Positions 1 to 38,563 of a stretch of 38,563 bases of DNA are shown one piece after another (position 1 is the stretch's first letter; the number at the start of each line of letters is the position of its first letter). Origin of the DNA: a virus; the IMG/VR virus record IMGVR_UViG_3300032265_002162, positions 1 to 38,563 of that record. One strand, 5' to 3'. The position numbers were made by a program, and so were the translations under genes. The notes beneath the pieces were generated by a model. That model saw only the letters and a program-made list of their open reading frames with translations. It was not told the DNA's origin and searched no databases.

Positions 1-28
1 GTAGATAAGGTGACCAAAGGAGTTAGAT

Positions 29-697
29 ATGCATACGTTTCTTGGGCTTGGTAAATTGCGACTTATAGGTATCATTTTACTATCGGTTTTAATACCTATA
101 GGTTGCAATGCATCTGATTGTCCAGACTTATATCCTAATAATAAACCTATTGAAGTTCGTAACACCGTGGAGTTGTGTAATTCTTTTTTTGTTTCGGTAT
201 TTGATAAAAATAATCAAAGAGTTATTTTGGTGTCTGAACATTTAAAACATAACGGTGTTGGTACAGTAACAAGAAAAGATGCTTTTCATTCTGATAATAG
301 AGTGGGTAAAAAACCATCTCCATCACAATACACTAATTCGGGTTACGACAAAGGCCATATGGCACCCGCTGGTGACGCATCAAACGATCAGGAAATGTAT
401 GAAACATTTCTAATGACTAACATGACACCACAAGAACCTACATTGAATAGGCAATCTTGGAAAGAATTGGAAGAACACACAAGAACTTTGTTGGCCAATT
501 CTAAATCGGATATGTATATTATTACTTTTGCCATTTATGCTGATAATAAACAAATAAGTGGCATACCAATACCAACAGCATATTGGAAAGTGGTAACTAT
601 TGATGGTGTAACTAAGTATTATTATGCTCCTAATACACCTCATGCCAAAGTGGTAGAGAACGGTAAAGTACCAATTTTGTCGTTATTGCCTAAATAA
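29..697 (+). CDS. Secreted DNA/RNA non-specific endonuclease (beta-beta-alpha metal, NUC family)
   Basis: A 222-residue protein that should cleave DNA and/or RNA using a single Mg2+. Residues 107-110 read DKGH, the family's DRGH motif with Lys for Arg, so H110 is the expected general base. N140 in the LNRQSW segment fits the metal-binding Asn and E148 the following Glu, at the same spacing as in Serratia nuclease. Residues 9-25 form a hydrophobic export segment after a basic N-terminus. IGCNAS at about 24-29 could be an imperfect lipobox or a Sec cleavage site, so the enzyme probably acts outside the cytoplasm. The ATG is preceded by AAAGGAG at 16-22 with 6 nt spacing. Role in the phage is inferred: nucleotide scavenging or destruction of extracellular or competing DNA. 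Confidence 0.85.
   Translation: MHTFLGLGKLRLIGIILLSVLIPIGCNASDCPDLYPNNKPIEVRNTVELCNSFFVSVFDKNNQRVILVSEHLKHNGVGTVTRKDAFHSDNRVGKKPSPSQYTNSGYDKGHMAPAGDASNDQEMYETFLMTNMTPQEPTLNRQSWKELEEHTRTLLANSKSDMYIITFAIYADNKQISGIPIPTAYWKVVTIDGVTKYYYAPNTPHAKVVENGKVPILSLLPK
690..696 (+). promoter_or_regulatory. Late-promoter-like box CTAAATA
   Basis: CTAAATA followed by AT, the same nonamer seen at other gene junctions in this window. It overlaps the nuclease stop codon, so chance cannot be excluded. It lies just upstream of a sigma70-like promoter at 701-729. Confidence 0.35.
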
Positions 698-700
698 TGG

Positions 701-729
701 TTGACTTTTAACATATTATGGTGTATAAT
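701..729 (+). promoter_or_regulatory. Near-consensus sigma70 promoter for the 43-codon ORF and tmRNA
   Basis: The -35 box is TTGACT (701-706) and the -10 box is TATAAT (724-729), with a 17-nt spacer. This is almost a perfect bacterial housekeeping promoter. Transcription should start near 736, inside or beside a 7-bp hairpin (735-741 with 748-754) that would form at the 5' end of the RNA. The arrangement suggests host RNA polymerase transcribes the downstream ORF and tmRNA, probably early in infection. Confidence 0.75.
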
Positions 730-769
730 GGTTTCCTATTTCGGATAAAATAGGTGATAGGTCGGAAAA

Positions 770-901
770 ATGAAAGTAAAAGAACTAGTTAAGAGATTAT
801 ATAAGGCTGAAATTGAGCACGATATGCCATTGGTAAAAAAACTATGGTATAAATTGCTTAAGAAAAGTCTTAAAGGTAAACATACCGAATCCGTAAAGTA
901 A
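770..901 (+). CDS. Small lysine-rich protein of unknown function
   Basis: A 43-codon ORF from ATG at 770 to TAA at 901. The product is strongly basic (14 Lys) and probably helical, beginning MKVKELVKRLYKAE and ending KHTESVK. No family is recognised with confidence. It is the first ORF after the sigma70 promoter and ends just before the tmRNA acceptor piece, so both would share a transcript. The GG-containing stretch before the ATG is a weak ribosome-binding site. It could instead be non-coding leader of the tmRNA precursor. The amphipathic KLWYKLLKK segment favours a real peptide. Confidence 0.5.
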   Translation: MKVKELVKRLYKAEIEHDMPLVKKLWYKLLKKSLKGKHTESVK

Positions 902-961
902 TTCGTAGAAGTTGTTTGAAAGTTGTTGTGGACATGGATGCAATTTCCATCACCTCCACCA

Positions 962-1023
962 GAAGCATACTACCAAACCGAGTTATCGGTAGCGAAGCCA
1001 AAAGGCCGTAGTATGCTTCTGAT
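962..1023 (+). other. Intervening segment removed from the permuted tmRNA precursor
   Basis: This segment lies between the CCA end of the acceptor piece (961) and the first G of the coding piece (1024). A 13-bp stem (961-973 with 1008-1020) encloses two small hairpins: 977-981/986-990 with loop GTTA, and 997-999/1004-1006 with loop AAAA. The fold would be a three-way junction holding both pieces together until processing. In known permuted tmRNAs the equivalent segment is cut out by tRNA-type end processing. That step is inferred here. Confidence 0.75.
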
Positions 1024-1103
1024 GGGGGTGAAATAGATTCGACATGACAGTAAGTATGACAACGGAGAATCGGCAGAGTAGCCGTAAAAACTATAAATTA
1101 AAC

Positions 1104-1139
1104 GCAAACGATAATAAGTATGCACTTGCTGCCTAATAG
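1104..1139 (+). other. tmRNA proteolysis-tag reading frame
   Basis: The resume codon GCA at 1104-1106 begins ten sense codons that read ANDNKYALAA and end at TAA TAG. With the Ala charged on the tmRNA the full tag would be AANDNKYALAA. It has the same length as the E. coli tag and differs from it at two positions. The C-terminal ALAA is the part read by ClpXP and ClpAP. Confidence 0.88.
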
Positions 1140-1188
1140 GTAAGCGGAGTTTTGATGGGTGAACTTAGCAACAGAATCACCCATCACC

Positions 1189-1222
1189 AAATATTATAAA
1201 TGAACAAATATTATGAATGAAC
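1189..1222 (+). repeat. 17-bp tandem duplication across a start codon
   Basis: AAATATTATAAATGAAC (1189-1205) is followed directly by AAATATTATGAATGAAC (1206-1222), with one mismatch, and a partial third copy follows. The second copy contains the ATG at 1213 of the first oxygenase. The first copy creates a six-codon ORF at 1200 whose stop overlaps that start. Confidence 0.85.
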
Positions 1223-1815
1223 AAATACTATTCAAAGAACCATACATATCTTATTTTCATAATTTATTCACAAATAAAGAATGTGACTATATTATAAAAA
1301 TGAGTGAACGTATTGGTAAATTCAAAAGATCAACGATTCACAACACACAAACAAAATTAAGTGAAATACACGATATGAGAACATCATCAACTTTTGATGA
1401 TGACGAAGGTAATTTTGATTTTGTTAGGTTTAAATCATATGAAACATTGAAGGATAAATTTTGGTATATTAAAAATTTTAATATCAATCATTTTGAAAAA
1501 ACTCAAATGCAAAGATATAATGAAAGTGAATATGTTCTTCATCATTTAGACTGTTTTAATACCGTTAATAAAAAAACTACAGAGAATGATAAAATTGCCA
1601 CATTACTCATCTATTTAAATGATGATTTTGAAGGTGGTGAAACATCATTTAACAAATTAAATCTTAAAATTAAACCAGAAAAAGGTTCTGCTTTATATTT
1701 TGAATTCAAGTATGTTGATGCTTTGAATGGAATGACTAGACACGAAGCATTACCGGTAACCAAAGGAACAAAATATGTAATTACATCTTGGATTAGGAAT
1801 AAACCATATGGATGA
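1213..1815 (+). CDS. 2OG-Fe(II) oxygenase, prolyl 4-hydroxylase type (copy 1)
   Basis: A 200-residue non-haem iron dioxygenase that should couple 2-oxoglutarate decarboxylation to hydroxylation of a peptide or other substrate. The iron ligands are visible: H111-x-D113 in HHLDCF and H177 in RHEALPV. K187 in KGTKYVITSWIR is the expected 2-oxoglutarate-binding Lys. The FEGGETSF turn (139-146) and the PEKGSALYFE strand (155-164) are typical of the P4Hc fold. It overlaps the next gene by 8 nt, and that gene is a paralogue with its ligands at identical residue numbers. No good Shine-Dalgarno is seen. The start lies in a 17-bp tandem duplication. The substrate is unknown; related enzymes occur in other aquatic T4-like phages. 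Confidence 0.85.
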   Translation: MNEQILFKEPYISYFHNLFTNKECDYIIKMSERIGKFKRSTIHNTQTKLSEIHDMRTSSTFDDDEGNFDFVRFKSYETLKDKFWYIKNFNINHFEKTQMQRYNESEYVLHHLDCFNTVNKKTTENDKIATLLIYLNDDFEGGETSFNKLNLKIKPEKGSALYFEFKYVDALNGMTRHEALPVTKGTKYVITSWIRNKPYG

Positions 1816-2455
1816 AGTGATATTAAATCCTGAACCTTTTATGTCCTATTATTATAAATTATTTACAGACCAAGAATGTAATGATGTAATTGAGTATAGT
1901 AAAAAAGAAGAAAATTATTATAGGTCTTTAAATTTTAGTCATGAGTTGAAAGCAGGAGAAATAACAGATTTTAGGACAAGTGATGTTTGCCTCGACAGAA
2001 AAGATAAATTTCTTTTTATGAAAGAAAGAATTTACGAAGCTGTAAAGGATCGATTTTGGTATATTGATAATTTTAATATTAACCACTTTGATCATATACA
2101 AATATTGAGATATAAAGAAGGACAACAATATAAGCCTCATTTTGATTTCTTTAATATGCCAGATAAACACGCAACAGATAATGATAGGATTGCAACCGCC
2201 ATATTGTATTTAAATGATGATTTCTCAGGAGGTGAAACTAAATTTCCTGAGTTAGGACGTACAATCTCACCGGAGAAAGGTTCTTTATTATACTTTGAAT
2301 ATAAATACCTACACGACCTCAATATTTTTACACGGCACCAAGGTATGCCAGTAACTAAAGGAATAAAATATATAATATCATTTTGGATCAGAGCTAATCC
2401 CAACAATTCGCCGGTGACGATCACCGATTTTAACACTCCACAAATAAAAAACTAA
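1808..2455 (+). CDS. 2OG-Fe(II) oxygenase, prolyl 4-hydroxylase type (copy 2)
   Basis: A 215-residue paralogue of the preceding gene, starting inside it with an 8-nt overlap, so translation is likely coupled. H111-x-D113 (HFD), H177 (RHQGMPV) and K187 (KGIKYIISFWIR) keep the complete iron and 2-oxoglutarate site. SGGETKF and SPEKGSLLYFEYKY match the family core. The two copies agree closely in the core (FWYI-NFNINHF, IYLNDDF-type segments) and differ mainly at residues 36-65 and at the C-terminus. That suggests duplication followed by change in substrate-facing loops. Two active copies could form a heterodimer or modify different targets. Confidence 0.85.
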   Translation: MDEVILNPEPFMSYYYKLFTDQECNDVIEYSKKEENYYRSLNFSHELKAGEITDFRTSDVCLDRKDKFLFMKERIYEAVKDRFWYIDNFNINHFDHIQILRYKEGQQYKPHFDFFNMPDKHATDNDRIATAILYLNDDFSGGETKFPELGRTISPEKGSLLYFEYKYLHDLNIFTRHQGMPVTKGIKYIISFWIRANPNNSPVTITDFNTPQIKN

Positions 2456-2513
2456 TAATCGTAATTGGAGACCAAGATAACAGAATATCGTTATCGTAAT
2501 CAAAAAGGAGAGT

Positions 2514-3044
2514 ATGATGTTTACATCTAATTCTAAAAAAGCATTACCAAGTATTTTATTAATAATTTTTTGTTCTGTTTTTATGTATACAGAGCCAACA
2601 TTATCTAATATTATTGTTTCGCAAATAATACAACAGGATGTTTCAGATTCTTTTAATAAAGAATTACAATGTTTAACCGAAAATGTTTATTATGAGGCAG
2701 GTTCGGAATCTTATGAAGGTAAATTAGCCGTAGCACAGGTTACAATCAATCGTGTCAATTCGGGAAAATTTGCTCCGGACATTTGTTCAGTTGTGCATCA
2801 AAAAACAGGAAACACTTATCAATTTAGTTGGGTTGGATTGGTAAATAAGAACGCAAGTAAAGATAAATACCAATGGGAAGAAGCTCAAATAGTTGCCAGA
2901 AAAGCCTTGACAGAATCTAAATTACATGATACAATTGCTAGAACAAATGCATTGTACTATCATGCTGACTATGTAAATCCTGGTTGGAATAACAAAAAGG
3001 TAGTACAGAAAATAGGACGTCATATATTCTATGTCAGCATCTAA
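2514..3044 (+). CDS. SleB-type cell wall hydrolase (candidate endolysin)
   Basis: A 176-residue Hydrolase_2/SleB family protein predicted to cleave peptidoglycan glycan strands. The hallmark TENVYYEAGSESYEGKLAV is at residues 55-73, and E61 in YYEA is the likely catalytic acid. INRVNSGKFAPDICSVV, QFSWVG (103-108) and ALYYHADYVNPGW (146-158) follow as in the family. Residues 11-26 are a hydrophobic segment that would act as a signal or signal-anchor, so export may not need a holin. AAGGAG at 2505-2510 lies only 3 nt before the first ATG but 6 nt before a second in-frame ATG at 2517, which may be the true start. The end overlaps the next ORF by 14 nt. It is the best lysis enzyme candidate in the window. 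Confidence 0.82.
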   Translation: MMFTSNSKKALPSILLIIFCSVFMYTEPTLSNIIVSQIIQQDVSDSFNKELQCLTENVYYEAGSESYEGKLAVAQVTINRVNSGKFAPDICSVVHQKTGNTYQFSWVGLVNKNASKDKYQWEEAQIVARKALTESKLHDTIARTNALYYHADYVNPGWNNKKVVQKIGRHIFYVSI

Positions 3045-3225
3045 AAAAACTTTTTATGATATTAGAGATTATGGAAAAGATGGTGATGTAATGTTAGTAA
3101 GAATACAAGAGAGAGAAAGAATTGAAGGATTAGCTCCTATGCACTCTCAATGTATTATGATGAAAAAAGAAGAACTTGAACAATTAATGGAAGCCGTGAA
3201 CAATTATTATGCCGACAAAAGATGA
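3031..3225 (+). CDS. Small conserved-looking protein, function unknown
   Basis: A 64-residue soluble protein with no signal or membrane segment. It begins MSASKKTFYDIRDYG, has a short beta-like stretch (DVMLVRIQERER) and ends in a charged helix (KKEELEQLMEAVNNYY). It overlaps the hydrolase upstream by 14 nt and the gp33-like gene downstream by 17 nt, so it sits inside a translationally coupled operon, which supports it being real. No family is recognised. Confidence 0.65.
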   Translation: MSASKKTFYDIRDYGKDGDVMLVRIQERERIEGLAPMHSQCIMMKKEELEQLMEAVNNYYADKR

Positions 3226-3430
3226 AGTAAAGCAGTTCAGTATTCTAGTTGAAAAATTGGCGACAGAAAAACGTTTAGGATTAATGGACGCTATTTGCCA
3301 TCATTGCAAAGAAACTGGCCTTGAAATAGAGGTTGCTGCCAGTCTGATATCTTCTGCTCTCAAGGCAAAGATTAAAGAAGAAGCACAATCTCTTAACCTT
3401 ATGAAGAAAACCTCCAAACTGCCTCTATGA
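3209..3430 (+). CDS. 33: Late transcription coactivator, gp33-like
   Basis: A 73-residue protein resembling the short gp33 of aquatic T4-like phages. In T4, gp33 bridges RNA polymerase to the sliding clamp gp45 and activates late promoters with the sigma factor gp55. The visible support is the helical pattern QFSILVEKLATEKRLGLMDAICHHCKE, the segment ISSALKAKIKEEAQSL and the hydrophobic C-terminus, where the clamp-binding motif lies in gp33. T4 gp33 is longer (112 residues). The strongest support is position: it overlaps the next gene by ATGA, and that gene is gp59, exactly the T4 order 33-59-32. The similarity is judged by eye and the protein is short. Confidence 0.65.
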   Translation: MPTKDEVKQFSILVEKLATEKRLGLMDAICHHCKETGLEIEVAASLISSALKAKIKEEAQSLNLMKKTSKLPL

Positions 3431-4029
3431 CTGAAAATACAGGCTTTGCAGCATTTGCCTTGTACAATTCACTAAAGCTGCACTTCACATCAAACTCCTA
3501 CGATTACTTTAAGTATCATGGTAAGACAAATGTTACCAAGGAAAACTTTGCCACTCGTAAAGATAAATATTCTTTTTATAAGTTATCTCGTAAGTTTCAA
3601 TTAGAAGAATTAAAACACTTTTTTATTGCCAATTTTTTACAAGGTGATAAATGGGTAGGTGATATGTTGACACCTGAAGGTGAAGAACACTATAAGAAAT
3701 GGTTAAAAACCACTCAAAGCTTGACTTATATTTTTGAGAACGATATACTGTATTTACTGGACAAATATTCACCAGAAGAAACAATTAAAGTGGTTAGTGG
3801 AAGTTATCCAAAGTTATTAGTGGAAGTACAGCAAGGTAAAGTTGCCATAGAAACCTTGATTATCATGAACGATATTATGGAATTCTTTCCTATGTGGGAA
3901 AAGAAAATTGATGACGATATTATATGGCCAAATTTCAAACTGAAATGTTTGAAATATCAACCTTTCATTGATTATGATAAAAGTAAATTTAAAACAATAT
4001 TAAAAGAAAAAATACATGAACAAGCCTAA
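3427..4029 (+). CDS. 59: Replicative helicase loader, gp59
   Basis: A 200-residue protein that should load the gp41 helicase onto gp32-covered forked DNA. The segment RKDKYSFYKLSRKFQLEEL (44-62), continued by FFIANFLQGDKWVGDM (65-80), lines up well with T4 gp59 (RRDKYFFQKLSEKYKLKEL and AWIGDI). The later IETLIIMNDIMEF and IWPNFKLKCLKYQ segments also have T4 counterparts (FETFILLDSFLNI, VWNNYSIKLKAYR). Length is close to T4 gp59 (217 residues). The start codon overlaps the gp33 stop as ATGA. It is separated from gp32 by a nucleotidase-like gene that is absent at this position in T4. Confidence 0.88.
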   Translation: MTENTGFAAFALYNSLKLHFTSNSYDYFKYHGKTNVTKENFATRKDKYSFYKLSRKFQLEELKHFFIANFLQGDKWVGDMLTPEGEEHYKKWLKTTQSLTYIFENDILYLLDKYSPEETIKVVSGSYPKLLVEVQQGKVAIETLIIMNDIMEFFPMWEKKIDDDIIWPNFKLKCLKYQPFIDYDKSKFKTILKEKIHEQA

Positions 4030-4507
4030 AATCAGTTGCATCTATTTGGACATGGATGGTGTGATTGCAGATTTTGTAAAGCGTTACAAAGAGATATACG
4101 ATATAGAACCAAAAGAAGCGGAAAAACAAAAAAGATTTGACCACTTCTTTGATGATTTTATTGCTAATCAACATTTTGCTACACTTGATTTAATGCCACA
4201 CGCTATGGCTGGCGTTGAATTTCTCCGTAAAGCACCAGTACCCACTCAGATACTTTCTTCTACTGCCAATGAAGAAAGATACCACGACATCTCTAAACAA
4301 AAGATGATTTGGTTACAAAAGCACGGCATTACATTCAATCCTATATTTGTTCCTGGAAAGCGTCACAAACAAATCCACGCAGCACCAGACAAGATTATTA
4401 TTGATGATACAGAGTCCGTGATTGACCAATGGAGAGCCGCAGGAGGCATTGGTATTCTACATAAGGATTGGCCAACAACTTTGGCAATATTGCAGTTATA
4501 TGTTTGA
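4016..4507 (+). CDS. HAD-superfamily 5'(3')-deoxyribonucleotidase-like phosphatase
   Basis: A 163-residue HAD phosphatase. Motif I is YLDMDGVIADF (10-20) with nucleophile D12 and acid/base D14. Motif II is ILSST (79-83). A Lys-rich GKRHKQ stretch (114-119) can supply motif III. Motif IV is IIIDDTESVIDQW (127-139) with D130 and D131. The compact size and the DMDGVIADF start are typical of phage 5' nucleotidases that dephosphorylate deoxynucleoside monophosphates. It overlaps gp59 by 14 nt and precedes gp32, so it is co-expressed with replication genes and probably adjusts nucleotide pools. Other HAD substrates cannot be ruled out. Confidence 0.78.
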   Translation: MNKPKISCIYLDMDGVIADFVKRYKEIYDIEPKEAEKQKRFDHFFDDFIANQHFATLDLMPHAMAGVEFLRKAPVPTQILSSTANEERYHDISKQKMIWLQKHGITFNPIFVPGKRHKQIHAAPDKIIIDDTESVIDQWRAAGGIGILHKDWPTTLAILQLYV

Positions 4508-4532
4508 CAAACGCCTAAATAAATGATATACT
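4504..4532 (+). promoter_or_regulatory. Near-consensus sigma70 promoter for gp32
   Basis: TTGACA (4504-4509) and TATACT (4527-4532) with a 17-nt spacer. The -35 box overlaps the stop codon of the upstream nucleotidase gene. The spacer contains a late-type CTAAATA box (4515-4521), so early and late transcription of gp32 may share the site. The leader to the gp32 start would be about 75 nt. Confidence 0.7.
4515..4521 (+). promoter_or_regulatory. Late-promoter-like box CTAAATA upstream of gp32
   Basis: This matches the late-promoter core of T4-like phages (TATAAATA in T4, CTAAATA-type in aquatic relatives). It is embedded in the spacer of the sigma70-like promoter. T4 gene 32 also has several promoters for different infection stages. 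Confidence 0.45.
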
Positions 4533-4614
4533 AGCAGTTGATTATGAGAAGTAATTTGAAAGTTTTATATATTCCGTTTAATATTCCGTACATACGAAAG
4601 AAAGGTAACACAAT

Positions 4615-5508
4615 ATGAGTTTCGCAAATCTCAAACGCCAATCTGGCAACCTCGATAAACTTAGCAAAGCAATTGAGGCTCTTAATTCAAATCCCGATGC
4701 ATCCGATAAATCAGATAATTTCTGGCGCCCAGCTGTTGATAAATCTGGCAATGGTATGGCAGAAATTCGTTTTCTACCTGCTTCTGAAAAAGATGGTGAA
4801 GATGCTTTGCCTTGGGTTAAAGTATTCTCACATGGATTTCAAGGTCCTGGTGGATGGTTGATTGATAACTGTCTGACTACCAAGAATCAACAATGTCCTG
4901 TTTGTGAACATAATTCTGCATTGTGGAATTCTGGCATCGAAGCAAACAAAGATGTGGTTCGTAAGCAAAAGCGTAAGTTAAATTATATCGCTAACGTCTA
5001 TATTGTTTCTGATCCTAAAAATCCAGAAAATGAAGGACAAGTTAAACTGTTCAAGTTCGGTAAGAAAATCTTTGATAAGATTACTGAAGCGATGAATCCA
5101 CAATTTGATGACGAAACACCAATCAATCCATTTGATTTATGGAAAGGTGCTAACTTTAAATTGAAAATTCGTAAAGTAGAAGGCTATCAGAACTATGATA
5201 AGTCTGAATTTTCATCTGCATCACCATTGTTTGAAGATGATTCAAAATTGGAATCTGTGTATGAAAAAGAATTCTCACTGCAAGAATTGGTTAGTGATAA
5301 AGAGTTTAAGTCATATGATGTTTTGAAACAACGCCTCGATAAGGTGTTAGGTTTAAATGGTGAAGTTGTTGCACCTAAGACTACAGTTGAAACAATCAAA
5401 GAACAAGTTCGGACAGCTCCTAAGAAAGCCGTTGAAGTCGAACCTAGTTTAGCTACAGAGGAAGACGATGATCTATCCTATTTCTCAAAGCTTGCTGAGG
5501 AAGATTAA
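4615..5508 (+). CDS. 32: Single-stranded DNA-binding protein gp32
   Basis: A 297-residue replication, recombination and repair SSB. The N-terminal basic segment MSFANLKRQSGNLDKLSKAI matches the cooperativity (LAST) region. The zinc site H73-C86-C94-C97 is present with spacings 13-8-3 (T4: 13-10-3). The OB core includes WVKVFSHGFQGPGGWLIDN and LNYIANVYIVSDPKNPENEGQVKLFKFGKKIFDKI. The C-terminus is a strongly acidic tail (EEDDDLSYFSKLAEED), the partner-binding domain of gp32. AAAGGT lies about 8 nt before the ATG. A 107-nt leader with a sigma70 promoter and a late box precedes it. T4 gp32 represses its own translation through its leader; no clear pseudoknot was identified here. Confidence 0.95.
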   Translation: MSFANLKRQSGNLDKLSKAIEALNSNPDASDKSDNFWRPAVDKSGNGMAEIRFLPASEKDGEDALPWVKVFSHGFQGPGGWLIDNCLTTKNQQCPVCEHNSALWNSGIEANKDVVRKQKRKLNYIANVYIVSDPKNPENEGQVKLFKFGKKIFDKITEAMNPQFDDETPINPFDLWKGANFKLKIRKVEGYQNYDKSEFSSASPLFEDDSKLESVYEKEFSLQELVSDKEFKSYDVLKQRLDKVLGLNGEVVAPKTTVETIKEQVRTAPKKAVEVEPSLATEEDDDLSYFSKLAEED

Positions 5509-5647
5509 TCTCTTTTTGTTATGTTTCACTTTGAGTGGATGTAGTATACTCGGAGAAATTGCCGGACTTGAAGGAAGTTGTGTACAAAAAGAAGCTGACA
5601 TTCCTTGTAAACCGGCAACATTTGAAATACTTCACATTGAGTTTTGA
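5492..5647 (+). CDS. Small lipoprotein with TTG start (possible outer spanin)
   Basis: A 51-residue ORF lacking ATG, read from TTG at 5492 to TGA at 5647. It overlaps the last 17 nt of gp32. Read with Met at the TTG, it gives MLRKINLFLLCFTLSGC, a textbook lipoprotein signal: basic n-region, hydrophobic core, and lipobox LSGC with C17 as the lipidated residue. The mature part is about 35 residues with two further Cys (GSCVQKE, IPCKPATF) and ends in HIEF. The stop lies 14 nt before a strong terminator, so the frame fits exactly between gp32 and the end of the transcript. Rz1-type outer spanins are short lipoproteins, but this one is not Pro-rich and no inner spanin was found, so lysis function is a guess. 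Confidence 0.6.
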   Translation: MLRKINLFLLCFTLSGCSILGEIAGLEGSCVQKEADIPCKPATFEILHIEF

Positions 5648-5660
5648 CTATATTATGATA

Positions 5661-5683
5661 ACCCCGCTTCGGCGGGGTTTTTT
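5661..5683 (+). terminator. Rho-independent terminator after gp32
   Basis: ACCCCGC (5661-5667) pairs with GCGGGGT (5672-5678) around a UUCG tetraloop, followed by a T run to 5683. A5660 pairs with T5679 as well. It ends the + strand replication unit where it meets the convergent minus-strand structural operon, whose last stop is at 5685. Confidence 0.93.
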
Positions 5684-5684
5684 A

Positions 5685-7271
5685 TTATACTGGTACAGAA
5701 ATATTAGCGAGTTGCTTATTAATATCTGTATTTCTTTGTCTTGATGAAGCTGTTTGAATTGTTTTGGGTGGTTTACCACCGATATTATTAATTTTGTTAT
5801 TTGTCTGAGAAATAATTTGTTCGCCTGAAGATAATGATTTACTTGGATCAATTTGTTCAGGAATATTTGGTGTAGAAGATTTAGGAATAGGTTGCGGTGC
5901 CGGAACATTCTTTGCTGATGCTGAATTAGGTATAGGTGTAACATTTGGTGATGAGGCAGATTTAACAGTAGTGTTTGTTATTGGTATAGAAGTTTTTTCT
6001 GGTTCTTTTGGTGCCGGTACAGCAGTCGGTGCAGAAGTTGGTACAGCAGATAATGTTGGTGTAGATGTGACAGCAGAAGATTTTACTACAGTTGGCGATG
6101 CAGCATCAGCAGAAGATTTTACTACGGTTGGTGATGCTGCAGCAGTAGGTGTAGAGTTTGTTTCTCTTGATTTTTCAGTAGATGCGGTAGGTTTTGTAGA
6201 ATCTCCTGTATTTGTTGGTTTTGTTTCAGTTGTTTGTTGATTAGGAACAGGAGCACTCTGTTCTACTGCTTCTTTTTTAGTCAAAGGTTCTTTTACTGGT
6301 ATACCTTCAGTATCCAAACGAACAAAACCTTGTTTTTTTTCATCTTCAGTTAAACCTGTTTTTTCATCAAATCCAATTTCTTCTAAGTATTTTTTTTGTA
6401 ACTCAACATCTTTCTTAGGATTAAGATAAGATTTTTTTGCAGAAGGTCTATTGCCTAGTATATTTTGTTTTCTTCTTTCAATAGCATCCGTATTTTCAGC
6501 AACTTCCACAATTGCTTCAGCCATACCACCATCAGATTTACCCGCATTCTGAATACCTTTATTCGTTGCTTCCGGATTTTTATCTCTAAACAACAAAGGT
6601 AACAATATTGCACCAATAGTAGCAGCAAGACCAGCAGCAATTAAAGCAGGCACTAATGCTGCGGCCAATGCCATAAGTGCTTCACCAGCCAATAAATTTT
6701 TTATAAAATCCATAAATCCACCAGATTCTTCTTTTTTTGGATCTAGTTTAGCTGTTTTGCTTTTGCTTTTTTTAATCGCTTCTACTAATTCTTCATGTCT
6801 ACGGTCATCTTCATCCATTTGTTCTTGGCGGAACGACTTTTCAATCTCATCATTTATTTTATTAATTTCATGCGTTTTTAACATAAAATTATACATCTTT
6901 GCAACAATGTCTGCTGAACTATCGCCAGTTCTCAATGGTTTAATTGGGCCGGCAGAAACAGTTGTAAAGTTTGGATCTTTTTTATTTTTTCTTTTATAAC
7001 CACCAAAATAACTTATAGACTTATCACTACGACCAAAAGCACGACCTGCAATTGTTGTAGCAATATCACCAAAAGTGCCTTTACCTGTTAATTTTCTAAC
7101 CCAATTTAATGGATCAATTGCTTCTTTAAATCCGGTTGCTTTGGCTTTGAATTTATCAGATATAGCACCACCAATAGAAGCGCCAATTCCTTGGCCTTCT
7201 TCAAATTTCTTTTCAGCAATTAAAGAAAGTAAACTTTTTTTTCTGGTCTGTGAGGCTTTTTGATAATCCAT
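5685..7271 (-). CDS. Large virion-associated protein with paired hydrophobic helices, function unknown
   Basis: A 528-residue protein of unknown family. The N-terminal 90 residues are basic and glycine-rich. Residues 97-132 (KKDPNFTTVSAGPIKPLRTGDS ... KMYNFMLK) closely match residues 107-142 of the next upstream protein (7276-8865). Residues 135-170 are charged and helical. About 193-227 is a long Ala/Leu/Ile hydrophobic stretch able to span a membrane or pack in a hub. The C-terminal half is low-complexity Pro/Ser/Thr/Ala, with a 12-residue repeat (SPTVVKSSA, encoded twice near 6072-6140 with 36-nt period). It is last in the minus-strand operon and 4 nt from its neighbour. A tail-lumen or injected role is possible but unproven. 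Confidence 0.7.
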   Translation of the reverse strand: MDYQKASQTRKKSLLSLIAEKKFEEGQGIGASIGGAISDKFKAKATGFKEAIDPLNWVRKLTGKGTFGDIATTIAGRAFGRSDKSISYFGGYKRKNKKDPNFTTVSAGPIKPLRTGDSSADIVAKMYNFMLKTHEINKINDEIEKSFRQEQMDEDDRRHEELVEAIKKSKSKTAKLDPKKEESGGFMDFIKNLLAGEALMALAAALVPALIAAGLAATIGAILLPLLFRDKNPEATNKGIQNAGKSDGGMAEAIVEVAENTDAIERRKQNILGNRPSAKKSYLNPKKDVELQKKYLEEIGFDEKTGLTEDEKKQGFVRLDTEGIPVKEPLTKKEAVEQSAPVPNQQTTETKPTNTGDSTKPTASTEKSRETNSTPTAAASPTVVKSSADAASPTVVKSSAVTSTPTLSAVPTSAPTAVPAPKEPEKTSIPITNTTVKSASSPNVTPIPNSASAKNVPAPQPIPKSSTPNIPEQIDPSKSLSSGEQIISQTNNKINNIGGKPPKTIQTASSRQRNTDINKQLANISVPV

Positions 7272-7275
7272 TTTA

Positions 7276-8865
7276 TTACCTATATTGTGCCGCTAATAAA
7301 GCAGGTTGAGCAGTAGATTCTTGTGGTGCTGCATATGTTGTTCCACCATGGTTTATGTTGGTTGTTTTATTTTGTTGTAATATTGTCGTTGAACTATTTT
7401 GTTTACCATTATTGGTAGGTAGTTTATCTGGTATTTGTGGAGATTGTTTAGGAACAGGTTCAACTTGAGATTGCAATTCTTGTTCAGACCCACGGTCACT
7501 CAATTTTAATTTTTGTTTATATTTTTCTTGGTATTGGCCAACCTTTTCAAATAGAACATTCGTGACTTGTTGCACAGTTCTAGGCTTTGATTTATCTGGT
7601 TTATTGTTGGTTTTTTCATAAAAGATAAAATCATTTGATGCTGCGGCATCCGGCATCAATGCAGCTGCATCTGTTTCCGGATCTGCAGTTAATAACTTTT
7701 TTGCTCCTTTTGGACCTAAAAAGTGTGCGGCATAAATTGTTGTAGCATTAACGGGTATACCATTTTTAGACAAGTAATCAGAATTTTCTTTGATAAACAA
7801 TGCTCCAGCGAGTGCGTTAGCTTCGGCATCTTCTGGACCTTTTTCTTTTAATATAGGGTATTTTGAACCATATTGTTTCACCATACTATTCCATGTACCT
7901 TTAATAAATTGGTATAAACCTTTTGCTGAAGATGTTTTTGCTGCGGCACTAGGATCAAAACCACTTTCTTGTTTGGCCATTGCATACATTAAAGATTTAT
8001 CAACTCCTACTATGTCTGATGCTTTATTGATAACCGCAGCAATTGATTCGGTCGGCATTAATAAAGCACCAACACCGGCGGCCGCACCAGCAGCACCTAT
8101 TGTTACTTTGGATGTTAGTTTAGGTGCTTCTTTAGCTGTTGGTTTGGGTACTTCTTTAGCTGTTGGTTTAGGTGCTTCTTTAGCTGTTGGTTTGGGTACT
8201 TCTTTAGCTGTTGGTTTAGGTGCTTCTTTAGCTTTTGGTTTGAGTGCTTCTTTAGCTTTTGGTTTGAGTGCTTCTTTGGCTGGAGTTTTAGGTTTTTCTT
8301 TAGGTGGAGCTTGTCTTGCTATTTTTTCTTTTTCACCAAAAAGACCAATAAGTTCTAGTATTCTTTCTTCTTTGACCTCTGCTAATTTTTTATTGTACTT
8401 TTGATTTTCTTCAAATACTTTACTATCATACTCATATTCTTTGAGCATAAAGTTATACATTTTACCAAAAACATTAGAAATAGAATCTCCAACTTTTAGA
8501 GGAGCAACCGATCCTGAAGATACTGTTGTAATATTTGGATCTTTTTTGTTTTGATTTACTTTTGTTTTAGAATCTTGTTGTTCTGGTTCCGTTTCAGTTT
8601 TTCTTTTAGGATTTTTTTTGAATACGGAAGACATGATAGGATTACCCATCATGTTTTGAGTTCCTTTGGAATTCATTATGGCGTCAGCCATATCTAACGC
8701 CTTTTGCGTTAATTCATATATGGTTTCGGTGGGTTCAGTCGAAATTTTGTTTTCGACTTCTCTAGGCGAAACATTAACACCATCAAGCTTATAAAAGTCC
8801 TTGAGTAAATTAGATACTTTTTTTTGTTCTTTATCAGTATCTATTTTTGGTTTATATGTTGCCAT
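7276..8865 (-). CDS. Virion protein with lytic transglycosylase (SLT) domain and KEAPKPTA repeats
   Basis: A 529-residue protein. Residues 107-142 carry the KKDPN-TTVSSG ... KMYNFMLK motif shared with the neighbouring 528-residue protein. Residues 196-251 are seven copies of an 8-residue unit of the type AKEAPKPT, a flexible linker. Residues 257-270 are Ala/Gly-rich. A goose-type/SLT transglycosylase domain spans about 276-400: catalytic E300 in AKQESGFDP, SSAKGLYQF (313-320) and TIYAAHFLGPKGA (376-388). The enzyme should open peptidoglycan during injection, which fits its place in a structural operon and the lack of a signal peptide. It begins one base after the stop of the frameshifted gp26 extension (TAGATG). 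It may compensate for the absent lysozyme domain of gp5. Confidence 0.82.
   Translation of the reverse strand: MATYKPKIDTDKEQKKVSNLLKDFYKLDGVNVSPREVENKISTEPTETIYELTQKALDMADAIMNSKGTQNMMGNPIMSSVFKKNPKRKTETEPEQQDSKTKVNQNKKDPNITTVSSGSVAPLKVGDSISNVFGKMYNFMLKEYEYDSKVFEENQKYNKKLAEVKEERILELIGLFGEKEKIARQAPPKEKPKTPAKEALKPKAKEALKPKAKEAPKPTAKEVPKPTAKEAPKPTAKEVPKPTAKEAPKLTSKVTIGAAGAAAGVGALLMPTESIAAVINKASDIVGVDKSLMYAMAKQESGFDPSAAAKTSSAKGLYQFIKGTWNSMVKQYGSKYPILKEKGPEDAEANALAGALFIKENSDYLSKNGIPVNATTIYAAHFLGPKGAKKLLTADPETDAAALMPDAAASNDFIFYEKTNNKPDKSKPRTVQQVTNVLFEKVGQYQEKYKQKLKLSDRGSEQELQSQVEPVPKQSPQIPDKLPTNNGKQNSSTTILQQNKTTNINHGGTTYAAPQESTAQPALLAAQYR
8113..8280 (-). repeat. 24-bp coding tandem repeat (7 copies)
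   Basis: Seven consecutive 24-bp units encode the octapeptide AKE(A/V)(P/L)KP(T/K). The copies are nearly identical at DNA level, so recent expansion or contraction is likely. The product is a charged, proline-containing linker before the transglycosylase domain. Confidence 0.9.
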
Positions 8866-9060
8866 CTATCGTCTTGTTGATTGTTGTTGTTTTATCTTTT
8901 CGTTTTCTTCTTCAATATACTGAACCAACATAGCAACGTAAATGTCCCGCTCCCACGGTAACATATTTTCAAGTTCCGTAAGACTATATTTGTGGTGTTG
9001 CATCAACGAGAAATTAGTTTTATAATAATTTCTCAAATTTTCATAACAAAATATTACCCG
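8866..9060 (-). CDS. 51: gp51-like frameshift extension of gp26
   Basis: This 64-codon open frame follows the gp26 reading frame after a -1 shift at the slippery site 9060-9066 and ends at TAG (8866-8868). It has no stop before that point. Its product reads RVIFCYENLRNYYKTNFSLM, then YSLTELENMLPWERDIYVAML and a charged tail. The motif LTELE-LPWER-IY is typical of the C-terminal part of tail and baseplate assembly chaperones made by frameshifting, and resembles gp51-type hub assembly factors. The fusion would be 304 residues. Independent starts (ATG within the SLMQHH segment) are possible but have no good ribosome-binding site. The transglycosylase gene starts directly after its stop. Confidence 0.75.
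   Translation of the reverse strand, partial: RVIFCYENLRNYYKTNFSLMQHHKYSLTELENMLPWERDIYVAMLVQYIEEENEKIKQQQSTRR
9008..9034 (-). repeat. 9-bp inverted repeat downstream of the frameshift site
   Basis: GAGAAATTA (9008-9016) and TAATTTCTC (9026-9034) are perfect complements around a 9-nt loop. On the minus-strand mRNA the hairpin begins about 25 nt after the slippery heptamer. That is further than the usual 5-9 nt for a stimulatory element, so its role is uncertain. Confidence 0.7.
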
Positions 9061-9779
9061 AAAAAACTTTCGAGGCCTTCCATTTCAATCTTGTGGTCAA
9101 AGCCACATTTACCACACTTCATTTCAATTTTTTTAGTCAATGTTGGAAGATCATTAAAGAATTCTTCTAACTTAGCAAATTGTTCTTGATTCAAAGATTC
9201 AATAAATTGTAATAATTCTGCCTTAGGTGTTTCGTGAGCATAGTAGTATTGTTCACCATCAAAAATATATTCTACGGAATCTGCAACCACTTCAAAAGCA
9301 ATATCCACAGCAGATTCTTTTTTACTTAATTTTTCAACCAAAGAAAATTCAGGATACTTCATTTTGATTGTAATTTTAGGTGTAATCTGAATTATGTCTT
9401 TTCTATTAGGATCAACATCAATCTTAATATCCAGTAGATTCAATGAACCTTTCATTTTACCACCACATTGTTTGCCGTCTACTTCATTGGTACAAATATA
9501 ATCGTTTTCTACGACCTCGCCGACTGACCTAGCACGGAGGTTGATAAAATAAAACTCAACATCAAGTACTGGTAAGGTATCAACATCGATGCCTTCTGTA
9601 ATAGTACAGTTCGTCAATACTTGGCGAATGTTTCTTTCAATGGTTTCTTTATCATCTGCTTCCATAGCCATTAACAGATTTTTCTGCTCTTTTACTAGGA
9701 ACGGGCGAAAACGAATATGTTTTTTCGATAATGGTAAATCCAGTTCATAGACTGGTGTATCAATTTTTGGTAAAGCCAT
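9054..9779 (-). CDS. 26: Baseplate hub assembly protein, gp26-like
   Basis: A 241-residue homologue of the gp26 baseplate hub component of T4-like phages. The typical start is ALPKIDTPVYELDLPLSKKHIRFRPF, followed by VKEQKNLLMAMEA. Two Cys pairs are seen: CTNEVDGKQCGG and KCGKCGFDHKIEM near the C-terminus, perhaps a metal site. The gene ends ESFFG, and the AGT TTT TTC codons just before the stop form a -1 slippery site leading into the gp51-like frame. AAGGAG lies 8 nt before the ATG on the minus strand. It probably helps form or chaperone the central hub before the tail tube is built. Family assignment is by recognition of the N-terminal pattern and context. Confidence 0.78.
   Translation of the reverse strand: MALPKIDTPVYELDLPLSKKHIRFRPFLVKEQKNLLMAMEADDKETIERNIRQVLTNCTITEGIDVDTLPVLDVEFYFINLRARSVGEVVENDYICTNEVDGKQCGGKMKGSLNLLDIKIDVDPNRKDIIQITPKITIKMKYPEFSLVEKLSKKESAVDIAFEVVADSVEYIFDGEQYYYAHETPKAELLQFIESLNQEQFAKLEEFFNDLPTLTKKIEMKCGKCGFDHKIEMEGLESFFG
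9060..9066 (-). promoter_or_regulatory. Programmed -1 frameshift slippery heptamer T TTT TTC
   Basis: The zero-frame codons AGT TTT TTC GGG TAA contain T TTT TTC, a canonical X XXY YYZ slippery sequence placed two codons before the gp26 stop. A -1 slip gives TTT TTT CGG and enters the 64-codon open frame encoding the gp51-like extension. Confidence 0.75.
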
Positions 9780-9804
9780 TTTAAAACTCCTTTTTCAAAT
9801 CATA

Positions 9805-10398
9805 TTAAGACGATGTAACATCATTAAGAACTCCGGTAAGAAGATTCTGACCAAGAGTTTGTAGAACATTAGATACTTTAAGATTGTTCCATTGTTTGTA
9901 ACAAAATACTACTGCCAATTTATGGTAAGAATCGGTAGACCAATCTAAATCTAATTGATTTACATCAATTGGAAATGCTTCTTGCAATACTCCAGCATAA
10001 GTCAATTCATTGGATGAATTATATTGATTAACTGTAATATCAACTGCATAATTTGCTTTATACTGAAAATTAAAATTGGTGGTTGGATTAATTAATTCCA
10101 TCCAAGCATCAAAGAAAATCTTTTCATTCATATCATCGGATATAATAAAAGTAAACATTGATTCATTGTAGTTTGTATGGTATGGAAACTTTTCAACCGG
10201 TGCTGAGCCCATTTTCTTTAATGCTGTTTCAAATGTTCTTCCTGGTAATTGAGCTGTTTCGCAACGATAAGTTAAATTTCGTGCATCAGTAATATATGTA
10301 GCCAAAGGCAATGGAATAGGTATAGTTACATCAAATCTTGATGGTCGTGCTAAACCACCCTTAAAGCTACTTAAAAAACTGTTTATACCGCTTGCCAT
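9805..10398 (-). CDS. Tail-tube-fold protein (gp19/gp54 family)
   Basis: A 197-residue structural protein with the T4 tail-tube fold pattern: ARPSRFDVTIPIPL near residue 16, RNLTYRCETAQLPGRTFETA (40-59), FPYHTNYNESMFTFIISDDM (71-90), FFDAWMELI (94-102) and INPTTNFNFQYKANYAVDITV. This family includes the tube protein gp19 and the tube initiator gp54, which builds the junction between baseplate and tube. Placement between gp4 and gp26, beside other baseplate genes, favours the gp54 role. The major tube protein is normally encoded beside the sheath gp18, which is not in this window. The end AFPIDVNQLDLDWSTD is also typical of the family. Confidence 0.75.
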   Translation of the reverse strand: MASGINSFLSSFKGGLARPSRFDVTIPIPLPLATYITDARNLTYRCETAQLPGRTFETALKKMGSAPVEKFPYHTNYNESMFTFIISDDMNEKIFFDAWMELINPTTNFNFQYKANYAVDITVNQYNSSNELTYAGVLQEAFPIDVNQLDLDWSTDSYHKLAVVFCYKQWNNLKVSNVLQTLGQNLLTGVLNDVTSS

Positions 10399-10407
10399 TT
10401 AATTTCC

Positions 10408-11007
10408 TTAAACTTGTTTAATTTGTTCTACCGATTCTTTCCAAACTTCTTGTGGTTTGGCACCTTTAAATTGCTGAATTGGTAAAAACGAAGCAATTTC
10501 CCACTCATTTGGCTGAATGGTAAGTATTTTTGACTTAATCTGACTGGTCAAATACTTCTTAATACAAGGCCGAAACTCTTTAAATCGCTTGGAGGCCTGT
10601 AAAATATCATAGGTGATACGAATCTTCATCACATCATTATCATCGTTAAGGACAGCGTAATCCATCAATTTGGTAAGAAACGCCAGTCGGTACTTATATG
10701 GCAAGTAATGTAGGTTCAAACCTAGAAAACCATCACCATATTTCTCTAATGCCAGAACCATAGGAAAACGGTCATAATACGGCATTTCAGCCTTACCTAA
10801 TGGATCATAATAAAAACAATATAATCGACCTAATAGAAACCGCTTATCTTTTCGAAAGGCTTCTTGAGAAATACCCTTTGGTATTGCTGAAGGATTTCTA
10901 ATTTCTTCAATTTTATCTTTAAGCCACTTCATTGCATCCCGTGAAAGCATTTGAGCTTCAATTGATGACCGTTGTTGTGCTAGTTCTGTAAGTTTTGATT
11001 GTGCCAT
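10408..11007 (-). CDS. Conserved T4-like phage protein of unknown role
   Basis: A 199-residue protein lying between gp4 and the tail-tube-fold gene. Its core GRLYCFYYDPLGKAEMPYYDRFPMV and DGFLGLNLHYLPYKYRLAFL look conserved and aromatic-rich, a pattern I associate with a small family next to gp4 in T4-like phages. In T4 the neighbour of the head-completion gene is gp2, the DNA end protector, but I cannot support that identity from sequence. No signal peptide or membrane segment is seen. The ATG sits 5 nt after a CTAAATA box on the same strand, with no Shine-Dalgarno. A virion or head-completion role is likely from context only. Confidence 0.72.
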   Translation of the reverse strand: MAQSKLTELAQQRSSIEAQMLSRDAMKWLKDKIEEIRNPSAIPKGISQEAFRKDKRFLLGRLYCFYYDPLGKAEMPYYDRFPMVLALEKYGDGFLGLNLHYLPYKYRLAFLTKLMDYAVLNDDNDVMKIRITYDILQASKRFKEFRPCIKKYLTSQIKSKILTIQPNEWEIASFLPIQQFKGAKPQEVWKESVEQIKQV

Positions 11008-11012
11008 TTGAT

Positions 11013-11019
11013 TATTTAG
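11013..11019 (-). promoter_or_regulatory. Late-promoter-like box CTAAATA (minus strand)
   Basis: CTAAATAAT on the minus strand, 5 nt before the ATG of the 199-residue gene and containing the stop codon of gp4. If used, the transcript would be almost leaderless. Overlap with a TAA stop means it could be coincidental. Confidence 0.4.
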
Positions 11020-11453
11020 TTGATTCCCAGGTGATCTTCAGTAAGTACTCTGAACTCCCATCCACGATCCTTACAATATTCTTCTGCATATTTCCACTTG
11101 GCTTGATTGATACCATATGTTACTACCTCATTTACATATTGTCTAGTAACACGTTTACGTTGTTCCGGTGGTTGAGTTTGCTTCTTAGGCTTAACTTCAA
11201 GTAACATTGTTTTGAGTTTGCCTTCTTTAGTTCTCACTTTTACAAGAAAGTCTGGAAAGTATCGGTGTTTTCTACCGTCAACTGGTGAGATATAAGGAAT
11301 GATGATTTCCTCTGACGCCCATGCCATGATATCCAAATTGTTATCCAACCAATTCATGACCTTGGCCTCCCAACTTGATCGGTATACGATATTTGTTGGA
11401 TCGCCCATATATTTTTGTGGGTGCCGAGGTTTAAATAGTCCAGAATATGCCAT
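11016..11453 (-). CDS. 4: Head completion protein gp4 (gp50/gp4 family)
   Basis: A 145-residue protein strongly resembling T4 head completion protein gp4. The conserved stretches are GLFKPRHPQKYMGDPTNIVY, RSSWEAKVMNWLD, SEEIIIPYISPVDGRKHRYF, PDFLVKV, LLEVKPKKQTQPP and the ending FRVLTEDHLGIN. The E/D/EVK pattern (E28, D68, and EVKP near residue 86) is that of a TnsA/VSR-like nuclease fold. In T4 it is needed after packaging to make DNA-filled heads competent for tail joining. It opens the minus-strand structural operon, and its start is 33 nt from the divergent gp48 start. Confidence 0.9.
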   Translation of the reverse strand: MAYSGLFKPRHPQKYMGDPTNIVYRSSWEAKVMNWLDNNLDIMAWASEEIIIPYISPVDGRKHRYFPDFLVKVRTKEGKLKTMLLEVKPKKQTQPPEQRKRVTRQYVNEVVTYGINQAKWKYAEEYCKDRGWEFRVLTEDHLGIN

Positions 11454-11458
11454 AAATA
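11452..11458 (+). promoter_or_regulatory. Late-promoter-like box ATAAATA upstream of gp48
   Basis: ATAAATAAT in the divergent gp4/gp48 region, 28 nt before the gp48 ATG. The same spacing (27-32 nt) recurs before the genes at 34268, 34979 and 36892, supporting a real late promoter for the baseplate operon. Confidence 0.6.
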
Positions 11459-11486
11459 ATATATATTCACTTAACCAGAGAGTAAT

Positions 11487-12644
11487 ATGTCCCTCACAGT
11501 TCTACCCACAAATATCGGCGGTACCAATTTAAAGTCAATAACAGGTCCTTTGGCCAGTTTATTGGCACCTACAGGAGTTCAATATCTTGCTTATCCATCA
11601 GATTTAGGATCAAATCCATCAATGAATCATGCTGTATTGATTTCAGCATACGACTATTCTTCTGGATTATCAAGTGCAGTTCAAAATTTAATTAATGGTG
11701 GAAGTATTACTCCCGAGGCTTTATCGGTTATTCAAGCATCAAAATATAATAGACAGACACAAGGCGCACCATTGGTTAATATATCCCTGTTTATGCCGGA
11801 AACCGTTAATGTTACTTACAATTCAGACTATCAAACAGTTAATGTTACTGAAGAATTGGGTATTGCAGGATTTGTTGGTTCAGCTGCCACCGACATAAAT
11901 AAAGAAAATTGGAAAAATGCTGGAGTTCCATATACAACCGTTGCAACAACCACTGCAGCCGCAGCGCTAGGCAATCGTATAGGTTTAACTGGTCAAAATC
12001 TTGGATCTTTAGCGACACAAGCATTTGGCATTTTTACCAATCCTCAAATGCAATTAATATATCGTGGTATTGCATTAAGGGAATTCCAATTAGAATTTAT
12101 TCTCACACCAAAAACATCTAATGAAGCCGCCACGGTTAAAAATATATGCGATTCTTTGGCTTTTTATTCTTTACCTGGAGTTGCTGGTGCTCAAGTCGGT
12201 AATTCTGGACAATTTTTAACACCTCCACAAATATTTAAAGTACAATTTCAATTTTTAGGTGCTAATGGTATTGCTGGTGCATTGGGTAATGCTCTTACTT
12301 CTGCAATGAACAATATTGGATTAGGTTTTTTAAGTAATACAAATAATCCATTAGGAGTAGATGGTAACGGAGTTATAACTAATGGCAATCCTGCAAAAGT
12401 AATGACGATTAACGATTGTGTATTAGAAAATGTTAATATTGATTATGCACCTAATGGCTGGGCAGCATATAATGATGGATATCCAGTACAAACTAGATTA
12501 ACATTACAATTCAAAGAAACACAGATGATTACTAAAAACCAATTTAGAGGCAGTCAAATTGCAGATAATTATGCTGCTGGCCAAGCAACCAATGCGTTTA
12601 ACGATACATCAAATCCCAATAGTCAAAATTTTATAGGGGTTTAA
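11487..12644 (+). CDS. 48: Baseplate tail tube cap, gp48
   Basis: A 385-residue baseplate protein that caps the hub and starts tail tube assembly. Diagnostic stretches are SLFMPETVNVTYNSDY, GIFTNPQMQLIYRGIALREFQLEFILTPKT, EAATVKNICDSLAFYSLP and the closing NGWAAYNDGYPVQTRLTLQFKETQM. The central residues are Gly/Ala/Asn-rich. It is the first gene of the long + strand baseplate operon, with an ATAAATA box 28 nt upstream and a weak AGAGAG ribosome-binding site. Its stop abuts the start of gp53. Confidence 0.85.
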   Translation: MSLTVLPTNIGGTNLKSITGPLASLLAPTGVQYLAYPSDLGSNPSMNHAVLISAYDYSSGLSSAVQNLINGGSITPEALSVIQASKYNRQTQGAPLVNISLFMPETVNVTYNSDYQTVNVTEELGIAGFVGSAATDINKENWKNAGVPYTTVATTTAAAALGNRIGLTGQNLGSLATQAFGIFTNPQMQLIYRGIALREFQLEFILTPKTSNEAATVKNICDSLAFYSLPGVAGAQVGNSGQFLTPPQIFKVQFQFLGANGIAGALGNALTSAMNNIGLGFLSNTNNPLGVDGNGVITNGNPAKVMTINDCVLENVNIDYAPNGWAAYNDGYPVQTRLTLQFKETQMITKNQFRGSQIADNYAAGQATNAFNDTSNPNSQNFIGV

Positions 12645-13277
12645 ATGAGATACTTTAATTCTTTACCTTTTATTCAAACCGGTTCAAATAATAATTCTTA
12701 TTTTCTAAAGAATTTATTAATTCGTACATCATTAATTTCTCAGTTGGCTAAAAATCCTTTATTGTTTTATACTTATTCAATTCAAGATGGTGATACACCA
12801 GAAATTATAGCAAATAAGTATTATGGTGATCCTTATCGTTATTGGATTGTTTTGATTGGTAATCCTCAAATTAAAGATTTGCGAACAGACTGGCCTTTAA
12901 CATCAAATCAATTTGCAGATTACATTAATGACAAATATGGTGTATTGGCTACCGCAGCAAATCAAACCGCATTACAATATACACAAACAACAACACACCA
13001 TTACGAAAAAGTGGTAACTTCAATTGATAATACCACTCAAACAACAGCTATTAAAGTGGTTGAAGTTGATCAAGATACATACAATTCAATACCATTGAAT
13101 ACTAATAAACGAGTTTTTTCTAATGGTTCAAGTGTTAATTATACTTTATCTAGAAACACAGTTTCAATTTACGATTATGAAAATAAATTAAATGAATCAA
13201 AAAGAAATATTAATTTAATTAATTCAATCTACATATCTCAAGTAGAAACACAATATCAAGCACTAGTGAGCGCATAA
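12645..13277 (+). CDS. 53: Baseplate wedge protein gp53
   Basis: A 210-residue wedge protein. The region YSIQDGDTPEIIANKYYGDPYRYWIVLIGNPQIKDLRTDWPL (44-85) is the LysM-like gp53 signature; compare T4 RPEELANAIYGNPQLYWVLL. The NSLPFI start and a C-terminal helical tail (IYDYENKLNESKRNINLIN) are also as in the family. In T4, gp53 joins the six wedges around the hub. The stop is 1 nt before the following gene. Confidence 0.88.
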   Translation: MRYFNSLPFIQTGSNNNSYFLKNLLIRTSLISQLAKNPLLFYTYSIQDGDTPEIIANKYYGDPYRYWIVLIGNPQIKDLRTDWPLTSNQFADYINDKYGVLATAANQTALQYTQTTTHHYEKVVTSIDNTTQTTAIKVVEVDQDTYNSIPLNTNKRVFSNGSSVNYTLSRNTVSIYDYENKLNESKRNINLINSIYISQVETQYQALVSA

Positions 13278-13278
13278 T

Positions 13279-14721
13279 ATGGCAGATAGTATCAATACTG
13301 GTACACAGAGTATTCGTTATCCAACCGATTATAATTTAAAAACATTAAATTTAATTACACCATTGACGAATGGTGTGGTCAACCTTATGCCGTTTATGAT
13401 TGAATTAAACTTATATGAAGATGTTTACAGTTCTACACTTTCGGGTGAAATATTAATTCAAGATGCTTTAGGATTAATTTCAAATTATACTTTGAATGGT
13501 ACTGAATTTCTTCAAGTTCAATTGCAAAAAACAACTCAAGACCAAAAATTCTTTTCTAGAAACTACAGAATATATAAAATTGGTAAACGAGTAACTGGCG
13601 ATAGCAACGATTATGAAGTATATGCCATTAATTTTTGTTCAGAAGAATTTCTTTTGTCTGAACAGTATCGTATATCCAAATCGTATAAAAACAAAAAAAT
13701 ATCTGAAATCATTACGGATATTTTATTGCATTACGTCAAAGTTGGTGAAAATCAAACAAAACCAATAAAAATTGAAACAACCACAGGCCTCTACAATTTT
13801 GTTTTACCTAATAAAAAATTATTTGAAACAATCAATTGGTTATCAACATATGCAAGGCCAGCAGATAATGTTGGCGCCGATATGTTATTTTATGAAAATA
13901 GTTTAGGTTACTTTTTTAATTCACTACAAACACTATATCAACAAGATTCTTATCAAACATATAAATTTGATCCAAAAAATATTGCTGCTGATGGAAAAAC
14001 GGGTTTAAATGACGTAAATCAACAATTAACAAATGCATCAGACTTTGAAGTTTTAGAATTTTTTGATACACTAAATGCCATTTCAAATGGCACTTTTAAT
14101 AATAAAGTGCTTACGATTGATCCTTTATTAAGAAAAGTATATAAAACAGGAACATTTGATTATAATGCTTATTTTGCATCTTCCAAAAAAATGAATAAGT
14201 TTCCTTTGACTAATAATTATCAAAATCGTTTTGATAAAAAAATGTATGAAGGAGCACCAACTACACCTGCTGGTATGGAAGTTGGTTGCCTTAGATTAGC
14301 AACAAGCAATCATGAAGAAAAATTAGATCCTTATGTTAGTTTAAAACCTGATGCAGTTGCTAATGATATTAATATTGAAAAATATGTTCCTAACCGAGTT
14401 GCTCAATTAGCTTTAGCAAACTATACAAAAATTAAAATTACTGTTCCTGGTGATCCTTTGCTTGTGGCAGGAAGAACAGTTAATTTTAGCACTTATCAAA
14501 TAGAACCTGTCGATTACACACAATCGGGTCCTAATCCAACCAGATCACCGGATCCATTTTATTCTGGTAAATATTTGATTACAGCAGTACGACATATTGT
14601 TAAAAACAGTTCCTATATAACTATTCTGGAAATGGCAAAAGAATCTTTTGGTGGCAAAATTAGTGGATTTAATAATGATGATTCTGCTCTGAAGCAGCTT
14701 ATTAATGGGGTTCAAATATAA
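13279..14721 (+). CDS. Baseplate hub protein, gp27-like
   Basis: A 480-residue structural protein in the place of gp27. The early region NGVVNLMPFMIELNLYEDVYSSTLSGEILIQDALGLI is the beta-rich start common to gp27 and VgrG-type hubs. KKISEIITDILLHYV and FVLPNKKLFETINWLSTYARP follow as in hub domains. The late TKIKITVPGDPLLVAGRTVNF ... YLITAVRHIV reads like the substrate-ring domain of a phage hub. The stop overlaps the next start as TAATG, and that next gene is the OB-fold part of gp5, the known partner of gp27. T4 gp27 is shorter (391 residues). Assignment rests on fold-like patterns and neighbours. Confidence 0.65.
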   Translation: MADSINTGTQSIRYPTDYNLKTLNLITPLTNGVVNLMPFMIELNLYEDVYSSTLSGEILIQDALGLISNYTLNGTEFLQVQLQKTTQDQKFFSRNYRIYKIGKRVTGDSNDYEVYAINFCSEEFLLSEQYRISKSYKNKKISEIITDILLHYVKVGENQTKPIKIETTTGLYNFVLPNKKLFETINWLSTYARPADNVGADMLFYENSLGYFFNSLQTLYQQDSYQTYKFDPKNIAADGKTGLNDVNQQLTNASDFEVLEFFDTLNAISNGTFNNKVLTIDPLLRKVYKTGTFDYNAYFASSKKMNKFPLTNNYQNRFDKKMYEGAPTTPAGMEVGCLRLATSNHEEKLDPYVSLKPDAVANDINIEKYVPNRVAQLALANYTKIKITVPGDPLLVAGRTVNFSTYQIEPVDYTQSGPNPTRSPDPFYSGKYLITAVRHIVKNSSYITILEMAKESFGGKISGFNNDDSALKQLINGVQI

Positions 14722-15032
14722 TGAGTAATCGCAATAACTTTATGGGTCTTAATGGTTTTGTTTGGTGGATTGGTGTAGTTGAAAGGCGAGTTGATCCATT
14801 AGGAATAGGCCGTTGCCAAGTTAGGATATTTGGTTGGCACACAGACGACACATCGGCACTACCTTCAGAAGATTTACCGTGGGCGCATCCGATGCTTCCA
14901 ATAAATAATTCAAAATCAATGTCACCTCCTCGAATTGGTGATTGGATTGTAGGGTTTTTTGGTGATGGCGAATCAGGACAATTTCCTATTATGATGGGCG
15001 TTTTGCCTGGAATTCAACGAACACCAGATTAA
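14721..15032 (+). CDS. gp5 N-terminal OB-fold domain as a separate protein
   Basis: A 103-residue protein equivalent to the OB-fold domain of the T4 hub needle gp5. It contains GLNGFVWWIGVVERRVDPLGIGRCQVRIFGWH (10-40), DLPWAHPMLP (51-60), SPPRIGDWIVGFFGDGESGQFPIMMG (68-93). In T4 this domain binds gp27 and is fused to lysozyme and a beta-helix. Here the chain stops after the OB fold, and the needle part is encoded two genes later. It overlaps the gp27-like gene by 1 nt, supporting stoichiometric co-assembly. Confidence 0.85.
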   Translation: MSNRNNFMGLNGFVWWIGVVERRVDPLGIGRCQVRIFGWHTDDTSALPSEDLPWAHPMLPINNSKSMSPPRIGDWIVGFFGDGESGQFPIMMGVLPGIQRTPD

Positions 15033-15035
15033 AAA

Positions 15036-15686
15036 ATGGCAGATAATTTAGCACTACCCGATTCAACACAAACCGATGCTACCGGTAAAGAAATTGGTGC
15101 TATTCCTGAACCGATAGAATCAGGGGATAAACCGCTTGTAAATGGACCAACTACTCCTGGAATAGGTAGAGGTACTACTACCAATACTTTGTTGAATTTT
15201 TCTAAAGAAAATTTAGCTCATAATTGTGATGTTATTTTTCCTATGAATAAGGATTTGGCAACTGCTCGACTTGAAGTAATGGCATTTGTTGGAACTTTAC
15301 GAACATCAATTGAAGCAATTTTTGCAGGAACTTCAACAAATCCTGTTGTAGAAGATATTACCGCAGAAGTAAAAGCAATCAAAGCAAAAATAAAGCTTTT
15401 ACAAAAAGAAATACAACCAATTATTGATGAAGCTAAAGCCATTCAAGAATATGCAAAACAATTACAAGCTTTAATAGTAGAAATTCAATCTTTGCCGGCT
15501 AATTTACAAAAATTGTTAGCTTCTTGTTTAGCAGAAGCAACATCATCATTGGCCAGTTTACAGAAATCAATAACAGGAACACCACAAGAAATTCTTGCAG
15601 CAGCAACGTCACAAGTTAAAGATATACAGAATCAAGTAACAGCAACTGTAACTCAAGCTTCATCTACTTTAAATATACCCAAATAG
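15036..15686 (+). CDS. Helical hub-associated protein of unknown function
   Basis: A 216-residue protein between the two separated pieces of gp5. The first 60 residues are Pro/Gly/Thr-rich and probably extended. Residues 80-200 are nearly all Ala/Leu/Lys/Glu/Gln, suggesting long helices or a coiled coil (AEVKAIKAKIKLLQKEIQPIIDE and later). A conserved-looking NCDVIFPM precedes the helical part. No lysozyme-like catalytic motif is visible. It lies where the lysozyme domain would be in T4 gp5. The function could be structural bridging in the hub. Confidence 0.6.
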   Translation: MADNLALPDSTQTDATGKEIGAIPEPIESGDKPLVNGPTTPGIGRGTTTNTLLNFSKENLAHNCDVIFPMNKDLATARLEVMAFVGTLRTSIEAIFAGTSTNPVVEDITAEVKAIKAKIKLLQKEIQPIIDEAKAIQEYAKQLQALIVEIQSLPANLQKLLASCLAEATSSLASLQKSITGTPQEILAAATSQVKDIQNQVTATVTQASSTLNIPK

Positions 15687-15694
15687 GATAGATC

Positions 15695-16534
15695 ATGTCA
15701 ACAAATAGTTCATGGACAGAGCCTTTTGTGGCCGCACCAAAATATCCTTATAATAATGTAACACAAACTGAATCTGGACATAGTGTTGAGTTAGACGATA
15801 CTCCTGGACACGAAAGAATTCGTCACCAACACGCATCTGGTACATTTTTGGAAATGCAACCCAAAGGTGATGAAGTTCATAAAATTTTAGGTAACGGATA
15901 TGAAATTATTGCAGGAAACAAAAACGTAGAGATTTCAGGTCAATGTAATATTACTATTCGAGGTGCTTGTGTTGTAAATATTTACGGAGATGGTATAACG
16001 AACATACAAGGTGACTGCACTCAATATATTCACGGAAACCTAAAGGTTCAGGTTGATGGTGATACAGCAATAGCTACCAAAGGTGACTTAGATTTAGCAG
16101 CAAAAGGTGATATTACCATGTCTGCTCAAAATGTTTATGTTAATGCGGATTTATCTGTTCGTGGGGGAATATCATCAACCACTAGTATTTCCGCTACAAA
16201 TAACATCACGGCCGGCTTACAATGTTACGCCAAGCTTGGATTCCTTACTCCTGGATACATTACCGCTGGATCACCAATACCTTTGAGTACTATACCAGGA
16301 ACTATCACTTCAACCATTTATATGCAATCTAAACTTGGTAATTTTGGCGCTCTCAATGCTCTACCGGCATATGGTGGTACCGGTACCGCTACAGCAACCA
16401 ATATCAAGTCCCTCACAAATGTCACGGACGCAACAAGGTCAATGGCAGGAGATAGAGCAATCTTTAATATGCACGCACATAGTGCTGTTAAAGGTGGTGG
16501 AGATACTTCCGGTCCTACCACAATACCTGAATAA
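15695..16534 (+). CDS. Baseplate central spike, beta-helix needle (gp5 C-terminal part)
   Basis: A 279-residue spike protein. TESGHSVELDDTPGHERIRHQHASGTFLEM (25-54) is the linker pattern that follows the OB fold in gp5 and VgrG spikes. Residues 60-160 have the short repeating strands of a trimeric beta-helix (IIAGNKNVEISGQCNITI, GDLDLAAKGDITMSAQNVYVNADLSVRG). The C-terminus has H260-A261-H262 followed by a Gly-rich tail (KGGGDTSGPTTIP), resembling the HxH metal-binding tips of phage membrane-piercing spikes. GGATAG lies about 7 nt before the ATG. It should puncture the outer membrane on contraction. Confidence 0.8.
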   Translation: MSTNSSWTEPFVAAPKYPYNNVTQTESGHSVELDDTPGHERIRHQHASGTFLEMQPKGDEVHKILGNGYEIIAGNKNVEISGQCNITIRGACVVNIYGDGITNIQGDCTQYIHGNLKVQVDGDTAIATKGDLDLAAKGDITMSAQNVYVNADLSVRGGISSTTSISATNNITAGLQCYAKLGFLTPGYITAGSPIPLSTIPGTITSTIYMQSKLGNFGALNALPAYGGTGTATATNIKSLTNVTDATRSMAGDRAIFNMHAHSAVKGGGDTSGPTTIPE

Positions 16535-16537
16535 ATA
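16531..16537 (+). promoter_or_regulatory. Late-promoter-like box ATAAATA before gp25
   Basis: ATAAATAAA, 4 nt before the gp25 ATG and containing the stop codon of the spike gene. It belongs to the short-spacing class, and the gene has no Shine-Dalgarno. Function is uncertain. Confidence 0.3.
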
Positions 16538-16541
16538 AAGA

Positions 16542-16937
16542 ATGGCAATGACAAACTACATTTACTCCGATATAGATTTAAACTTTAAGCCAAATCCATC
16601 GACTGGAGATATCGCTTTAAGGTATAACGAGCAGTCTGTGATTGCATCGATTAGAAATCTTTTATCTACCAACTTGTATGAAAGATTATTCCAACCTCAA
16701 GTTGGTAGTACATTAAATCGACTATTGTTTGAACCAATGACTTTACCTTTAACGGCTACTTTAATTGAAAATGAGATTGTTCGTATGATAAACAACTATG
16801 AGCCTAGAGCAACAATTAGTCAGCTTACTGTTACAGGATTACCAGATAGTAACCAATTTAATGTTTCTTTATATGTTTTTATTGGAAACCAAACAACACC
16901 AACGGCAATTAACTTAATATTACAAAGGACCAGATAA
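16542..16937 (+). CDS. 25: Baseplate wedge protein gp25
   Basis: A 131-residue member of the GPW/gp25 family. Hallmarks are DIDLNF (10-15), the NLLSTNLYERLFQPQVGSTLNRLLFEPM core (39-66) and the conserved EPR triad E87-P88-R89 in NNYEPRA. In T4, gp25 with gp6 and gp53 forms the wedge core bundle that triggers sheath contraction. It overlaps the gp6 start by one base. A second in-frame ATG (16548) is a possible alternative start. Confidence 0.93.
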   Translation: MAMTNYIYSDIDLNFKPNPSTGDIALRYNEQSVIASIRNLLSTNLYERLFQPQVGSTLNRLLFEPMTLPLTATLIENEIVRMINNYEPRATISQLTVTGLPDSNQFNVSLYVFIGNQTTPTAINLILQRTR

Positions 16938-19006
16938 TGGCCGCAAATTCAAATATTCAACTGACAAGTTTAGATTTTGATTCACTCAAAACTAATTTTG
17001 TTACCTATTTACAAAGTCAAAATACCTTTAAAGATTATAATTTTGAAGGTTCTGCTCTAAACACACTAATTGACCTTTTAACTTATAACACTCAATATGG
17101 TGCTTATTATTTGAATCAAGTTGCAAATGAGATGTTTTTGGATTCAGCAGTTCAAAGAAGTTCTGTGGTATCTCATGCAAAAATGTTGAATTATACTCCA
17201 AAATCATCTATTGCACCTACTGCCACGATTCAACTTACTTTTAATGGAGTTACTGCAAATTCTTTAACTTTACCGGCATATTTAACTTTTAGTTCTTCTG
17301 CAATTGATAATGTAAATTATACTTTTGTTAATCCAAATTCATATACAGTCAATACCGTTGGTGGAGTAGCTACATTTAATAATGTGAATATTAAGCAAGG
17401 AGTTTATGTAAAATATTCTTACACAGTAAGTTCAACTACTAATCCTGAATATCTTTTTGAAATTCCTGATTCTAGTATTGATACGACAACATTGCAAGTA
17501 ACCGTTCAACAGTCAGCTTCAAACACAGCATATAATGTTTATAATTTAGCTAAAACTTCATTGGCATTAGATTCCACCTCACAAGTTTACTTTTTACAAG
17601 AAGGTTTAAATGGAAATTATCAAATTTATTTTGGTGATGGAATTATCGGCCAACAATTAACCGATGGAAATATTGTTATAGTTAAATATCTTTCAACTGA
17701 AGGTTCTGCGGCCGCAGGTGCCAATAGCTTTGTTTTAATGGATTCTGTTAATGGTTATTCAGGAATAATTACTCCAATTATTGCAGCAACACATGGCGGA
17801 GATAAGGAAAGTATAGATTCTGTTAAATTTCAGGCACCTAAATCATATGCTGCTCAAGGTCGTGCCGTTACTAAGAATGATTATATCACAGCAATTCAAC
17901 AAAATACGTTAGGTATTGCTTTTGATGCAGTCAATGTTTGGGGAGGAGAACAAAATAGTCCTCCTGTTTACGGCCAAGTGTTTATTTCAATGAAACCTTC
18001 CGGTGGTTATCTATTAACCGATGCTCAAAAATTAGATATTATTAATAAAGTAATTAATCCTATTTCTGTGTTGACAGTTCAGCCGACTATTATTGATCCA
18101 GATTATACTTATATTAATTTATCGGTTAACGTGATATATGATCCGTTAAAAACAACAAAAACATCAGCACAAATTCAAGCTGGTGTAGTTAGTGCAATAG
18201 AATCTTTTGGCGCATCATCATTAAACACTTTTAATTCAACTTTTAATTCTTATAATTTATTAAATGCTGTACAGAGTTACGACAATTCAATTATTACCAG
18301 TGAATATAGTATGCAATTACAAAAAAGGTTCTTTCCAAAAATTAATCAGGTAGGAACATATCGTTTGTATTATGGAACTTCTTTAAAAAGAAATTTATTT
18401 ACAAGTGGAGTTAATAGTTATCCTGCCGTAACGTTTCTTGATCCCAACGATGTAACTAAAACTGTTCAAGCTTATTTTGAAGAAGTTCCGATAGCAACAT
18501 ATGGAATTGATTCAATTACTATTTCAAATCCTGGTTTTAGTTACCAATATGCTCCAAACATAACAATATTAGGCGATGGCACCGGTGCTACTGCGCATGC
18601 TGTTATATCAGGAGGAAAAATTTCAAGCATTGTTGTTGATACAGCAGGTATTAATTATACTAGTGCTGTGGTTGTAATTACTCCACAACCAGGAGATACA
18701 ACAGGAACTCTTGGTTCAGCTACAGCTTCATTACAAGGTCAATATGGTACATTAAGAACTTATTATTATAATAGTAATAATGTTAAATCAATACTTAATT
18801 CTAATGCTGGAACAATTGATTATTATAATGGAATTATTACATTAACTTCGTTTGGCCCAACAGCCGTTAATAATTCATTAGGTCAGTTGTTGATTAATGC
18901 AACACCTGCAACATCAATTATTTCTTCATCGTTCAATCGAATTATTACAATTGATCCTTACGATCCAGTTGCTATTACGGTTACTGTACCTCCTACAAAT
19001 TCATGA
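16937..19006 (+). CDS. 6: Baseplate wedge protein gp6 (baseplate J family)
   Basis: A 689-residue wedge protein, close to T4 gp6 (660). The start LTSLDFDSLKTNFVTYLQSQNTF, then NFEGSALNTLIDLLTYNTQYGAYYLNQVANEMFLDSA, is diagnostic. VKFQAPKSYAAQGRAVTKNDY marks the J-like domain. Residues about 524-585 hold a GFSYQYAPNITI ... GDGTGATAHAVISGG module that resembles inserts in gp7-like, gp8 and the 2188-residue protein. The gene overlaps gp25 by 1 nt and the next gene by 4 nt (ATGA). Confidence 0.9.
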   Translation: MAANSNIQLTSLDFDSLKTNFVTYLQSQNTFKDYNFEGSALNTLIDLLTYNTQYGAYYLNQVANEMFLDSAVQRSSVVSHAKMLNYTPKSSIAPTATIQLTFNGVTANSLTLPAYLTFSSSAIDNVNYTFVNPNSYTVNTVGGVATFNNVNIKQGVYVKYSYTVSSTTNPEYLFEIPDSSIDTTTLQVTVQQSASNTAYNVYNLAKTSLALDSTSQVYFLQEGLNGNYQIYFGDGIIGQQLTDGNIVIVKYLSTEGSAAAGANSFVLMDSVNGYSGIITPIIAATHGGDKESIDSVKFQAPKSYAAQGRAVTKNDYITAIQQNTLGIAFDAVNVWGGEQNSPPVYGQVFISMKPSGGYLLTDAQKLDIINKVINPISVLTVQPTIIDPDYTYINLSVNVIYDPLKTTKTSAQIQAGVVSAIESFGASSLNTFNSTFNSYNLLNAVQSYDNSIITSEYSMQLQKRFFPKINQVGTYRLYYGTSLKRNLFTSGVNSYPAVTFLDPNDVTKTVQAYFEEVPIATYGIDSITISNPGFSYQYAPNITILGDGTGATAHAVISGGKISSIVVDTAGINYTSAVVVITPQPGDTTGTLGSATASLQGQYGTLRTYYYNSNNVKSILNSNAGTIDYYNGIITLTSFGPTAVNNSLGQLLINATPATSIISSSFNRIITIDPYDPVAITVTVPPTNS

Positions 19007-21924
19007 TAGATAGTAACCAAAAAACTTCTTTATTAATACCATATCAACTTCCTGAATTTATTCGGGATAATCCGTCTTATGGAAATTTTGTTTTGTTTTT
19101 GCAGGCATATTATGAGTGGTTGGAACAAAACAATAATCTAATTGATAGAGAAAAGAATATCTTAACCTATACGGATATTGATACAACAACCAATGAGTTT
19201 ATTGATTATTTTTATAACGATTTTCTTTCTTACTTTCCAAAAGAAATATTGGCAGATAAAAAGAAAGTGGCTAAAATTGCCAGAGAATTATATCAAACCA
19301 AAGGAACACAAGCTTCGTATAAGTTTTTGTTTCGTGTATTATATAATAGTAATGTTGATTTTTTCTACACCAAAGATGTTGTATTACGGGCTTCTTCTGG
19401 TAACTGGTACATCCCTAAAAATTTAAACTTATTAACATCTGATGCCAACTTTCTTAACACAATAAATTACAAAGCTTTTGGTGAAACAACCAAAGCGGTA
19501 GCCACAATTCAAAACGTGGTTCAAACCGGCACAGGCAAAACACAACTTTTTATTTCAGACATTCAAAGATCATTTCAATCAGGTGAATACATTCGTATTA
19601 TTGATTCTAATAATCAAAATGTTCTTTTTAATGGTAATCCACTAAGAGCACAATTAGTCGGTCAAGTAACTCAAATCAACATTGATCTTAATAATGAAGG
19701 ATTGTTATATTTACCTGGCGATCCTGTTGTGGTTTATGGTGGACTAACATCAAATACAGCTCATGGAGCTACTGGTGTAGTAACCACAACAACAAAAGGA
19801 TCGTTAAAATTAATTAACGTAATCAATGAAGGTTACGGATATACATTAAATAACACAGCAATTAATATAGTAAATGGTGGCGGTGCAACGGCAATTCCTT
19901 ATTCTGTTGATCCAAATCCGGCTAAAGTGGCTAATGTAACCTATATTCCAATCAATACTATTGGAACAATTGCTAGTAACACAACAATTAAAATAGGTTC
20001 TTCAAAATATTATTTTTCTAATAATATTAATGCCAATGCAAATACTTCTTTAGCTAATGCTTTTACTTTTTTAAATTTTACAACATATCCAATTTCTTCA
20101 GTATTATTACAAGCAGCTGGAACAGGATTATCTACACCACCAACAATTACAGCAACGTCTTATTACCCAACCGATAACGTATCTGTTGTTGGTAATTTAT
20201 ACAATCTTGGAATATTAGCACCAATTCAAATTCTTTCAGCTGGAGTAGGTTATAGAGCAAACGATAGAATTATTTTTTCTGGTGGAACAGGTTCAGGAGC
20301 TGCTGCTAATGTAACCTCAGTCGGTGCAAATGGCCAGATTTTAACTGTTAGTTATGTTGCTTCAGCAAATAATCCATACTATCCTTTAGGTGGTCAATAT
20401 TATAGTCCTTTTGCATTACCTACAGTTACCGTTAATTCAGCAAACACATCAGCATACGGTGCTTCTTTAATTGTTCCTAATATTTTAGGTGATGGTGCAA
20501 CATTTTCTAGTACCGTTGATCGTGTTGGAGCAATTCAAACAATTACTGTGACTGATACAGGAACGGATTATATTTCTGCTCCACAAATTTCTTTAAAAGT
20601 TCAAGACATTCAAGTTAGTAATGTATCAACAATTAATTTGCCATCAAAAGGTGATTTAATATATCAAGGTAATAATATTTTAACTTCAACGTATGTTGCT
20701 ACCGTTGATTCAATTAAAGTATTACAACCTGTAACAGACCCAATAAAATCAATGTATAGTTTAAGGGTTTTTAATTACACAACAACACCCAATTATAACT
20801 TGCCATTAAAAATAGATTCTAAAAAAATCTCTTTAAATGTTACTAATCAATATTCATCATACAATACCAGCACTAGATTTTCTTCTACGGGTTTAATAAC
20901 TTATGGTGACGGTTCCGCAATTGCCACAGCAACATTCTTAAATGGGTTAAACTTTGGAAAAGGAAGTTATATTGATTCTGTTGGTCAACCTAGTTCTTTT
21001 AGTGTTTTACAGAGTGATATCTACAATAATTATACCTACGAACTTACTCTACAAAAAGAGATATCAAAATACAGAAATATATTGGTAAATTTATTACATC
21101 CTAACGGATTAAAATACCTTGGACGATACTCAATTGAACAAGATAGTAATTTTAATTTAAATAGTATTCAAGCTTTATATCAAGCACATTCCTTAGCTTA
21201 TTATACAGGAACAGGAAGTTCTTTGGTAACAATGACATCCGATTTTGTCAACCAAAGTAATAACCTTGTAACTTTTAATTATCTCGCCGGTGCTGATTTA
21301 GCCACATATGTTTTTCCTAATACGAGTACATTAAGAATAACAACAGCCAACAATTTTGTTATTTCTGGCAAAGTAATTTCTTTAACCAATGTTTTTCAAT
21401 CACCTATTGCCAATTTAGTTCAAGATTTAAATACCAGTTCAAATACGGTTGATTTGATGTTAACTTTAACCAATTTTGATTTAAACCAAGTTGCCAATTC
21501 AACCATAGCAACACTCGATAGTAATACTTGGTTGACTTATGCAAATGTGGCCTATGTTAAGGCAACCGCTGGATCCAAACAGATAAATATAGCGTCATTT
21601 ACTGGTTCATATAACATTGTCAATAATGGAAATTATAGTAATCCAAATCAACCATTAAGAGATATTGTATATTCTGGTGATACCATTCAAATCGCCAATA
21701 ATGGTACACAGACCGTAGCTAATGTAGATTACAATAATAATATCATCTATGTACAGACAGTTTTAGCCAATAGTGTTAACTCATTGATGACGGTTAGAAG
21801 AACGATATTAACAAACAATGTAGAAATTTTTGGTCCAACAGGACAACAATACTCTCCAGAATTGACAACGGAAGATTTAAGAACATTAACGACAGAAAAT
21901 GGAAGTTTACTTTTACTAGGATAA
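19003..21924 (+). CDS. 7: Baseplate wedge protein, gp7-like
   Basis: A 973-residue protein directly after gp6, where T4 has gp7 (1032 residues). The N-terminal 150 residues are highly patterned: LPEFIRDNPSYGNFVLFLQAYYEWLE, IDYFYNDFLSYFPKEIL, KIARELYQTKGTQASYKFLFRVLYNS. I recognise this N-terminus from wedge/virion proteins of aquatic T4-like phages. Two or more GGTGY-like beta modules occur at about nt 19804-19905 and 20215-20605. The C-terminal third is beta-rich, with N/T/S repeats and an ELTTEDLRTLTTENG ending. Wedge identity as gp7 comes from order and length, and direct similarity to T4 gp7 was not seen. Confidence 0.65.
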   Translation: MIDSNQKTSLLIPYQLPEFIRDNPSYGNFVLFLQAYYEWLEQNNNLIDREKNILTYTDIDTTTNEFIDYFYNDFLSYFPKEILADKKKVAKIARELYQTKGTQASYKFLFRVLYNSNVDFFYTKDVVLRASSGNWYIPKNLNLLTSDANFLNTINYKAFGETTKAVATIQNVVQTGTGKTQLFISDIQRSFQSGEYIRIIDSNNQNVLFNGNPLRAQLVGQVTQINIDLNNEGLLYLPGDPVVVYGGLTSNTAHGATGVVTTTTKGSLKLINVINEGYGYTLNNTAINIVNGGGATAIPYSVDPNPAKVANVTYIPINTIGTIASNTTIKIGSSKYYFSNNINANANTSLANAFTFLNFTTYPISSVLLQAAGTGLSTPPTITATSYYPTDNVSVVGNLYNLGILAPIQILSAGVGYRANDRIIFSGGTGSGAAANVTSVGANGQILTVSYVASANNPYYPLGGQYYSPFALPTVTVNSANTSAYGASLIVPNILGDGATFSSTVDRVGAIQTITVTDTGTDYISAPQISLKVQDIQVSNVSTINLPSKGDLIYQGNNILTSTYVATVDSIKVLQPVTDPIKSMYSLRVFNYTTTPNYNLPLKIDSKKISLNVTNQYSSYNTSTRFSSTGLITYGDGSAIATATFLNGLNFGKGSYIDSVGQPSSFSVLQSDIYNNYTYELTLQKEISKYRNILVNLLHPNGLKYLGRYSIEQDSNFNLNSIQALYQAHSLAYYTGTGSSLVTMTSDFVNQSNNLVTFNYLAGADLATYVFPNTSTLRITTANNFVISGKVISLTNVFQSPIANLVQDLNTSSNTVDLMLTLTNFDLNQVANSTIATLDSNTWLTYANVAYVKATAGSKQINIASFTGSYNIVNNGNYSNPNQPLRDIVYSGDTIQIANNGTQTVANVDYNNNIIYVQTVLANSVNSLMTVRRTILTNNVEIFGPTGQQYSPELTTEDLRTLTTENGSLLLLG

Positions 21925-21931
21925 GAAACAG

Positions 21932-23965
21932 ATGAGTACCGTAAAAATATCGCAATTACCTCAAATTAGTGCAATTAATGCCAATACGCAGCAGACACTC
22001 TTTGCTGGTGTTGATGTTCCTACAAATATTACTGGTAAATTTACTGCTCATACATTGGCACAAGGACTATATTCCAATGAAGTTTTGAATGTTGGCATAA
22101 ATCAACAAAATTTACCTAATACGGTTGCACAGTTTTCTTTGTCTGGTGAATCTTATATTCAAACCAACCTTGTTAATACCAATGATGGTGGCACTGCTGA
22201 CATTGTTGTAACTGCAAACGTGGGTTCTGGTGGTTCAGATTCAACCAACTTTATTGATATGGGTTGGGCTAATAAAAATTATCAACCTGGTCTAGAATTT
22301 AATAATATTGGTAACTCAGTTAATCCAAATGACGGATATTTGTATTCTCAAGGTACATCAGGACAACCTTATGGTAATTTAATCGTAGGTGCAACATCTT
22401 CAGGCGCACAAATTAAATTTGTTGCTGGTGGTGGTCAAGCAGCAAATATTGTTGCAAGAATGACTTCAACCGGTTTAGTATTAAACACACAATCGTCAAT
22501 TACATTTTCTGATGGTTCAATTCAAAGTACTGCAGCCAATCCAGCCAGCTATTCTACTGCAGCATTTGGTTTGGCCAATACCACATCAGCTAACACCATT
22601 TATACACAAGGTGTGGATGCAACACAAAATACTAATATTACGGCCGTTAATACTTTTGTACAATCTGCATATAATGTGGCAAATACAGCAAATGCCGGTT
22701 TCAATTATCAAACCGGTGTTGATATAACTCAAAATACTGCCACTAGTTTAGCAGCTGCTAATACTGTTTATCTTCAAGGCGCTTTAAATACCGCTAATGC
22801 AAACTCTGTAATAAATTCAACGATTGCAAAAAATGCTTATAATCAAGCAAATACAGCTAATGGTATTGCCAATACAGCAGTTCAAAATACAACAATTATT
22901 ACAGTAAATAATATCAATGCAACAGGTAATATTACTGCTTCTTATTTGTTTGGTAATGTAATTGGTTCTACTGTTCAAAATACAATTAATTGGCTCACAA
23001 CAACCGTTCAACCGGTACAACAAACTGGTCAGTTATTCTTTTATGCTAATACCACATCATTAGTATTAGATACTGATATTGCCAATAATAGAATTTCAGT
23101 TTCAAAAACCATTTATTTCCGTGCATTTAATTCTACTGGTGTAACAATTCCAGCAAATTCATGGGTTCGTTTGATTCCAGGAGTAACACCTAATACTGTT
23201 CCTTATATTGCTTTGGCCGATGCAACAACTTCGGCTAATTCAACAGTAGCTGGATTTGTAGTTACGCCAATAGCCAATTCAGCTTATGGAATTGTATATC
23301 AATCTGGTCTTGTTGAAGAATTTAATTCTACAGGACTTGGTAGTTTAGGCGACATTCTTTTTCTATCAGCAACTCCGGGACAAGCATCTAATGTTGCTCC
23401 TACTGGATCAAATACAGTAGTTCAGCTCGGCAGAATAATTAATTCGGATCCACTTTTAGGTAAAATTCAAATTGCTACACAGTTACGCCAAGCATACGGC
23501 CGACCAAATGGTTCTGTATTATATGCTTATGCCAATAACATCACTTCAAGTAATACAATTAGTATCAATGATTCTACTGGTGTTTTAAATACAAATACAA
23601 CTATTGCAAATACTTTTGTATATGCTTCTGCTACTGCCAATTCAATGGTTACTCAATTGAGTAGTAAATCTACGGCAGTCACAGCCAATGGCATTACTGG
23701 CCAAATTACAATGAACAACGCTGCATTAGCTGGTCAAGCATATACAAATTTCACAGTCAATAATAGTTATGTTCAACACGTCAATGATATTATTATTGTA
23801 AATGTGCAAAACGGAGTAACATCACCAAATCCTTATATTGTTACTGTTGGTAAAGTTGCTGCTGGCAGTTTTAATATCACAGTATATAATGCTGATTCTG
23901 GTGGCGGTTCTTCACACTCTGATGCAATCGTGTTAAATTGGGCAGTAATGAGAGTTGGATCATAG
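21932..23965 (+). CDS. Tail fibre-like protein with NTAN repeats
   Basis: A 677-residue fibre protein. The start VKISQLPQISAINANTQQTLFAGVDVPTNITGKFTAHTL is a typical virion attachment domain in aquatic T4-like phages. Residues 60-190 are beta-rich (TNFIDMGWANKNYQ, GGGQAANIVARM). Residues 205-310 consist of Asn/Ala/Thr repeats (AAFGLANTTSANTIYTQGVDATQNTNITAVNTFVQSAYNVANTANA and on), probably a trimeric fibre shaft. Similar repeats occur in the genes at 33285, 34607 and 37406. The C-terminal 200 residues form a globular beta domain ending SDAIVLNWAVMRVGS. It lies between gp7-like and gp8, so it may be a short fibre attached to the wedge. Confidence 0.7.
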   Translation: MSTVKISQLPQISAINANTQQTLFAGVDVPTNITGKFTAHTLAQGLYSNEVLNVGINQQNLPNTVAQFSLSGESYIQTNLVNTNDGGTADIVVTANVGSGGSDSTNFIDMGWANKNYQPGLEFNNIGNSVNPNDGYLYSQGTSGQPYGNLIVGATSSGAQIKFVAGGGQAANIVARMTSTGLVLNTQSSITFSDGSIQSTAANPASYSTAAFGLANTTSANTIYTQGVDATQNTNITAVNTFVQSAYNVANTANAGFNYQTGVDITQNTATSLAAANTVYLQGALNTANANSVINSTIAKNAYNQANTANGIANTAVQNTTIITVNNINATGNITASYLFGNVIGSTVQNTINWLTTTVQPVQQTGQLFFYANTTSLVLDTDIANNRISVSKTIYFRAFNSTGVTIPANSWVRLIPGVTPNTVPYIALADATTSANSTVAGFVVTPIANSAYGIVYQSGLVEEFNSTGLGSLGDILFLSATPGQASNVAPTGSNTVVQLGRIINSDPLLGKIQIATQLRQAYGRPNGSVLYAYANNITSSNTISINDSTGVLNTNTTIANTFVYASATANSMVTQLSSKSTAVTANGITGQITMNNAALAGQAYTNFTVNNSYVQHVNDIIIVNVQNGVTSPNPYIVTVGKVAAGSFNITVYNADSGGGSSHSDAIVLNWAVMRVGS

Positions 23966-23967
23966 AG

Positions 23968-23974
23968 ATAAATA
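23968..23974 (+). promoter_or_regulatory. Late-promoter-like box ATAAATA before gp8
   Basis: ATAAATAAA, 4 nt before the gp8 ATG, just after the TAG stop of the fibre gene. It is of the short-spacing class with no Shine-Dalgarno, and could be A/T-rich translation-initiation context rather than a promoter. Confidence 0.3.
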
Positions 23975-23978
23975 AATC

Positions 23979-25340
23979 ATGACTACACAAAGCTTACTAA
24001 CTAATTACGCAAAAATAGAACAAGTTTCTGAAGTCTATTTTGCTCCCGTAGCTCTTTTACCAAACGGTCAACCTGTGGGAACACTTTATGCGTTTCTATC
24101 ACATATTGATCCTTGGTCAGACGATGCTAATCCACCGGTACCGTCAGAATCTCAACAATATACTAAAAATGTTTTTGCTAGTATGTTTGTGGCTAAACAA
24201 ATTTATTCCAGTCAAATTAGTCCTGTAATTACTAGAACAAATTGGACTTCAGGAATAGTATATGATTATTACCAAGATAATATTGATATGTTTGCCATGG
24301 ATTCTAACGGTTATCCTACATTACATTTTTACGCAAAAAACATTTACGATCAAGTTTTCAAATGTTTATGGAATAATAACGGAGCACCATCAACTGCGCA
24401 ACCTTATTTCCAGCCAGGAAGCTACGGAACAAATAATATATTTCAAAGTTCCGATGGGTACAAATGGAAATATATGTACACAATCGATGCTGGTTCAAAA
24501 AAATCATTTATGGATGATAACTGGATGCCAGTTCCAACCGATACAAAGGCTCCTAATCCATTGAATTCAGCCTCTGGTTTTGGTGATATACAAGTTATTA
24601 ATGTTGTCAATGGTGGCACAGGATATGATTCAGCCAACGCCACGATTTCAGTAGTTATTAGTGGTGATGGTACAGGAGCTACAGGATCCGCACAGGTCGC
24701 AAACGGTTCAATTACTGATATCATCGTAAGCAACTCTGGATCAAACTATTCCTACGCCAATGTGGCGATTGTTTCCGCTTTAGGATCTAATGCATCCTTT
24801 GTTGCACCCGCTTCACCTGTTGGTGGCCATGCTTCCGATGCAGTATCAGAATTAGGATGTAACCATGTTATGTTAACTGCCGAATTTACCGGTTCAGAAG
24901 GTGGAATTATACCTACTGATATTAGTTATAGACAATGTGGAATATTATCTTCTCCCGTTGCAAAAAGCACATATCCAAATTCAGCCAATGGCGGAATATA
25001 TAAAGTTAGTACCGATATAGTTGTTGCTGCTGGATTTGGTTCTTTTGTTAGTGGCGAGAATGTATATCAAGGAATATCTTTAAATTCTGCTTCGTGGACA
25101 GCAAAAGTTTTAAGTTTCGATTCAACAAATAACATAATTCATGTAATAAATACATTGGGAACACCAACAGTATCTCAAGCTGTTTTTGGTGCAACCTCAC
25201 AAACAACAAGAACGGCTTTAAACATCAATACACCAGATTTTATTCCATATTCAGGTTATATGTTATACATACAAAACCAAAGCGGAATTCAAAGAAGTTC
25301 TGATGGAATAGAACAGTTCAAATTTGTACTAGGATTTTAA
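23979..25340 (+). CDS. 8: Baseplate wedge protein gp8
   Basis: A 453-residue wedge protein, longer than T4 gp8 (334). Shared points with T4 gp8 are FLSHIDPWSDDANPP (T4: GRSEPWSSNEN), the DGYKWKYMYTID segment (T4: DGYVWEYLFEI) and the C-terminal GYMLYIQNQSGIQRSSDGIEQFKFVLGF (T4: GEMIYMENRPPIIMAMDQTEEINILFTF). The extra length is mostly a GGTGYDSANATISVV ... GDGTGATGSAQV module at about residues 203-267, also seen in gp6 and others. The stop is 9 nt before the next gene. Confidence 0.85.
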   Translation: MTTQSLLTNYAKIEQVSEVYFAPVALLPNGQPVGTLYAFLSHIDPWSDDANPPVPSESQQYTKNVFASMFVAKQIYSSQISPVITRTNWTSGIVYDYYQDNIDMFAMDSNGYPTLHFYAKNIYDQVFKCLWNNNGAPSTAQPYFQPGSYGTNNIFQSSDGYKWKYMYTIDAGSKKSFMDDNWMPVPTDTKAPNPLNSASGFGDIQVINVVNGGTGYDSANATISVVISGDGTGATGSAQVANGSITDIIVSNSGSNYSYANVAIVSALGSNASFVAPASPVGGHASDAVSELGCNHVMLTAEFTGSEGGIIPTDISYRQCGILSSPVAKSTYPNSANGGIYKVSTDIVVAAGFGSFVSGENVYQGISLNSASWTAKVLSFDSTNNIIHVINTLGTPTVSQAVFGATSQTTRTALNINTPDFIPYSGYMLYIQNQSGIQRSSDGIEQFKFVLGF

Positions 25341-25349
25341 AGGAAAAAA

Positions 25350-28300
25350 ATGTCCCTGAATTTTAATGTTGACCCATATTACGATGATTTTGATCCTACA
25401 AAAAATTATCATAGAATTTTATTTAAGCCAGGATACGCAGTTCAGGCCAGAGAATTAACACAATCTCAAACTATTCTTCAAAATCAAATTTCCAGATTTG
25501 CATCAGCAATTTATTCTCAAAATACACCGGTTTCTGGTGGACAAGTTACAACCAATTTAAAATGTAATTATATTAAACTTTTATCATCATATGCTGGTAT
25601 TACAATTACCGCATCTAGTTTTTTAAATCAAACAATTACTGATTCTACTGGTACTATTGTAGCTCGAGTGATCAAAACAGCGGAAGCAACTATTGCTGGC
25701 GATCCTCCTACTTTAATTGTTAGTTATCTTTCCGGCACACAGTTTTCTGATGCTATGACTGTGTACATTAATAGTGGCACAACAATAAATGCAGTTGCAA
25801 CAACAATTGGTGTTTTGGGTGGAACAACATCTGTTGGTTCTTCTTCTGTTGCTTCAATTGCTGCTGGTATATTTTATGTTGTTAACGGATATAACACAGT
25901 CACTAATGCTGACGGTACCACATCACAATATTCAATTGGTAATTTTACTTCTGTTAGTCCACAAACTGTTATTCTAGACAAATACGATAACTATCCAACA
26001 TTGCGTGTTGGTTTAAATATTGTAGAAAGCGTCACAACATCTTCATCTGATATTTCTTTATTGGATCCTGCTACGGGCGCTTCCAATTATCAGGCTCCTG
26101 GTGCTGATCGATATCAAATTTCTTTAAATCTTGAAACAAGACCTTTGACATTAGGTAACGATAATGGTTTTATTGAATTGTTACAAATTAGTGCTGGTCA
26201 AATTTTAAAACAAACAGATACTACAGTATATTCCACGATTGATGATTATTTTGCTAAACGCACTTATGATACTAATGGTGATTTTATTGTTAATAACTTT
26301 AATATTACTCCTGCATCTAACGCAATCAATTCAGCAACATATGATATTGGTGTTGGTCCAGGTATTGCTTATGTTCATGGTTATCGTATTGAAAATCAAT
26401 CACAAATTAAATTAAATAATCCAAGAGCAAGAACAACATACACACAAAATAATAATCCTGTATTTGTTGATTATGGTAATTTTGTTTATGTCGATACTTT
26501 AAAAGGTTTATTTGACGTAACACAACTATCAGCCGTTGATTTGCATTGTGTACCTTATGCTAACGTGGCTACCGCCAACACTACAGTATATAATTCAACC
26601 AAAGTAGGTTCTGGTTTTATTCGTAATTTAGTATATGATCACAACTCAACGGATGCAAATACGCTATCTTATGTTTATCGTGCTTATCTAACAGATATTT
26701 CATCAAACACTTTATCAAGTAATGCGGCATCAGCAACAGCATATACAATTTCTTTATATGATACTAATGGCACATTTTCAAATGTGGCTAATGCTTATGT
26801 TGGCACACCTTTAACTATTACTTCCGGAACATCTGTTGGTGATTCTAGAATTGTTACACAGTATACTCCTGCAACTAAAACATTTACTGTAGCTCAACCA
26901 TTCTCTATTACGCCAGATACCACATCACAAGTATCCTTAAAATTTGCCACAACAAATATTGTATCGATGGCAAATACTTCTGGTTTAACAATTAACGCCA
27001 AGGCCAACATTAACGCTGGCAGCAAATCAACTTCTGTTGTTGGCGGTGCGGGCGGTGTTTCAATTACTCAAACCAATATTTCAAATCCAGGTTCAACCGA
27101 ATTACTTTTCAAAATTGGTTATCCATTTTTGGCAGGCGTTAACGGATCATCGTATACTTCAACTCAAGTATTCCGTAGTAAATCATTTTCAAATGTGGGT
27201 GGTTCGTCACAGATTCAAATTACTTTACCTGTTGGTATTCAAAATATTGTTGGATTCGGTGGTGGAACAGGATCACTTTCACTATCATCAATTGAACAAA
27301 ACTATTCAATCATCTGTACTTCTAATTCAGGATCACCAACAATCAACGTAGGTGACGTAATTCCATTTGGTCCTGGTCTGACTTTTGGTGGTGCAAACAC
27401 AAGAACTGTTTCTGTTTCTACCGATAAGAATACATTAACACTCACCGCACAAGATACCGCCAACGTAACAACAGGTATGACTGTTTCAATCATTGCTAAA
27501 GTAAATGTGGTAAATGGCGATGACACCAACCATATTGTTCGTGCTAAGAATTTGTATACAGCAAACACCAACACGGTTTCAACTTCTGGTCCTGATGGCA
27601 TTATTAATAGTAATACCTATATTGACCTTACAAATTGCCAAGTTTATATTCCTTTTGCAGGATTGGTAACTCCAGGAAACATTCAATCGCTTTATGTAAC
27701 TGACGTAAAACGTATTAGTAAAATTATTGATACCGGTTCAGCTAACACAGCGCCGATTGTATCTATGTTAACCAATGCAGCATACGATATTACTTCACGG
27801 TATAATTTTGATAATGGTCAAAGAGATAACACATATGACCACGCAAGAATAACATTGAAACCTGGTCAGCCTCAACCAAAAGGTAATATTTTAATTCTGT
27901 TTGATTTTTACAAACATACCGGTGGTGATGGTTATTTTACTGGTTTGTCCTACTTGTCACCAATATCTACTAAGCCAGAATCTTATGGTTCAATACCAAC
28001 TTACAGAGCTAATGATGGACTCGTATACAATCTCCGTGACTGTTTGGATTGGAGACCAGCAAGGAAAAATGGTGTAGCTTCAAGAACATATGAATATACA
28101 GGAAATCCAAGTACAGATGATACCGGTGTTTATATTCCACAAGATTTAACAAATTTTGTAAGTAATTATTCTTATTATCTTGCTCGTAATGATCTATTAG
28201 TTATTAGTAAAGATAAAACATTTAAAATCATTAGTGGCGTTCCTTCTGTAAATCCTTCGTTACCAACTGCACCGGATGGATCACTAATTGTTTCAAATTT

Positions 28301-31300
28301 ATACCATGATCCGTACACAGCTTATCTTCCATCGGAAGCACCTAACGGAATATTGCCTAATCTTTCCGTTCAAGCAGTTAAACATCAGCGATTTACAATG
28401 CAAGACATTGCAGATTTGCAATCAAGAGTTAATAATATTGAATATTATACAAGCTTGTCGATGCTTGAACAGAAAACACAAACATTACAGGTAACTGATT
28501 CTAATGGTTTAAATCGTTTTAAAAATGGTATTTTGGTGGATTCTTTTTCTAGTTATGCAACAGTAGATACTGGTAATCCTGACTTTAATTGTTCAATCGA
28601 CACAATCGGTAAAATAATGTCAGCACCACAATACGTTACAAATTATCCATTACAATCTTCTGTTTTGTTAAATGCTTATAATAATTTAAGTAATACGGCA
28701 TTAAGTGGATTAGGATTTGGTATTAGTACAATTAACCAACAAACTAATATTTTTTCTTTACCTTACACACCAACAGCAATTATTAATCAACAATTAGCAT
28801 CAAATACAGTCAATTTAAATCCGTTTACAACGCCTTTATTTGAAGGTTCTATGACTGTTAATCCTCCAATGGACAATTGGGTTGATAATACGACAGCACC
28901 TGATTTATTGTTGGTGGATCCTAATTTACAAGTATATCAACAAAGCAATACACTCAATACATTAAGTGTTGGTAATTGGCAAGTTATTCCAGGAAGTCAA
29001 TACTCAACCAGTTCAACATATTCTGTCGTGAATCATGGTGCATTTAATGGTCCGTTTGGTGATGCAGTTGGTTATACCGCTACTTCTACACAAACATATG
29101 CAAGTCAGTCACAAAAAACTGTTTCTGGTTATTGGTCGCAGTTACCAGCAACATACTCTACAAATAATGGATTCATTACCAATATTTCTATTCAACCATA
29201 TATTCGTGCTCAAGATTTAGTGATTCTCGCTGGATCATTAAAAATTAATACACCGTTAACAACATCATTTGATGGTACAATTGTTGATCAGTATATTAAT
29301 TTACCAACAGTTATAGAACTAACTGGAGTAACAGGAACATTTGCTCGTGGAGATTTAATTGGTTATGTTTCTTCGGGTAACTGGAATACTTTAGGCAAAG
29401 TAGTTGATGTTTACAATTATCCAAACACAACAAATACTCGATTGTATGCTTTTGTTTCTAGAATTTCTATGACAGCGGTAACATTATCAACAATTCAAAA
29501 TGGTAAGTTTAATTCTGCTGGAGTTTATACCGGTACAACAGCATCAGGTACTCCACAAGCAGGTACGATAAACGGCGTAACTTTGAATATGTCTGGCGGA
29601 GTTATTTCAGCAAACAATGGAACATCTTCAAATGTTACTGGTGGTGGAACATACACAACCGGTGTAACTCAATTTGTTATTAGTCCTTTGGCTTCAAACA
29701 CTAGCAACTTCTATACTGGTTCAACAATTAGTATCACATCTACAAACGGAACAGCAACAACGACACAAACTGCTACCGTAACAGCATACGATGGACCAAG
29801 CAAAACAGTAACAGTAAATACTGCAGTTCCAATTTCACTTGGATATAATTCTAATGTTGGTTCAGAAATAAGATCCGTATACAGAATTACTGGAAATAAA
29901 AATTGGTCTAACAATACAAGTTATTTGACCGGTATTACAAATGGTGTAGCACCACAAATTTCAACAAATGAAGCTGGTAATTTTTCTGCCACATTCTCAA
30001 TACCGGCATCAATATTCCAAAACGGAGCTAGAATTTTCCGTGTAGATAATAGAACAGTACCTTCAGACGGTGGAAGCTCTGCTACGACTTATGCTTCAGC
30101 AACATTCACAGCATCTGGATTATCAACAACATCACAGAAACTTGACTTTTCTGCTTCTATTGATTCGGCACCTAATACATTTGTAGCAACACAGTATAAA
30201 TCAAATCAATTAGTTGCTTCAACTTTTTCTTATGCGCCTTATGATCCTGTTGCTCAAACATTTATTATTGACAAAGCAAATTATCCAAATGGCGCCTTCC
30301 TGTACTCGGTTAAATTGTTTTTTCAATCTAAACCAACCACATCGATGGCACCAGTTAATTTGTGGGTTCATGCAACAACTAACGGATATCCAAATGGTAA
30401 ATCATTAGATTATTCTAGTGTTTCTTTGACACCAGATCAAGTTAATGTATCATCCAATCCACATTATTTGGATTCAACAACATATACTGAATTTGTATTC
30501 TCTGCTCCAGTATTCATTCAACCAGGAGTGTTGTATGCTTTTGTTGTAAAATCTCCTTCTACTGAATACAATCTTTATACTGCTGCTCAAGGTTCAACAG
30601 CAATTTCGTCTACTGTTAAGAATTTACCAACTGATGTTACGCCAACAACAATCACTAAAATTGGTACAACACCATATGTTGGTTCATTATTCAAATCGCA
30701 AAATGCAATTACATGGGTTGCCAATCCAGCAGAATCAATGATGTTTGTTGTCAATCAAGCTTTGTTTAATACCTCTGTTAATCCTAAGCTTCAGTTTGTA
30801 TTGCCTGCTGGATTACCAACAAGAAAATCTGTAATTAATGTTGTTCATAATTCGGTTCAACCAAATACAGTTGTTAATTTGGATAACACTTTATCTTCAT
30901 CTAATGTTATCGTTGACGCATTTAATATTACAACAACGGATTTATTACCAACATCAACAAGTATTAATTATACTTACAATGCTACACTATCTTCTACTGG
31001 TGCTTTAGCCGGAGAAACATCAATTCAACCAGGTCGATATGGTTCACCAACATTGAACAATATTTTATTGAATGATGGATACGGAACACGAGTTTTGAAT
31101 TCTAATTCTAGTCAATCATTCTTTGTATATGGTACTTTATCTTCTACTGATCCAAATGTATCTCCAATTATTGCTGACGATGGATTAAGTGTTTATAATG
31201 TAGATTGGATTATTAATAATTTACCACTATCAAACACACAAATTACATTGGTGTCTGGCGGAACAGGCTATAACACAAACACCACATCGGTTACTGTTTC

Positions 31301-31916
31301 TGCTCCAGATTTACCTGGCGGAGTTCAAGCTGTTGCTGCAGCAAACGTAGCCAACGGCTCTGTACAATCTGTCTATGTAACTTCTGGAGGTTCTGGTTAT
31401 TTGGCTACGCCAACAATTACGATTGTTGATGCTAATACTGCTCCAGGAACAGGCGCAACAATAAATACTGTTTCTGAATTTTCTCCTCGTGGTGGTAATG
31501 CTTTAACACGATACATTACTAAGAAAGTTGTATTGGCACCAGGAAATGATTCGGGAGATTTAAGAGTATTTGCAACAGCATATCGTCCTGTTGGAACAAA
31601 CATTTATGTGATGTATAAAATTTTAAGTTCTGCTGATACATCATCTTTTGATGCTCAACCATGGCAGTTAATGACACCAATCGTTAATCAAGCTTATTAT
31701 TCAAATAGTTATGGTGCTACACAAGAGATTGAGTATGCTCCAGGTATCAATAATGTGGCCAATAATTATATTTCTTATACAAGTTCAAACGGATCAACAT
31801 TTACTAACTTTATTCAATTCTCAATAAAAGTTGTTATGACAACAGCAGATAATACTAATGTTCCATATTTGTCTGATATAAGAGCTTTGGCATTACCACC
31901 GGGAACAGGAATTTAA
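25350..31916 (+). CDS. Giant virion protein with DUF4815-like N-terminus
   Basis: A 2188-residue protein, the largest in the window. The N-terminus FNVDPYYDDFDPTKNYHRILFKPGYAVQARELTQSQTILQNQI is the hallmark of DUF4815-type virion proteins found beside baseplate genes. The rest is beta-rich and Ser/Thr/Asn-rich, with few charged segments: a domain around 875-960 (DNTYDHARITLKPGQPQP, ILFDFYKHTGGDGYFTG), a receptor-like region around 1600-1760 (YDPVAQTFIIDKANYPNGAFLYSVKLFFQSKP) and a GGTGY-type module near 1965-2040. AAGGAA lies 8 nt before the ATG. T4 gp9/gp10 occupy this position, so it may be a peripheral baseplate or fibre-network protein. The exact role is unknown. Confidence 0.72.
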   Translation: MSLNFNVDPYYDDFDPTKNYHRILFKPGYAVQARELTQSQTILQNQISRFASAIYSQNTPVSGGQVTTNLKCNYIKLLSSYAGITITASSFLNQTITDSTGTIVARVIKTAEATIAGDPPTLIVSYLSGTQFSDAMTVYINSGTTINAVATTIGVLGGTTSVGSSSVASIAAGIFYVVNGYNTVTNADGTTSQYSIGNFTSVSPQTVILDKYDNYPTLRVGLNIVESVTTSSSDISLLDPATGASNYQAPGADRYQISLNLETRPLTLGNDNGFIELLQISAGQILKQTDTTVYSTIDDYFAKRTYDTNGDFIVNNFNITPASNAINSATYDIGVGPGIAYVHGYRIENQSQIKLNNPRARTTYTQNNNPVFVDYGNFVYVDTLKGLFDVTQLSAVDLHCVPYANVATANTTVYNSTKVGSGFIRNLVYDHNSTDANTLSYVYRAYLTDISSNTLSSNAASATAYTISLYDTNGTFSNVANAYVGTPLTITSGTSVGDSRIVTQYTPATKTFTVAQPFSITPDTTSQVSLKFATTNIVSMANTSGLTINAKANINAGSKSTSVVGGAGGVSITQTNISNPGSTELLFKIGYPFLAGVNGSSYTSTQVFRSKSFSNVGGSSQIQITLPVGIQNIVGFGGGTGSLSLSSIEQNYSIICTSNSGSPTINVGDVIPFGPGLTFGGANTRTVSVSTDKNTLTLTAQDTANVTTGMTVSIIAKVNVVNGDDTNHIVRAKNLYTANTNTVSTSGPDGIINSNTYIDLTNCQVYIPFAGLVTPGNIQSLYVTDVKRISKIIDTGSANTAPIVSMLTNAAYDITSRYNFDNGQRDNTYDHARITLKPGQPQPKGNILILFDFYKHTGGDGYFTGLSYLSPISTKPESYGSIPTYRANDGLVYNLRDCLDWRPARKNGVASRTYEYTGNPSTDDTGVYIPQDLTNFVSNYSYYLARNDLLVISKDKTFKIISGVPSVNPSLPTAPDGSLIVSNLYHDPYTAYLPSEAPNGILPNLSVQAVKHQRFTMQDIADLQSRVNNIEYYTSLSMLEQKTQTLQVTDSNGLNRFKNGILVDSFSSYATVDTGNPDFNCSIDTIGKIMSAPQYVTNYPLQSSVLLNAYNNLSNTALSGLGFGISTINQQTNIFSLPYTPTAIINQQLASNTVNLNPFTTPLFEGSMTVNPPMDNWVDNTTAPDLLLVDPNLQVYQQSNTLNTLSVGNWQVIPGSQYSTSSTYSVVNHGAFNGPFGDAVGYTATSTQTYASQSQKTVSGYWSQLPATYSTNNGFITNISIQPYIRAQDLVILAGSLKINTPLTTSFDGTIVDQYINLPTVIELTGVTGTFARGDLIGYVSSGNWNTLGKVVDVYNYPNTTNTRLYAFVSRISMTAVTLSTIQNGKFNSAGVYTGTTASGTPQAGTINGVTLNMSGGVISANNGTSSNVTGGGTYTTGVTQFVISPLASNTSNFYTGSTISITSTNGTATTTQTATVTAYDGPSKTVTVNTAVPISLGYNSNVGSEIRSVYRITGNKNWSNNTSYLTGITNGVAPQISTNEAGNFSATFSIPASIFQNGARIFRVDNRTVPSDGGSSATTYASATFTASGLSTTSQKLDFSASIDSAPNTFVATQYKSNQLVASTFSYAPYDPVAQTFIIDKANYPNGAFLYSVKLFFQSKPTTSMAPVNLWVHATTNGYPNGKSLDYSSVSLTPDQVNVSSNPHYLDSTTYTEFVFSAPVFIQPGVLYAFVVKSPSTEYNLYTAAQGSTAISSTVKNLPTDVTPTTITKIGTTPYVGSLFKSQNAITWVANPAESMMFVVNQALFNTSVNPKLQFVLPAGLPTRKSVINVVHNSVQPNTVVNLDNTLSSSNVIVDAFNITTTDLLPTSTSINYTYNATLSSTGALAGETSIQPGRYGSPTLNNILLNDGYGTRVLNSNSSQSFFVYGTLSSTDPNVSPIIADDGLSVYNVDWIINNLPLSNTQITLVSGGTGYNTNTTSVTVSAPDLPGGVQAVAAANVANGSVQSVYVTSGGSGYLATPTITIVDANTAPGTGATINTVSEFSPRGGNALTRYITKKVVLAPGNDSGDLRVFATAYRPVGTNIYVMYKILSSADTSSFDAQPWQLMTPIVNQAYYSNSYGATQEIEYAPGINNVANNYISYTSSNGSTFTNFIQFSIKVVMTTADNTNVPYLSDIRALALPPGTGI

Positions 31917-31917
31917 G

Positions 31918-32139
31918 ATGAATTTTGTTAAGGTTACAGGTACAAACTTTATTCGTGATGTTAATTCTATGGGATTAAGCAATACTGACACAGCTGCTAG
32001 AGATGAATATTACAATAAAGTTCGTATTATGAAGAACCAAAAAGAACAGATAAATAGTATGAATAATGAAATTGATAGCATAAAAACCGATGTTCATGAA
32101 ATTAAACAATTATTACAACAACTATTAAGTAAACAATAA
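31918..32139 (+). CDS. Small coiled-coil protein, function unknown
   Basis: A 73-residue protein. The start NFVKVTGTNFIRDVNSMGLSNTD is followed by a C-terminal helix with coiled-coil character (IDSIKTDVHEIKQLLQQLL). It begins 1 nt after the giant protein and overlaps the next fibre gene by 1 nt, so it is co-translated with virion proteins. The first half resembles short virion-associated ORFs next to fibre genes in related phages. It could be an oligomerising connector or fibre cofactor. Confidence 0.7.
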   Translation: MNFVKVTGTNFIRDVNSMGLSNTDTAARDEYYNKVRIMKNQKEQINSMNNEIDSIKTDVHEIKQLLQQLLSKQ

Positions 32140-33281
32140 TGGCAAATACCGTATCGACTTTAAGCTATGCTAATACCTTTGGTGATTGGGTTGTACAAAC
32201 CAACAGCCTTGCATCTGAAATTAATAATTTGGGATCCGGTTCATACATCAAATCGGCAGGAACATTGTACTTAAATGCTCCAACTTTAGGATTACAAGTA
32301 TCTAATAATGCCATTGTTGCTGGCCAATTGGCTGTACAAGGTACCGGTTCTACCGCATATGTTCAAAATTCTTTAACCGTTGGTGGCGCTATAACAACCG
32401 GAACTATCACAGCAACTTCAACCAGTACAGGAAATATATCCGTAACAGGTTCAGGAACAGCGTTGACTGTTACTAATGCTGCAAGCTTTGGTACAGCAAG
32501 TATAGGAACATTAACGGTTTCTGGCGGAGAATCAATTGCAGGAAATTTAACTGTTGGTGGTGCAACAATCTACAGTAGCAATGCAGGAGTTTGGCAAATT
32601 AGTATTACAGGTAATGCTGCAACATCTAGTAATGTGGCGAATGGTGTATATACGACAGGTTCTTATGCCAATCCATCTTGGATCACTTCTATTGCAAACA
32701 CAAAAATTTCTGGTAATATTGTTTCAACCCAAATTACATCAATTGCAAATACACAAATTACTGGCACAATTATTAATTCTCAAATTGCAAGCGGTATTGT
32801 AAACTCTATTACTGGTACTGCAAATCAAATTACAGCCAATACTGGTTCAAATAATGTGTTATTGTCTTTACCTCAGTCTATCGCAACAACTTCAAATGTT
32901 CAATTTGGTTCAATTGGTGTCGGCACTACTCCAGATACAGCAAATACAGGTTCAATTCGTGCAATTAATAACATTACTGCATACTACTCAGATGATAGAT
33001 TGAAAGATAAATTAGGCAATATTGAAAATGCTTTAGAAAAAGTTCAAACGCTTAATGGTTTTTATTATCAAGCTAGTCAATTAGCACAAGATTTAGGATA
33101 TAAACCAACCAAAGAAGTTGGTCTTTCTGCTCAAGAAGTTCAAGCAATATTACCTGAAGTTGTGGTACCAGCTCCAATTGACGAGAAATATTTAACAATT
33201 CATTATGAAAGACTTATTCCATTATTGGTTGAGGCAATTAAAGAACTCAAAGCTGAAGTTGATGCTTTAAAAGGAAATTAA
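32139..33281 (+). CDS. Tail fibre with S74 self-cleaving intramolecular chaperone
   Basis: A 380-residue fibre protein. Residues 1-280 are a beta-rich Gly/Thr/Ala shaft. Residues 284-380 form a Peptidase_S74 (intramolecular chaperone) domain: S284-D-D-R-L-K289 supplies the Ser/Lys dyad with the usual spacing, followed by NIENALEKVQTLNGFYYQ, EVGLSAQEVQAILPEVV (326-343) and YERLIPLLVEAIKELKAEVDAL (356-377). In the family the chaperone drives trimer folding and is then cut off just before the Ser, here after Y283. The mature fibre would therefore be about 283 residues. Overlap with the previous gene is 1 nt. Confidence 0.88.
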   Translation: MANTVSTLSYANTFGDWVVQTNSLASEINNLGSGSYIKSAGTLYLNAPTLGLQVSNNAIVAGQLAVQGTGSTAYVQNSLTVGGAITTGTITATSTSTGNISVTGSGTALTVTNAASFGTASIGTLTVSGGESIAGNLTVGGATIYSSNAGVWQISITGNAATSSNVANGVYTTGSYANPSWITSIANTKISGNIVSTQITSIANTQITGTIINSQIASGIVNSITGTANQITANTGSNNVLLSLPQSIATTSNVQFGSIGVGTTPDTANTGSIRAINNITAYYSDDRLKDKLGNIENALEKVQTLNGFYYQASQLAQDLGYKPTKEVGLSAQEVQAILPEVVVPAPIDEKYLTIHYERLIPLLVEAIKELKAEVDALKGN

Positions 33282-33284
33282 TAG

Positions 33285-34226
33285 ATGTCCACTACATTAC
33301 AATTTAGACGAGGCAATAATAGCGTATCCACCACAACAACGGGTGCATTAGGTGAATTGTTTATCAACACCGATAATAATACTATTGCCGTTCATGACGG
33401 TTCTACTGTAGGTGGATGGCCTCTAGTATCAAACGCTTATAATTTTGGAGTTAATGCAACACAAAATACAAGTATTTCTGCTGCATTTTCCGTGGCTAAT
33501 AATACAGTTTATCTTCAAGGAGCATTAAATACCGCTAATGCAAGTATAACATATCTTCAAGGTGGATTAAATTCTGCTAATGCCAATATTTCCGCACTTC
33601 AAGTATTGTCCTCCACATACGGATTGCCAAATATTAATTTAGCTTATAATCAAGCAAACTCAGCCAATATTTTAGCACAAGCTGCATTCAATACAGCCAA
33701 CACGGCAGCAGCAAATACAATATATTTACAAAATGGATTGAATACCGCTAATGCAAATACCACTAGTTTGAGTGCAAACATATCAATGATATTAGGTATT
33801 GATGCTTCACAAAATTCTACTATTTCAGCTGTATCTAGTGTAGCTAATGCTTCTCTTATTTTAGCACAAGCAGCATTTAATGAGGCCAATACTTACATTA
33901 GTTTACCACAAACATTGACGAATCTTACGGCAAACAATTATGTATTACAATTTACCGACCAAGGTGGCCACATTTATATTAATACTTCAAATGTGGTAAA
34001 TATTTATATTCCAAATAATGGAGTAGTTACATGGCCTGTTGGTACATTCATCACCATAGTTTCACATCAAACAGCAAACTTGATTGTTGGTGGTACAGGT
34101 GTGTCTTTATGGCTAGCTGCAAATACTGTATCTAATGTTACTCGTAATGTGGTCTCCTATGGTGTTGCAACTCTATTGAATACCGCAGCCAATAATTGGT
34201 ACATTTACGGATTTGGCGTAGTTTAA
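33285..34226 (+). CDS. Fibre protein with Mtd-like N-terminus and NTAN repeats
   Basis: A 313-residue fibre protein. The N-terminus STTLQFRRGNNS ... GALGELFINTDNNTIAVHDGSTVGGWPL resembles the N-terminal attachment domain of phage tropism determinants. Residues 45-205 are repeats of the type QGALNTANA / AYNQANSAN / AAFNTANTA, probably an alpha-helical or coiled shaft. The last 100 residues form a beta domain (YVLQFTDQGGHIYINTS ... NNWYIYGFGVV) that could bind the receptor. The start is 3 nt after the S74 fibre stop. A late box follows the gene, so the unit may end here. Confidence 0.72.
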   Translation: MSTTLQFRRGNNSVSTTTTGALGELFINTDNNTIAVHDGSTVGGWPLVSNAYNFGVNATQNTSISAAFSVANNTVYLQGALNTANASITYLQGGLNSANANISALQVLSSTYGLPNINLAYNQANSANILAQAAFNTANTAAANTIYLQNGLNTANANTTSLSANISMILGIDASQNSTISAVSSVANASLILAQAAFNEANTYISLPQTLTNLTANNYVLQFTDQGGHIYINTSNVVNIYIPNNGVVTWPVGTFITIVSHQTANLIVGGTGVSLWLAANTVSNVTRNVVSYGVATLLNTAANNWYIYGFGVV

Positions 34227-34232
34227 TACCAC

Positions 34233-34239
34233 CTAAATA
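34233..34239 (+). promoter_or_regulatory. Late-promoter-like box CTAAATA
   Basis: CTAAATAAT in a true intergenic gap, not overlapping a stop codon, 28 nt before the ATG at 34268. That gene has AAGGA before its start, giving a normal leader. This is one of the best late-promoter candidates in the window. Confidence 0.6.
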
Positions 34240-34267
34240 ATCCAAACAGTTTTTTAACAAGGATACA

Positions 34268-34603
34268 ATGTCAGCAGGATATCAAAATTTATATCTTGAG
34301 CAAGGAACTACATTCAATACGACCATCACATTAGATGATGTGTATCAAAACGCATATAATCTTTCTGGATATACAGCCAAGTCTATGATGCGTTACTCTT
34401 ATTATGCGGCTAATGCCACAGCAGTATTTTCTACTTCAATTGATGCAGCAAATGGAATTGTAGGTTTATCATTATCGGCAGCCAATACGGCCAATATTAC
34501 TCCAGGTCGATATGTTTATGATACAATTATAAAAGATGTTAGTGGTAACGTGACTAGAGTATTGGAAGGTATTGTTGATGTATCACCTTGCGTCACAAGG
34601 TAA
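34268..34603 (+). CDS. Small beta-sandwich virion-associated protein
   Basis: A 111-residue protein starting SAGYQNLYLEQGTTFNTTITLDD. YNLSGYTAKSMMRYSYYA and TANITPGRYVYDTIIKDVSGNVTRVLEGIVDVSP give a regular strand pattern of an immunoglobulin-like or fibre-base domain. I have seen this pattern in short proteins beside fibre genes of aquatic T4-like phages, but no function is established. An AAGGA ribosome-binding site lies 6 nt before the start, and a CTAAATA box lies 28 nt upstream. Confidence 0.7.
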   Translation: MSAGYQNLYLEQGTTFNTTITLDDVYQNAYNLSGYTAKSMMRYSYYAANATAVFSTSIDAANGIVGLSLSAANTANITPGRYVYDTIIKDVSGNVTRVLEGIVDVSPCVTR

Positions 34604-34606
34604 AAA

Positions 34607-34948
34607 ATGCCAAATGTTACGGTTACACCACCATCATCAATTACGGTTCGTGTAGGAAACGCAAATCAACCAAGGTTAACAACCTCATCAACATTTTCAG
34701 GTTCTCCTGTACCTCAAGCAGAGATTGATGCAGCTTTTGCTGCAGCTAATAACTCTTTTTTATATGCCAATACTGCATTATCTGAAGTTAATGCGGCCTA
34801 TGCCCAAAGCAATGCAGCGTTCATTTACGCTAATTCGGCATTAAATTTTGCCAATACTTGTTTGCCTTTGGCTGGTGGTGAAATTACAGGAAATTTAAAA
34901 CTTGACGGTACCTTTACCGGCGTCATAGATGGTGGCATTTTTTCATAA
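34607..34948 (+). CDS. Short fibre-associated protein ending in DGGIFS
   Basis: A 113-residue protein 3 nt after the previous gene. The start is a basic beta segment (VTVTPPSSITVRVGNANQPR). The middle has Ala/Asn repeats (AAFAAANNSFLYANTALSEVNAAYAQSNAAFIYANSAL) like those of the larger fibres. The end LPLAGGEITGNLKLDGTFTGVIDGGIFS carries a fibre-type beta motif and a C-terminal DGGIF that is nearly repeated at the ends of two later proteins. It may be an adaptor sharing a docking tail with them. Confidence 0.7.
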   Translation: MPNVTVTPPSSITVRVGNANQPRLTTSSTFSGSPVPQAEIDAAFAAANNSFLYANTALSEVNAAYAQSNAAFIYANSALNFANTCLPLAGGEITGNLKLDGTFTGVIDGGIFS

Positions 34949-34951
34949 ATA
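34945..34951 (+). promoter_or_regulatory. Late-promoter-like box ATAAATA
   Basis: ATAAATATA, 27 nt before the ATG at 34979 and overlapping the TAA stop of the preceding gene. AAAGGAA lies between it and the start, giving a normal leader. Confidence 0.5.
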
Positions 34952-34978
34952 TAAGAATAAAAACAAAAGGAATTTAGA

Positions 34979-36856
34979 ATGGCTATCTCAAATACTAGTA
35001 TTTTAATCAAACGGTCAAGCACTGCCACAACACCCGGTACATTAAAATCTGGTGAATTGGCATATTCATATACTTCAAACGTACTTTTCTTTGGTACCGC
35101 AGGCGGTAACGGTGTTGTAAACGTAGGCGGCCAGTACTATACTTCAACAGTAGATGCTGCAACCAACGCAAATACCGCATCTACTTTAGTTAAACGTGAT
35201 ACTAATGGTGCTTTTTATGGTCGCATTTTTGGTGTATCTAATACAGCAGTTGCTTTAGATACAGCACAAAACTTTTCCGTTACTGGTGGTGATATTACCG
35301 CTAGTGCCGTATCCTTTAACGGTACTGCACCGGTCGTTTTGAGTGCTGCTCTTAATGCTGTTCCTGGTCTTTCTGCTGGCTATTATGGTGGTTCGGTAGC
35401 CGGATCATCTACAATTCCTGTTGTTCAAGTGGCTGCCAATGGTCGTATTATGTCCATTGCCAATACAACGGTTACTAGTTCGTTTAATATTTCTGATGGA
35501 ACAACCAGTAATACCATCTATTCTGGTGCAACTTTTTATCATAAAGGTGTCAGCGGTATTACGACAACCGTAACAAGTAATACTGTAACAATCGGTACAG
35601 ATACTACAGTTCTTCGTTCCAATACAACCGGCGCAACACAAACAATTTCTACAGATTTAACTGTTGCAGGTAACTTAATTATTTCTGGTACTGCAACTTA
35701 TGTTAATACTGCTACCGTACAAACAACGGATTCATTAATTAAACTTGCTGCAAATAATTCAACGGGTGACGTGGTTGATATTGGTTTTTATGGTATGTCA
35801 AATACCAATACAGGATTAACAGGTTCAAATACATATCACGGTTTGATTCGTGAAGGTTCTGGTGGTTCTGCTGCTGGCAACTTCTATCTATTTAAGAATT
35901 TGGCAACAGACCCAACAAATAATACGATTGTATATGCTTCAGCAACTCGAGCAACTTTAATAGCCAACTTAACTGGCGGCATGATTTCTGGACTCGCTAA
36001 TACAATCGGTGTTGTTGACGGCGGTACAGGACAATCAACATTCACCTCAGGACAAATTCTTATTGGTTCTGGTACAAATGGTTTAACACAAATTGCAAAT
36101 TCAACTGTTGCAATAGGACAAAGTTTTGGTTCTGCTTCAATTGTACCAGTATTTACAACAGACGCTTGGGGTCGTGTTGCTTCTGTAACCAATACAAGTA
36201 TTGCAATTGCTGCTTCTCAAGTTACTTCTGGTCAATTAGCAATTGCTCAAGGTGGTACAAACTCCGCTTCATATGCTCAGAATGGTGTGTTGTACTATAA
36301 CGGTACTTCTTTTGCTACATCAGCAAACCAAACTGCATATACAACACAAGGTGGTGCAAGTTATGTTCCATCAATTTCGACTAATGCTCTTGGTCAAGTT
36401 ACTGCAATTGCAAATACACAAATTCAAATTGATGCTGTAACTAATATTGTTTCTGGTACATTACCTATTGCTCGTGGTGGTACAAATCAAACATCGTTTA
36501 CAAACTATGGTCTTGTAAACTTTAATGGCACTTCTCTTGCTTCTGTTGCAAACGTATCAACAGTTGTAACTGGTTCTTTAGCAGGAAATAACACAATCAC
36601 ATCATTTACAACTGATGGTTATGGTCGTGTAACTGCTTATACAGGTGCTGCAATTTCTGGTTTAACAGTAGGTCAAGGCGGTACTGGCACAACATCATTC
36701 ACTACAAACGGCATCACATATGGTAACGGTACAGGTGCAATGTTAGTAACAGCTGCAGCAGGTACTTCCGATCAAACATGGAGTAATCAAATTCTTACAG
36801 TTACTAATGCAGGAGTACCCGTTTGGTCATCAGCAATGGATGGCGGCACGTTCTAA
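34979..36856 (+). CDS. Long tail fibre with GGTG/GGTN repeats
   Basis: A 625-residue fibre protein. The N-terminus AISNTSILIKRSSTATTPGTLKSGELAYSYTSNVLFFG matches the attachment domain also found at the start of the gene at 37406. The central part has beta-helix-like strands (TTVLRSNTTGATQTISTDLTVAGNLIISG). The C-terminal half has four repeats beginning VDGGTGQSTF, IAQGGTNSASY, IARGGTNQTSF and VGQGGTGTTSF, each followed by a GxxxxNG turn. The protein ends WSSAMDGGTF. AAAGGAA lies 7 nt before the ATG, and a late box lies 27 nt upstream. Confidence 0.75.
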   Translation: MAISNTSILIKRSSTATTPGTLKSGELAYSYTSNVLFFGTAGGNGVVNVGGQYYTSTVDAATNANTASTLVKRDTNGAFYGRIFGVSNTAVALDTAQNFSVTGGDITASAVSFNGTAPVVLSAALNAVPGLSAGYYGGSVAGSSTIPVVQVAANGRIMSIANTTVTSSFNISDGTTSNTIYSGATFYHKGVSGITTTVTSNTVTIGTDTTVLRSNTTGATQTISTDLTVAGNLIISGTATYVNTATVQTTDSLIKLAANNSTGDVVDIGFYGMSNTNTGLTGSNTYHGLIREGSGGSAAGNFYLFKNLATDPTNNTIVYASATRATLIANLTGGMISGLANTIGVVDGGTGQSTFTSGQILIGSGTNGLTQIANSTVAIGQSFGSASIVPVFTTDAWGRVASVTNTSIAIAASQVTSGQLAIAQGGTNSASYAQNGVLYYNGTSFATSANQTAYTTQGGASYVPSISTNALGQVTAIANTQIQIDAVTNIVSGTLPIARGGTNQTSFTNYGLVNFNGTSLASVANVSTVVTGSLAGNNTITSFTTDGYGRVTAYTGAAISGLTVGQGGTGTTSFTTNGITYGNGTGAMLVTAAAGTSDQTWSNQILTVTNAGVPVWSSAMDGGTF

Positions 36857-36859
36857 ATA
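36853..36859 (+). promoter_or_regulatory. Late-promoter-like box CTAAATA
   Basis: CTAAATAAT at the stop codon of the long fibre, 32 nt before the ATG at 36892, with AAGGAG between them. Confidence 0.5.
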
Positions 36860-36891
36860 ATTTACAATTAATTTATAATAAGGAGTTTGAA

Positions 36892-37401
36892 ATGAATAAT
36901 GAAAAATATGTAAATCATTATATTGAAATAATGACTGGTACGATGACAGATGCTGTAATTAGAAATGTTTCATTACAAGCTAATGCAAGAGTTACCGAAG
37001 AAATATTAAATGAACAAGCACAGTTAATTGAACAATTACAAAATAATGAAGATTTAAAAGTTGGTAAATTAGAACAAAATGTTAATGAACATTTAGACAC
37101 TATTGCTAATTTAAATAAACAGCTTAGTGAATTAAATAATATGCGTTCTGAATACGAAAATGTTAAGCATCAAGTTAACCATATAGATACTTTTAGAAAT
37201 GAATTGGTTAAAGAACGTGACGACCACCAAAAAACTCGTAATGAATTTGAAAAGAAAATTAAAAAATTGAATGATCATATTGAATATTTACAATTAACTC
37301 CTGCCAAGCGTAAAAAAATTGATGAAACAAAAGCAATTAAAACAGTAGATGTGTTTTCAGTTGAAACACCTGCAATTACAGAGGACGGCGGAAGTTTTTA
37401 G
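36892..37401 (+). CDS. Coiled-coil protein ending in DGGSF
   Basis: A 169-residue protein starting at the ATG at 36892, which has AAGGAG 7 nt upstream. The in-frame ATG at 36823 would overlap the fibre gene and lacks a binding site, so it is rejected. Residues 40-140 are a long charged coiled coil (EILNEQAQLIEQLQNNEDLKVGKLEQNVNE, LNKQLSELNNMRSEYENV, RNEFEKKIKKLNDHIEYLQ). The C-terminus is PAITEDGGSF, sharing DGGxF with the products at 34607 and 34979. It lies between two fibre genes and could be a fibre assembly chaperone or connector. No family is recognised. Confidence 0.75.
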   Translation: MNNEKYVNHYIEIMTGTMTDAVIRNVSLQANARVTEEILNEQAQLIEQLQNNEDLKVGKLEQNVNEHLDTIANLNKQLSELNNMRSEYENVKHQVNHIDTFRNELVKERDDHQKTRNEFEKKIKKLNDHIEYLQLTPAKRKKIDETKAIKTVDVFSVETPAITEDGGSF

Positions 37402-37405
37402 GTAA

Positions 37406-38563
37406 ATGGCAATAGCAAATACAACACTATTATTAAAAAAATCAGCAACACCGGGTAATACACCAACAGCTTTAGCTAATGGTGAAATTGCTCTTAATTT
37501 TGCTGATGGAAAGTTGTATTATAAAAATGCTTCGGGTGTAATTACCTACATTTCTAGTGGCGCAACAACCAATTCTTTTGCCACAATCAATTCAAATTCA
37601 TCATTAATACTTGCAACAAGTGCTGCGGATACATTATCGTTTGTTGCCGGCAACAATATTAGTATTGCTACTGATACAATCAATAAAAAGATTACAATTT
37701 CTTCTACTGCCACAGGTAACGGTGGAGGTACAACAACAGTTTATGCAAATGCCGTTTCTTTTGTTATTTCGGATGATGTTTATGTTGGAGATGGAACAAC
37801 AAAATCTTTTTCTTTAACATCAACGCCAACCAACGTTTATTGTGTTCTTGTTAATATTAATGGTGTATTACAACTAACAAGTTCATATACACTTGCAAAT
37901 AATGTTCTTACATTATCTGAAGCGCCGGCATCTGGTGCTTCTATTGAAATTAAAACAACTCAAGGTGTTACTACCGGTGATGTAAACAATGCTATTAGTT
38001 TGGCTCAGGCCGCATTCAATCAGGCCAATACCGCTTCAGCGAATACTATTGTTACACAAGGTGTTGACCTTACCCAAAATACCAATATCACCACAGCAAA
38101 TAATGCTGCGTGGGCTGCCTTTGCTGCTGGTAATACCAATGCTACCAATATTACGGCTGTAAACCAATATGCTGCAGCTGCATATGCACAAGCAAACGTA
38201 ACTATTGGTGTTGATGTAACTCAAAATTCTGCCATCAGCATTATACAAGGTGTTGACCTCACACAAAATACCAATATCACCACAGCAAACAATGCTGCTT
38301 GGGCTGCATATGCCGCTGGTAATACTAATGCTACCAATATTACAGCAGTTAACAACTATGCGGCTTCTGGATATGCTCAAGCAAATACAGCCAACACTAG
38401 AGCATACTCAACAGTATTAAAATCTGGCGACACAATGACAGGTCGGTTGGTCATCACAGATACTACGGTGGCCACTTCAAACATTACAGGAGCTATTACA
38501 ATTTCTGGTGGTGCCGGTATTGCTGGTAACCTTTATGCAAATGCTGTTTACACCAACGGATTA
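37406..38563 (+). CDS. Tail fibre protein, 3' end outside the window
   Basis: An open frame of 386 codons from ATG at 37406 to the window edge, 4 nt after the previous stop. The start AIANTTLLLKKSATPGNTPTALANGEIALNFADGKLYYKN is the Mtd-like attachment domain shared with the fibre at 34979. Residues 118-190 (VYVGDGTTKSFSLTSTP ... VLVNINGVLQLTSSYTL) look like an Ig-like or fibre-base domain. Residues 215-335 contain two copies of a 63-residue unit with TQGVDLTQNTNITTANNAAW. LKSGDTMTGRLVITD and ISGGAGIAGNLYANAVYTNG follow, which typically precede an S74 or receptor-binding C-terminus. Confidence 0.8.
   Translation, partial: MAIANTTLLLKKSATPGNTPTALANGEIALNFADGKLYYKNASGVITYISSGATTNSFATINSNSSLILATSAADTLSFVAGNNISIATDTINKKITISSTATGNGGGTTTVYANAVSFVISDDVYVGDGTTKSFSLTSTPTNVYCVLVNINGVLQLTSSYTLANNVLTLSEAPASGASIEIKTTQGVTTGDVNNAISLAQAAFNQANTASANTIVTQGVDLTQNTNITTANNAAWAAFAAGNTNATNITAVNQYAAAAYAQANVTIGVDVTQNSAISIIQGVDLTQNTNITTANNAAWAAYAAGNTNATNITAVNNYAASGYAQANTANTRAYSTVLKSGDTMTGRLVITDTTVATSNITGAITISGGAGIAGNLYANAVYTNGL
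38057..38399 (+). repeat. 189-bp coding tandem repeat in the terminal fibre gene
   Basis: The block starting CAAGGTGTTGACC at 38057 recurs at 38246 with high identity, differing mostly at third codon positions. Each unit encodes about 63 residues (QGVDLTQNTNITTANNAAW ... ATNITAVN). The second copy fades at about 38399. Confidence 0.85.

Follow-up and report, generated by a model that had tools for sequence, protein, structure and literature searches.

A circularly permuted tmRNA gene of the two-piece type in a T4-like phage

A short region near one end of a viral contig raises the question of whether a T4-like phage carries its own circularly permuted tmRNA gene, and whether such a virus may take over trans-translation in its host. 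The window, by which we mean the whole stretch of DNA analysed (38,563 nucleotides, IMG/VR record IMGVR_UViG_3300032265_002162), is a 38.6-kb record of the T4 superfamily with gp32, gp33, gp59, endolysin, tail tube, gp2, gp4 and baseplate genes. The isolates that match it best are cyanophages (about 57% at gp32), and its GC content is approximately 32-37%. A sequence-only reading had proposed a permuted tmRNA gene at 905-1186, based on a T arm, an acceptor 3' strand and a CCA end lying 5' of a segment that starts with GGGGGTG, and each of these elements is present where that reading had put it.

The covariance models agree with this proposal. RF04321 (tmRNA_permuted) matches the window at 901-1136 with 117 bits (cut-off 47, E 2.2e-22) over model positions 1-213 of 213, and RF01850 (beta_tmRNA) matches at 856-1186 with 89.4 bits (cut-off 84, E 7.7e-26). 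Both scores exceed their cut-offs, which bears out the proposed permuted ssrA gene order and removes the objection that no tmRNA model would recognize the region. The gene is larger than had been supposed, because pairing of the acceptor piece begins at 901. The tmRNA-specific program ARAGORN reported no tmRNA in the window at its default threshold, whereas at thresholds of 95, 90 or 85% it returned exactly this gene as the only one in the window ([869,1227], tag ANDNKYALAA followed by two stops). The default threshold is passed by 28 of 32 relatives that encode the same tag. The likely cause of the miss is the pair that closes the T loop, which is A-U in the window only and G-C in the other 22 of 23 aligned sequences; the change is compensatory and leaves the window copy with a weaker T stem, just under the default threshold. 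The window tmRNA has a minimum folding energy (MFE) of -95 kcal/mol (z -5.9). Matches to the wcaG RNA at 671-768 (23 vs 42 bits) and to mir-3118 were below cut-off and are regarded as chance. The gene is laid out as follows:

901-961, + strand: tmRNA acceptor piece with the 5' side of stem 2, T arm, acceptor 3' strand and encoded CCA (RF04321, covarying stems; predicted ends)
934-950, + strand: T arm ATGGA-TGCAATT-TCCAT (23 sequences: 100% of cells paired, two-sided changes in 4 of 5 pairs)
951-957, + strand: acceptor stem 3' strand CACCTCC (7 bp with 1024-1030)
962-1023, + strand: intervening segment with predicted excision (MFE, covarying stem pairs)
1024-1186, + strand: tmRNA coding piece with the acceptor 5' strand, GATTCGACA region, stem 2 partner, tag frame and 3' hairpin (RF04321, RF01850, 23-sequence alignment; predicted ends)
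1071-1084, + strand: hairpin CGGC-AGAGTA-GCCG occupying the pseudoknot 1 position, candidate first stem (one pair covaries U-A/C-G/G-C)
1104-1139, + strand: tag reading frame ANDNKYALAA, then TAA TAG (sequence; identical tag in 32 viral contigs)
1154-1185, + strand: 3' hairpin GATGGGTGA/TCACCCATC of the coding piece (two-sided compensatory changes in 6 of 8 pairs, 98.9% of cells paired)

The acceptor 3' strand is followed by A958 and by CCA at 959-961, and the coding piece begins with GGGGGTG at 1024. The acceptor stem described earlier, 7 bp including a G3-U70 pair, forms between 1024-1030 and 951-957, and the conserved-sequence region of the coding piece is GATTCGACA at 1036-1044. The tag frame opens with the resume codon GCA, just preceded by TTAAAC; the ten tag codons occupy 1104-1133 and the double stop 1134-1139, again as first read. 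In the spacer (962-1023), a 12-bp stem of GAAGCATACTAC and GTAGTATGCTTC is predicted from MFE and covariation to prolong the acceptor stem together with the CCA region, and it encloses the inner hairpin CCGAGTTATCGGTAGC (978-993). Within the window's family, the support for pseudoknots consists of the covarying first stem at 1071-1084.

Conservation of the RNA structure was assessed in an alignment of 23 distinct tmRNA sequences, window included, in which 59 base pairs were scored. Standard pairs occupy 96.4% of the cells, compared with 86.8% in column shuffles (0/500 reaching the observed value) and at most 56% when the structure is slid along the alignment. Changes on both sides were found in 29 of the 59 pairs, against 13.8 in column shuffles (0/500). 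Covariation involves the T stem, the acceptor stem, the 3' hairpin and stem 2, which joins the two pieces and in which 10 of 19 pairs covary. The acceptor stem shows a compensatory U-A to C-G change in contigs L011, L021 and L031, while G3-U70 is U-G in 23/23 sequences (alignment columns 60/171); this pair, the CCA, the resume codon and the tag are invariant within the family. The spacer hairpin CCGAGTTATCGGTAGC is near-universal in the 23 sequences, whereas its enclosing stem varies. Genes in L002-L033 look like mosaics in which the same 3' halves follow differing 5' halves, as in L002 and L003, which suggests recombination inside the tmRNA gene around the invariant tag DNA.

The genomic surroundings are equally conserved. 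The following neighbours serve as reference points:

2514-3044, + strand: endolysin / cell wall hydrolase (PF07486; conserved neighbour by synteny)
3209-3430, + strand: gp33-like late transcription coactivator (PF16805, phrog_254; a neighbour in phage Melnitz too)
3427-4029, + strand: gp59-like helicase loader, survey anchor and conserved neighbour (phrog_269)
4615-5508, + strand: gp32-like ssDNA-binding protein (phrog_224; 57% identity with gp32 of cyanophage P-SSM2)

A degenerate tag scan of IMG/VR retrieved 32 other contigs with ANDNKYALAA, and the permuted layout together with an RF04321 match was found in 32/32 of them. The order tmRNA - endolysin - gp33 - gp59 - (nucleotidase) - gp32 is repeated in nearly all of these contigs within the reach of each; the sequence of L007 ends just beyond the tmRNA gene. 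Genes for 2OG-Fe(II) oxygenases are often inserted into the tmRNA - gp32 neighbourhood of the relatives. In L024 and L028, which are independent assemblies, the window's order nuclease - tmRNA - 2OG oxygenase - endolysin - gp33 - gp59 - gp32 recurs. Because the neighbourhood is repeated in independent assemblies, host contamination and assembly chimerism, which the first reading had named as possible refutations, are ruled out. A DNA similarity search with 856-1190 against phage records gave no match, hence there is no close isolate among them. Taken together, the covariance-model matches, the covariation within the family and the conserved synteny identify 901-1186 as a circularly permuted tmRNA gene of the two-piece type, carried by a T4-like phage.

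Other genes of the window deserve mention. The tmRNA gene is adjoined by a DNA/RNA non-specific endonuclease gene (29-697, PF01223) with an N-terminal stretch resembling a lipoprotein signal, and the homologue of this gene is apparently truncated in L025. Two tandem genes for 2OG-Fe(II) oxygenases, with 49% identity between them, occupy 1213-2455, a site at which relatives have zero, one or differently placed copies. The tail region contains an ORF of 2188 aa with a DUF4815 domain (25350-31916).

How widespread the gene is was determined in contigs chosen by gp59 similarity alone (n=50, with the stretch starting at least 3 kb before gp59). A permuted tmRNA, exactly one each, is present in 41/50 of these contigs (82%), a non-random sample taken from the top of the similarity list, and all placeable copies (40/40) precede gp59 by 0.9-3.7 kb, in the same orientation. 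Judging by this survey, the permuted tmRNA is near-core in a large uncultured group of T4-like phages. No tmRNA was found in the other 9/50 contigs, several of them fragments, and thus the gene appears not to be essential in every relative. These nine contigs and the weaker T stem of the window copy would fit a host-derived passenger that brings no benefit and is undergoing loss. Such a passenger is scarcely credible and was already disfavoured, given the extensive compensatory change, the invariant tag, the fixed syntenic place and the 82% occurrence. The tags in the gp59-anchored contigs (e.g. ANDEKFALAA, ANDSAYRLAA, ANDSQFALAA, ANDESYALAA, ANDESAYLMAA, ANDEKYALAA) are variable in the middle, and nearly all keep the AND... 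start and an LAA or MAA end.

Upstream of the gene, two further features are predicted:

701-729, + strand: predicted sigma-70-like promoter TTGACT-17-TATAAT (11/12 consensus matches only)
770-901, + strand: 43-aa micro-ORF MKVKELVKRLYKAEIEHDMPLVKKLWYKLLKKSLKGKHTESVK, its stop codon abutting the acceptor piece (homologues, codon-change ratios)

Promoter-like sites with 9-11/12 matches, mostly TTGAC(T/A) or TTGCCT-17-TATAAT/TACAAT, precede the tmRNA by 42-274 nt in 28/32 relatives. A sigma-70 site in a T4-like phage suggests early transcription by the host polymerase. The micro-ORF has homologues in L004, L008, L010, L017, L020, L022, L026, L027, L030 and L032, with non-synonymous/synonymous ratios of 0.16-0.28. 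This type of micro-ORF is absent in L024, L025 and L028, where the promoter-like site lies 42 nt upstream of the tmRNA and no conserved micro-ORF intervenes. In most other relatives, a micro-ORF of 35-43 codons is found between promoter and tmRNA, and its stop codon coincides with the opening bases of the acceptor piece. Two unrelated types occupy this slot, MKVKEL... (43 aa) and the membrane-like MPSKDCV... (36 aa); examples whose stop codon falls on the border of the acceptor piece are window 770-901 and L003, L005, L007, L011 and L013.

Phage-encoded permuted tmRNAs are already known, and the window gene is a further example; the novelty implied by the first reading is therefore smaller than suggested. 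By 2021, 53 of 133 distinct tmRNA structures were of the two-piece type in a set of 402 tmRNA-bearing phage genomes, and 50 of the 53 were marine or aquatic (PMC9004378). The tmRNA database holds 79 phage sequences (PMC11915505). The tmRNAs of an earlier survey, from the mycobacteriophage Bxz1 group and Bacillus phage G, are likewise phage-encoded and belong to other phage groups and hosts; no T4-like aquatic phage was listed in that 2014 survey (PMC4131195). The present analysis adds a tag family of 33 members with its covariation, the finding that the gene is retained at a single locus almost as a core gene, and the private tag.

The closest parallel is the Methylophilales phage Melnitz, whose two-piece tmRNA gene lies directly upstream of its late-transcription coactivator (PMC9004378). 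Melnitz is also a T4-like marine phage with a permuted ssrA (MZ577097), in the order ssrA - gp33 - gp59 - (thyX) - gp32, and in the window, as in a Melnitz-type locus, the tmRNA is found upstream of gp33-gp59-gp32 on one strand. The Melnitz gene shares the RF04321 family (113 bits), but unlike the window its best model is of the alpha type (106.7 bits), its tag is ANDNYVPVDYALAA instead of ANDNKYALAA, and its spacer of approximately 142 nt contains a 54-codon ORF with a Shine-Dalgarno sequence, whereas the window has a 62-nt hairpin. A glutamine riboswitch follows directly downstream of the Melnitz tmRNA, whereas none (RF01739) was detected in window 1-5000 at E<=1; this riboswitch is common beside Melnitz-type ssrA genes and does not define them (PMC9004378). 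Among bacteria, the permuted tmRNAs of Burkholderiales (RF01850) share with the window the gene order, the ACCA-(stem)-TGAT-GGGG spacer helix and a 10-aa AND...ALAA tag. They differ in that the window barely exceeds the RF01850 cut-off (89.4 vs 84 bits) and has a conserved inner spacer hairpin, which none of the Burkholderiales examples read possesses, as well as a tag that no searched bacterial genome encodes. Alphaproteobacterial two-piece tmRNA (RF01849, Caulobacter) shares the gene permutation, and its function in Caulobacter is cited as demonstrated in PMC3985003. Of the relatives that encode the window's tag, several fit the alpha_tmRNA model and others the beta model.

The Melnitz spacer ORF is one of many. 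In other phage permuted tmRNAs, window excluded, spacers of 75-240 nt contain ORFs led by a Shine-Dalgarno sequence. Such ORFs are found in 18/68 long spacers, some of them homologous to each other and some possibly chance, versus 6.8 (sd 2.3) in interior shuffles, none of which reached the observed number (0/200). The loci include L059:956-1334 (-), L132:1901-2280 (+), L068, L121, L125, L162, L173, L178, L205, L232, L245, L270 and Melnitz (L368:46096-46260). L059 and L132 each match RF04321 and alpha_tmRNA. A comparison of their 69-codon spacer ORFs gives 33 synonymous substitutions and 9 non-synonymous ones (ratio 0.07), and 29 of these 42 differences fall at third positions, a pattern that points to strong purifying selection. 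Several spacer ORFs end at the TGA within the conserved TGAT that precedes GGGG. Eight spacers (L162, L173, L178, L205, L245, L157, L235, L267) encode a tryptophan-rich, membrane-like microprotein (MF-x-x-W-H-W-x-Y-x-W-G-I...), for which tblastn against phage records gave no match. Seven readable bacterial permuted spacers in a Burkholderiales sample measure 5-61 nt. Our literature search found no description of protein ORFs within permuted-tmRNA spacers, nor of such gene nesting. We tentatively propose a compact cassette in which a near-core, early tmRNA with virus-private tags follows a micro-ORF that ends at its acceptor piece, and in which the spacers of relatives, window excluded, hold a small protein gene; one transcript might then yield either tmRNA or microprotein by processing.

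The tag had been considered a possible identifier of the host. ANDNKYALAA had 0 exact matches in the GTDB r220 species genomes (84,980 species; one genome per species, contigs >3 kb). As positive control, a broader scan of the same genomes for AND[NKDE]K[YF]ALAA yielded 95 matching stretches, for instance in Gallionellaceae, Photorhabdus and Cupriavidus; those with a readable gene form are almost without exception one-piece genes, and ANDNKYALAA is absent from those of the 95 that were retrieved. As the tag occurs in none of the searched bacterial species genomes, it cannot name the host, and phage tmRNA tags are unsafe for host prediction in general.

A private tag also bears on what the RNA does. 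It could belong to an interfering tmRNA that titrates host SmpB or EF-Tu, or competes with the host tmRNA, and thereby weakens or diverts trans-translation; the tmRNA of mycobacteriophage DS6A, which has a tRNA-like domain only, resembles a strong inhibitor of host tmRNA (PMC4131195; PMC11915505). Interference is nonetheless unlikely, because the tag frame, the ALAA end, the resume context and the double stop are all conserved and would be needless for an inhibitor. Alternatively, the phage might overwrite the tag of its host and thereby speed up or slow down the degradation of tagged proteins, or divert them to another protease. The absence of ANDNKYALAA from the searched bacterial genomes and the several tags of neighbouring phages, e.g. 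ANDSAYRLAA and ANDESAYLMAA, would be in line with overwriting, but the window family retains the ALAA end, which is recognised by ClpX/ClpA (PMC3985003), and some related phages share the bacterial tags ANDEKFALAA and ANDEKYALAA. A private tag is thus no general need, and overwriting appears distinctly improbable.

We consider it probable that the locus is a functional phage-encoded permuted ssrA gene, which is expressed, processed, charged and used for tagging via host factors, thereby sparing ribosomes. A search for SmpB genes in 20 phage records, each of which may be a fragment, found none, with control matches in 10/14 genomes; host SmpB would accordingly be needed, and it is most likely used for ordinary trans-translation with ClpXP-type (ALAA) tagging. 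Host RNA polymerase would transcribe the tmRNA and the micro-ORF early from the 701-729 promoter, host tRNA-processing enzymes would remove the 62-nt intervening hairpin, and the resulting acceptor and coding pieces would stay joined through the acceptor stem and stem 2. Guided by G3-U70, host AlaRS would charge the RNA, which with host SmpB and EF-Tu would enter ribosomes stalled on broken mRNA. ANDNKYALAA would be added to the stalled product, the ribosome would be freed at the double stop, and the ALAA end would pass the tagged fragments to host ClpXP-type proteases. The likely benefit to the phage is that ribosomes are kept circulating while host (and phage) mRNA is degraded, and the phage takeover of trans-translation raised at the outset is plausible in this form.

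For T4-like phages, these results mean that a phage-borne tmRNA is more than an oddity of a few isolates: it is a near-constant trait, present in 41/50 of the gp59-anchored contigs at one syntenic place. This near-constancy makes it plausible that ribosome rescue is a limiting step of infection, which can be tested in the cultured relative Melnitz.
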